Of a stretch of 45,984 nt of DNA, positions 1 to 45,984 are shown in pieces; the first letter of the stretch is position 1; each line of letters begins with the position of its first letter. The stretch is from Gilliamella mensalis. GTDB lineage: Bacteria > Pseudomonadota > Gammaproteobacteria > Enterobacterales > Orbaceae. The notes under the pieces are model-generated. The model saw only the letters and a program-made list of their open reading frames with translations. It was not told where the DNA came from and did not search any database. The DNA lies in the NCBI RefSeq assembly GCF_900103085.1, contig NZ_FMWR01000012.1, forward strand, positions 1-45,984. Reading direction: 5' to 3'. Position numbers and translations under genes: made by a program.

Positions 1-66
1 TCACCTGAACAATATGAACAACAATATTACCAAAACGATAAAATGATAGAGATGGACACTGTCTAA
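1..66 (+). CDS. 3' end of an unidentified gene (partial)
   Basis: The first 66 bases are open in frame 1 and end in TAA at 64-66, giving a 21-residue tail that starts SPEQYEQQYYQ and ends MDTV. It is rich in Gln, Tyr and Asp, and the downstream glycan gene starts about 30 bases later, so it is probably the end of a co-transcribed gene of the same surface-polysaccharide cluster. Too little is present to name a family. The reading frame itself is an inference from the absence of stops and the close spacing. Confidence 0.5.
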   Translation, partial: SPEQYEQQYYQNDKMIEMDTV

Positions 67-85
67 TATTTTGGCGAGGATCATT

Positions 86-93
86 GGGGGGGA
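86..93 (+). promoter_or_regulatory. G7 tract forming the ribosome-binding site of the TagB-like gene
   Basis: Seven consecutive G residues (86-92) followed by A lie five bases before the ATG at 98 and are the only purine-rich ribosome-binding candidate there. A homopolymer at this place could change in length by slippage and so alter translation, or the reading frame from the alternative TTG at 71. Variability is inference; only one allele is visible. Confidence 0.5.
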
Positions 94-97
94 ATGC

Positions 98-1621
98 ATG
101 GGATTTAGAAATTGGTTTTTTTCTAAAATTTATGTTGATAATAAAAAAATCAAGCATGGAGTTTTAGAAACAAATGCCAAGTTAGATAGATATAGCCTAC
201 AATTATCTGATTTTATAGAGAATTTTTATAGTATAAAAAAAGATGAAAATGAAAAAATTAATCAACTATTACAACACAAATTTTTTTTAGAATGCAAAAT
301 TAAAGAGTTAGAAGAAAAGTTAGATTTAGTAAGTAATAATTATAAATTAATTAATGGGTTAAATAATGCTGTAAATATATTAACTGAAAAAAACATTTCT
401 TTACATAATGATATTTTTAATTTAAAACAAACCGTTAATCTTATTTCAACAAATAGATTAATCAATAAAGATACCAAGATTACATGTTTATTCTTAGTAC
501 ATAATATTGAATCATGGGATGGTACTTTCTCTGTATATAAATTGATGCTTACTCATCAAAAATTTAATGTTATTGTTGCATCTATAAATAGGCGATATCC
601 AGGAAGCCAAGTATTTAAAGATGAAGAATATGTACATAATATTTTGTCAGATTTAGGTGTACCACATTTAAGATTAAATAATATTAATTCATATGATGAT
701 TTAACTATCATCAAAACATTGGCTCCTAATATTATTTTTAGACAATCACAATGGGATAATGATATTCCTCCTGCTTTTAGTACCGATAATTTAAGATTTG
801 CAAAACTATGTTTGATTCCCTATGAAATTATGAATTTTGTTCAGTTAGGCTTTAATCATTTATCAAGTTACTATCATACTTCTTGCTGGAAGCTTTTTGT
901 TGCTAACCAGCAAACAAAAATAGAGCAAGAGCAACATGACAAGCTAAATGGTCTTAATGTGTTTGTAACAGGGCATCCTAAAGTAAAAGCATTAAAAAAT
1001 GCCGCACCAATATGGCCAATTGTTTCAGAAACAAAAGAAAAAAAGTTTAGAGTATTATGGGCTTCACACCATAGTGTTGATAAAAATTGGAGTAATTTTA
1101 GTGTTTTTCTAGATATATATAACTATATGTTAAATTGGGCAAAAGAAGATAAGTCAATCGAATTTGTATTTAGTCCACATCCTGCATTGGTGACAGTATT
1201 GGAAGCAATAACTGACGAAGCACTTAAAAAAAATATACAAGAATTTTTTGATGAATGGAATCAATTAGATAACACTTATGTTTATAGAAATGGTCCTTAT
1301 GGCACACTATTTCAGTCTTCAGATATATTAATTATGGATGGGATCAGTTGGTTATTAGAATATCAGTTGATGAAAAAACCACTGATATTTATTGAACGTG
1401 AAGATCATTCCCCATTTACAATAAATGGAGAGTTAATTGCAAGCGGCACAAATAGGGTTCGTACAGTTGAGCAAGCTAGGGAGCTAGCTTATATGTTTAA
1501 ACGTGGAGAACCTGATCCTAATAGGAAAAATCAAGATATTGTAGTTGATACTTTATTATCAATAGAAAATGCTGCCGATAATATTATTTCTTCAATGTTG
1601 GAAGATATAAAATCTTGGTGA
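98..1621 (+). CDS. TagB/TagF-like (CDP-glycerol glycerophosphotransferase family) transferase with N-terminal coiled coil
   Basis: A 507-residue protein if started at the ATG at 98, which has a G-rich ribosome-binding stretch at 86-93; an upstream in-frame TTG at 71 would add nine residues and is less likely. Residues about 50-125 are Lys/Glu/Asn-rich with heptad-like spacing, suggesting a coiled coil. The rest resembles GT-B enzymes of the CDP-glycerol glycerophosphotransferase/TagB family: GHPKVKALK near residue 290, FSPHP near 357, and SDILIMDGISWLLEY near 406, matching the usual SD-LITDYSS block followed by PLIF. Such enzymes transfer polyol-phosphate or sugar units onto surface polymers at the inner face of the membrane. 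The D-YSS motif is altered to DGIS, so substrate and activity are uncertain. No membrane segment is evident. It lies alone before a strong terminator. Confidence 0.7.
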   Translation: MGFRNWFFSKIYVDNKKIKHGVLETNAKLDRYSLQLSDFIENFYSIKKDENEKINQLLQHKFFLECKIKELEEKLDLVSNNYKLINGLNNAVNILTEKNISLHNDIFNLKQTVNLISTNRLINKDTKITCLFLVHNIESWDGTFSVYKLMLTHQKFNVIVASINRRYPGSQVFKDEEYVHNILSDLGVPHLRLNNINSYDDLTIIKTLAPNIIFRQSQWDNDIPPAFSTDNLRFAKLCLIPYEIMNFVQLGFNHLSSYYHTSCWKLFVANQQTKIEQEQHDKLNGLNVFVTGHPKVKALKNAAPIWPIVSETKEKKFRVLWASHHSVDKNWSNFSVFLDIYNYMLNWAKEDKSIEFVFSPHPALVTVLEAITDEALKKNIQEFFDEWNQLDNTYVYRNGPYGTLFQSSDILIMDGISWLLEYQLMKKPLIFIEREDHSPFTINGELIASGTNRVRTVEQARELAYMFKRGEPDPNRKNQDIVVDTLLSIENAADNIISSMLEDIKSW

Positions 1622-1655
1622 AAAAGATATTGATAATGGTGTCTAATTGACTGAT

Positions 1656-1690
1656 AAATATAGTGGTTAGTATTACCACTATATTTTTTA
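1656..1690 (+). terminator. Rho-independent terminator after the TagB-like gene
   Basis: A perfect 12-bp stem (AAATATAGTGGT at 1656-1667 with ACCACTATATTT at 1675-1686) and a 7-base loop run directly into a T stretch ending at 1689. It starts 35 bases after the stop codon at 1621 and fits a strong intrinsic terminator for the plus-strand gene. Confidence 0.85.
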
Positions 1691-1718
1691 AAACGTTGAT
1701 AGATAAACGACAATTAAC

Positions 1719-1740
1719 TTTAGTAATTAATATTACTAAA
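1719..1740 (-). terminator. AT-only hairpin downstream of the GT2 gene
   Basis: Nine paired bases (TTTAGTAAT at 1719-1727 with ATTACTAAA at 1732-1740) and a 4-base loop lie 13 bases beyond the stop of the minus-strand glycosyltransferase gene. The stem has two G-C pairs and no clear U tract, so a terminator role is only possible. Confidence 0.3.
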
Positions 1741-1752
1741 TAATGATATATA

Positions 1753-2748
1753 TTATTTCAAATTGAATCGAAGAAAACGATAGTAGAGTGTATAGAAAAA
1801 CCAGATTATATGGTTATTTTTTTTAATAATTAAAAATTTTTTTTTGTCTTTATTATTAAGTCTTCCTTCATCAAAAAGTTGTTCTTTCTCATTAAAATTT
1901 GTATTTAATAAGTAGTTATTTATCTCTTTATATTTTAATTTTTTTATACAATCGATCATATATGAAATTTCGCGTTGAAAAACACACGCAGAAGCTAATT
2001 TTAAGATTTCCTGTTTATCCTTTTTATGGTAATTATTAATTAAGTAACATAGAATTTGCTGTCGTCCTTCAATATCGGAAAGCCATTTATCTTTTGACCA
2101 TGAACAAGACATAATAGAACCTGAACGCTGAACGTAATTAAATAGATGTTCTTTAACACAATAACAATCTGATTTATTAAGTAGTTTAACCGTAAATAAA
2201 AGATCTTCAGAAATCATACGCTCCTTTTCAAAATAAATAAAATTATCAATTAAAATAGTTTTACGGATCAGCATACCAGAAAAATGAAAGTATCCGTTTC
2301 GTTGTAAATAAGAATCCAAAATACTTCCTTCTCTAAATGAGCAAGGCATTATTATTCGTTTACCCGTAGAGCTAATTCTATTATATCCACAGTAAACTAA
2401 ATCAGCATTTTTTTCATTTTGTCTCAACACCATTTTTTCCAAAAAATTAGGCGAATACGTATCATCACTATCAATAAATGTTAAAAATTCACCATGAGCT
2501 AATGCAATACCTTTATTTCTAGCCATAGATACGCCACTATTTTCTTGACTATATAAAATGATATTATTATGTCCTCTTTGATATTCTTTTAGTATCTCAA
2601 TTGAATTATCAGTAGAACCATCATTAATAATAATAATCTCATAATTTTTATAAGATTGAGCTTGTAAAGAGGCTAATGTATCTAATACAAATAAACTAGA
2701 GTTATATACAGGCATAATAATTGAAATTAGCGGCATATTTACATTCAT
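1753..2748 (-). CDS. Family 2 glycosyltransferase
   Basis: This is a GT-A fold enzyme that adds a sugar from a nucleotide donor to a growing surface glycan on the cytoplasmic side. The N-terminus has the typical PLISIIMPVYN strand, then IIINDGSTDNS, and the metal-binding FIDSDDT motif about 100 residues in; ISEDLLF further on fits the usual catalytic ED. The chosen start at 2748 gives 331 residues beginning MNVNMPLIS. The open frame continues to an ATG at 2796 but those residues (MLYMYTLSTLF...) are hydrophobic and precede the conserved strand, with no good ribosome-binding site; an ATG at 2736 is also possible. The basic C-terminus (about the last 60 residues, rich in Lys, Phe, Tyr) has no recognisable domain. 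Donor and acceptor cannot be told from sequence. It stands divergent from glf. Confidence 0.85.
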   Translation of the reverse strand: MNVNMPLISIIMPVYNSSLFVLDTLASLQAQSYKNYEIIIINDGSTDNSIEILKEYQRGHNNIILYSQENSGVSMARNKGIALAHGEFLTFIDSDDTYSPNFLEKMVLRQNEKNADLVYCGYNRISSTGKRIIMPCSFREGSILDSYLQRNGYFHFSGMLIRKTILIDNFIYFEKERMISEDLLFTVKLLNKSDCYCVKEHLFNYVQRSGSIMSCSWSKDKWLSDIEGRQQILCYLINNYHKKDKQEILKLASACVFQREISYMIDCIKKLKYKEINNYLLNTNFNEKEQLFDEGRLNNKDKKKFLIIKKNNHIIWFFYTLYYRFLRFNLK

Positions 2749-2974
2749 TAAAATTATAATTCCAAACAATGTAGACAAAGTGTACATGTATAACATTCTG
2801 CTGTTAAAATTACAAATTATTAATTTATTGCATGGAATAATCTAAACCAATATTGAATAATACATTACTGTACATATTTTTCTTTCTGAAAATTTCTGCA
2901 ATTAAATATTTGCATTTTTATGTTAAAAACATGCTATCATTTTGCAAATTTTTTTAGTTAAAAGTGGGAAAATT

Positions 2975-4072
2975 ATGAAGTATGACTATTTGATTGTTGG
3001 CAGTGGTCTATTTGGCTCTATATGTGCTCATGAATTAAAGAAAAAAGGGTATAACATACTTGTAATTGAAAAACGAGATCATCTAGCAGGAAACATATTT
3101 ACTGAAGATAATCAGGGCATTCAAGTTCATAAGTATGGCGCTCATATTTTTCATACTAATAATAAAACAGTATGGGATTATATAAATAGCTTTGCACAGT
3201 TTAATCGTTTTACCAATTCACCTATAGCAAATTATAAGAATAAATTATTCAATCTACCATTTAATATGAATACTTTTTATCAATTATGGGGAGTAAAAAC
3301 GCCTAAAGAAGCGCAAGCAAAAATTGAAGAGCAAAAAAAATTATATCATATTGAAAATCCAAAAAATCTTGAAGAACAAGCAATATCGCTAATCGGAAAA
3401 GATATTTATGAAATATTAATCAAAGGGTATACAGAAAAGCAGTGGGGAAGAAAAGCAACTGAACTTCCTCCATTTATAATTAATCGTTTACCCGTTCGAT
3501 TCACTTTTGATAACAACTACTTCAATGATAGATATCAAGGTATTCCAATTGGAGGTTATACACAAATAATTGAGAGAATGCTTGAAGGTATTGAGGTAAA
3601 ATTAAATACAGACTTTTTTGAAAATAAACACAAAAATCTGGAATTAGCAAATAAGATTATTTACACAGGTCCGATCGATAAATTTTATGATTATCAATAT
3701 GGTGCTCTAGAATATAGATCTTTACATTTTGAAAACGAAACAATTAATGAGTCAAATTATCAAGGAAATGCTGTAATTAATTATACTCAATACGATATAC
3801 CTTATACTCGAATTATAGAGCATAAGCATTTTGATTATGTCGAAACAGAACATACTATTATCACAAAGGAATACCCGCGTGACTGGCAAATTGGAGATGA
3901 AGCCTATTATCCAATTAATGACGATAAAAATGCCACATTATATAGAAAATATAAAGACCTAGCAGACAAAGAAAAGCAAATTTATTTTGGTGGCAGATTA
4001 GCTGAATATAAATATTATGATATGCATCATGTGATCGAAAAAGCTTTAGATTTTGTAAAAACAATCTATTAA
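2975..4072 (+). CDS. glf: UDP-galactopyranose mutase
   Basis: Glf is a flavoprotein that interconverts UDP-galactopyranose and UDP-galactofuranose in the cytoplasm, supplying galactofuranose for surface glycans. The 365-residue product (start ATG 2975, preceded by GTGGGA; the frame extends upstream from 2942 without a good site) opens with YDYLIVGSGLFGS, the FAD-binding GxGxxG loop, followed by VIEKRDHLAGN. It also has KYGAHIFHTNN, YTEKQWGRK and RLPVRFTFDNNYFND, all characteristic of bacterial UGM, and ends with FGGRLAEYKYYDMH, the conserved C-terminal flavin/substrate segment. Length is normal for the family (about 365-390). Its neighbour downstream on the other strand is a galactofuranosyltransferase, which would use the product. 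The call is secure. Confidence 0.97.
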   Translation: MKYDYLIVGSGLFGSICAHELKKKGYNILVIEKRDHLAGNIFTEDNQGIQVHKYGAHIFHTNNKTVWDYINSFAQFNRFTNSPIANYKNKLFNLPFNMNTFYQLWGVKTPKEAQAKIEEQKKLYHIENPKNLEEQAISLIGKDIYEILIKGYTEKQWGRKATELPPFIINRLPVRFTFDNNYFNDRYQGIPIGGYTQIIERMLEGIEVKLNTDFFENKHKNLELANKIIYTGPIDKFYDYQYGALEYRSLHFENETINESNYQGNAVINYTQYDIPYTRIIEHKHFDYVETEHTIITKEYPRDWQIGDEAYYPINDDKNATLYRKYKDLADKEKQIYFGGRLAEYKYYDMHHVIEKALDFVKTIY

Positions 4073-4106
4073 AAAATACTCCTGCCATTTAAAATGGCAG
4101 GAGTAT
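4071..4106 (-). terminator. Hairpin shared by the convergent glf and galactofuranosyltransferase genes
   Basis: A 15-bp perfect inverted repeat (ATACTCCTGCCATTT at 4076-4090 with its complement at 4092-4106) sits three bases after the glf stop and 29 bases after the end of the minus-strand gene. Read on the minus strand the stem is followed by six U (4071-4076), a classic intrinsic terminator. On the plus strand there is no long U tract, so termination of glf may be weaker. Confidence 0.85.
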
Positions 4107-4135
4107 CCTATAATAAATTAATGTTTTAAACATAT

Positions 4136-5875
4136 CTATATTTTTAAAATTTTAATCCAAAAATCTCTAGATGTTAGTTTTCCAAAGTTATTTTCGTATT
4201 TTGTTAAATTAGCTTTGTAGTTCCGTTTCATTTTGAAAACATCAATATAAAGACAAAATAATAATTTAAAGAATTTTACACGTGAAACTCTCGCGATATA
4301 GCCTGTATTATTGTTTGGTTTATAATAAAGAATATTTTTAAATCTAAAGATATGATCATAGTTAGCACAATAATTAAAATCTTGATAAGCTATTTTGCTT
4401 TTCATAGGAAGCAAAAGACCATTAAATGTTAATTTTTTAACAATTTTTCTTCTGCGTTTATAAGTAAATACTGGATTTATTGAATCCATATTTATATCAT
4501 GAAATTTTTCTACTTTCACAAAACTATTAATTTCTTTCCTAACTTCACTTAAATCATAATTATTAAACCAAAAATCGATATCTCCCAAAACATGGTGAAG
4601 CGCTAGTCTAATAGCTAATACTGTTTCATATTTATGAGAATAAAGCGCATCCAAATAAAAAAGTTTATACGTTTTAAGTATTTTTTTGATAGGGTTTTTT
4701 AGATAAAAGGAATTTATTATATGATTCCGTGTATCCAAGTACATATTTAACGGGCATGATTTAGTTGCAAAATTCTCCCCATAGCAAGCAATTCCAATTG
4801 GAGATATATAGTTAAAATCATTAGAAATACCAAAAAATATATCGTCTCCTCTAACAAAAAACGGAAAAGTATAATTTTTTATGGACTTAATTGGGAAAGC
4901 AAAAAACCACCATGCTCCATAATTTGCCTTCGGATGATATCCTAGTTCTGATACTAACATACTATGACGATCTGCAACATTGTAATTGTAGCAATTTGGT
5001 TTACAAATTGCATCAAACTGTGCGCCTTTTTCAATAAGGAAATCAGGTCTATCATCCATGAATAAAGATCCACTCACTACTGAATTGTCTTTTAAAGCAT
5101 AAGATAAAATCCAATAGGCTCTTAATATACTTTCTGTTTCACAAGATGCGTCATCATCCATGAATAAAACATGTGTTGCATTGGTATTAGTTTCGTAATG
5201 AAGCAAACCACGCATAAAACCGCCTGAACCACCAGTATTTTCATTAGGAATGACATTTACACCATTAGCTTCTTCTTTTGTAATATTTTTAGAATTATCT
5301 ACTATTGTAAAAAGAATTTTACTAGAAAAATATTTGTTATCTAGTATGTTTTTCTTTACTCTTTCAATAGCAGGCAATACATATTTTTTACGATTAAAAT
5401 GTGTAACACTTATACCAAGGACCACATCCCTTTTTGGCTGTTCATAAGTATACCATCCGCCACCATTAAACACGACTTTATCGTCTATTGGAGAAATAGT
5501 AGTATATATCAATCCTCTATTTTCTATTTTTGATAAATCACATTCAAAAATAAATTGCTCGGAATTATTTAACTCAACTGTTGCACTCGCAAGTTCGTAA
5601 TCTGTTCCTATTGTAGCAATAAATAACTTAATAATAGCTTTACCCTTTCCTCTTGCGCGAAATTCAACACGATCTAATCCACATTGTTCTTTCCAAACGG
5701 GCAATGATAAAGCATTATAATATGAGTCAAAAGATACGATTCCACCAGCAAAAATGATGATTTCATCACTAGAATAACTAATTAAATGTGAGTGCAAATA
5801 TTTTGATGGATTTGAACCAAAAGTTTTATTTGGAATAAGAATATTTTGAAGACACGTTAAATTATTTGGAATCAT
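4136..5875 (-). CDS. GlfT2-like galactofuranosyltransferase (family 2)
   Basis: The 579-residue protein has the layout of mycobacterial GlfT2: an N-terminal beta-sandwich region (about 1-145, with RVEFRARGKGKA and FNGGGWYT), a GT-A domain starting VVLGISVTHFNRKKY, NENTGGSGGFMRG, the metal-binding FMDDDA near residue 239, and FVRGDDIFFG near 342, which matches the family's RxDDxEFG catalytic stretch. The last 170 residues are basic. In GlfT2 this fold polymerises galactofuranose from UDP-Galf; the neighbouring glf supports UDP-Galf as donor. Whether this enzyme makes one linkage or a polymer cannot be told. A candidate promoter lies at 5911-5938; the ribosome-binding site is weak. No membrane segment is obvious, so it is presumably peripheral at the inner membrane. 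Confidence 0.85.
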   Translation of the reverse strand: MIPNNLTCLQNILIPNKTFGSNPSKYLHSHLISYSSDEIIIFAGGIVSFDSYYNALSLPVWKEQCGLDRVEFRARGKGKAIIKLFIATIGTDYELASATVELNNSEQFIFECDLSKIENRGLIYTTISPIDDKVVFNGGGWYTYEQPKRDVVLGISVTHFNRKKYVLPAIERVKKNILDNKYFSSKILFTIVDNSKNITKEEANGVNVIPNENTGGSGGFMRGLLHYETNTNATHVLFMDDDASCETESILRAYWILSYALKDNSVVSGSLFMDDRPDFLIEKGAQFDAICKPNCYNYNVADRHSMLVSELGYHPKANYGAWWFFAFPIKSIKNYTFPFFVRGDDIFFGISNDFNYISPIGIACYGENFATKSCPLNMYLDTRNHIINSFYLKNPIKKILKTYKLFYLDALYSHKYETVLAIRLALHHVLGDIDFWFNNYDLSEVRKEINSFVKVEKFHDINMDSINPVFTYKRRRKIVKKLTFNGLLLPMKSKIAYQDFNYCANYDHIFRFKNILYYKPNNNTGYIARVSRVKFFKLLFCLYIDVFKMKRNYKANLTKYENNFGKLTSRDFWIKILKI

Positions 5876-6200
5876 ATTATTTGCAGTTAGTAAATTGGTT
5901 GAAGTATCTTATTCTATCAAAAATACATTTTTTTACAAAAAAAACGAAATTTTTGTTAAAAATAAAACTTATTTTTAGATGCTATAGTGAGTATTGATTT
6001 TTTATTGGTAAAAGATTTATTTAAATTTCCTTATTATTAGTACAAAAATTAGTAAAATTCTATTTTGTGTTTTGATTGTTTTTGTTTAATCATTATTGGG
6101 TTATTTAATGTTTCGCTAGGTGTTCTATTTTAGAAGAGGGGGTAAAAAAACAATCTACATTATTCGAGATTTTATAACGCTAAGTTAGAAGAATAGCAGA
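5876..6200. other. AT-rich intergenic region without a gene
   Basis: I see no convincing coding sequence or RNA gene in these 325 bases. On the minus strand a promoter for the galactofuranosyltransferase gene is plausible: TTGTAA (5938-5933) and TAGAAT (5916-5911) with a 16-base spacer, placing the start of transcription about 30 bases before the ATG at 5875. The remainder is runs of A and T. Confidence 0.5.
5911..5938 (-). promoter_or_regulatory. Candidate sigma-70 promoter of the galactofuranosyltransferase gene
   Basis: Read on the minus strand: TTGTAA (-35, 4 of 6 consensus bases), 16-base spacer, TAGAAT (-10, 5 of 6). The expected start is near 5904, about 29 bases before the start codon. 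In such AT-rich DNA chance matches are common. Confidence 0.4.
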
Positions 6201-7232
6201 CTATTTAATTGGAATTAGAGTATGTATTATTTTTTTAAAACAATATTTAAGATAGCAAATTAAGCCAGAAAACAATTTTTTCTGATGTAGCCTATGTTTT
6301 GCACAATATCTCATTTGCATGGATGTGGTTGCTGGCAATAAAGGCGTTGATTCCCAAGGAGAACATGATTTTGCGTTAAGGAAATATTGAGAACATTCAT
6401 AATTTTCAGCCCAATTATGCCATGGTTTAGTTGGACCAATATAATGAATTAATATTGTTTGAGCCATGATAGGGGCGTAACATGCTAATTTTGTTTTATA
6501 TTTTAGTTCATAATTAATACTAACTTGTTGATTGTATTTTCTATCAAGATATTTAACTTTTTCGAGCAATAACAAGTTTAATACATCTTGATCTAGATGT
6601 GTGAATTTTTGTGACAGGTTGGAGTCAGAGAGCAACTCTAACGCTTTACTATTTATATTAAATTCTTTCCATTTTTTTAGATTAATTAGTAAAAAACCAG
6701 CATTAAAGTAACCTGATGATAATTTATGTTCATTGAGTCGGATCGCACATTTATCCCACCACGCTGGATCTTTTTCAGTAACTACAAAGGCAATATTATT
6801 ATCGAATTGTAATGTAAATAATTCTTGCAGTGATCCTTTACATATAATATCGGCATCCAGATAGAGTATTTTATCTGTTTTTTCATAAAAAAAATCAGCA
6901 ACTATAAATCGAAAGTAGGTTGCAATTGTCCAGTTTTTTGTTGTTGGGAGGTTGGATAAATTATTGTCATCCACTAAATAAATGCTTATATCCGTATTAT
7001 ATCTATAAGCAAGCTGCTCTAATTTCTTTTCAAAATCATCGTTAATGTAATTTGTGAATATATGAAAACTAAAATTCAGATTAGGATTAGCTAATAAAAT
7101 AGATGTGATAGAAACAGCGCAACCTAAAAAAAAGTTTTTATCAATGCCATATGCAATGTTTAATGGATTAACGATCTGACTATTTTCAAATCTTATTCTT
7201 TTTTTTATAATATTATTTGCATTAAAATACAT
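6201..7232 (-). CDS. Family 8 glycosyltransferase (RfaJ/WaaJ-like LPS hexosyltransferase)
   Basis: GT8 enzymes of the WaaJ/WaaO type add glucose or galactose from UDP-sugars to the LPS outer core at the inner face of the inner membrane. In this 343-residue protein LNIAYGIDKNFFLGCAVSI starts the domain after about 25 residues, the metal-binding LYLDADIICKG is near residue 124, SGYFNAGFLLINLKKW and FTHLDQDVLN follow, and HYIGPTKPWH closes the catalytic core. The C-terminal region (SPW, then a basic KKLFSGLICYLKYCFKK helix) matches the small C-terminal domain of LPS galactosyl/glucosyltransferases that binds membrane. AGGAAA lies 8 bases before the ATG, supporting this start. It is one of three intact GT8 genes here, so each probably adds a different residue. 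Sugar and linkage cannot be assigned. Confidence 0.9.
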   Translation of the reverse strand: MYFNANNIIKKRIRFENSQIVNPLNIAYGIDKNFFLGCAVSITSILLANPNLNFSFHIFTNYINDDFEKKLEQLAYRYNTDISIYLVDDNNLSNLPTTKNWTIATYFRFIVADFFYEKTDKILYLDADIICKGSLQELFTLQFDNNIAFVVTEKDPAWWDKCAIRLNEHKLSSGYFNAGFLLINLKKWKEFNINSKALELLSDSNLSQKFTHLDQDVLNLLLLEKVKYLDRKYNQQVSINYELKYKTKLACYAPIMAQTILIHYIGPTKPWHNWAENYECSQYFLNAKSCSPWESTPLLPATTSMQMRYCAKHRLHQKKLFSGLICYLKYCFKKIIHTLIPIK

Positions 7233-7424
7233 TGCTTGTTTCCTGTTGCATCATCCTTTAATAAAATTAATTGTTATTTAATTATTCATTATTGAGTTGT
7301 GCCTTCGAATACTGTGAAGAATAAAAACTTATTTTGATCTGATTATGTATTATATAGATAAAACAATTTTTTTCTAGTTGAAAAAGAATTGTAATTAAAT
7401 TTTAAATTCATCGATTAGATATAG

Positions 7425-7430
7425 TATAAT
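7425..7430 (+). promoter_or_regulatory. Candidate -10 element of the tandem msbA genes
   Basis: A perfect TATAAT at 7425-7430 lies 30 bases before the ATG at 7461. The -35 candidate 17 bases upstream (TTAAAT, 7402-7407) is poor. No clear ribosome-binding site separates it from the start codon, so the leader would be short. Confidence 0.4.
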
Positions 7431-7460
7431 TGATGTTCTAATTAACTTCTTGTATCCCTT

Positions 7461-9197
7461 ATGTCCAATAAATATAGCTCATTAAATACCATTAAACAGT
7501 TGTGGCCGTTTATTTATCCGCATAAAAAAGCATTAATTGTTGCAATTATTGCACTTTTGTTAAATGCAGCAACTGATGCAACTCTTATCTCACTAACAAA
7601 ACCTTTATTAGATAATGGGTTAATGGATAAAAATTATGAGTTATTAATTCTTTTTTCGATTAGCATTATTGGGTTAATTGCACTACGCGGATTATCAAAC
7701 TACTGTTCTACTTATTGCCTTTCTTGGTTATCTGGTAAAGTGGTTACTAAATTTAGACAGATGATTTTCAATCACTTAGTCAAAAGTCCTATCAGTTTTT
7801 TTGATAAAAACCCTGTTGGAGAACTTGTTACTGTAATCACTTATAATACTCAACTACTATCAAAAGCTTCATCGGATGCGCTTATTATTTTAGTAAGAGA
7901 GATTGCTTATGCTATTGGTTTATGTGTCGTTATGTTTTATGGTAATTGGAAATTGGCTTTAGTGTTAATTGTGGTTGTACCATTAGTTATTTTTATAGCT
8001 CAATTTATCGCAAAGAAGTTTCGGAATACACTTGTTTCTATGCAAAAAGGCATAGGCAATATTACAACAGCAGCAGATGAAATGCTGAAGGGGCATAAAG
8101 AAATTTTAATTTTTAATGCTCAAAAATATGAAAAAGATAATTTTTATTCAATTAATAAACTTTTTAGGAAAAGTATCTTAAAAATCGTACTTGTTTCGGG
8201 ATTATCAACGCCGATAATTCAATTAGTTGCTACATTGGCTTTAGGATTAATTTTATTTCTTGTTGCAAGCCAAGCATTGGATATCACTCCGGGGTCTTTT
8301 ACTGTGGTTTTTTCGGCTATGGTTGCGGTAATGCGTCCTTTGAGAGAGCTAACAAGTGTTCATCTTGAATTACAAAAAGGCTCTGTTGCTTGTGAGTCGC
8401 TTTTTGGACTTTTAAATTCGGCAGTTGAAGAAGATAACGGAACTATTGATTTAAAAAGGGCTGAAGGTAGTATTGAATTTCATCAAGTAACATACACATA
8501 TCCAACAAGAACAGCGCCATCTTTAAATAATATTAGCTTTAAAATTAAAAAAGGTGAAACAGTAGCTTTAGTGGGGCGTTCTGGTGCAGGAAAATCAACA
8601 ATAGCAAGCCTGATACCTAGGTTTTATGATGTACAAAAGGGGAAAATACTGGTAGATAGTATTGATATCAAGGATTACACTCTTGCTTCATTGCGGAAGC
8701 AAATTGGTTATGTTTCACAAAAAGTCCATTTATTTAATGGAACTATAGCGGATAACATAATTTATGGTGCTAAAAATCAGTACTCTCGAGAAGATATTAT
8801 TAATGCAGCTAAACAAGCTAATGCGATGGAGTTTATCGAAAAATTAGAAAATGGCTTGGATACAGAAATTGGTGATAATGGTGTTTTATTATCAGGTGGA
8901 CAACGACAAAGAATTGCTATTGCAAGAGTTCTTTTACGTGATAACCCTATTTTAATTCTTGATGAGGCTACCTCTGCGTTAGATAATGAATCCGAACGGT
9001 TTGTCCAACAAGCTATAGAGCATTTACAAAAAAACCGAACTTCTATTATTATTGCCCATCGATTATCAACAATTGAACGAGCAGATCGTATTTTAGTTAT
9101 TGATGAAGGTAACATCATTGAAGAAGGCACTCATAAAGCATTATTATTACAAAATGGTCTTTATGCCAAAATGCATCAATTACAATTTAACGCTTAA
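7461..9197 (+). CDS. msbA: MsbA-type lipid A/LPS flippase, copy 1 (diverged)
   Basis: A half-transporter with six membrane segments (about 20-310) fused to an ABC ATPase, 578 residues; MsbA dimers flip lipid A-core across the inner membrane. Walker A GRSGAGKST is near residue 373, the signature LSGGQRQR near 479, Walker B ILILDEA near 497, and the switch AHRLST near 535. The opening (IKQLWPFIYPHKKAL) and LRGLSNY are MsbA-like. It departs from canonical MsbA in the first intracellular loop region, where GELVTVITYNTQLLSKASSD replaces the usual GxLLSRITYD-QVASSSS. At the lipid A-phosphate contacts of E. coli MsbA it keeps the Arg of LRG and VRE and the Arg of MRPL but has Arg for the following Lys (MRPLREL). 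It is followed 15 bases later by a second msbA. It could have drifted to another lipid-linked substrate. Confidence 0.9.
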   Translation: MSNKYSSLNTIKQLWPFIYPHKKALIVAIIALLLNAATDATLISLTKPLLDNGLMDKNYELLILFSISIIGLIALRGLSNYCSTYCLSWLSGKVVTKFRQMIFNHLVKSPISFFDKNPVGELVTVITYNTQLLSKASSDALIILVREIAYAIGLCVVMFYGNWKLALVLIVVVPLVIFIAQFIAKKFRNTLVSMQKGIGNITTAADEMLKGHKEILIFNAQKYEKDNFYSINKLFRKSILKIVLVSGLSTPIIQLVATLALGLILFLVASQALDITPGSFTVVFSAMVAVMRPLRELTSVHLELQKGSVACESLFGLLNSAVEEDNGTIDLKRAEGSIEFHQVTYTYPTRTAPSLNNISFKIKKGETVALVGRSGAGKSTIASLIPRFYDVQKGKILVDSIDIKDYTLASLRKQIGYVSQKVHLFNGTIADNIIYGAKNQYSREDIINAAKQANAMEFIEKLENGLDTEIGDNGVLLSGGQRQRIAIARVLLRDNPILILDEATSALDNESERFVQQAIEHLQKNRTSIIIAHRLSTIERADRILVIDEGNIIEEGTHKALLLQNGLYAKMHQLQFNA

Positions 9198-9212
9198 TTA
9201 AAAAAATAAATT

Positions 9213-10985
9213 ATGAAAAAAAATACTAATCAATCAATAAACAATAATATTGATCGAGACTCATCAACGTGGCAAACTTTTTCTAAATTATGGCCTTATA
9301 TTGCTAAACACAAATTGATTCTGTTTTTTTCAGTCATATTGCTTGTTTTTAGTGCATTTGCAGACACTTCGCTTATTGCGTTGTTACAACCTTTACTTGA
9401 TAAAGGTTTTGTTGAAAATGATCAGCATTTTTTAATGATGGCACCTTTTTATATTTTTGGGCTTGTATTACTCCGTGGTATCGCTAATTATGGATATTCT
9501 TTCTTTTTATCTTTGATTTCTACCAAAATCGTACTTAATATTCGTCAGCGCCTTTTTAGTCATTTTGTCGATGCTCCGGTAAGTTATTATGACCAAAACT
9601 CTACAGGAAGATTATTGTCTCGCATTACCTATGATACTGATCAAGTCGCTTCATCATCATCCGATGCTTTGATAACAATAGTACGTGAATCAGCTTTTAT
9701 TTGTGGGTTATTTTATACAATGTTCAGCAATAGCTGGCAGTTGTCTTTATCGTTGATTATCATTACGCCAATTGTTATTGGATTAATCTCTTTTATTTCT
9801 ATAAAATTTAGAAGACTAGCTAAAAATATGCAAAATTCAATGGGTAATGTCACCATGTCCGTTGAACAAATGCTAAAAGGCCATCGAGAAATTATTCTTT
9901 TTGGCGCCCAAGATGAAGAGTCAAAAAACTTTGATAAAGTGAATAATAAATTTCGTCGCGATGGTATGAGATTAGTGTCTATTTCTGCATTATCAACGCC
10001 TATTGTTCAACTTATCATTTCGTTTGCTATCGCTTTTGTCTTATTTATGGCGAGTAACCCTGATTTGAGTATTAGTCCCGGGCAGTTTACGGTCGTTTTT
10101 TCTTCTTTAGTTGCATTAATGCAACCAATAAAAAGTTTAACTAGTGTTAATGCCGAATTTCAGAAAGGGATGGCGGCTTGTCAAACTTTGTTTGCTATTT
10201 TTGAACAGCCAATCGAAAAAGATAATGGAAAAATCAATATTGAGAGAGTTAAAGGCAATATTGAATTTAAGCATGTCAGCTTTACTTATGAAAATAGACA
10301 AGAGCCAGCATTGAAAGATATTAGCTTTTTGGTAGAGCCATGTAAGACAGTTGCATTAGTTGGGCGCTCGGGATCAGGGAAAACAACTATCGCAAGTTTG
10401 CTTACGCGTTTTTATGATATAAGTGAAGGTGAAATTTTAATTGATAGTAATAACATTCAAGATTTAACTTTATATAGTTTGCGTAATCAAATTGGATTAG
10501 TTTCACAAAATGTACATTTGTTTAATGATACTGTTGCAAATAATATCGCTTACGGGAAAGTTGGTGAATATTCTCGAAATGAAATAGAAGAAGCTGCTAA
10601 AAAAGCGTATGCGTATGATTTTATTGTAGGGCTTGAAAATGGATTTGATACGATAGTGGGTGAAAGTGGTGTGTTATTATCTGGCGGTCAACGACAACGT
10701 ATTGCAATAGCAAGAGCTTTATTACGAGATACACCGATATTAGTACTTGATGAAGCCACTTCAGCCTTAGATACTGAATCAGAACAAGCAATCCAAAAAG
10801 CTTTAGATGTGCTACAAATAGGACGGACATCAATAGTTATTGCTCATCGGTTATCAACAATTGAAAATGCGGATAAAATACTTGTCATTGATAGTGGCAA
10901 GATTATTGAGCAAGGTAATCATCAAGAATTATTATCAATGAATGGATTATATGCAAAGTTATATCAAGGAAATTTTACAAATTAA
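9213..10985 (+). CDS. msbA: MsbA-type lipid A/LPS flippase, copy 2 (canonical-like)
   Basis: 590 residues with six membrane segments then an ABC ATPase: GRSGSGKTT near residue 385, LSGGQRQR near 490, ILVLDEA near 508, AHRLST near 546. This copy is closer to E. coli MsbA: STWQTFSKLWP at the N-terminus, GRLLSRITYDTDQVASSSSD intact, and VSQNVHLFNDTVANNIAYG identical to the family core. Of the residues contacting lipid A phosphates in E. coli, the Arg of LRG and VRE and the Lys of PIKSL are kept, but the Arg before it is Gln (MQPIKSL). It is 15 bases downstream of copy 1 and probably co-transcribed with it. This is the better candidate for the essential lipid A flippase. The usual neighbour lpxK is absent. 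Confidence 0.94.
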   Translation: MKKNTNQSINNNIDRDSSTWQTFSKLWPYIAKHKLILFFSVILLVFSAFADTSLIALLQPLLDKGFVENDQHFLMMAPFYIFGLVLLRGIANYGYSFFLSLISTKIVLNIRQRLFSHFVDAPVSYYDQNSTGRLLSRITYDTDQVASSSSDALITIVRESAFICGLFYTMFSNSWQLSLSLIIITPIVIGLISFISIKFRRLAKNMQNSMGNVTMSVEQMLKGHREIILFGAQDEESKNFDKVNNKFRRDGMRLVSISALSTPIVQLIISFAIAFVLFMASNPDLSISPGQFTVVFSSLVALMQPIKSLTSVNAEFQKGMAACQTLFAIFEQPIEKDNGKINIERVKGNIEFKHVSFTYENRQEPALKDISFLVEPCKTVALVGRSGSGKTTIASLLTRFYDISEGEILIDSNNIQDLTLYSLRNQIGLVSQNVHLFNDTVANNIAYGKVGEYSRNEIEEAAKKAYAYDFIVGLENGFDTIVGESGVLLSGGQRQRIAIARALLRDTPILVLDEATSALDTESEQAIQKALDVLQIGRTSIVIAHRLSTIENADKILVIDSGKIIEQGNHQELLSMNGLYAKLYQGNFTN

Positions 10986-11050
10986 TATGATGAAGAATTT
11001 TTAAAATTTAGATATAAATATATTTTGCATGATAGGATATTAAAAGACAT

Positions 11051-12169
11051 ATGATTAATAAAGTACTAGAATGTATTAAATACTTGAATAGGCAGAGAAA
11101 TTTAAAGGTAAAACCGTTTAAATTGGCTATTAAATTAGCTTTATTAAATCGAAAAAAAAAGGTAAGGTCTGCATTTTTTCTAGAAAAGTATCGTTCCGTA
11201 GCAATTCTTATGAATGATCAAGGAATTGGCGATGCAATAGTTACTTCCTATTTAATTAATGCTCTTCGAGAAAATGGCTTTCAGGTTTATGTCTTAGTAG
11301 AAAAAAGAATAGCCTTTCTTTTTGATAAATTTATTTCTGTTGATGGGGTTTTATTCTACGATAGGAATAAAAACATAAAACAGATAAAAGAACAATTACA
11401 TAGTATAAGGATTGATGTCGCAATTGATCTTGTTGATAAAGGCCAAAATAGTGTAAGGCGCGCTCAAATAATTCAAGCTATCAATCCGTTACATACAATT
11501 GGTTTTAATCAAGATAAATATAAATTGTATGACACCTCAATTTATTATCACGAATACAAATCTCATATTTCAAAGAGAAGTCAGAAAATACTTGAATTTA
11601 TGGGTATTCAGCCCACGCCTATAAGGTACTTTGTTAATATTCCAACCGAAGCTGAGCTTTCGGCTAAAGATTTTATAAGTTCGTTGCTTGCTTCGAATAA
11701 AAATATCATTATTTTTAATCCTTATGGTTCAAATGAGGCTAGAAGCTTTTCTAATTCTCAAATTGATACAACTTTATCCTTTTTATCACAATATGATAAT
11801 TGCATAACAATTGTCGTGGGTGAAACTAATAAAATCTCTCATATTAAAGCTAAAAAAAATATTATTATCAATCCATTACCTACTTTTTTTCAAAGTGTTG
11901 CTTTAGTGAAGTTTTCAAATTTGGTGATTTCTGTGGACACTTCAATTGTGCATATTGCTTCTATTTATAATAAAAAAATGCTATGTGTTTATAATAATCG
12001 AATTATTGATAATAAGTTTATTAATAATTATGTGTGGGGACCAAATTACACTAATGCAATACAAATATTTACTAATGATCATTTAGGTACCGGACTTGGT
12101 GATCCGATAGCGAATCTTGATATTGGTATTATGCTCGAACAATTAAAATTAGAAATAGAAAAATTATAA
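11051..12169 (+). CDS. Family 9 glycosyltransferase (LPS heptosyltransferase-like)
   Basis: GT9 enzymes transfer heptose (or related sugars) from ADP-heptose to the LPS inner core. In this 372-residue GT-B protein the N-terminal domain has VAILMNDQGIGDAIVTS, whose GD fits the catalytic Asp of WaaC/WaaF, and the C-terminal domain has NIIIFNPYGSNEARSF and LVISVDTSIVHIASIYNKK, the conserved DT-x3-H nucleotide-binding motif. Before the domain there is a basic helix of about 45 residues (RQRNLKVKPFKLAIKLALL), longer than in WaaC or WaaF and likely membrane-binding. A weak AGGA precedes the ATG. Lying after msbA it is probably in the same transcription unit, so glycan assembly and export would be co-expressed. 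Which inner-core step it performs cannot be told. Confidence 0.82.
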   Translation: MINKVLECIKYLNRQRNLKVKPFKLAIKLALLNRKKKVRSAFFLEKYRSVAILMNDQGIGDAIVTSYLINALRENGFQVYVLVEKRIAFLFDKFISVDGVLFYDRNKNIKQIKEQLHSIRIDVAIDLVDKGQNSVRRAQIIQAINPLHTIGFNQDKYKLYDTSIYYHEYKSHISKRSQKILEFMGIQPTPIRYFVNIPTEAELSAKDFISSLLASNKNIIIFNPYGSNEARSFSNSQIDTTLSFLSQYDNCITIVVGETNKISHIKAKKNIIINPLPTFFQSVALVKFSNLVISVDTSIVHIASIYNKKMLCVYNNRIIDNKFINNYVWGPNYTNAIQIFTNDHLGTGLGDPIANLDIGIMLEQLKLEIEKL

Positions 12170-12310
12170 AAATTTATCAAAAGAATAGGAATAACTTTGA
12201 TGGATTTAAAGCAAAACAACTTAAATATTATTTAACATACCCTTATTATCAAGCACGGTTCAAGATAATCTAATAGGGGAAATTGGTAAATATATCTAAG
12301 TTAGATAGAT

Positions 12311-13261
12311 CTAATTTTTTAATTTATAGGCTAAATAAAGTAAATAATATTTTAAGCCAGCGATGAATTTTTTCTCTTTGATGCTGTTTTTGGCATAAAT
12401 ACGATAATCATTAACGCGCATTTTGGGTTTATAACTTTTAAGTGGACTATTGGACCATGGTGTGAAGTGTTTATAAAAACGATAGATATTTTGGGCAAGT
12501 CCTGTATGTTCTTGATACCACATTTTTCTGGCGCCAGTAAAGTGAATGATATAGGGTAAAGATTCTTTATTATAAAAAAATGTTTCTTTTTGTTTATCGT
12601 CCATCCAAGTAAACAAATAATTCCAACTAGGATCTATAAATAAAACTTGATGCTGCAGAACTATATTTAGTGCATCTTGATCCGGATATATTAAATGTTT
12701 TTTTCTTGCTGACATTAAAATTTTATTTGCTTTATTTTCTGTATCAAAAATCATCCAATTATTAACATTAATGTATAAAAAACCAGAGTTGAAGTAACTT
12801 TGAGAAGTCAGTTCTAGCCTTTTTTGATTTTTGGCCATATTTTCGCTATCTAATGAATCTTGCGTTACAGCACAAACGACGGAATCTATATTTATATTTA
12901 AAATCGTTGATATGTCAGAAAAGCATAAAGTATCAGCATCTAAATAAATAAATTTATCAATTTTACCATGTAATAGCCTTGGAACAGATAGGCGGATATA
13001 CATCGATCGGTTGATATGTTTTATTTTACTATTTTGAGGATCTGAATATTTATTTAACTCATCTATAGAAATCGGATAAACTGTGATTAATGGACTGATT
13101 TCTTGCAGTTTATGTTGTTCTTTTGGTGACACATCATATAAAAAAACATGGAAATGAATATTATTTTGCATATTATTTAGCATAATGGAGGTAATGGATA
13201 CACCTACATGCTCAAGATAATTTGAATCTGTACAATATGCGATGTTAATTCTATTATTCAT
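12311..13261 (-). CDS. Family 8 glycosyltransferase (LPS hexosyltransferase-like)
   Basis: A 316-residue GT8 protein. NRINIAYCTDSNYLEHVGVSI opens the domain at the N-terminus, the metal site is FIYLDADTLCFSD near residue 110, followed by SYFNSGFLYINVNNW and YPDQDALNIV, and HFTGARKMW corresponds to the usual HYxGxxKPW, with Met replacing Pro. The C-terminus (SPLKSYKP, then KKFIAGLKYYLLYLAYKLKN) is the basic, aromatic tail shared with the other GT8 proteins of this window. It should add a hexose to the LPS core from a UDP-sugar. Compared with its paralogues it lacks the 25-residue N-terminal extension. It is transcribed away from the next GT8 gene; the 145-base divergent gap must hold both promoters. 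Confidence 0.9.
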   Translation of the reverse strand: MNNRINIAYCTDSNYLEHVGVSITSIMLNNMQNNIHFHVFLYDVSPKEQHKLQEISPLITVYPISIDELNKYSDPQNSKIKHINRSMYIRLSVPRLLHGKIDKFIYLDADTLCFSDISTILNINIDSVVCAVTQDSLDSENMAKNQKRLELTSQSYFNSGFLYINVNNWMIFDTENKANKILMSARKKHLIYPDQDALNIVLQHQVLFIDPSWNYLFTWMDDKQKETFFYNKESLPYIIHFTGARKMWYQEHTGLAQNIYRFYKHFTPWSNSPLKSYKPKMRVNDYRIYAKNSIKEKKFIAGLKYYLLYLAYKLKN

Positions 13262-13406
13262 TTCTAATGCTCTTTAAAAACTTAACCATGTTATTTAGTC
13301 ATTACAAAATCGATATGTCAATATAAAATTGATTATTACTTCATTGTTTAATTTAACGTATGTTACAATGATTCAATTTTTTAACATAGCCGAGTCATTG
13401 GTACAA

Positions 13407-14384
13407 ATGAAAGAAAATCTTTTTATCAGCAAAACTAAAATATTATTTAATAACGTCGTAGAATCTCTACCTACCACACATATCGCATTTTGCTTTGATG
13501 ATAATTATGCAATGCCAGCTGGCATTGCGATGTCTTCAGTAATTTTGAATAATCCCGATAAAAATTTGGTATTCCATTTATTTGCTAATAATGTCTCTAA
13601 CGAGAAAATTATAACATTTAATCAATTTAGTATAGAAAATATTACCATAATTTGTTACGAAATTAGCGAGAATTTTGCGATTAATCCTGATACTTTGGTA
13701 TTACATGTTTCGGCATCAACTTGTTTGCGATTTGTTGTGCCACAGATATTAAATAAAACCACTTCTCGAGTTTTATATTTAGACTGTGATGTGTTATGTA
13801 CAAGTAATCTTAATGAATTAATTAAGATTGATTTAAGCAATAAATATGCTGCGGTTGTGCCAGATGTAAAAAAAACTCAAGAAAAACAATGTTCTGATTG
13901 TGATATCCCATATGGTGAATACTTCAATGCAGGAATGATTTATATTAATACGGATATGTGGGTGCAAAATAACCTCACTGAAAAAGCTTTTGCGATGATT
14001 AATAGTGGTAAAGTCTATAAATTTGCCGATCAAGATGTGCTAAATATTTTAATGCAGGGTAAAACAGTATTCTTACCTAAACGCTTTAATTATCTTACTG
14101 CGCTGACTGTAGGTGGAAAAGAAGATAATCTAATCGGCAATGATACTGTAATTATTCATTATGTCACAGGCAATAAACCTTGGTATAAACTATATTTAAC
14201 ACCACTTTATCAGCGTTATATAGCGTCTTCACCTTGGGCAAATGATAAATTATTACTAGCTAATGAGAATGCACCATCAACCACAAGAAGGTATGCAAAA
14301 TTACTGGCTAGTGAGCATAAATATTTTTCTGCCTTTAAATATTACTTGCTCTATTTAAAACATAAAGCCTTCAAAAAACGTTAA
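13407..14384 (+). CDS. Family 8 glycosyltransferase (LPS hexosyltransferase-like)
   Basis: Started at the ATG at 13407 this is 325 residues; the open frame begins at a TTG at 13329, but aligning by eye with the GT8 protein encoded at 6201-7232 (about 25 residues before the first strand) favours the later start. THIAFCFDDNYAMPAGIAM opens the domain, LYLDCDVLCTSN near residue 124 is the metal site (DCD rather than DAD), then EYFNAGMIYINTDMW, FADQDVLNIL and HYVTGNKPWYK. The C-terminus SPWAND...RRYAKLLASEHKYFSAFKYYLLYLKHK matches the membrane-associated tail of LPS core transferases. Directly after it lies a decayed copy of the same type, indicating tandem duplication. Role: adding a hexose to the LPS core or a related surface glycan. 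Confidence 0.9.
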   Translation: MKENLFISKTKILFNNVVESLPTTHIAFCFDDNYAMPAGIAMSSVILNNPDKNLVFHLFANNVSNEKIITFNQFSIENITIICYEISENFAINPDTLVLHVSASTCLRFVVPQILNKTTSRVLYLDCDVLCTSNLNELIKIDLSNKYAAVVPDVKKTQEKQCSDCDIPYGEYFNAGMIYINTDMWVQNNLTEKAFAMINSGKVYKFADQDVLNILMQGKTVFLPKRFNYLTALTVGGKEDNLIGNDTVIIHYVTGNKPWYKLYLTPLYQRYIASSPWANDKLLLANENAPSTTRRYAKLLASEHKYFSAFKYYLLYLKHKAFKKR

Positions 14385-14390
14385 GGAACA

Positions 14391-14887
14391 ATGATGTAAT
14401 TGATTTTAATAAATTTATTAATAAAAAATGAATTATTGTCATGTGATTTTTTGAATAATGAGCAGGTATTGTATATCCTTTTGTGTTTTAATGATAATTA
14501 TGCTTTATCTGCTGGTGTGGACATTATTTATTTGATTGAAAATAATAAAAATAAGATCTGTTTTCATATTTTTAAACATGTTCCTGTAACTGAATATATT
14601 ATTAATGATCAGTATAAAGCTGACTTTGGTGACAGGAACATATTAGGTCTAAAACGTTAAAGCTACTAAATAATAGTGATAAATATAAATATAAATATAA
14701 ATATCCCAATCACGACGTGCTCAATATTGCAGTAGGTGAACGAAGAATGCTATTAGCGAAAAATATAATCATTTATTGGCTCTATAATAAATGGTACTAG
14801 GATTCCAATGTTCCAGATGATACTATATTGAGCATTACACAACTAAAATTTCCCAGCAATCCCATCTTATTTTCGATTGATGTTTAA
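14391..14887 (+). pseudogene. Decayed family 8 glycosyltransferase gene
   Basis: Seven bases after the intact GT8 gene an ATG at 14391, preceded by AAGGA, starts a frame stopped by TAA at its third codon (14397). The same frame continues to 14660 and encodes VLYILLCFNDNYALSAGV and ICFHIFKHV, clearly like HIAFCFDDNYAMPAGI and LVFHLFANNV of the upstream gene. From about 14657 a different frame encodes KYPNHDVLNIAVGERRMLLAKN, like KFADQDVLNILMQGKTVFLPKR, then a TAG, then VPDDTILSI (compare IGNDTVIIH), ending at TAA 14885. Roughly 140 codons including the metal site are missing between the halves. So the gene has an early stop, an internal deletion with frame change, and a later stop. It is a tandem-duplicate relic. 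Confidence 0.85.
14681..14704 (+). repeat. Four copies of the hexamer AAATAT
   Basis: AAATAT is repeated four times in tandem within the GT8 relic, encoding alternating Lys-Tyr in the remnant frame. A six-base unit keeps frame, so it is not an on/off switch; it may just be slippage in a neutral sequence. Confidence 0.8.
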
Positions 14888-15270
14888 AGAAAAAATATCT
14901 GTAGCATTCTTTAATTTATTTAATAGTAAAATTTACAAAGTAACGTGAATGAAGTTTATTGTTAACAAATCATAATATTTATGTCATTTTTATTACTTAT
15001 TAAGTGTAAATTTTTTGACTAATTAATTATATTTATACACTTTATTGTTCTTCTGCTTTTTTATCTACAAGTATTCTTATATATCTTTTTTACCTATTTA
15101 TTGTTATAGTATCATCAGTTTAAAGGTTATTAGTGATTCGACGTTATTATAACAATAATCCATTATTTCAATTAGTGATTTGCTATTTTCATAATATTAT
15201 GTAATTCCAAAATTAACTTCTAAATTTCATGGTTGTATTGAACTTATCTCTTTTATTAGGTGCATTTTAA
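14888..15270. other. AT-rich intergenic region without a gene
   Basis: About 380 bases between the GT8 relic and yoaA. I see no open frame of note and no stable hairpin. It presumably holds the yoaA promoter (TATAGT occurs at 15105-15110) but no -35 box stands out, and no LexA-type CTGT-N8-ACAG site is visible. It marks the boundary between the accessory glycan region and conserved chromosome. Confidence 0.5.
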
Positions 15271-17175
15271 GTGATTGATGATTTTGCAGATAATGGCTTG
15301 CTAGCTAAAGCTATTGATGGATTTGTGGCAAGAGAGCCACAACGAAACATGGCAAGCAAAGTCGCAGAATCCATAAAAAAACAAAATTCTCTGGTTATTG
15401 AAGCTGGAACCGGCACTGGTAAAACTTTTGCTTATTTAGTCCCTGCATTACGTAGTGATAAAAAAGTAATCCTTTCAACTGGCTCTAAAAATTTACAAGA
15501 ACAGTTATTCAGCAAAGATCTGCCTATTATTAAAAAAGCATTGAATTATACAGGTAAGATATCTTTACTTAAAGGTCGATCCAATTATCTTTGTTTAGAA
15601 CGACTGTATCATCAATACGCAGCTGCCGGCGATCTTGATAAAGAATTACGTGTTGATTTAGCTCGTGTTAAAAATTGGTCAATTAAGACTAAAGATGGTG
15701 ATACAAGCAAATGCACTACAGTAACAGAAGATAATCCAATTTGGCCAATATTAACCAGTACCAATGATAATTGTTTGGGTAGCGACTGCGAACATTATAC
15801 TGATTGTTATGTGGTAAAGGCGCGTAAACGGGCGTTAAATGCTGATATTGTTGTTGTTAATCATCATCTATTTTTAGCTGATGTTGTTGTGAAAGATACC
15901 GGTTTTGGTGAACTTATTCCTCAAGCTGATGTAATGATTTTTGATGAAGCACATCAACTCCCCGATCTTGCTTGTCATTATTTTGGGCAACAGCTAAGTA
16001 GTCGACAGCTATTTGATCTAGCAAAAGAAATAAATCTTTGTTACCGTACCGAGGTTAAGGATATATCACAGCTACAGCAATGTGCAGATAAATTACAAAA
16101 ATGTACTCAAGACTTGCGTCTAGTGATTAACCAACAACCTCCAAAAGGTAACTTACGTTTTTTGTTTAACCAAGAAGCGATAAAAAAAGAGCTATCCTAT
16201 CTTTTAGAAGCTTTAAATTTTTGTCACGACGTATTGCTATTGGCCGCTGGGCGTTCGACAACCTTAGATAACTGTTTTGAACGGATCAATCAATATAGTA
16301 CGCTATTAAAACGGTTGCAGGAGACAAATGTAACTGGTTTTAGTTACTGGTATGAAAGTAGTTATAACTATTTTGTTTTTGCGCTAACGCCATTGTCTGT
16401 TGCCGATAAATTTACCGAATTATTAACGCAGCGCAAAGGGAGTTGGATTTTTACTTCAGCAACGCTATCGGTCAATAATCAGTTAGATTATTTTACCAAA
16501 CGTTTAGGATTAGCTGATGCTGATTCACTTATTTTAGAAAGCCCATTTGATTATATTAATCAGACAATTTTGTGTGTTCCACGTTACATTCCATCGCCAA
16601 ATGAACAAGGTAATGCTGAAAAATTAGCCAATATATTATTGCCTGTTATTGAAGCTAATAATGGTCGTTGTTTCTTTTTGTGTACTTCATATGCAATGAT
16701 GAATGCACTAGCTAAACAGTTTCGAGAATTAACCAAATTACCAGTATTAGTACAAGGTGAAACCAGTAAAGTTAAATTGCTTGAGCAGTTTATTCATACG
16801 GGCAATGCGCTACTTATTGCTACGAGCAGCTTTTGGGAAGGTATTGACGTTAGGGGGGATACCTTGTCATGTGTTATTATAGATAAATTACCATTTACAT
16901 CTCCAGACGATCCTTTAATTAAAGCCCGTATGGAGGATTGTCAAATGCAGGGTGGTGATGCATTTTACGAGGTACAATTACCTGAAGCAGTTATCACCTT
17001 AAAGCAGGGAGTTGGGCGATTAATTCGTCATCACAAAGATCGTGGTGCGGTTATCATCTGTGATAATCGTTTGGTGATGCGACCTTACGGCGCAACATTT
17101 ATTAATAGTTTACCACCATCACCAAGAACACGGGATATAAATAAAGTTATAAATTTTTTAATAACTAAAAGCTAA
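15271..17175 (+). CDS. yoaA: DinG-family iron-sulfur DNA helicase YoaA
   Basis: YoaA is a 5'-3' superfamily 2 helicase of the XPD/DinG group, which in E. coli works with the polymerase III chi subunit in repairing stalled forks. The 634-residue protein starts at GTG 15271 with AGGTG about 9 bases upstream; MIDDFADNGLLAKAI matches the YoaA N-terminus. Walker A EAGTGTGKT is at 44-52, the four iron-sulfur cysteines are C108, C168, C173 and C179 (C-x4-C-x5-C in the last three), and the Walker B DEAH is at 225-228. SSFWEGIDVRGDTLSCVII and GVGRLIRH are helicase motifs V and VI. All key residues are present and length is normal. tsaB follows 31 bases later, the same neighbour pair as in E. coli. Confidence 0.96.
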   Translation: MIDDFADNGLLAKAIDGFVAREPQRNMASKVAESIKKQNSLVIEAGTGTGKTFAYLVPALRSDKKVILSTGSKNLQEQLFSKDLPIIKKALNYTGKISLLKGRSNYLCLERLYHQYAAAGDLDKELRVDLARVKNWSIKTKDGDTSKCTTVTEDNPIWPILTSTNDNCLGSDCEHYTDCYVVKARKRALNADIVVVNHHLFLADVVVKDTGFGELIPQADVMIFDEAHQLPDLACHYFGQQLSSRQLFDLAKEINLCYRTEVKDISQLQQCADKLQKCTQDLRLVINQQPPKGNLRFLFNQEAIKKELSYLLEALNFCHDVLLLAAGRSTTLDNCFERINQYSTLLKRLQETNVTGFSYWYESSYNYFVFALTPLSVADKFTELLTQRKGSWIFTSATLSVNNQLDYFTKRLGLADADSLILESPFDYINQTILCVPRYIPSPNEQGNAEKLANILLPVIEANNGRCFFLCTSYAMMNALAKQFRELTKLPVLVQGETSKVKLLEQFIHTGNALLIATSSFWEGIDVRGDTLSCVIIDKLPFTSPDDPLIKARMEDCQMQGGDAFYEVQLPEAVITLKQGVGRLIRHHKDRGAVIICDNRLVMRPYGATFINSLPPSPRTRDINKVINFLITKS

Positions 17176-17206
17176 ATGATAATAGATAAAATATTTTGGA
17201 AAAAAC

Positions 17207-17887
17207 ATGAGTACTATTTTAGCCATTGATACTTCAACGGAAGCTTGTTCGGTTGCTTTACTTTACCGTAACGAAATCACTCACGATTTTATTTTATCGG
17301 CTCGTGATCATACTAAACAAATATTACCGATGGTTGATAGACTTCTTAAACAATCAGACTGTTCACTTACGCAAGTTGATGCAATCGCTTTTGGTCAAGG
17401 TCCAGGCAGTTTTACGGGGGTTCGAATCGGCATTGGTGTAGCACAAGGTTTAGCATTAGGTATTGATAAACCAATGATAGGTGTATCAACGCTGATGACC
17501 TTGGCTCAAGGTGTTTATCGAACAACGCAAGCAACAAACGTAATTGCCGCAATTGATGCTAGAATGAACGAAGTTTATTTAGGTCAATACCATTACGTTA
17601 ATGAGCAATGGCAAGCGGTTATTGCTGAGTGTGTTCTTAAGCCTGAAAAAGTAATCGAAAAAGTGAAGCATATCAGTCAAAATCATTATTGTGCAGGTAC
17701 GGGGTGGCAAACTTATCCTGATATGATTAATCATATAAAACAAAGTGATATCTTATTGCCTCATGCTCAAGATCTTATTGTTATTGCCAAGGATAAATAC
17801 AAAAAAGATGATCTGGTTAATGTAGAATATGTAGAGCCAACTTATTTACGTAACGAAGTTACTTGGAAAAAGTTGCCAGGACGATAA
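17207..17887 (+). CDS. tsaB: tRNA N6-threonylcarbamoyladenosine biosynthesis protein TsaB
   Basis: TsaB (YeaZ) is the ASKHA-fold partner of TsaD in the TsaD-TsaB-TsaE complex that makes t6A37 on ANN-decoding tRNAs in the cytoplasm. The 226-residue protein begins ILAIDTSTEACSVALLY, the first phosphate-loop strand, and has FGQGPGSFTGVRIGIGVAQG, the hallmark of the family; VEPTYLRNEVTWKKLP at the end matches the TsaB C-terminus. TGGAAAAAAC precedes the ATG. It is co-directional with yoaA and ends at an intrinsic terminator shared with grxA. The identification is secure. Confidence 0.97.
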   Translation: MSTILAIDTSTEACSVALLYRNEITHDFILSARDHTKQILPMVDRLLKQSDCSLTQVDAIAFGQGPGSFTGVRIGIGVAQGLALGIDKPMIGVSTLMTLAQGVYRTTQATNVIAAIDARMNEVYLGQYHYVNEQWQAVIAECVLKPEKVIEKVKHISQNHYCAGTGWQTYPDMINHIKQSDILLPHAQDLIVIAKDKYKKDDLVNVEYVEPTYLRNEVTWKKLPGR

Positions 17888-17904
17888 CGACAATAACATA
17901 AAAC

Positions 17905-17932
17905 AAAAAAGCCACTTATATGTGGCTTTTTT
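17905..17932 (+). terminator. Bidirectional rho-independent terminator between tsaB and grxA
   Basis: AAAAAAGCCAC (17905-17915), a 6-base loop, and GTGGCTTTTTT (17922-17932) form an 11-bp stem whose outer part is A on one side and T on the other, so it works as an intrinsic terminator in both directions. It lies 18 bases after the tsaB stop and 22 bases beyond the grxA stop. Confidence 0.92.
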
Positions 17933-17953
17933 GGCTTAAAATTTGGGGAAGCT

Positions 17954-18217
17954 TTATTTATAAAGCCCTAAATGCTCTTTCGCATAGGCCTCAAAATCAG
18001 TGCAGCCACCGATCGGTTTTTCATCAATAAAGATTTGCGGCACAGTTTCAACAGGTTTGCCAACACTTTTAGAAAGGTCTTCTTTAGTAATGCCTTCTTC
18101 ATTAATATCGACATAACGATAAGAAAAATCATCACGTTCTTGAGAAAGCTTTTCTGCCAGTTCTTTAGCGCGAACGCAATAAGGACAACCTTGACGACCA
18201 AAAATTACAGTATACAT
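17954..18217 (-). CDS. grxA: Glutaredoxin 1
   Basis: GrxA is a glutathione-dependent disulfide reductase that reduces ribonucleotide reductase and other cytoplasmic disulfides. The 87-residue protein reads MYTVIFGRQGCPYCVRAKEL, with the CPYC active site at residues 11-14, and has KPVETVPQIFIDEK (the cis-Pro TVP motif) and IGGCTDFEAY (the GG-TDF glutathione-binding turn). The ATG at 18217 has GAGGTG six bases upstream; the frame also has a GTG two codons earlier that is part of this ribosome-binding sequence. An inverted repeat at 18242-18259 lies in the expected promoter. Cys in the GGC position replaces the Tyr of E. coli. The call is secure. Confidence 0.97.
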   Translation of the reverse strand: MYTVIFGRQGCPYCVRAKELAEKLSQERDDFSYRYVDINEEGITKEDLSKSVGKPVETVPQIFIDEKPIGGCTDFEAYAKEHLGLYK

Positions 18218-18241
18218 TATCACCTCACATAAGTTGTTTTA

Positions 18242-18259
18242 TATAGTATAAGTACTATA
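18242..18259 (-). promoter_or_regulatory. Inverted repeat in the grxA promoter region
   Basis: TATAGTA (18242-18248), four bases, and TACTATA (18253-18259) form a perfect palindrome about 25-40 bases upstream of the grxA start; its minus-strand reading contains TATACT, a plausible -10. ATAG and CTAT halves recall OxyR half sites, and grxA is an OxyR target in E. coli, but the spacing is one base longer than the OxyR consensus. A regulator-binding role is inference. Confidence 0.4.
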
Positions 18260-18745
18260 CGTTACTTTTAATTAAAAAAAAGTTGTTATACTTAGTTAAT
18301 TAAATAGATTATACCTATTGAAAGCGGACTTGAAAAGTCAATCAGACTTTACGTTTAGAAGCTTGGACTTGGATGTTCGTTTTTTCACAATTTAGTATTT
18401 AGAGCATTAGTATAGCAGCAAGTTTAAAATTGAGCGTATACCACCTACTAGCCGGTTTTACCATCAAAAACAAAATGCCCCAAAAAAATTTAACTGAATT
18501 ATACCTTTCTGTTACCAAAAAAAGTAACTTTATTCCCATAAAAAACTTCAAGACGATTGTTGATTTTTGTATTTTTTATATGGATTATATAATCCAGTCA
18601 ATCATATTTTACTAAATATTAACTATATAGCATATGTTAGTTTTGGTTTGTTTATTTTTTTAATTACATGCAAATATTCAACTTTATTATGTTTATTGTT
18701 TGGTAGGCGTTATAATCTTCATTAATTAACTAACTGGATACGAAT
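18260..18745. other. AT-rich intergenic region without a supported gene
   Basis: Between the grxA promoter and the yggN-like gene I find no convincing gene. A 61-codon frame at 18430-18615 starts with TTG, lacks a ribosome-binding site and resembles no family I know, so I do not call it. The yggN-like promoter must lie near the end; no clear -35/-10 pair stands out. Confidence 0.5.
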
Positions 18746-19435
18746 ATGTTCAAAAAATTGTTATTGATTGCTTTATTGCTTCCTATCACCGTATTTGCTG
18801 CTAAAAAAGAGTGTAAGGTTAAACCTAGTTATGACATTACAATTAGCAACGAAAGTGTGCGTGTGTTTAATAATAAAAATGATTTAACTATTATGCCAAA
18901 TGGTAATGTGATCTTTAATAAACAGTCAGTAACACTTAATCCGCCATTACAAAAAAAATTGGTTCTATTTCAACAAGATTTACGCCAGCAGTTACCTCTT
19001 TTAGAACAGCAATCGTTAAATTTTTTAGCTGAAGTTAAAGAAAATTTTGAAAAAGCAATAAAAAATCACTTGAACAATGATAATACGTTAAAAATTGAAT
19101 TAAACAAATTATATAAACGTTTAGTCAGATTGCTACATGCTTCACTTATTACAGAAAATGGCAATACACGGTTTTCTTACCAAAATTTCAATAATCTAAA
19201 AAAAGATGGCGAAGATATCGGCCAACGTGTTTTTTATAATGTTGTAGGTGGTAGTATTTTACATCTTGATTTTTTTAAAAATTTGGGCGGAATCAAACAA
19301 ATCTCCAAAAATGAGTGGAAAGCTCAAAAATCTAAATTAAAAGCTTTTGATGCTCATATTTGTTCAGTCATTACAAGTATTGATGAACAATATGAACAAA
19401 TATTAACTCAACTTAATCAAACAATTCACAACTAA
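18746..19435 (+). CDS. YggN-like DUF2884 exported protein
   Basis: A 229-residue protein with a clear signal peptide (MFKKLLLIALLLPITVFAAKK), so exported to the periplasm. The mature part, with a Cys four residues after the likely AxA-type cleavage site, a segment LTIMPNGNVIFNKQSVTLN and a long helical region LQQDLRQQLPLLEQQS-like (FQQDLRQQLPLLEQQ), resembles E. coli YggN, a periplasmic protein of unknown function (DUF2884). QRVFYNVVGG and the C-terminal QLNQTI fit too. GGAT lies 7 bases before the ATG. It stands alone upstream of folD; function is unknown and no enzymatic motif is visible. It is about the length of E. coli YggN (roughly 240). Confidence 0.72.
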   Translation: MFKKLLLIALLLPITVFAAKKECKVKPSYDITISNESVRVFNNKNDLTIMPNGNVIFNKQSVTLNPPLQKKLVLFQQDLRQQLPLLEQQSLNFLAEVKENFEKAIKNHLNNDNTLKIELNKLYKRLVRLLHASLITENGNTRFSYQNFNNLKKDGEDIGQRVFYNVVGGSILHLDFFKNLGGIKQISKNEWKAQKSKLKAFDAHICSVITSIDEQYEQILTQLNQTIHN

Positions 19436-19498
19436 ATAGACATTAATAAAAACTTTTGCGAAAATGATACCTCTATTAAAATAGCTAAACGGAAGCTT

Positions 19499-20350
19499 AT
19501 GACTGCACATATAATTGATGGAAAAGCATTAGCACAACAAATACGAACTGACATTGCTAATAAAGTGAATTCACGTATTGAAAAAGGTCTATCTGTTCCA
19601 GGGCTTGCAGTAATTCAAGTTGGGGCAGATCCCGCATCAAAAATCTATGTCAACAATAAGCAAAAAGCTTGTGATGATGTGGGTTTTATTTCATTTGCGT
19701 ATGACCTCCCATCATCGACCACTGATGAATTATTGGCATTAATTGATGAACTAAATCAACGCGCAGATGTGCATGGTATTTTAGTGCAACTCCCTTTACC
19801 TGATAATATTGATAAAACCAAGGTTCTTGAACGTATCGATCCAAGTAAAGATGTTGATGGTTTTCACCCTTACAATATTGGTCACTTATTACAACGCGAT
19901 CCGATTTTACGGCCATGTACTCCTTATGGAGTGGTCAAAATGCTACAATCCACGGGTATAAATCTATCAGGCTTAAATGCAACAGTGGTAGGGGCTTCAA
20001 GCATTGTAGGTCGTCCAATGGCATTAGAATTATTGTTATTAGGTTGTACAACAACCATTACTCATAGCCGTACCGTCGATTTAGCGAAACACGTGAGTAA
20101 TGCTGATATTGTTATTGCTGGCGTTGGCATTCCCAATTATGTCAAAGGTGAATGGATTAAACCGGGGGCAATTGTTATCGATGTGGGTATCAATCGTTTA
20201 CCGAATGGTAAGCTTGCTGGGGATGTCGAATTCGAAACAGCTGTTAAACGTGCGGGATGGATTACTCCAGTTCCTGGCGGTGTTGGTCCAATGACTGTTG
20301 CTATGTTAATGAGTAACACCCTTGAAGCATGTGAAAAATTTAGTAAGTAA
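19499..20350 (+). CDS. folD: Bifunctional methylenetetrahydrofolate dehydrogenase/methenyltetrahydrofolate cyclohydrolase
   Basis: FolD interconverts 5,10-methylene-THF and 10-formyl-THF in the cytoplasm, feeding purine and formyl-Met-tRNA synthesis with one-carbon units. The 283-residue protein has [15 protein letters not shown] at the N-terminus, YVNNKQKAC (the catalytic Tyr-x3-Lys pair), [25 protein letters not shown], the NADP-binding [11 protein letters not shown] with SR later in THSRTVDL, and [15 protein letters not shown] at the end. Length is standard. GGAAG lies six bases before the ATG. In E. coli, folD lies near ppiB, lpxH and purEK; here ppiB and lpxH follow directly and cysS, which is between them in E. 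coli, is missing. Confidence 0.98.
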
Positions 20351-20375
20351 GTCAAATTGATTAAAGCTTACTTTT
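20345..20375 (+). terminator. Weak hairpin after folD
   Basis: AAGTAAG (20345-20351) pairs with CTTACTT (20367-20373) across a 15-base loop and is followed by two more T. The 5' arm overlaps the folD stop. The long loop and short U run make it a weak terminator candidate at best. Confidence 0.3.
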
Positions 20376-20414
20376 GCTCGAAATATGTATATTAAATAAA
20401 AAAAGGAATCTGTT

Positions 20415-20906
20415 ATGATTATATTTCACACTAATTTAGGTGATATTAAAATCAAAACTTTTGACGATAAGGCGCCAGAAACCGTTAAAAATTTTGTTGA
20501 ATATTGCAAAGACGGTTTTTACAACAACACAATCTTCCATCGTGTTATTAATAATTTCATGATTCAAGGTGGCGGGTTTGAACCCGGTATGAAACAGAAA
20601 AAAACAAAATCACCAATAAAAAATGAAGCGGATAACGGACTAAAAAATGATCGTGGCACTTTAGCGATGGCACGCACATCAGATCCACACTCTGCAACAG
20701 CGCAATTTTTTATCAATGTGGTTGATAATGATTATCTTAACTTCCGCTCCGCTGATGTGAATGGCTATGGCTATTGTGTTTTTGCGCAAGTTATTGATGG
20801 GCTTGATGTGGTTGATAAAATCAAAGTAGTTAAAACAGGGCGTAGTGGTATGCATTCAGATGTTCCTGTAGAAGATGTCATTATTACGAGTGTTACGGTT
20901 GAGTAA
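20415..20906 (+). CDS. ppiB: Peptidyl-prolyl cis-trans isomerase B (cytoplasmic cyclophilin)
   Basis: A 163-residue cyclophilin without a signal peptide, so cytoplasmic PpiB rather than periplasmic Ppi[21 protein letters not shown] starts the fold; [18 protein letters not shown] contains the catalytic Arg (FHRVI) and the QGG substrate-binding turn; [11 protein letters not shown] and [15 protein letters not shown] complete the active site. AAGGAA precedes the ATG. The end overlaps the start of lpxH by 8 bases or more depending on which lpxH start is used, so the two are translationally linked, as expected from their adjacency in E. coli. Confidence 0.97.
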
Positions 20907-21648
20907 TCCTGTTCGTTATTTTATCGCTGATATTCATCTAGCAGATAATGAGCCTGATGGTTATATGAGTATAACCGCAGGCTTTCTGTCTTTTTTACAT
21001 ACTCTCCCCGATAATTGTGAACTTTACATTTTAGGTGATTTGTTTGACTATTGGGTAGGGGATGATGTGAGAACAAACTTACATTACCAAGTTGCGCAGG
21101 CATTACAAGCTTTATCACAACGTAATATCAAAAAATATTTTGTCCATGGCAACCGTGATTTTTTGTTAGGAAAAAAGTACGCTAAGCAGTGCGATATGGT
21201 TTTATTGCCCGAGATTAATTGTTTGCTTAATCAAGATAAGAATATTGTTTTTTTACATGGCGATTTATTGTGTACTGACGATCCTCAATATCAAAAATTT
21301 CGAAAATTTATGCATAATAAATGGTTGCAAAAACTGTTTTTATTACTTCCACGCTCTGTTCGGCTTAACATTGCAGCTAAGTTACGGCAAAAAAGTAGCC
21401 TGCATAATCAAATTAAATCTGAATCTATTATGGATGTCAATCAACAAGCGGTGGTTGAAATGATGGTCGAATATAATGCGGATATTATAATACACGGACA
21501 TACGCACAAACCTGCAACACACCACTTTCAAATTGAAGGTAACCGTGCAACTCGTATTGTGCTCGGTGCATGGCATGATGGCGTGACATATATTAAACAA
21601 GCACAAAATAGTAATACTTTAGCTCTTTATAACCATTCTTTTAAATAA
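20899..21648 (+). CDS. lpxH: UDP-2,3-diacylglucosamine diphosphatase
   Basis: LpxH hydrolyses UDP-2,3-diacylglucosamine to lipid X in lipid A synthesis, at the inner face of the membrane. The calcineurin-like metal ligands are all present: [43 protein letters not shown] and [12 protein letters not shown]. The start is uncertain: ATG 20875, GTG 20890 and TTG 20899 are in frame; comparison with the short N-terminus of E. coli LpxH favours TTG 20899, overlapping the ppiB stop (TTGAGTAA), giving 249 residues. The 3' end overlaps the convergent modC by 22 bases. Together with the msbA genes it links this window to LPS synthesis. Confidence 0.95.
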
Positions 21649-22307
21649 TCACTTTGTAAAACATGCTCGACTTTATCAAACTCAATCAGCTTGCCTTGAT
21701 CTAAAATGGCCACATTATGGGCTATCTTTTTAACTTCATTAATATTATGTGTTACATAAATAATCGGTATATTTAACTCATTGGCTAACTTATCAATATA
21801 TGTTAATAACTCTTTTTTTCTGGGCATATCAAGGGCAGAAAGCGGCTCGTCCATCAATAGTAATAAAGGATTAGTTAATAGTGCTCGACCGATTGCCACC
21901 CGCTGTTTTTCACCACCCGATAACATCGCGGGATAGCGATTTAATAATGGATGAATATTAAGCATATTCACGATTTCCTCAAATTTTGAAGGATTGAGGT
22001 GTTTAGTTCCATAAGTTAGGTTTTTAATTACTTTATAATGAGGAAAGAGTAATGGATCTTGAAATACAGTACTAATTTGCCGATTTTCTGGGGCAACAAA
22101 TAGGCGTTTATCGCAATCAACCAGTGGTGTGTTATTGAGTTTGATATAACCTTGGTCGGGTTTAATTAATCCATTAATAAGGTTGATTAGCGTTGATTTT
22201 CCCGATCCTGAAACGCCTAAAATAGCGGTAATACCTTGGCAATCTATCGCATGATTGAATTGGAACGAAAACGAAGCAAGTTGTTTGCTAACCTGTATTT
22301 TTAACAT
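21627..22307 (-). CDS. modC: Molybdate ABC transporter ATPase, lacking the TOBE domain
   Basis: ModC is the ATPase of the ModABC molybdate importer. The 226-residue protein has Walker A GVSGSGKST near residue 32, the signature LSGGEKQRVAIGRAL near 128, Walker B LLLLMDEPLSALD near 150 and VTHN. E. coli ModC is about 350 residues; the C-terminal molybdate-binding TOBE/Mop domain is absent, the protein stopping just after the ATPase core (DYLKEWL). The stop overlaps the 3' end of lpxH by 22 bases, so the shortening could stem from loss of downstream DNA. The importer should still work, but inhibition by bound molybdate through TOBE would be lost. AGGA precedes the ATG; modB ends just upstream, so modA, modB and modC form one operon. 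Confidence 0.93.
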   Translation of the reverse strand: MLKIQVSKQLASFSFQFNHAIDCQGITAILGVSGSGKSTLINLINGLIKPDQGYIKLNNTPLVDCDKRLFVAPENRQISTVFQDPLLFPHYKVIKNLTYGTKHLNPSKFEEIVNMLNIHPLLNRYPAMLSGGEKQRVAIGRALLTNPLLLLMDEPLSALDMPRKKELLTYIDKLANELNIPIIYVTHNINEVKKIAHNVAILDQGKLIEFDKVEHVLQSDYLKEWL

Positions 22308-22312
22308 ATTGA

Positions 22313-23002
22313 TTATCCTACTAGCTTCTTTTTATGCCATCGATTTAACAATTCTGATAAAAAAAGTGCAATGATTGACAGTACAATCGAAATGATACAT
22401 AGCCGTAAGGCGCTGTTTTCACCATTAGGGATTTGTAGCAACGTGTACATTGCAAGCGGTAAAGTGCGGGTTTCTCCTTGAATATTTGATACAAATGTAA
22501 TTGTTGCACCAAATTCTCCTAAACAACGTGCAAAGCCTAGCACAATTCCCATTAAAATACCCGGAAAGGCTAAAGGTAAAGTGATAGTTAGAAATACTCG
22601 CCATTTATGGGCACCAAGGGTGCGAGCCACATGTTCAAGTCGTATATCAATCGATTCAATGGCTAAGCGAATAGAACGTACCATGAGTGGAAATGCAACC
22701 ACTGCTGAAGCTAAAGCTGCACCTTGCCAATTAAAGCTAAAACTGATATTTAAATTTTGACTTAACCACTCACCAATCGCACCTCGTCGACCCATTGTTA
22801 TTAATAATACATAACCTAATACTACCGGTGGCAAAACAAGAGGAAGATGCACAATGCTATCAAATAGCGATTTACCAAAAAATTGACAGCGTGCCAATAT
22901 CCAAGCGGTTAAAATACCTATTGGTAAACTAAAGCCAATTGCTGCAGTGGCTATTTTTAAACTAAGTAGTAATGTTTGCCATTCAAATTCGGTTAATAAC
23001 AT
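22313..23002 (-). CDS. modB: Molybdate ABC transporter permease
   Basis: A 229-residue inner-membrane permease with about five membrane segments, the normal size for ModB. The cytoplasmic EAA-type loop that contacts the ATPase is HVARTLGAHKWRVFLTITLP; RCLGEFGATITFVSNIQG and TRTLPLAMYTLLQIP are typical of molybdate permeases. It lies between modA and modC with gaps of 28 and 5 bases, so the three are one transcription unit repressed, presumably, at the ModE box upstream of modA. The ribosome-binding site is weak, suggesting some translational coupling. Family assignment is firm. Confidence 0.95.
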   Translation of the reverse strand: MLLTEFEWQTLLLSLKIATAAIGFSLPIGILTAWILARCQFFGKSLFDSIVHLPLVLPPVVLGYVLLITMGRRGAIGEWLSQNLNISFSFNWQGAALASAVVAFPLMVRSIRLAIESIDIRLEHVARTLGAHKWRVFLTITLPLAFPGILMGIVLGFARCLGEFGATITFVSNIQGETRTLPLAMYTLLQIPNGENSALRLCIISIVLSIIALFLSELLNRWHKKKLVG

Positions 23003-23030
23003 ATTTGTATCAGATCACTCACTTGTTAAG

Positions 23031-23783
23031 TTACTTAGTTATAAATCCATATTTCTCAAAAATGGTTTTAGCTTGTGGTGAGTTTAAATATTGATAAAAA
23101 TCATTTGCTTTTAAGTTTAATAACGTGATTGGGTATTCAATAGACCTAAATGTATCTGCAGGGAAAGTCCCTACAATTTTCACTTTATCGCTTATTTTGG
23201 CATCGGTGCTGTAGACAATGCCAAGGATGGCTTCGTTACGCTCAACTAACATCAAAGCATCCCGCACATTGCTAGCAGGGGCAAATTGTGGTGATAATTT
23301 GTCAAATACGCCTAAATTAATGAGAGATTGTTTTGCATAAAGCCCCACGGGAACGTGATCTGGATCACCAATAGCGATTCTTTCGTCTTTAGGTAAAATC
23401 GCTTGCCAATTGGTATTGGTATTAATTAAGACGTTATCTAATGATGAACTTTTTGGGGCAATAAGAACTAATGCATTTTTTAATAGGTCTTGTTTATTTT
23501 TCGCTATATTATGCTCAATAAGGTAAGTCATCCATTTTTGATCAGCTGACATAAAGATATCGGCAGGGGCACCTTGTTCAATTTGTTTTGCTAATACTGA
23601 TGATGAAGCAAATGAAAATACAATGTCAGCATCTTGATGTTGAGCTTTATAGACCGTCGCAATATCTTGCATTACATTAGTTAATGACGAGGCGGCAAAA
23701 ACAGTCAATTTTTTAGTTGCTGTTGCTGAAAAAGCCATCGTTATCATTACTAAAGCTCCAACTATTCCAATCAATTTTTTCAT
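23031..23783 (-). CDS. modA: Periplasmic molybdate-binding protein
   Basis: A 250-residue protein with a signal peptide (MKKLIGIVGALVMITMAFSA, cleaved after about residue 22). KLTVFAASSLTNVMQDIA and FSFASSSVLAKQIEQGAPAD carry the two Ser-containing anion-binding turns of ModA; DPDHVPVGLYAKQ, SNVRDALMLVERNEA and GIVYSTDA supply the remaining ligands including the Tyr. It captures molybdate or tungstate and delivers it to ModBC. GTGAGA lies five bases before the ATG. It is first in the modABC operon and divergent from modE; a ModE-type palindrome lies about 100 bases upstream. Confidence 0.96.
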   Translation of the reverse strand: MKKLIGIVGALVMITMAFSATATKKLTVFAASSLTNVMQDIATVYKAQHQDADIVFSFASSSVLAKQIEQGAPADIFMSADQKWMTYLIEHNIAKNKQDLLKNALVLIAPKSSSLDNVLINTNTNWQAILPKDERIAIGDPDHVPVGLYAKQSLINLGVFDKLSPQFAPASNVRDALMLVERNEAILGIVYSTDAKISDKVKIVGTFPADTFRSIEYPITLLNLKANDFYQYLNSPQAKTIFEKYGFITK

Positions 23784-23884
23784 TTTTTCTCACAATACTA
23801 GTAAGTTAGTTTTGATGATTCATGTTTTTGTAGATATTTGGCTATAAATGGGATATTTCCATTAATTTGATAAATTGCCTAACA

Positions 23885-23912
23885 ATCGCTATGTAAAAAA
23901 AAACATATCGAT
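23885..23912 (-). promoter_or_regulatory. ModE operator upstream of modABC
   Basis: ATCGCTATGT (23885-23894), eight A, and ACATATCGAT (23903-23912) form an inverted repeat with one mismatch. It agrees with the E. coli ModE site, an ATCG-TATATA type half repeated inverted across 6-8 bases. On the minus strand TTGCTA (23920-23915) and TACATA (23895-23890), 19 bases apart, could be a promoter overlapping the box, so that ModE with molybdate would block modABC. The gene pair around it, modA and modE, is what one would expect. Confidence 0.8.
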
Positions 23913-24062
23913 ATTAGCAAAATTTATTTATAAAGTACAATTAAACTGATGACACGGAGTAATCAATAAGATTTGTTGCATATTTTGATGTAATGCTAAA
24001 AAGCGTCTACAATAAACACTCTTATCTCCTCCCAATTGGTTGGTCCTGCATGGTGTTAAATT

Positions 24063-24851
24063 ATGTTGTCTCCTGAAATTTTATTGACATTGAATATTCA
24101 ACAACAGTTATTTACTGATCCACGGCGTATTGCGCTGTTAAAAGCAATTGAACAAACCGGATCATTAAGTCAGGCTGCCAAGCAAATTGGCGTTAGTTAT
24201 AAAACAGCGTGGGATGCTATCAATGAAATTAACAAATTAGCACCTAATCCTTTTTTAATTACCGTAATTGGTGGCAAAAATGGTGGAGGCACAAAGCTCA
24301 GTGCTTATGCTGTTAGGTTCATTCAACTTTATGATCTATTAACTCAGTTGCAACAAAATGCATTTAACATACTGAGTGATGACAAAGTCCCATTAGATGA
24401 TATTTTGAAAACCACTGCAAGATTGTCATTGCAAACTAGTGCTCGAAATCAGTTATATGGCACAGTTAAGCAAATTCACACAAGTGATGTTGCTGGTTTT
24501 ATTACTGTACTGCTCAGTGATAACCAAACTGAGTTAACAGCGTACATAACTCAGCCAAGTATTGAACGGTTAAAGTTGAGTACTGATAAAACAGTCTTGT
24601 TGCTAATTAAAACCCCTCTGATTGAATGGGTAAATACAAAAGAGAATGCGAATGAAAATCTCTTGTCGGTTACCGTTGAAAAGATCACAACAGATGGTAA
24701 ATGGAGTGAAATTGCTTTTTCATTATCTTCTGGCATCGTACTTTATGCTAGCAAATTAGCCAAAGAAGTTGAACAAGCCACTCTAACTGTAGGTAAACAA
24801 ACTAAGTTATGTATTAATCCACAACATATTATTGTTGCAACATTAGTTTAG
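24063..24851 (+). CDS. modE: Molybdate-responsive transcriptional regulator ModE
   Basis: ModE binds DNA when loaded with molybdate and represses modABC. The 262 residues equal the E. coli length. The N-terminal winged helix has RRIALLKAIEQTGSLSQAAK, QIGVSYKTAWDAINEINKL and GGKNGGGTKLSAYAVRFI, all hallmarks of the ModE/ModE-like DNA-binding domain. Two Mop/TOBE repeats follow: ARNQLYGTVKQIHTSDVAGF (about 120-185) and the half starting near 190. The ribosome-binding site is weak. modF follows 15 bases later, as in E. coli, and the operator is 150 bases upstream. Confidence 0.96.
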   Translation: MLSPEILLTLNIQQQLFTDPRRIALLKAIEQTGSLSQAAKQIGVSYKTAWDAINEINKLAPNPFLITVIGGKNGGGTKLSAYAVRFIQLYDLLTQLQQNAFNILSDDKVPLDDILKTTARLSLQTSARNQLYGTVKQIHTSDVAGFITVLLSDNQTELTAYITQPSIERLKLSTDKTVLLLIKTPLIEWVNTKENANENLLSVTVEKITTDGKWSEIAFSLSSGIVLYASKLAKEVEQATLTVGKQTKLCINPQHIIVATLV

Positions 24852-24866
24852 CAATATGAGGTTATC

Positions 24867-26327
24867 ATGCTACAAATAAAAAACGCACAGTTTAAAATTA
24901 GTGATTACCAAGGTTTTATCATTGAATCGTTGGTAATCAAGCAAGGGGGGCATGTCGCTTTTGTGGGGCGTAATGGTAGTGGTAAATCTATACTAGTTAA
25001 AGCGTTGGCTGGTGAGCAAACATTATTATCTGGCAACGTTATTAATCAATTTAAATCCATAGCTCATATATCGTTTGAACAGTTACAAAAACTGATTGAT
25101 GATGAATGGAAGCGTAATAATACAGACCTGCTAAGCGAAGGTGAAAATGATACTGGATTAACCACTGAGCAAATCATTCAAGAAAATAATTTTAATCAAG
25201 TGCTTTGTCAACAATTAGCAACACAGCTTGGAATTAAACACCTATTAACCAAACGCTTCAAATATCTGTCAACCGGTGAAACACGTAAAGCCTTAATCTG
25301 CCGAGTTTTGATGCAGCATCCTGATTTTCTGATATTAGATGAGCCTTTTGATGGTTTAGATGTGGCATCTCGTGCAAATTTAGCAAAAATACTTGCGGAC
25401 CTTGCTAAGCAGGGTATCACTATGGTCCTTGTTTTAAATCGATTTAATGAAATTCCTGATTTTATCGAAAATATTGGTATATTAGCTGATTGCCAACTAT
25501 TGAAAATTGATACAAAGAACACAATATTAAACGATGCAACAATTAAGCAATTAGCAAATTTAGAAAATATTCTTAATAAGCCATTACCAGAAGCAGACGA
25601 ATCACCCACGCAATTAGTGGATCAATTAGATCGAGTCACATTAAATAATGGCTATGTTTATTATGATGATAAAGCAATAATTAATGGATTAACATGGCAA
25701 GTCAAAGCCAAACAAAATTGGCACATTATTGGACCTAATGGTGCTGGGAAATCAACATTATTAAGTTTAATCACTGGTGATCACCCACAAGGGTATAGCA
25801 ATGAGCTTACTTTATTTGGTCATAAACGTGGTTCGGGTGAAACGATTTGGGATATTAAACGCCATATTGGTTATGTCAGTAGTAGTTTACATTTGGATTA
25901 CCGCGTTAGTTCTAGTGTTAAAACAGTGCTATTGTCTGGCTATTTTGATTCGATTGGTATCTATCAAACTACCAGTGATAGACAAGCTAAATTGGCAGAT
26001 GAATGGCTACAGTTATTAGGTTTGCAAGCGCAAGCGGATAAACCTTTTCAATCACTCTCTTGGGGACAACAACGATTAGTGTTGATTGCCAGAGCTTTGG
26101 TCAAACATCCAACGTTGCTTATTTTAGATGAGCCCTTGCAAGGACTCGATCATCTTAATCGAGAATTAGTAAAATGTTGGATAGATCGTTTAATTAGAGA
26201 AGGGCATACGCAGTTGCTATTTGTATCTCATCATGCAGAAGACGCACCAAAATGCATCACTCATCGATTAATATTTGTCCGCAACTGTGATGGTAGCTAT
26301 CAATATCAAGTTGAAGAGTTAAGTTAA
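24867..26327 (+). CDS. modF: ModF, tandem-ATPase ABC protein of the molybdate locus
   Basis: ModF has two fused ABC ATPase domains and no membrane part; its precise role is not settled. In this 486-residue protein domain 1 has Walker A GRNGSGKS near residue 35, the signature variant LSTGETRKALICRVL near 134 and ILDEPFDGLD near 156; domain 2 has GPNGAGKST near 292, LSWGQQRLVLIARALVKHP near 397 and LLILDEPLQGLD near 417. The shortened signatures (LSTGE, LSWGQ) are typical of ModF. It follows modE by 15 bases in the same operon. Length fits E. coli ModF (about 490). It contains a G6 run at 24945-24950. Confidence 0.94.
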   Translation: MLQIKNAQFKISDYQGFIIESLVIKQGGHVAFVGRNGSGKSILVKALAGEQTLLSGNVINQFKSIAHISFEQLQKLIDDEWKRNNTDLLSEGENDTGLTTEQIIQENNFNQVLCQQLATQLGIKHLLTKRFKYLSTGETRKALICRVLMQHPDFLILDEPFDGLDVASRANLAKILADLAKQGITMVLVLNRFNEIPDFIENIGILADCQLLKIDTKNTILNDATIKQLANLENILNKPLPEADESPTQLVDQLDRVTLNNGYVYYDDKAIINGLTWQVKAKQNWHIIGPNGAGKSTLLSLITGDHPQGYSNELTLFGHKRGSGETIWDIKRHIGYVSSSLHLDYRVSSSVKTVLLSGYFDSIGIYQTTSDRQAKLADEWLQLLGLQAQADKPFQSLSWGQQRLVLIARALVKHPTLLILDEPLQGLDHLNRELVKCWIDRLIREGHTQLLFVSHHAEDAPKCITHRLIFVRNCDGSYQYQVEELS

Positions 26328-26451
26328 ATGATTAGTTAAATCTATTAAATGTTGAATTAACAATAGAAATAAACGTCGAAACAAAAGGAATTTTTTTTTG
26401 AAAATTTATCTTGATAATTGAAAAAAGTTTATAAAGGCTATACTTATGAAG

Positions 26452-26474
26452 TTATCCCCGTTACCTGTGGATAA
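26452..26474. promoter_or_regulatory. Pair of inverted DnaA boxes upstream of uvrB
   Basis: TGTGGATAA at 26466-26474 is the complement of TTATCCACA, the exact consensus DnaA box. Facing it, TTATCCCCG at 26452-26460 matches at seven of nine positions. A DnaA site upstream of uvrB is known in E. coli, so this may be conserved control of uvrB or a DnaA-titrating site. Confidence 0.65.
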
Positions 26475-26565
26475 CTCTGTGAGTAGTTTATTGAAAAAAG
26501 TGCTAACCTCAGTCTATATCTGGATTTTTCTTGATTTGATTGCAACTTAATCATTAAATTAATTT

Positions 26566-26593
26566 TTGTTTTATATCAATATGTTACTATAAA
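26566..26593 (+). promoter_or_regulatory. Candidate sigma-70 promoter of uvrB
   Basis: TTGTTT (26566-26571), a 16-base spacer and TATAAA (26588-26593) place a start near 26600, 120 bases before the ATG. The LexA-like half box AACTGT (26608-26613) would lie directly at the start of transcription. Confidence 0.45.
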
Positions 26594-26722
26594 TCAAGCC
26601 GTAAATTAACTGTCTTTTTTATAATTTAGAAAGGCAACTGAACGAAAAATAGAAGATTTCTAAAGGTCAAGTCCTTTTGGGGATAATTTTTATTAATAGG
26701 TAAAATATTAGGTTGAGATGTA

Positions 26723-28726
26723 ATGAAAAAATTTAAATTATGTTCCGAATTTAAGCCTGCGGGTGATCAACCTGAAGCAATAAAAAAAATTAATCAAAAT
26801 CTTGAAGATGGGATTGCTCATCAAACGTTATTGGGTGTAACAGGATCAGGTAAAACCTTTACCATGGCAAATGTCATTGCTAAGCATAATCGACCGACAA
26901 TTATTTTAGCGCCTAATAAAACATTAGCCGCTCAGTTATATGGCGAAATGAAGGCTTTTTTCCCTGAAAATGCGGTTGAATATTTCGTATCTTATTATGA
27001 TTACTATCAGCCCGAATCTTATGTACCTTCAACCGATACATTTATTGAAAAAGATGCCTCAATTAATGAGCATATAGAACAGATGCGTCTTTCAGCCACT
27101 AAATCGCTACTAGAACGGCGCGATGTGGTAATTGTAGCTTCGGTATCGGCCATTTATGGTTTAGGCGCACCAGAAACCTATATGTCGATGATATTGCATT
27201 TAACAAAAGGCACTATAACTGATCAGCGTTCAATCTTAACGCGCTTGGCCGAATTGCAATACACGCGTAATGAAATAAACTTTAGCCGTGGTACATTTCG
27301 TGTTCGGGGGGATGTAATAGACATCTTTCCTGCTGATTCAGATGAACTTGCTGTGCGTGTAGAGTTATTTGATGATGAAGTCGATCGTATCGTCATGTTC
27401 GATCCACTTACAGGTAATAGCGTAAATGAAGTATCGCGGATCACAATCTATCCAAAAACGCACTATGTAACGCCAAGAAACATTATGGAAAATGCCATTG
27501 CGCAAATTAAACAAGAGCTTAAAGAACGTCAAAAAGTATTGTTAGATAATAATCGCCTACTAGAAGAACAACGTTTAACTCAGCGAACACTTTTTGATAT
27601 TGAAATGATGACCGAACTGGGTTATTGCTCAGGGATCGAAAACTACTCGCGCTTTTTGGCTCAGCGTAATCCAGGCGATCCGCCAGCAACGTTATTTGAT
27701 TACTTACCGCCAGACGGATTATTATTTATTGATGAATCGCATGTAGCTATTCCACAACTTGGGGCAATGTATAACGGTGACCGTTCACGTAAACTTAATC
27801 TGGTTGAATACGGTTTTCGTTTACCATCAGCGTTAGATAATAGACCTTTAAAGTTTTCAGAATTTGAAAAAATTATGCCACAAACCATTTATGTGTCAGC
27901 AACACCTGCCAAATACGAAATTGAGAAATCAGGTAACGAAATTATTGAACAAGTGGTTAGACCTACCGGACTATTAGATCCTATTATTGAAATTCGGCCG
28001 GTAGCTACACAGGTTGATGATCTGTTATCTGAAATCAAAATTCGCATGAATAGTGACGAGCGTGTATTGGTGACCACACTCACTAAACGTATGGCAGAAA
28101 ATTTAACTGATTATTTGTCAGAACATGATGTTAAAGTCAAATATTTGCATTCAGATATCAACACGGTCGAACGAATGGAAATTATTCGAGATTTACGTTT
28201 AGGAAAAGTCGATGTGCTTGTAGGGATTAACTTACTACGAGAAGGTTTAGATATACCTGAAGTTTCTCTAATAGCAATATTAGATGCTGATCGCGAAGGT
28301 TTTTTGCGTTCTGAAAGTTCCCTAATTCAAACCGTAGGGCGGGCCGCTCGAAACGTGAATGGTAAAGCGATATTATATGCTGATAGAATTACCCCTGCTA
28401 TGCAAAAAACAATTGACGAAACTGCTCGCCGTCGTCAAAAACAAGAAGACTTTAATGCAGCACATGGCATCACGCCGAAATCAGTACGCAAAGAAATTAA
28501 AGATGTATTAGAAGCTGGTTTAAGTACCAAGAAATCAACAGCTAAAGTACAAGCGTTTGAACCAGGTAAACCGTATCAGTATGTATCTGTTAAAGATGTA
28601 CAGGAAAAAGTGAAAGAGCTTGAAGCAATGATGTATGAAGCGGCTAAAAATCTTGAATTTGAAAAAGCGGGTGTACTTCGGGATGAAATAAAAAAATTGC
28701 GTGCTGATTTTATTAAAGTGTCTTAA
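26723..28726 (+). CDS. uvrB: Excinuclease ABC subunit B
   Basis: UvrB is the damage-verifying helicase of nucleotide excision repair, loaded by UvrA and then joined by UvrC. The 667-residue protein has Walker [10 protein letters not shown] at 37-45, the beta-hairpin region [20 protein letters not shown] near 90-110, LLFIDESH (Walker B) near 335, helicase motifs V-VI in [18 protein letters not shown] and [14 protein letters not shown], and the C-terminal UVR motif [20 protein letters not shown] that binds UvrC. GAGATGTA precedes the ATG. It stands alone between modF and purE. All key motifs are intact; the length is close to the 673 of E. coli. Confidence 0.98.
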
Positions 28727-28775
28727 TGGCTCACCTAACAAGAAGTATCAGGTCGAAATTACAATTATGGTTGCA

Positions 28776-28820
28776 GTAAAAGCTTAACTTTTACATTACC
28801 GCCGGTACTAGTCGGCGGTA
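28776..28820 (+). terminator. Two tandem hairpins after uvrB
   Basis: GTAAAAG (28776-28782) pairs with CTTTTAC (28788-28794), and three bases later TACCGCCG (28797-28804) pairs with CGGCGGTA (28813-28820). The GC-rich second stem stands out in this AT-rich DNA but has no U tract on the plus strand. They may end uvrB transcription inefficiently, or structure the purE leader if the purE promoter is further upstream. Confidence 0.45.
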
Positions 28821-28963
28821 TAACCTTGATTATTTACTTTATTCTAATAGCTAACAACATTAAGTGTTTTTATTGCCAAGAGATAAAAACCTTACTATCC
28901 CAATCCCCTAAATTTTAGTGTATACTTTACATACATCCCATTTTAATTATTCAAATATTTGTT

Positions 28964-29464
28964 ATGCATACTCAACCTAAAATTGCCATTGTAATGGGGT
29001 CTAAAAGTGATTGGGCTACCATGCAACACGCTGCAGATGTCCTTGATGCATTGACTATTTCCTACCATGTTGAAATCATTTCAGCTCACCGTACACCGGA
29101 TAAGTTATTTCGCTTTGCTGAAGATGCTAAGCAAAAAGGTTTTAATGTGATCATCGCTGGTGCCGGTGGTGCGGCTCATTTACCTGGCATGTTAGCGGCT
29201 AAAACACTCGTTCCTGTGTTAGGTGTTCCTGTACAAAGTGCTGCACTAAGTGGGGTAGATAGCCTCTATTCTATTGTACAAATGCCGAAAGGGATTCCAG
29301 TTGGCTGTTTAGCAATAGGTAAATCAGGCGCAGCTAATGCAGCATTGCTTGCTGCACAGATCCTCGCTTTACATGATAAAACGGTTTATCAACGCTTATC
29401 AACATGGCGACTAACTCAAACTGATGATGTATTAAATCATCCTGATCCAAGAGTGAATGCATAA
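28964..29464 (+). CDS. purE: N5-carboxyaminoimidazole ribonucleotide mutase
   Basis: PurE moves the carboxyl group of N5-CAIR to C4 to give CAIR in purine synthesis. The 166-residue protein has [17 protein letters not shown] (phosphate-binding loop), [14 protein letters not shown] (the catalytic SAHR), [20 protein letters not shown] and PVLGVPVQS, all class I PurE motifs, and [12 protein letters not shown] at the end. No PurR-type palindrome is visible upstream; TATACT at 28921-28926 may be a -10. purK follows with overlap or near-contact, so the two are one operon in the usual order. Confidence 0.97.
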
Positions 29465-29465
29465 T

Positions 29466-30539
29466 ATGAAACTTAAATCCGTTTGTGTACTTGGTAACGG
29501 ACAATTAGGACGAATGCTTAAGCAAGCTGGCGAACCATTAGGTATAAAAGTCTACCCAGTTGGACTCGATGTTCATCCGAAAGACATTCCATATCAACAG
29601 TCGGTAATAACAGCTGAAATTGAACGATGGTCAGATACCCCCTTTACACAAATTTTAGCTAAGCATCCTCATTTTATTAATCGAGATGTTTTTCCGGTTA
29701 TTGCTGACCGTTTAACGCAAAAACAGCTGTTGGATGAGCTTGGTTTACCTACAGCTAAATGGTTTGTGCTAAATCAATCTCAAGATTGGTCAAAGCTATT
29801 TAGTGAACTTGGTAATCTATTAATTGTTAAACGTAGAACTGGCGGATATGACGGAAAAGGACAATGGCGTATAGCAATGAACGATCCAATAATTGTACCG
29901 GATGATATTTACCAGAACGCAATTGTTGAACAGGCCATTCCATTTGAAAAAGAGATGTCATTAGTCGGAGCCCGTAATACAAAAGGTGAAATGGTATTTT
30001 ATCCGCTTACCAATAACTTACACCAAGATGGTATCTTAAAAATAAGTGTTGCTAAGCCAAGCGAAGCCCCAATATTGCAAACACGCGCGGAACAGATGCT
30101 GTCTGCTATTATGCATAAATTGAATTATATTGGCGTAATGGCAATGGAGTGCTTTATTGTTGGTGACGAGTTACTGATCAACGAGCTTGCACCTCGAGTA
30201 CATAATAGCGGTCATTGGACACAAAATGGTGCCTCTATAAGCCAATTTGAACTACACCTTCGCGCAATATTGGGACTGCCACTACCTAAGCCTGATGTAT
30301 TTACTACCTCAGTTATGGTTAATTTAATTGGTACAGATTTGAATTTCAATTGGTTAGCCATTGATTTAGTGCACTTACATTGGTATGAAAAAGAAGTCCG
30401 CATAGGACGTAAAGTTGGGCATTTAAACATAACACATAACCAATCTAACAGATTATTGAAAGCATTAGATGAACTATTACCGTTATTGCCTAATTATTAT
30501 CAAAAAAGTGTTGCATGGGCAAAACAAAAATTACAGTAA
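29466..30539 (+). CDS. purK: 5-(carboxyamino)imidazole ribonucleotide synthase
   Basis: PurK is an ATP-grasp enzyme that carboxylates AIR with bicarbonate to N5-CAIR, the PurE substrate. The 357-residue product (start ATG 29466; an ATG at 29457 inside purE is in frame and also possible) has VCVLGNGQLGRMLKQAG at the N-terminus, the ATP-grasp strand LLIVKRRTGGYDGKGQWR, IVEQAIPFEKEMSLVGAR, and the metal-binding INELAPRVHNSGHWTQNG. Length matches E. coli (355). purE stop and purK start are separated by one base or overlap, indicating translational coupling. Confidence 0.97.
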   Translation: MKLKSVCVLGNGQLGRMLKQAGEPLGIKVYPVGLDVHPKDIPYQQSVITAEIERWSDTPFTQILAKHPHFINRDVFPVIADRLTQKQLLDELGLPTAKWFVLNQSQDWSKLFSELGNLLIVKRRTGGYDGKGQWRIAMNDPIIVPDDIYQNAIVEQAIPFEKEMSLVGARNTKGEMVFYPLTNNLHQDGILKISVAKPSEAPILQTRAEQMLSAIMHKLNYIGVMAMECFIVGDELLINELAPRVHNSGHWTQNGASISQFELHLRAILGLPLPKPDVFTTSVMVNLIGTDLNFNWLAIDLVHLHWYEKEVRIGRKVGHLNITHNQSNRLLKALDELLPLLPNYYQKSVAWAKQKLQ

Positions 30540-30584
30540 TTTAGTTAGTTAAACCAATTAAGGCGATTAAATTAAGGATATGGC

Positions 30585-32075
30585 ATGATCGATTTTGGCA
30601 AAAAAATAAATTATAAGCGTTACGCTAGCAAACAGCGTGAACCACTGTCTGATGAGTACTCCATAGTACGTTGTTTTGAAAGTGATCGTGGGCGCATCAT
30701 AAACTCAGCCGCCATCCGTCGTCTACAACAAAAAACGCAAGTTTTTCCATTAGAACGTAATTCAGTGGTTAGAACGCGGCTTACTCACTCTATGGAAGTA
30801 CAACAAGTCGGGCGATACATTGTCAAAGAAATCATCTATCGCCTAGTTAAAGCTGGGAAATTAAAAAAATATGGGCTTGATAATTATGTCATGGCGATAG
30901 AAAGTTTAGTTGAAATGGCTTGTTTAATGCACGATATTGGTAATCCTCCATTTGGTCATTTTGGTGAGGCCGCTATCAATAAATGGTTTACACAGCGCTT
31001 AGGTCTTGGTAAATCAACAGATTATCCAGCGCTAGAAATCCATGATAACGATGATGACAAAATAAAAGAAATTAAAACCAAAATTCGCCAAGATCTATCA
31101 AATTTTGAAGGTAACGCGCAAGCAATTCGTTTAGTTCATACCATCTTACGTCTAAATTTAACTTATTCACAAATTGCCTCGATTCTTAAATATTCTAAAC
31201 CAGCTTATTGGTCCAGTCAGGTGCCCGCTGAATTTTCTTACTTAATGAAAAAACCGGGCTATTATTTATCAGAAGAGCTATTTGTAAAAGAACTGTCTAA
31301 ACAGCTTGATATTAAACCGTTTCATCGTTATCCATTAACCTATATTATGGAAGCAGCTGACGATATCTCATACTGTATTGCTGATCTGGAAGATGCTGTT
31401 GAAAAGAAAATTCTAACAGTAAAACAGCTTTACACTTATCTAGCAGAAGCATGGGGTCCAATTAAAAAAGGTGATTTGTTTGACACAGTGGTTAAACGCC
31501 CTTATGAAAACCTAACACAGAATGAATTTGATGCAATTGGTATCGATCAGTTTTTTATGTATCTGCGTGTTAATACGATAGCTAGATTGGTACCACATGC
31601 AGCTGAGCGCGTTATTGAAAATATTGAAGCCATTTACTGTGGCTCGTTTAATCATGCCTTACTTGAAGATAATGGCGCAGAATATAAATTACTTAATATT
31701 TTTAAGACAGTTGGCTTTAAACATGTGTTTAATCATGAGTCGGTCGAAAATATCGAACTTCAAGGATACCGAATTATTAGCGGATTGCTCGATATTTATA
31801 GCCCACTGCTTGATATGCCTACCGATGATTTTTTAAAATTGGTTGAGGACAAATATCACAAGGACTATCTTATTGAAACGCGCTTATATCATAAATTATC
31901 TTCAAAACATTGCGTTGCTTATGAGCACGCAGTTAGCAAACTGAAGTCATCAGATGAAGCAAATTTTGCTTGCATGGAATTTTATTACCGATGTCGCTTA
32001 CTACAAGATTATATTAGCGGCATGACAGATCACTTTGCTTATGACGAGTATCGCAAGTTAATGGTGACATTCTAA
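30585..32075 (+). CDS. dgt: Deoxyguanosinetriphosphate triphosphohydrolase
   Basis: Dgt hydrolyses dGTP to deoxyguanosine and tripolyphosphate, lowering the dGTP pool. The 496-residue HD-domain protein follows E. coli Dgt along its length: [53 protein letters not shown] (first His of the HD site), [20 protein letters not shown] (the HD pair), [31 protein letters not shown] and [16 protein letters not shown] near the end. AAGGAT lies 7 bases before the ATG, and an earlier ATG at 30580 is closed at once by TGA. It follows purK by 45 bases and may be read from the same promoter. No terminator is evident after it. Confidence 0.98.
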
Positions 32076-32121
32076 CGCATATTAACTGATTACAATGGTT
32101 AGGCACTAATATTACGCATTG

Positions 32122-32136
32122 GCACCAAATTAGTGC
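32122..32136 (+). promoter_or_regulatory. NtrC-type enhancer site upstream of glnK
   Basis: GCACCAAATTAGTGC has the GCAC-N7-GTGC layout of NtrC sites and differs from a known E. coli glnA site (GCACCAACATGGTGC) at three positions. It lies about 170 bases upstream of the -12 element, a usual enhancer distance. A weaker partial copy, GCACTAATATTACGC, lies at 32103-32117. Confidence 0.7.
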
Positions 32137-32291
32137 GCGACTAAATAACAATATATCAAAGCAATCCGTCATTATTTTGCTCTTTCATCTGTCAAACTAA
32201 ACGACTGAACTTAAATTTTATAACGGCTACCTTTTATCTTTTCTCATAAATTCATCTTGAATAACTAGCTTTAATTCGAGTTATCATTTCT

Positions 32292-32307
32292 TGGCACACT
32301 CTTTGCA
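32292..32307 (+). promoter_or_regulatory. Sigma-54 (RpoN) promoter of glnK-amtB
   Basis: TGGCACACTCTTTGCA matches the sigma-54 consensus TGGCAC-N5-TTGCA exactly, with GG and GC ten bases apart. Transcription would begin near 32318, about 28 bases before the glnK ATG. With the NtrC-like site upstream this predicts induction under nitrogen limitation. Confidence 0.92.
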
Positions 32308-32345
32308 ATGTTTACCTTGTATCTCATATTTATTAGGAGCGAAGG

Positions 32346-32684
32346 ATGAAATTAGTCACTGTAGTTATAAAGCCTTTCAAATTAGAAGAAGTTCGAGAGG
32401 CCTTATCCGATATAGGTGTTACTGGATTAACTGTCACGGAGGTCAAAGGTTTTGGACGACAAAAAGGTCATGCTGAACTGTACCGTGGTGCCGAATATAA
32501 TGTCAATTTTCTACCTAAAGTTAAAATTGATTTAGCCATTAGTGATGATCAACTTGACGAGGTCATTAGTACCGTGGCTAAAGCAGCACATACGGGCAAA
32601 ATTGGCGATGGCAAAATTTTTGTTACCTCACTTGAGCATGTCGTGCGCATACGTACAGGTGAAACCGATGACTCAGCGCTTTGA
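32346..32684 (+). CDS. glnK: Nitrogen regulatory protein P-II (GlnK)
   Basis: A 112-residue PII signalling protein: a trimer that senses 2-oxoglutarate, ATP/ADP and glutamine, and plugs AmtB when nitrogen is plentiful. MKLVTVVIKPFKLEEVREAL is the PII start, the uridylylation site is Tyr51 in RGAEYNVNFLPK, the T-loop is complete, and HTGKIGDGKIFV is the second PII signature. I prefer GlnK over GlnB because amtB follows 21 bases later, the near-universal arrangement. GGAGCGAAGG lies before the ATG. Control by sigma-54 and NtrC is read directly from the promoter. Confidence 0.97.
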   Translation: MKLVTVVIKPFKLEEVREALSDIGVTGLTVTEVKGFGRQKGHAELYRGAEYNVNFLPKVKIDLAISDDQLDEVISTVAKAAHTGKIGDGKIFVTSLEHVVRIRTGETDDSAL

Positions 32685-32705
32685 TTTATTGTAAAGGATA
32701 TAACT

Positions 32706-33986
32706 ATGTTGAAAAAAATTATTTTGCCTTTAGTTGCTTTGTTTTCATATCCAGCCTTTGCAAGTCAGATCACCATAGTTGATAAAGCAGATAATGCATT
32801 TATGATGATCTGCACTGCTTTAGTGCTCTTTATGTCTGTACCTGGTATTGCTTTATTTTATGGTGGTTTATTGCGTGCTAAAAACGTGTTATCGATGTTA
32901 ACACAAGTGCTGGTAACCTTTTCGCTTATTGCTGTGTTATGGATTGCTTATGGCTATTCACTTGCTTTTGGTGAAGGTAACTGGTTTTATGGCAATTTTA
33001 ACAACTTTTTATTAACGGGTATTGGGATTACCGATGTTTCAGAATCGATTTATGAACTCATTTGGGTGGCATTCCAAGGATCATTTGCTTGTATTACCTG
33101 TTGTTTAATTCCTGGTGCCTTTGCCGAACGGATGCGCTTTTCTGCTGTATTAATCTTTATGGTGTTATGGTTTACATTTTCGTATATTCCCATGGCACAC
33201 ATGGTGTGGGGTGGCGGAATTTTAGGTGATGAAGGCGCGCTCGATTTTGCGGGGGGGACAGTTGTGCATATTAACGCTGCGATTGCTGGAATAGTCGGCG
33301 CTTATTTAATTAAAAATCGTATTGGTTATAATCGTGAACCACTAAAACCATTTAACTTGCCTTATGTTTATCTTGGCGCAGCAATTCTTTATATTGGTTG
33401 GTTTGGTTTTAACGCAGGCTCATCAACACATGCTGATGAGATCGCAGGTTTAGCTTTCATTAATACAGTTGCTGCAACTGCAGCTGCAGTTTTAGCATGG
33501 ACATTAGCTGAATGGTTTTTACGAGGCAAGCCATCATGCCTTGGTTCTGCATCAGGTGTCATAGCGGGATTAGTTGGTGTAACACCAGCTGCTGGGCTTG
33601 TTGGTGTAGGTGGAGCTATGTTAATTGGGTTTATTTGTGGTTTGGCTGGTGTTTGGGGCGTATCAACACTCAAAAGAATTCTAAAAGTTGATGATACCTG
33701 TGATGTATTTGGCGTACATGGCGTATGTGGTATTGTGGGCTGTATATTAACTGGTATATTTGCAGCAGAATCATTAGGAGGTGTTGGCTATGGGGAAGGT
33801 ATCACAATGGCAACTCAAGTAGGAATACAATTGATGAGCGTTGTTACTTGCGTGATTTGGACTGCTGTGGTGGCTTATATAGCTTATAAAATTGCTGATA
33901 TATGTGTTGGCTTGCGTGTTTCGGAAGAACATGAACGAGAAGGTCTAGATATAAACAGCCATGGTGAAAGTGCTTTTAATAGTTAA
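32706..33986 (+). CDS. amtB: Ammonium transporter
   Basis: A 426-residue inner-membrane protein with an N-terminal signal peptide (MLKKIILPLVALFSYPAFAS) and about eleven membrane segments. Typical Amt motifs are present: ALFYGGLLRAKN, WGGGILGDEGALDFAGGTVVH, WFGFNAGS and VFGVHGVCG, with the two pore His in HMVWGGG and FGVHG. It imports ammonium and is blocked by non-uridylylated GlnK. AAGGA lies about 9 bases before the ATG. It is second in the glnK-amtB operon and ends before a strong hairpin. A G7 run at 33251-33257 lies in the codons for the conserved DFAGG. Confidence 0.97.
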   Translation: MLKKIILPLVALFSYPAFASQITIVDKADNAFMMICTALVLFMSVPGIALFYGGLLRAKNVLSMLTQVLVTFSLIAVLWIAYGYSLAFGEGNWFYGNFNNFLLTGIGITDVSESIYELIWVAFQGSFACITCCLIPGAFAERMRFSAVLIFMVLWFTFSYIPMAHMVWGGGILGDEGALDFAGGTVVHINAAIAGIVGAYLIKNRIGYNREPLKPFNLPYVYLGAAILYIGWFGFNAGSSTHADEIAGLAFINTVAATAAAVLAWTLAEWFLRGKPSCLGSASGVIAGLVGVTPAAGLVGVGGAMLIGFICGLAGVWGVSTLKRILKVDDTCDVFGVHGVCGIVGCILTGIFAAESLGGVGYGEGITMATQVGIQLMSVVTCVIWTAVVAYIAYKIADICVGLRVSEEHEREGLDINSHGESAFNS

Positions 33987-34049
33987 TCGTTAAGTAAACT
34001 TATCATTAATTAACCATTACTATAAGAAGAAATGACTTAAACTAAAAAT

Positions 34050-34076
34050 AATTTACAGGGATGACCCCTGTAAATT
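34050..34076. terminator. Bidirectional hairpin between amtB and the orphan 158-residue gene
   Basis: AATTTACAGGG (34050-34060) pairs perfectly with CCCTGTAAATT (34066-34076) over a 5-base loop, an 11-bp stem. It is 64 bases past the amtB stop and 36 bases past the end of the convergent gene. The minus strand continues with ATTTTTAG; the plus strand has CTTTT a few bases on. It likely ends both transcripts. Confidence 0.8.
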
Positions 34077-34111
34077 ATGGCTTTTATTAATTATTGTTAA
34101 AAACATCTTTT

Positions 34112-34588
34112 TTAATCATCCCAAAGCATAATTGCATTATCTTCAGTTAAGATTAAAGGTGGAGCAAAAAGGTACTCTTTTACTTTTGTCGGTAAAACTT
34201 GCATATCATTAAAATTAAATTGTAATTCAGGATAAACATTAGCGATTTCTTTTATCCGAGTATTTATTAATTCCTTTACTTTATTTGACTCTTTGGCAAT
34301 GGCGATGTCGTCTTTTAACATGCCAATTTGTTTTTTATGGTGTTCTGACTCAAATATCTCATGAAAGATAAAAGAAAACCCGCCTTTATTATTGCCCTTG
34401 TGCATATCATGATACTCTCTATATTCAGAATGGTGTAATTTAAGTTCCTTAACACGCAAAGCGATAATCTCATCAATATGATCAGTATAATAATTTAATG
34501 TTGGATCTAAATAAGCAAGTGTTCTGTGCTCAGGTATTGAATCGTTACTATGTACTAAGGTAAATAAAGGTTTTTTATATGTCTTCAT
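34112..34588 (-). CDS. Orphan 158-residue protein of unknown function
   Basis: I do not recognise this family. A good ribosome-binding site (AAGGAA) nine bases before the ATG, a terminator after the stop and codon use like its neighbours make it a real gene. The protein is soluble, with no signal peptide or membrane segment. The N-terminal third is ordinary mixed sequence (FTLVHSNDSIPEHRTLAYLD), the middle has a His-rich cluster (LKLHHSEYREYHDMHKG), then FIFHEIFESEHHKKQIGMLK and a long predicted helix rich in Lys/Glu, ending LTEDNAIMLWDD. The His/Glu-rich middle could bind metal, but there is no known motif. It sits beside a 1-kb gene-free stretch, so it may be a recent arrival. Confidence 0.7.
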   Translation of the reverse strand: MKTYKKPLFTLVHSNDSIPEHRTLAYLDPTLNYYTDHIDEIIALRVKELKLHHSEYREYHDMHKGNNKGGFSFIFHEIFESEHHKKQIGMLKDDIAIAKESNKVKELINTRIKEIANVYPELQFNFNDMQVLPTKVKEYLFAPPLILTEDNAIMLWDD

Positions 34589-35648
34589 TCTGTAATTTCC
34601 TTTTTAATTAAGATAAAAAGGTAATAAGGCCTCCAATGAAGAAAACGAATATTACTTTTTTATGTAAAATGTTTCAGGTTAACATAATGCTTAAATATAA
34701 AAATAAACAAAAATTCAAATGGTTAATGATATTTTCATTAGATATTCAAATTAATTTAAATTTCAAAGCACACAAGCTTAAAACATAAAATACCATTAGA
34801 AACGGCTACTTTCAGAAAAATAGTTAGATTGTAAATAGTCTTATTTACTTATAAGTCTTGTCTAAAGGCTAATACGGGATGTTATCAATACAGCAAGACG
34901 TTTTACTTAATACTAGAAAAACATCTCAATAAGCGAATAACCAACTATTTTAAATAGTGAACTAATACTATTTCACAGTAGCTATATTTCTATAAGACAC
35001 ATTTAATTTTGGAAAGTTCAATAATATTGCTAGATTTAATTTTTTTTGTAAAAATTTTTCCTAAAATCTTACTGATAAATGCGCAGTAAGATTGATGAGT
35101 GTACCATAATAATTTTTAATATATTTGACTATTAAAGCTATTTACACTATTCAAGCTATTAAAAATAGTGCGAATTATCGAATTATTTGAATTTTAAGTA
35201 AACCTTAATAAGGTTAGCTATATTTATCAGACGACCATAGATATAGCGATGATAGATTTAATTTTCAACACCTTTATTATCATTACTTTATTCCTTTTGC
35301 AATTTTAGCCAATAAAATTCGATAATGATTATTATCAACTAAGATAAAAAGGATACTTTATATCACTTTTTGCTAAATAATAAATACGCTAAGTTATTAG
35401 CATTTTTTGTTAAGTATTTTGTAAGTAATTAATAATGAACTTCTAGGGCATTAGATTGATTCAACGATGTGAACATAACTCAAGAATATTTAAAATTAAG
35501 CAGAACAAATTCCAAATTTGTTTGTAAATGTCAGTTTGATTGACTTAAATAGAGTGAATGTGAGCCTCAATTACTTTTGAACTGAAATTATCAAAAATAA
35601 AATAAAGAAAAAGGTAGGAGGGGATTGCTCCTACCCAATAATCTACAA
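34589..35648. other. About 1 kb without genes
   Basis: No open frame of significant length is present on either strand and I recognise no gene remnant or RNA gene. It contains a perfect 10-bp hairpin at 35065-35093, an odd palindrome ACTATTT-T-AAATAGT at 34945-34959, several further ACTATT/AATAGT motifs around 34970 and 35145-35175, and a partial Fur-like sequence at 35321-35336. It may be the worn remnant of an inserted or deleted segment. Confidence 0.6.
35065..35093. repeat. Perfect 10-bp inverted repeat in gene-free region
   Basis: AATCTTACTG (35065-35074) and CAGTAAGATT (35084-35093) flank a 9-base loop. No U tract follows in either direction, so it is not a standard terminator; its role is unknown. 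Confidence 0.7.
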
Positions 35649-36584
35649 TTAAGCAGTTTTTTTGATATGTTTTAAGTTAGATAAAGCAATTGCGAGTAAT
35701 ATGATAATCACCCCAATCCATTGGGTAAAATAGACTGCTTCATGCAAATAAAAAAACGAACATGTCACAGCAACAGGTAATTCAGCAGCTGAAAGAATCG
35801 CACTTAATGAAATACCAATTTTAGGAATTCCAATTGAAAATAAAAAAGGTGGCAATACCGTTCCAAGTAATGCTAATAAAAATCCTAATTGATACAGTTT
35901 ATCGTTAATATCAAGTTTGAAGAAAAACAAAGGTGGAAAAATTAAAAATGTAATAAAACATGCACCAGTAATCATCAATGCGCTTTTTTCAAGTTTAGGT
36001 AATTCATTACCAATATTGCTGCTAGTACTAATAAAGAGCGAATACATTAGTGCAGCTAAAAAACCAAAAAAACAACCTTTTAAATTTAAAGTAATATCTT
36101 GGTTAAACATGCCAGCAGCCAAGCTACTACCCAATATAATTACAATTACTGTTGCAAGTTGAATAATCGTAGGTTTATTTTTAAAAATAACAAAATCGAT
36201 AATGATGCTAATCCACAAATATTGCATTAATAAAATGATCGCAATTGATGCAGGTACTAACTGAACGCATTGATAATAACAAATACCTACTAATCCAGGA
36301 AAGAGACCAACGACGCAAACTTTCCATTTCTTTGTTGATTCAGGACTTTGAGTTGTCGATGTTGCTAATTGCGTGTTAGTTGATGCAGATACTTTGGGTT
36401 TGTGTATAGCTTTAACAATAAAATGAATACTCCACAACATTAGCATACCTAAAAAACACTGGATACCTGTAACTTCTCCTAATGTATAGCCCGCTTTATA
36501 AGCTGTTTTTACAATTGAAGATAGCACACCAAAACTGCATGCGCCTAGAAAAACCAGAAAACCACCTAAAAAATTATCTTTCAT
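35649..36584 (-). CDS. DMT-superfamily (EamA) transporter
   Basis: A 311-residue inner-membrane protein with ten predicted membrane segments in two EamA repeats (about 5-150 and 165-305). The start FLGGFLVFLGACSFGVLSS, the middle GLVGICYYQCVQLVPASIAI (end of repeat 1) and LLALLGTVLPPFLFSIGIPK, then AELPVAVTCSFFYLHEAVYF are typical of this superfamily, whose members export metabolites or amino acids. Between segments 2 and 3 there is a polar loop rich in Ser/Thr (about 65-88) that is longer than usual. Substrate cannot be predicted. A GAG lies about nine bases before the ATG. It follows the nucleoside operon on the same strand with a hairpin between, so it is probably separate. Confidence 0.85.
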   Translation of the reverse strand: MKDNFLGGFLVFLGACSFGVLSSIVKTAYKAGYTLGEVTGIQCFLGMLMLWSIHFIVKAIHKPKVSASTNTQLATSTTQSPESTKKWKVCVVGLFPGLVGICYYQCVQLVPASIAIILLMQYLWISIIIDFVIFKNKPTIIQLATVIVIILGSSLAAGMFNQDITLNLKGCFFGFLAALMYSLFISTSSNIGNELPKLEKSALMITGACFITFLIFPPLFFFKLDINDKLYQLGFLLALLGTVLPPFLFSIGIPKIGISLSAILSAAELPVAVTCSFFYLHEAVYFTQWIGVIIILLAIALSNLKHIKKTA

Positions 36585-36652
36585 ATCAAAATCTCATTAC
36601 ACTAAAAAATAACATTGTCGAAAATTATCGACACAAAAACACAATAAAAGTC

Positions 36653-36682
36653 TTCAGGAGTGGTTATTTCAAACACCCTGAA
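36653..36682 (-). terminator. Imperfect hairpin after the nucleoside permease gene
   Basis: TTCAGG-A-GTG (36653-36662) pairs with CAC-CCTGAA (36674-36682) with one bulged A and an 11-base loop. On the minus strand ACTTTTATT follows. It lies 78 bases beyond the permease stop and before the DMT gene start, so it may separate the two units. Confidence 0.45.
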
Positions 36683-36759
36683 AACTTTTTAACAAGTTAA
36701 ATTAAATAATTAAGCGATAAGTAATATTTTAAAATCGATTAATTTAAATGGATTAGTCA

Positions 36760-37998
36760 TTATCCAGCTGAATTGCTGTTAGTATGGTCATAATTAAATG
36801 AATAATAAAAAACAATGCCTAACACAAGTGCATATGATGCAAAAATTAGCCAAATTGTTTGCCAATCTTTGTTGCCATCATGTGTACACATGTCAACAAC
36901 AATACCACTTAAAATTGAGCCAAAATATGCGCCAATACCATTAACCATTGTCATAAATAGCCCTTGAGCGCTGGCTCTAATATCTGAATTGACCTCTTTT
37001 TCAATAAAAATAGAGCCTGAAATATTAAAGAAATCAAATGCACACCCATAGACAATCATTGAAAGCATTAGCAGCACAAATCCAAGAGGTGTTGGATCGC
37101 CAAATGCAAATAAACCAAATCTTAGCGTCCAGGCAATTAAGCTTATCATTATGACTTTTTTGATGCCAAATTTTTTGAGAAAAAATGGGATAGTCAAGAT
37201 AAAGACAACTTCAGCCATTTGCGAAACAGATAATAAGATAGCTGGGTAATGTACAATCAAACTATCTTTAAATTCTGGAATTTTACCAAAATCATGCAAA
37301 AAAGCGCCACCGAAAGTATTAGTAATTTGTAATATTGCGCCAAGTAACATAGCAAAAAGAAAAAATACTGCCATGACTGGTTTTTTGAATAACACAAAAG
37401 CATCTAACCCTAAATAAGAAATCCAAGACTGTTTTTGACTTCTAGATACAGCTATATTGGGTAATGTTGCACTATAAATCACAAGTAATACTGAAGCAGC
37501 ACAAGCAACATAAAGCTGAGCATTGCTCAACTCGAATTTGCATAAGCTAACAGTCCACATTGCGATAATAAAGCCTACTGTGCCAAATACTCGTATTTTA
37601 GGAAAGACAGCGACAGTATCTAAGTTTGCTGTATCTAAGCAGTGATAACTAATTGAGTTAGATAAGGCAATAGTTGGCATAAATGCTAACGCATTGGCTA
37701 ACATCACCCAAAATAAAATGGCTGAATTAGTTACCGATGCGGCATAAAAAAGCGCAATAGCACAAACAGAATGACAAAATAGATAAAGATATTTAGCTTG
37801 CAAAAACTTATCGGCAATGATGCCAATAATAAATGGTGTAATTAATGCAGCTAACCCTTTAGTACTAAAAATCATCGATACTTCAACACCTGAAAAGTGT
37901 AATGTATTAAATAGATAAGCACCAAAAGTGGCTAGCCAACTTCCCCAAATAAAATATTGGAAAAACATCATTATTTTTAATCTATTTTTTATGTTCAT
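36760..37998 (-). CDS. xapB: Nucleoside:H+ symporter of the NupG/XapB family
   Basis: A 412-residue, 12-segment MFS permease that imports nucleosides with protons. It follows E. coli XapB (xanthosine permease) more closely than NupG by eye: STKGLAALITPFIIGIIAD, CHSVCAIALFYAASVT, KIRVFGTVGFIIAMW, FLLSVSQMAE-type (AILLSVSQMAEVVFILTIPF) and YGCAFDFFNISGSIFIEKE. AQGLFMTMVNGIGA is also XapB-like. It lies 57 bases after a purine nucleoside phosphorylase gene on the same strand, so uptake and phosphorolysis of purine nucleosides are linked, as in the xapAB pair. Whether xanthosine or other purine nucleosides are the substrate is not certain; family membership is. Confidence 0.9.
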   Translation of the reverse strand: MNIKNRLKIMMFFQYFIWGSWLATFGAYLFNTLHFSGVEVSMIFSTKGLAALITPFIIGIIADKFLQAKYLYLFCHSVCAIALFYAASVTNSAILFWVMLANALAFMPTIALSNSISYHCLDTANLDTVAVFPKIRVFGTVGFIIAMWTVSLCKFELSNAQLYVACAASVLLVIYSATLPNIAVSRSQKQSWISYLGLDAFVLFKKPVMAVFFLFAMLLGAILQITNTFGGAFLHDFGKIPEFKDSLIVHYPAILLSVSQMAEVVFILTIPFFLKKFGIKKVIMISLIAWTLRFGLFAFGDPTPLGFVLLMLSMIVYGCAFDFFNISGSIFIEKEVNSDIRASAQGLFMTMVNGIGAYFGSILSGIVVDMCTHDGNKDWQTIWLIFASYALVLGIVFYYSFNYDHTNSNSAG

Positions 37999-38055
37999 TG
38001 TTTATTCCTAAAATAAAGTGAACTTTTTATAGAAAATCAAATATAAATATATCGC

Positions 38056-38874
38056 TTAAAAACGTTCAATCGTTTTTGTAATAAGTTGTAAAAAGGTTGC
38101 TTTAACGCGTTCTGCCGTTTCAATGACTTCTTCGTGCCCTAATGGTTGATCTAAAATGCCACAAGCCATATTGGTTAAGCACGAAATGCCAATGGTTTTA
38201 ATGCCTGAATGGTGCGCTATAATTGCTTCCGGTACGGTTGACATACCCACTGCATCAGCACCTAACACGCGAATCATTCTAATTTCGGCGGGTGTTTCAT
38301 AAGTTGGACCTGTCCACCAAGCATAAACACCTTGTTGTAAGTTAATATTAAGTTCTTTAGCTACATCCATTACGGTTGAACGCAATTGCTTGTTATAAAG
38401 TTCACTCACATCTAAAAAACGCACACCTAAATCAGGATTATTTGGTCCAATGAGCGGGTTATTAGCAGTAAGATTGATGTGATCAGTAATGAGCATTAAA
38501 TCACCCGGTTTAAAACTGGTATTGACTGCACCACATGCATTGGTAATGATTAATTTTTCAACGCCAAGCATCTTCATCACACGAACAGGAAAAGTTACTT
38601 GATCTAATGAAAATCCTTCATAATAGTGAAAGCGTCCTTTCATTGCCACGACGGTTTTGTTACCGCATTTGCCAATAACTAATTCATTAGCATGACCTAC
38701 CGCTGCTGATTTGGCAAAATGTGGAATAGTGTCATAAGGGATATGAATCGCATCTTCAAGTGTATCGGCAAAAGGCCCTAAACCTGAACCTAGAATAATC
38801 CCAATAGTTGGTTTTTGGTCCGTGTGTTTTTGAATATAGTTAGCGGCTTGTTGAATATCAGAAGTTTGATGCAT
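38056..38874 (-). CDS. Purine nucleoside phosphorylase (trimeric type)
   Basis: Cleaves purine (deoxy)ribonucleosides with phosphate to base and (deoxy)ribose-1-phosphate in the cytoplasm. The 272-residue protein has GIILGSGLGPFADTLEDAI, KSAAVGHANELVIGKCGN (phosphate-binding His), AMKGRFHYYEGFS, LIITNACGAVNTSFKPGDL, TGPTYETPAEIRMIRVLGAD and VGMSTVPEAIIAHHS, the trimeric PNP motifs including the Glu and Asn around the base. By eye it resembles Bacillus PupG/PunA more than E. coli XapA. AAGGAT lies nine bases before the ATG. The permease gene follows 57 bases downstream. Symbol left blank because pnp, punA and xapA cannot be separated by inspection. Confidence 0.93.
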   Translation of the reverse strand: MHQTSDIQQAANYIQKHTDQKPTIGIILGSGLGPFADTLEDAIHIPYDTIPHFAKSAAVGHANELVIGKCGNKTVVAMKGRFHYYEGFSLDQVTFPVRVMKMLGVEKLIITNACGAVNTSFKPGDLMLITDHINLTANNPLIGPNNPDLGVRFLDVSELYNKQLRSTVMDVAKELNINLQQGVYAWWTGPTYETPAEIRMIRVLGADAVGMSTVPEAIIAHHSGIKTIGISCLTNMACGILDQPLGHEEVIETAERVKATFLQLITKTIERF

Positions 38875-39161
38875 GATAGTATCCTTTCAAAAAATTAAAT
38901 GTTACAAAGTAAAACAGGATGAATAAATAAACAGTTTTAACCGATTAATTAGTTCAGTTAGACAATAAACTTATAAAATAATTAAAAAAAGTAATTTATG
39001 CTATATGATGTATATTATGAAGATTTTCGTTTAATAAAGAAAGATACGAATTGCGATATCTTAAAATCAATTAAATAATGAGTTTTTTTATTTTTATTAT
39101 TCAATTTATTAAGTTGAAAATTAATTTGACCAATTAATATAGGGTAATCCTAAAATTGCCA

Positions 39162-39968
39162 TTAAGATAGACGATCATCGCCAGAATAGATTACCCCTTT
39201 ATCGCCTCTAAAAAATCCCAATAAAGTTAAATGGCACTGTTTAGCCAAATCAACGGCCATTGAGGTTGCAGCCGAAACCGCTAACAAAAATTCCACCCCA
39301 CATTTGGCCGTTTTTTGCACCATTTCGTAGCTGGCGCGGCTTGATACCAACACCACACCATGTTGATATTTAGGATTATTTGGCAATTGCATAGCTCTAA
39401 AACCAAGCAGTTTATCTAATGCGACATGCCGGCCGATATCTTCAAATCCCGCCATAAACTGTCCTTTCAAATCTAGCCACACAGCCGCATGAGTGCAACC
39501 CGTTTGTTGACCCACATGTTGAACTTGCGATAAGGCATTTAAGCTGTCACTAAAATCCGCTAACTTAATTTGATTTATTCTTGGCAAAGAGGGAATGGCT
39601 TGGCAGACTTGATCTATCTGTTCAGTACCACAGATACCACAACCTGTGCGTCCTGTTAAATTACGGCGTTTTTCTTTCAGTTCACTAAAACGTCGCGATG
39701 AAAGCTCAAGGTGGACTTCTACGCCTTTGGGGGTGTCAATAACATCAATGCCATAAATATCATTAACCGATTGAATAATATTTTCAGTTAACGAAAATCC
39801 CATTGCAAAATAGTGTAAATCTTTGGGGGTAGCCATCATCACGACATGCGAAATTCCGTTATAAATTAACGCAACAGGCTTTTCGATAGCGATCACATCA
39901 GATTGAGAACTTTGTAATTCACTATTTTTAAATTTGTGTACTAAAATTGATTCAATACCGATCGCCAT
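39162..39968 (-). CDS. fdhD: Formate dehydrogenase accessory sulfurtransferase
   Basis: FdhD carries sulfur from IscS to the molybdenum cofactor of formate dehydrogenase, needed for activity. Started at the ATG at 39968 (AAGAG upstream) it has 268 residues; the open frame continues to 40031 but those residues lie outside the conserved family start. The active-site RTGCGICGTEQ loop carries the essential CxxC. CTHAAVWLD, FEDIGRHVALDKLLGF and SSRASYEMVQKTAKCGV are family motifs. It is not next to formate dehydrogenase genes here, but with modABC in the same window it implies molybdoenzymes. It is divergent from the dedA gene. Confidence 0.95.
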   Translation of the reverse strand: MAIGIESILVHKFKNSELQSSQSDVIAIEKPVALIYNGISHVVMMATPKDLHYFAMGFSLTENIIQSVNDIYGIDVIDTPKGVEVHLELSSRRFSELKEKRRNLTGRTGCGICGTEQIDQVCQAIPSLPRINQIKLADFSDSLNALSQVQHVGQQTGCTHAAVWLDLKGQFMAGFEDIGRHVALDKLLGFRAMQLPNNPKYQHGVVLVSSRASYEMVQKTAKCGVEFLLAVSAATSMAVDLAKQCHLTLLGFFRGDKGVIYSGDDRLS

Positions 39969-40160
39969 TATTTGTCTCTTGTTAATTGGGTTGTAATTAA
40001 AACTACTATATAAGCACAAGCTCAAACTCAAACGTGAATAAACCTAACAAACGTTAACGCCGTGTAAGATTCTATCAATGGATAGCATGCTTAGGCTAAG
40101 CAACCAATATTATGGTAAAATAGTTCACCATAATCAATTCATAATTCAAAAACTAAGCCT

Positions 40161-40691
40161 ATGTCATTACACGAAATAACACTGGCCACCATGCAGTTTA
40201 TTGAGCATCATCAACTTTGGGCATTACCAATTATATTTTTATTAGCATTTGGTGAATCACTGGCCATCATCTCGCTTTTGGTGCCTGCAACCGCCATTTT
40301 ATTAGGAATAGGGGCTTTAATTGGTGGGGGGGTAATATCGTTTGTACCGGTATTAATTATTGCTACAGCGGGCGCTATTTTGGGCGATTTACTTTCTTAC
40401 TGGTTAGGTAAACACTATCATCAACAAGTGATTGCTTCATGGCCGCTTAATAAGCACCCTAAATTAGTTTATCGCGCTGAGCAGTTCTTTCAGCGTTATG
40501 GAACGTTAGGGGTATTTATTGGTCGTTTTTTTGGACCACTACGCGCAATTGTGCCATTGATAGCCGGCGCAATGCACATGCCTGCTACCAAATTTAATTT
40601 AGCCAATATTGCTTCTGCACCAGTTTGGGCATTTGTATTGCTTGCACCAGGTGCGTTTGGCGTGCCTTGGCTAGAAACATTCTTTGGCTAA
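40161..40691 (+). CDS. DedA-family membrane protein
   Basis: A 176-residue inner-membrane protein with about five hydrophobic segments; DedA proteins are linked to lipid (undecaprenyl phosphate/phosphatidylethanolamine) flipping and proton-motive-force maintenance. LAFGESLAIISLLVPATAIL starts the family domain with its conserved Glu and Pro, GDLLSYWLGK and GRFFGPLRAIVPLIAGAMHM (the reentrant-loop motif with two essential Arg) follow. It is shorter than YabI (about 254 residues) and closer to YohD in size. A G7 run at 40326-40332 lies in the codons for GGG. The stop overlaps the convergent mscM end by four bases. Which E. coli paralogue it matches is unclear. Confidence 0.88.
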   Translation: MSLHEITLATMQFIEHHQLWALPIIFLLAFGESLAIISLLVPATAILLGIGALIGGGVISFVPVLIIATAGAILGDLLSYWLGKHYHQQVIASWPLNKHPKLVYRAEQFFQRYGTLGVFIGRFFGPLRAIVPLIAGAMHMPATKFNLANIASAPVWAFVLLAPGAFGVPWLETFFG

Positions 40692-43306
40692 AGCGTGCCG
40701 ATGGTATAGCTACGCCGTCCACTTTTGCGCCCCAGTGCTTCTAAATTGGTTTGCAATGGTGGGAATGGTAGCGTTAAATGATGTTTACGATAAGCGTCAA
40801 GTATCAATTTATGTATGGCGCTTCGCAGTACCATTCGGTGTCCCATTTCAGCGGCAAAAACACGCAATTCAAACAACTGGATGCCTTCTTGGATATCGAC
40901 CAAAAATACTTGTGGCTCAGGATCGTTAAGCACATATTCACATTCGTCTGAGGCTTGTTGTAAAAGTTTGATAACCAGATCACTATCAGCATCGATAGTT
41001 GCGGGAATAGTTAATACAATTCGAGTGATTGAATCTGACAACGACCAGTTCACTAATTGTTCGGTAATAAAGGCTTTATTGGGCATCACAATTTCTTTAC
41101 GATCCCAATCAACAATAGTAATTGCACGGGTGTTAATTTTGGTGATATTACCGGTCAAATCACGAATTGTCACTGTATCGCCAATGCGCACTGGTTTTTC
41201 AAATAAAATGATTAAACCAGAGATAAAATTAGCAAAAATTTCTTGTAAACCGAAACCTAACCCAACACCTAGTGCGGCAATTAACCATTGAATTTTTGAC
41301 CAGTCGATACCAATAAACGAAAACGCAATCATACTGCCTATCATTAAGATAATATATTTTGAAACCGTCGATATCGCATAACCTGTTCCCGGGGTTAAAT
41401 CTAAATGTTGTAAAATGCCTAACTCCAACAAAGCCGGCAAATTTTTGACGAGTTGCACGGTAATTGTCATCACTAAAATGGCTATACATACTGCACCAAG
41501 GGTGATGTATTGTTCGATTTCGGTACCATTAACAATGACACTGGTTCCCCATAGTTTAATATTATTCATAAATGCGAAAGCCGAATGCAGTTCAGACCAC
41601 AGCAAAATCATTGTAATGAGTGCAATCATCATAATAATGGATCTGACTAAATGTAAAGATTGGGCACTAATGACATCTAAATTAATAACAGGTTCATCGA
41701 CACTTTCGTTAAGTGAGTTAATATCTTCTTCCTGTGATTTCGCCCGCTGCATACGCTCTAAACGGCGTTGTTTGGTGCGTTCAAATTCAATACGGCGCTT
41801 TTGGATCCACATCCAACGCCGAATCATAAAATAAATAACTAACAGTGCAAACCAGATAATAACCGAAGCTTCAAGGCGACCTAATAGCACTTGTGCCGTT
41901 GATAAATAGCCCAAACAAGCAGCAATAATGGCGAGCCATGGTGCACTTAATAAGATAAACCACAAAATATGACTTAATAAATTATCGCCCGATCCTTTTT
42001 TATCAATATAAAAAGGCACTCCAGCACGATGGATGGCGTTAGTCATAAACACTAAAGCAAAGCAGAGAAAAATAAACGCCGTACGACCAATTGTGGCGGC
42101 AAATTGGCGATTGTTATACTTGTCAAAGCTCATCACTATCATTACTAATGGAATTACAAGCCAAATTGAAAGCTGATAATATCTCATTGCCGAGCGCACG
42201 CTACGTTCAGACCATCCAAAATGACTAATAAACAGCCCATTAGATGATGCAAAATGCGCTGAAATAATAAATACCCATAAAATAGGTGCTGCCGCATTTA
42301 CACCATAACCTAATGCATAGGCAACAGGATAATCCCAATTAATTTGCAATGCATAACCAAACACAGCCCACAAAATTGGCACTGGTAACGCCATAATTAA
42401 TGAAAAGATAACTACTTTTAGGGTTAAAGAATAACTATCTTGCGTGACTTTACCCACGCGGCTGGCTGATTTAGTTAAAAAGGTATTATATTGAGTACGC
42501 ATCTTAAAATGCGTAAATACAAACACTAATGATAAAATAATTAAAAATAATGGTTTTGGTGAACTTAGTACTTCTGTGCTGGCATTATAAAGTTGTGAAA
42601 GGGTATCGATCGAAAAAATGACATAAACCACATCTTTAGCTAAGTTGATTGGGTAACTCAAGGATATTGGATTGACATCCGCCACCCAAAAGAAGTACCT
42701 ATGTGCGGCATCGTTCACTTCATCAATCGCATTAGTTAATTGTTTATTAGCAATTTTTAATTTGGTTAACTCTAAAATGGTAGTATCAGTGCCTGAAATA
42801 AGTGTTTTAAGTAATTCGGCTTGTTCTCGAATTAAACGGCGGTATGATGTTGCTTCTTTGACGTTATTAAGTGGGCTTGTTAAGGTCGGATAAGTATCTA
42901 AAGCAGTTAAAATATTACTATAATTTAGTTGTTGGGCTTTTGCTTCGGCAATTTCGGCATCCAGTGCTTGCGATTTAGGCTTTTCGGGTAAGCGTAATAA
43001 CTGTTGGCGCAAAGTCTCACCTAGAGCGGTTGAAAAACTTAACCATTCGCCTTGCTCGTCAAGTGTTGCCAGCGTATTTTGTACGTGTGAAATCTGTGTG
43101 GTGATATTGTTTTGCTCGTTAACAATACTGGTTAAATGCGATTTTTGTAACTCCATATTTTGCCGAAGCTCATCATTTTGATCACTCAATTGATGAACAA
43201 CTTGTGAAAGATCATCCTCATTATTAATGATGGGCGTGGTTTCTTCAGCAAAGGTTAGTGAAGAGAACAACACAGCAGCAAAGCATACGAAACCACGAAT
43301 CCACAT
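40688..43306 (-). CDS. mscM: MscS-family mechanosensitive channel (MscM/YjeP-like)
   Basis: An 872-residue inner-membrane channel of the MscK/MscM class: signal peptide (MWIRGFVCFAAVLFSSLTFA), periplasmic coiled-coil region (about 25-200, with DQNDELRQNMELQKSH), then many membrane segments (about 240-640) and the MscS core GLGFGLQEIFANFISGLIIL with EKPVRIGDTVTI and the C-terminal beta/alpha domain. It gates in response to membrane tension to release solutes on osmotic downshift. E. coli MscM has about 1107 residues, so this is a shorter periplasmic version. psd ends four bases upstream of the ATG on the same strand, the same pair as in E. coli, so they are co-transcribed. AGGA lies ten bases before the start. 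Confidence 0.93.
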   Translation of the reverse strand: MWIRGFVCFAAVLFSSLTFAEETTPIINNEDDLSQVVHQLSDQNDELRQNMELQKSHLTSIVNEQNNITTQISHVQNTLATLDEQGEWLSFSTALGETLRQQLLRLPEKPKSQALDAEIAEAKAQQLNYSNILTALDTYPTLTSPLNNVKEATSYRRLIREQAELLKTLISGTDTTILELTKLKIANKQLTNAIDEVNDAAHRYFFWVADVNPISLSYPINLAKDVVYVIFSIDTLSQLYNASTEVLSSPKPLFLIILSLVFVFTHFKMRTQYNTFLTKSASRVGKVTQDSYSLTLKVVIFSLIMALPVPILWAVFGYALQINWDYPVAYALGYGVNAAAPILWVFIISAHFASSNGLFISHFGWSERSVRSAMRYYQLSIWLVIPLVMIVMSFDKYNNRQFAATIGRTAFIFLCFALVFMTNAIHRAGVPFYIDKKGSGDNLLSHILWFILLSAPWLAIIAACLGYLSTAQVLLGRLEASVIIWFALLVIYFMIRRWMWIQKRRIEFERTKQRRLERMQRAKSQEEDINSLNESVDEPVINLDVISAQSLHLVRSIIMMIALITMILLWSELHSAFAFMNNIKLWGTSVIVNGTEIEQYITLGAVCIAILVMTITVQLVKNLPALLELGILQHLDLTPGTGYAISTVSKYIILMIGSMIAFSFIGIDWSKIQWLIAALGVGLGFGLQEIFANFISGLIILFEKPVRIGDTVTIRDLTGNITKINTRAITIVDWDRKEIVMPNKAFITEQLVNWSLSDSITRIVLTIPATIDADSDLVIKLLQQASDECEYVLNDPEPQVFLVDIQEGIQLFELRVFAAEMGHRMVLRSAIHKLILDAYRKHHLTLPFPPLQTNLEALGRKSGRRSYTIGTL

Positions 43307-43310
43307 AACG

Positions 43311-44159
43311 TTATATCCTATTAGCTAATTTTTGACCTACACGTACAACATCGCCTACTTTAATATCGCTTTCAAACTCAATTGCATTTGATGCAAATAG
43401 GGTAATTACGGTCGAACCTAATTTAAAGCATCCCATATCTTGCCCTTTTTGTAGTTTGATTTCACCTGAATATGTCCAGCGTTTCATTACACCTTCACGC
43501 GGTGGAGTAATGATACCTTCCCACTGTACTTCGATGCTACCGACAATAGTTGCGCCAACTAAAATTTGCGCCATTGGTCCAAACTCGGTTTCAAAAAGGC
43601 ATATTACACGTTCATTACGCGCAAAAATATTCGGAATGCTTTCAGTTGTCGCCTTATTGACTGAAAATAACGAACCTGGCACATAAATCATCTCACGTAA
43701 AATACCATCGCAAGGCATATGAAAGCGGTGATAATTTTTAGGTGATAAGTAAGTTGTGGCATATAAACCATTTTTAAAAAACTTGATCATATCAGGATGA
43801 CAAGCAAGTAGTGATTCTAAAGAATAAAAATGCCCTTTAGCCTGTAATAGCTGGGTATCTTGAATGATACCAAACTGACTAATTACTCCATCAGCCGGCA
43901 TAACAATGGCACTATCGGTAGTATCAATCGGGCGTGCATCCTCATTTAATTCACGGGCAAAAAAGTCATTAAAGGTTTTAAATTCTTTAACATCGCTAAT
44001 TTTTGCCTCGCTCAAATCTACTTTATATAGTCTACAAAAGCCGATAATCATCCATGTAGTCAATGTACCCAACTCTTTTTTTGCTAGCCATCCAAATATA
44101 ACGGTTAATAGCTGTTTAGGAAGAAGATACTGAATAATTGCTTTTAACTGATTTAACAT
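43311..44159 (-). CDS. psd: Phosphatidylserine decarboxylase proenzyme
   Basis: Psd makes phosphatidylethanolamine from phosphatidylserine at the inner membrane. The 282-residue proenzyme has [44 protein letters not shown] (with the charge-relay His) and the self-cleavage site [11 protein letters not shown], where Ser249 becomes the pyruvoyl group of the alpha chain. [18 protein letters not shown] precedes it as usual. GAGAG lies eight bases before the ATG. It is followed directly by mscM. Length and all catalytic residues are normal. Confidence 0.98.
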
Positions 44160-44406
44160 ACATAACTCTCAAGTAAAGTTAGAAATGCGACATTATACCA
44201 AGATTTATACATAAAGTGTAAAACGACTTGCGATGCTTAGGAAAGTAAATGGTAACAATTAAAAATATCAACCACGCTAGTTATTTAAATCTTATATAAT
44301 AAAAATTACATGACATGGCTAAATTGGATCAAGTAACGGGTTACTTAATTTTGGTGAATACAGAACAGTGCGTTTTGGGTTTCAACATTATTTGAGTGAG
44401 GGCTTG

Positions 44407-45819
44407 TTAACAGAGCACAAAAAACACTAAGTTATTGATAATAAACACTGGAATTAAAATGCATATCGACCATTTCATATAGCCAAAAAAGCTTGGCATG
44501 TTAATTTTATTTTGCATTGCAATGTTTTTAACCATAAGGTTAGGTGCGTTACCTATATAACTAAGTGCCCCCATAAAAACCGACCCTATTGAAATAGCCA
44601 ATAAGGTCTTTGCTTGCATGGTCATTAAGGTCGTGGCATCGCCCGCAGCTAGATTAAAAAAGACTAAATAGGTTGGTGCATTATCTAAAAAGCCAGAAAG
44701 TAAACCTGATAACCAAAAGTACATGCTGTTGATAGGCTCACCTTGCTCATTGGTTACCAGTGATACGATTGGAGCTAATGCACCATGGCTACCTGCACGT
44801 AAAATAGCCAGTACCGGAACGATAGTAATAAAGATGCCAATAAATAACTTGGCAACTTCGATGATAGGTTCCCAATTAAATTCGTTACCTGCGCGCACCT
44901 GTTTGGGAGTGATTAGCATTGAAATGAGGGTAATGATAATAAACAAACTATCGCGAACTAAATTGGGTAAAGCAACATGTGTACCTAAAACTGTAAAACT
45001 AACTGATGAATGCCAGATGCCAGACATTAATACACAGGCAATAATCACCGCTAATAAAAGAATATTGTTTTTTCCATAAATTTTAACATTTTTGGTTTTT
45101 GAAGCCGAAGTTAGTGCAGGCCGATGACCATACTGCAAGCGAAAGTAGTGGCAATCAATAGTGTAGTAAATTGTTAATAACAGTAGTGAGCTAAGTAGCA
45201 CTGGCAATAGCATGTGCATAACAGTCCAGCCAAAATTAACCCCTTTCAAAAAACCGATAAATAACGGTGGATCACCCAGAGGTGTTAATCCTCCGCCAAT
45301 ATTAGCCACTAAAAAAATAAAAAAGATAACAGTATGCACAGAACAATTTCGATTACGATTGGCACGGAGCAACGGTCGAATCATTAACATGGCAGCGCCT
45401 GTGGTGCCCATGAACGACGCTAATAGCGTACCAATTGCTAGTAAAGTGACGTTCTGCTTGGGCGTACTAAGCACATCGCTTTTAATTAAAATTCCGCCTG
45501 ACACAGTAAACAGTGCTAGCAGTAACAAAATAAAAGGAATATATTCGGCTATCACTGCATGAGCGATAAGGTTGACGGTAGTTTGTAAACCAAATGCATA
45601 CAAAGCAAACAGCAACAACAGCATTGTCCAAAAAGTAATAATTTTGCCATAATGATGATGCCAAAGTCGCGATAAAAATAGTGGCATTAGCGCAATTGAA
45701 AGCAAAATTCCCACAAAAGGAATACCCCAAAAGAGTGATAAATCATGACCGTTAAAACCCGCTGCAAAAAGCTTAAAAGGCATTAGGGTTAAGATGACAA
45801 TAGGTATAAGGGCTTTCAT
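44407..45819 (-). CDS. Na+/H+ antiporter of the CitMHS/NhaD-like ion transporter type
   Basis: A 470-residue inner-membrane protein with about twelve membrane segments and an N-terminal hydrophobic leader (MKALIPIVILTLMPFKLFAA). LLASFMGTTGAAMLMIRPLL, ANIGGGLTPLGDPPLFIGFL and FLSGLLSGFLDNAPTYLVFFN, with SIGSVFMGALSYIGNAPNLM-like ending, are the two G-rich reentrant loops of the ion transporter superfamily, found in sodium:proton antiporters of the NhaD type and in CitMHS citrate transporters. The DNAPT and GDPP motifs favour a cation antiporter. No ribosome-binding site is obvious. It is alone on the minus strand; a 165-base AT-rich stretch follows to the window end. Confidence 0.83.
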   Translation of the reverse strand: MKALIPIVILTLMPFKLFAAGFNGHDLSLFWGIPFVGILLSIALMPLFLSRLWHHHYGKIITFWTMLLLLFALYAFGLQTTVNLIAHAVIAEYIPFILLLLALFTVSGGILIKSDVLSTPKQNVTLLAIGTLLASFMGTTGAAMLMIRPLLRANRNRNCSVHTVIFFIFLVANIGGGLTPLGDPPLFIGFLKGVNFGWTVMHMLLPVLLSSLLLLTIYYTIDCHYFRLQYGHRPALTSASKTKNVKIYGKNNILLLAVIIACVLMSGIWHSSVSFTVLGTHVALPNLVRDSLFIIITLISMLITPKQVRAGNEFNWEPIIEVAKLFIGIFITIVPVLAILRAGSHGALAPIVSLVTNEQGEPINSMYFWLSGLLSGFLDNAPTYLVFFNLAAGDATTLMTMQAKTLLAISIGSVFMGALSYIGNAPNLMVKNIAMQNKINMPSFFGYMKWSICILIPVFIINNLVFFVLC

Positions 45820-45984
45820 TGTGGAATTTTTTGATTTTAAAGAGATGAGGGATTATAACAAAGTGTTGTTAATTTATCGAATGTTAAGTATTTGAAATAT
45901 GGATATTAGGTAACAATAGTTATATCGGGAAGTTTTATTATATAAAAACACCCTAAAAAGCTGTCAGAAAGAACATTGATTTTA

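Follow-up and report, generated by a model that had tools for sequence, protein, structure and literature searches.

A tandem pair of divergent MsbA half-transporters in Gilliamella and related Orbaceae genomes that lack msbA beside lpxK

Two msbA genes in a glycan locus

The window analysed here, a stretch of 45,984 nucleotides from Gilliamella mensalis (contig NZ_FMWR01000012.1), carries two intact msbA reading frames separated by 15 bp, with glycosyltransferase genes on either side. The features discussed below are the following (E. coli residue numbers refer to MsbA).

7461..9197, plus strand: msbA1 (copy 1), a divergent MsbA half-transporter of 578 amino acids, assigned by profile matches, orthologs in 34 of 44 Orbaceae genomes and a model that matches MsbA structures
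9213..10985, plus strand: msbA2 (copy 2), a near-canonical MsbA half-transporter of 590 amino acids, assigned by profile matches and present in the same 34 genomes, adjoining and downstream of copy 1
7782..7868, plus strand: intracellular loop 1 of copy 1 (equivalent to E. coli 110-138), rewritten, with V125 for R127 and N129 for D131; of the 19 sites conserved in canonical MsbAs, 13 are changed or not conserved
9570..9656, plus strand: intracellular loop 1 of copy 2, canonical motif retained; 2 of 19 canonical-conserved sites changed
8334..8345, plus strand: TM6 codons R292-P-L-R295 of copy 1 (E. coli R296-K299), read from the sequence
10122..10133, plus strand: TM6 codons Q304-P-I-K307 of copy 2 (E. 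coli R296-K299), read from the sequence
11051..12169, plus strand: GT9 (heptosyltransferase-like) gene (PF01075), 65 bp downstream of the pair and possibly on the same transcript
6201..7232, minus strand: GT8 LPS galactosyltransferase-like gene, divergent from msbA1 (PF01501; PRK15171 461.4 bits against a cut-off of 461)

The first-pass annotation had described two full MsbA half-transporters in tandem, 15 bases apart, and both the reading frames and the profile scores bear this out. Against the NCBIfam profile TIGR02203 (MsbA_lipidA, cut-off 602) copy 1 scores 721.8 and copy 2 736.7 bits; of the two, the only sequences scored against the stricter equivalog PRK11176 (cut-off 867), copy 2 passes with 878.1 bits and copy 1 fails with 794.1. 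The best structure match of the predicted single-chain model of copy 1 is likewise an MsbA (7ph3, TM 0.89). The two copies are 51% identical to each other.

In Gilliamella the pair is found in a glycan locus, where the neighbouring glycosyltransferases vary while the pair persists. A GT9 gene of at least 45% identity lies within reach of the pair in 12 of the 34 genomes, in three of those on the pair's other side. Scans for promoters and terminators gave counts near chance (26 against 21.6 expected and 3 against 1.9 expected, respectively). A search for Wzy_C domains (WaaL/Wzy type) found no match in this genome and, in a set of 6 genomes, a single match that stayed under the cut-off, which suggests lipooligosaccharide, although divergent ligases could be missed. 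A glf gene and a GlfT2-like gene lie near the pair, within 6 kb in this window, in keeping with the initial proposal of a second lipid-linked glycan substrate, for instance one bearing Galf; copy 1 would then be a flippase dedicated to this or another glycan of the locus. Against this, glf occurs in 4 of the 32 Gilliamella genomes with the pair, and in the two pair genomes of a second genus (G039 and G040) it is far from the pair; the pair itself stays constant next to variable glycosyltransferases. Since the distribution of glf does not track that of the pair, a Galf-specific role is unsupported, and we consider such a substrate for copy 1 very improbable.

Distribution and descent of the pair

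Among 44 Orbaceae genomes, 34 contain the pair (32 Gilliamella and the two of the other genus) and eight a single msbA beside lpxK, while two are too incomplete to judge. Copy 1 lies directly upstream of copy 2 on the same strand in all 34, with a gap between the reading frames of -104 to +47 bp, and none of the 42 judged genomes has a lone member of the pair or the pair together with a canonical msbA. In G039 and G040 the surroundings differ, and the pair is situated outside a glycan locus. That msbA is normally single and adjacent to lpxK, as had been stated at first pass, is supported; what had been overlooked is that pair and canonical gene exclude each other in these genomes and that the canonical gene is gone from the lpxK site, being absent in all 33 pair genomes in which the site is readable. 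In the genome under study the pair is on contig C29 and lpxK on C19, where comEC lies 105 bp upstream of lpxK and no msbA is found. The lpxK gene was read via PF02606 in 43 of the 44 genomes (all except G035), and the names of its neighbours come from translations and E. coli gene order. Absence of copy 1 from related genomes had been named as grounds for refutation; most of the relatives, 34 of 44, do have copy 1, although the eight with the canonical gene do not.

In the order-wide search 297 genomes were taken at E<=1e-160 and no more than four candidates were scored per genome, so that weaker paralogs there would be missed. A plasmid search with the pair returned 142 records, all of 60-80% identity and none covering 80%, and a phage search with copy 1 returned 191 records, all below 60% identity.

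One tree, of 92 rows, omits G041 (a contig-edge fragment) as well as G032 and G033, which are 67% and 59% complete and gave no hit at E<=1e-120. Copy 1 and copy 2 each form a clade with 100/100 support, G039 and G040 being basal in both, on stems of 0.60 and 0.25, respectively. The AU test does not decide between branching orders of copy 1, copy 2 and canonical MsbA (p-AU 0.47 for copy 1 with copy 2, 0.21 for copy 2 with canonical MsbA and 0.09 for copy 2 with the canonical genes g1-g3). A species tree of 18 of the 44 genomes, built from seven genes of which several genomes lack some (G037, G038 and G040 lack four), implies at least three switches between pair and single gene. The tandem arrangement in one orientation might suggest an ordinary recent duplication providing more of the same pump. 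However, the copies are only 51% identical and differ at fixed positions, and both clades predate the split of the two genera; the trees thus reject recent duplication, which the first-pass annotation had named as grounds for refuting its own reading, and we regard it as next to impossible.

With the canonical msbA gone and an old, divergent pair in its place, the otherwise symmetric pump may therefore here comprise two different halves. The best reading is that in the pair genomes the single flippase gave way to a two-gene MsbA, probably a heterodimer. Lipid A would be flipped by the pair, as its products are the only MsbAs in a genome that has lpxK.

ATP sites, lipid A ring and intracellular loop 1

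We looked for a degenerate ATP site in both copies of all 34 pairs and found none. Positions 351, 376, 382, 424, 481-485, 505, 506, 512 and 537 of the nucleotide-binding domain carry the E. coli residue in 34/34 of each copy, and S383 of Walker A is serine or threonine (in copy 1, serine in 31 and threonine in three). The positions checked in Walker A, Q-loop, signature, Walker B and H-loop are thus retained in every copy 1. Both genes are under purifying selection, with a median dN/dS of 0.082 for copy 1 and 0.063 for copy 2.

The motifs noted at first pass opposite E. coli R296/K299, R-PL-R in copy 1 and Q-PI-K in copy 2, are present as described. Position 296 is R in 34/34 copies 1 and Q in 34/34 copies 2; the seven canonical Orbaceae MsbAs in the alignment all have K there. 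Position 299 is R in 33/34 copies 1 and K in 34/34 copies 2. Of the ring formed by R78, R148, R296, K299 and E149, copy 1 is basic or acidic at all positions, and copy 2 departs only at 296; R78, R148, E149 and also Q256 are retained in both. As the TM6 differences are fixed or nearly fixed across 34 pairs, they are not due to chance, and the reciprocal changes at lipid A-contact residues are real. The two substitutions alone are nevertheless no proof of altered lipid A binding, because K299R is conservative (R also in two of the seven canonical Orbaceae MsbAs), position 296 varies between R and K among canonical MsbAs, and R296A alone still rescues an E. coli msbA-ts strain in the data given in PMC8660845. 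A reported cross-subunit contact, residue 116 of copy 1 with 214 of copy 2, gave no usable covariation signal in the 34 pairs (H214 with L116 or H116 in 30, Y214 with H116 in three, H214 with F116 in one).

The change in loop 1 of copy 1 is larger than the TM6 substitutions. Copy 1 reads GELVTVITYNTQLLSKASSD where copy 2 retains GRLLSRITYDTDQVASSSSD, which agrees with the earlier observation that copy 1 replaces the family's GxLLSRITYD-QVASSSS stretch. R127 is lost and D131 replaced by N in 34/34 copies 1, and F116 is lost in 33/34, while copy 2 keeps R127 and D131 in 34/34. Loop 1 was examined since it had been named at first pass; the best of 499 29-residue windows for change in copy 1 also falls there. 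The enrichment of change is significant at conservation thresholds of 80% (p 9.7e-5), 85% (p 3.2e-5) and 90% (p 7.7e-4) and is gone when fully invariant sites only are counted (2/6 against 21/147, p 0.22). The changes are one-sided, loop 1 in copy 1 only and R296Q in copy 2 only, and in one example from the same genome, the CydD/CydC tandem, the loop-1 R and D are likewise lost on one side, in CydD. Loss of R127, D131 and F116 from coupling loop 1 could mean that copy 1 performs no transport and serves copy 2 as a regulator or as a partner in assembly, rather than being half of a working pump; its intact ATPase motifs and low dN/dS argue against this, and we think it very improbable.

A proposed two-gene MsbA and its known relatives

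We propose that a two-gene MsbA took over the flipping of lipid A-core from the ordinary homodimer, both in Gilliamella and in another lineage of Orbaceae, with an MsbA1-MsbA2 heterodimer as the main assembly. Coupling loop 1 would be of the standard kind on the copy 2 side and altered on the copy 1 side; the ring would be less basic in copy 2 (Q296, K299), and in copy 1 both TM6 positions would be basic (R296, R299). Between these unlike halves would lie lipid A-core, or a lipooligosaccharide assembled by the neighbouring glycosyltransferases, in a flippase that is asymmetric and competent at both ATP sites. That the pair is one functional unit in place of homodimeric MsbA, its products assembling mainly as the heterodimer, has in our judgement an even chance. 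We are slightly more hesitant about the fuller version, in which a heterodimeric lipid A flippase with obligate unlike halves, whose asymmetry lies not in the ATP sites but in the lipid A ring and coupling loop 1, displaced the homodimer repeatedly among bee-gut Orbaceae and their relatives.

For this reading we count the co-occurrence in one order, the absence of the lpxK-linked msbA, the two fully supported clades, the repeated switches, the different surroundings in the second genus, purifying selection, the one-sided changes and the CydD/CydC parallel. The lack of a degenerate ATP site, which many heterodimeric exporters have, the lack of covariation, the loss of the loop-1 enrichment at invariant sites and the arginine rule described below count against it. 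The chief alternative, in which two homodimers share the work, copy 2 flipping lipid A-core and copy 1 being specialised for another lipid or lipooligosaccharide form, is a serious though tentative possibility. It agrees with complete ATPase motifs in both copies, the greater closeness of copy 2 to canonical MsbA, the longer stem of copy 1 and the glycan locus in Gilliamella. In addition, copy 2 could work alone under the two-of-three-arginines rule from E. coli MsbA data, by which the R78 and R148 that it retains are enough (as given in PMC8660845). Yet repeated switches should then have left genomes with a canonical gene plus copy 1, or with copy 2 alone, and none of the 42 is of this kind; the pair also occurs outside a glycan locus, and a copy 1 homodimer would carry the altered loop in both halves. 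Of the options raised at first pass for functional divergence, all of them inferential, the heterodimer fits best, and the Galf substrate is unsupported.

If correct, the heterodimer would offer a natural system in which to ask how the two MsbA halves divide the contacts with lipid A between them, whether a single coupling loop suffices or both are required, and how a homodimeric exporter turns into a heterodimer while retaining both ATP sites. More than one MsbA-like half-transporter per genome is also reported for Sinorhizobium meliloti (msbA2) and for Ca. Liberibacter asiaticus, whose MsbA1 and MsbA2 have distant locus tags and 43% identity in the nucleotide-binding domain; in the available text of PMC3688454 no lpxK-linked gene is described as having given way to a tandem pair inherited together.

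Heterodimeric type IV ABC exporters (TM287/288, TmrAB, TAP and, locally, CydDC) likewise consist of two divergent half-transporters encoded by adjacent genes, and the Orbaceae genes are adjacent and kept together in 34/34 genomes, with no separated members in 42. TM287/288 and TmrAB are among the structure matches of the copy 1 model, ranked below MsbAs, and CydD of this genome, like copy 1, has lost the R and D of loop 1. One degenerate ATP site is common, not universal, among such exporters and is absent from both copies of the pair.

In E. coli MsbA is essential; it is a drug target, and studies treat it as a symmetric homodimer. This type IV ABC exporter and lipid A-core flippase belongs to the same family as the pair over the full length (TIGR02203), has the fold of the copy 1 model and has R78, R148, E149, Q256 and the nucleotide-binding motifs in common with both copies. 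It is encoded by one gene, whereas Gilliamella has two, away from lpxK, with loop 1 altered in copy 1 and R296 in copy 2.

The tandem msbA genes and their neighbourhood

Two complete MsbA-type half-transporters, separated by 15 bases, are encoded on the same strand of the window (G000:C29:1-45984; G000 denotes the genome, 2.28 Mb long and split into 44 contigs, and C29 the contig):

7461-9197, + strand: copy 1, complete MsbA-type half-transporter, 578 aa; PF00664 and PF00005; passes TIGR02203
9213-10985, + strand: copy 2, complete MsbA-type half-transporter, 590 aa; PF00664 and PF00005; passes TIGR02203 and PRK11176

The PRK11176 model is passed by copy 2 only. A single-chain model of copy 1 (mean pLDDT 84.7, pTM 0.71) has its best structure matches among MsbA structures (TM 0.89 to 7ph3). 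No further MsbA was found in G000, the next exporter being 33% identical.

In Gilliamella (genus g1), the pair sits in a variable surface-glycan locus to the left of a DinG/YoaA-type helicase gene, named from its domains. This gene lies within the stretch in 26 of the 32 Gilliamella pair genomes; the other six are three short contigs and three stretches ending near its expected place. A relative of the GT8 gene (window 12311-13261) is found near the pair in 30 of the 32. In G039 and G040, two genomes of another genus (g3), the pair lies among putative hydrogenase-maturation and SelB-like genes, as read from translations, and the DinG loci contain glycosyltransferase-like genes and no msbA. Elsewhere in the window, a 516-aa ORF (71-1621) matches neither Pfam nor NCBIfam and has relatives near the pair in two other genomes (G012, G020), and glf (UDP-galactopyranose mutase), present in 6 of 44 Orbaceae genomes, adjoins a glycosyltransferase with a GlfT2-N-terminal domain (2942-5875). 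As the whole G000 genome gave no Wzy_C (WaaL/Wzy-type) match, a search that divergent ligases could escape, the organism may make lipooligosaccharide without O-antigen.

Distribution of the pair and loss of msbA from the lpxK site

We searched 44 Orbaceae genomes, one per species, at E<=1e-120. Two MsbAs were found in 34 (32 of 35 Gilliamella, plus G039 and G040), and a single msbA beside lpxK, the canonical arrangement, in eight (the Gilliamella genome G028, and G001, G002, G037, G038, G041, G042 and G043; the G041 copy is incomplete, lying at the edge of a contig), while G032 (67% complete) and G033 (59% complete) gave no match at this threshold. Neither a lone pair member nor the pair together with a canonical msbA occurred in any of the 42 genomes at E<=1e-120. 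Copy 1 is upstream of copy 2 on the same strand in all 34, with ORF gaps of -104 to +47 bp; negative values come from in-frame upstream starts picked by the ORF caller, and the gap in G039 and G040 is -11. Relatives of copy 1 with at least 75% identity come from 14 named loci, 13 of them titled Gilliamella (among them G. bombicola 95%, G. intestini 92%). The fourteenth, a contig titled as an 'uncultured Apibacter' bin (L066), holds the first 346 residues of a copy 1 relative at 85% identity and is probably a mis-binned Gilliamella contig.

Among 297 genomes of the same order searched at E<=1e-160, 211 had a match, 25 of these being Orbaceae; 185 of the 186 others had one MsbA each. The exception, G272, has two at separate places (L101 and L132); in the tree, the second falls outside the first, though close to it. 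Because the best non-Orbaceae score was 1.0e-206, against 1.6e-245 or better for copy 1 orthologs in the 44 Orbaceae genomes, and a class-level draw of 370 genomes at E<=1e-205 matched nothing except the window itself, copy 1 looks confined to Orbaceae in the order and class samples.

The E. coli msbA gene is flanked by ycaI (ComEC family) and lpxK. In G000, lpxK (PF02606) is on a different contig from the pair, as part of comEC-lpxK-kdsB, and the 105 bases that separate comEC from lpxK contain no msbA. Among the 33 of 34 pair genomes in which lpxK was found, 30 have comEC 66-309 bp from lpxK and no msbA between. The other three instead carry two proteins directly upstream of lpxK, of 1307-1315 aa and, as an ABC protein with 25-28% identity to MsbA, 680-682 aa:

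L187:1023-7013: both proteins, genome G026
L188:1144-7125: both proteins, genome G010
L189:980-6991: both proteins, genome G004

In the one of these genomes that was scanned, the shorter protein showed an ABC_tran domain and the longer one RTX repeats; the two are perhaps a type I secretion unit. We consider it very probable that the pair replaced canonical MsbA.

In a 92-protein tree, copy 1 and copy 2 (34 rows each) each form one clade with support 100 within the Orbaceae clade. A careful 34-row tree recovers copy 1, copy 2 and the g1-g3 canonical genes each at 100/100, with stem lengths of 0.60, 0.25 and 0.18, respectively; G039 and G040 are basal in both copy clades and the canonical genes branch in line with the species, and the tree leaves the branching order of the three groups unsettled. 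A species tree of seven genes from 18 genomes groups G028, which has the canonical gene, with G029, which has the pair (100/100), and shows both states within g3, requiring at least three switches between pair and canonical gene. Grouping the nine pair-bearing g1 genomes was rejected (p-AU 2.6e-6), the group having been set before the seven-gene tree but after an lpxK-kdsB tree had shown the pattern. Either the g1-g3 ancestor held the canonical gene plus the pair, of which just one survived in each of about six lineages by our own count, or the pair travelled as one block, displacing the canonical gene. Ancestral sorting and block transfer alike take the pair to be a unit. In G028, sister of a pair-bearing genome, msbA is canonical at lpxK and comparison with the window recognised no glycosyltransferase-like DinG neighbour (L211, G028:C1:1948000-1966000), as if pair and glycan locus had been lost together.

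Sequence divergence of the two copies

Both copies retain the checked NBD motif positions, and median pairwise dN/dS is 0.082 for copy 1 and 0.063 for copy 2, from 93 and 62 usable pairs, respectively, out of 496 each. In the lipid A ring (E. coli numbering), R78, R148, E149 and Q256 are retained in all 34 of each copy. Position 296 is R in copy 1, Q in copy 2 and K in 7/7 canonical Orbaceae genes; position 299 is R in 33 of 34 copy 1 proteins (K in G018) and K in all 34 copy 2 proteins, and the D252 position is T or S in all three groups alike. E. coli msbA-ts is rescued by single R78A, R148A or R296A but not by double mutants, and PE transport is not inhibited by K299A (PMC8660845). Since single R296A still rescued, Q296 need not disable copy 2.

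Measured at sites conserved in 24 canonical MsbAs, intracellular loop 1 of copy 1 has 13/19 changed or unconserved against 51/242 elsewhere (p 3.2e-5), and that of copy 2 has 2/19 against 31/242. The copy 1 enrichment persists at conservation thresholds of 80% (p 9.7e-5) and 90% (p 7.7e-4) and is gone at fully invariant sites (2/6 vs 21/147, p 0.22). All 34 copy 1 proteins have lost R127 and changed D131 to N. F116 is lost in 33 of 34, the sole exception being the window's own copy 1; PMC10770068 describes this residue as fully conserved in exporters, with H214 of the opposite chain facing it. Copy 2 has Y at the position in 28 proteins and F in the remaining 6. The change in loop 1 of copy 1 is larger than the ring substitutions.

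A putative heterodimer compared with known exporters

In the literature, judged by title and the start of the abstract, we found nothing on tandem or heterodimeric MsbA in Orbaceae among the matches listed (in two cases the best 10 of 15 and 10 of 16), which is weak evidence of absence, and nothing related to Gilliamella with MsbA. Gilliamella with lipooligosaccharide likewise gave nothing related, and with lipopolysaccharide, lipid A or glycosyltransferase nothing on point among the best 12 of 1,378 matches.

Copies 1 and 2 may assemble as a heterodimer, a reading to which we give about even weight. We prefer it because a genome has either both copies or neither, because the changes are one-sided (coupling loop in copy 1, ring in copy 2), and because CydD/CydC of G000, a single example, shows a like one-sided loss. 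Both copies lack a degenerate ATP site, which counts against a heterodimer; one with two canonical ATP sites is conceivable (PMC7756269). In the tandem CydD/CydC on contig C19 of G000, the equivalents of R127 and D131 are lost in CydD (581.8 against a model cut-off of 435) and kept in its partner, called CydC from its position beside CydD. CydDC is a heterodimer; there are also heterodimers, TAP among them, in which both halves keep the loop-1 motif.
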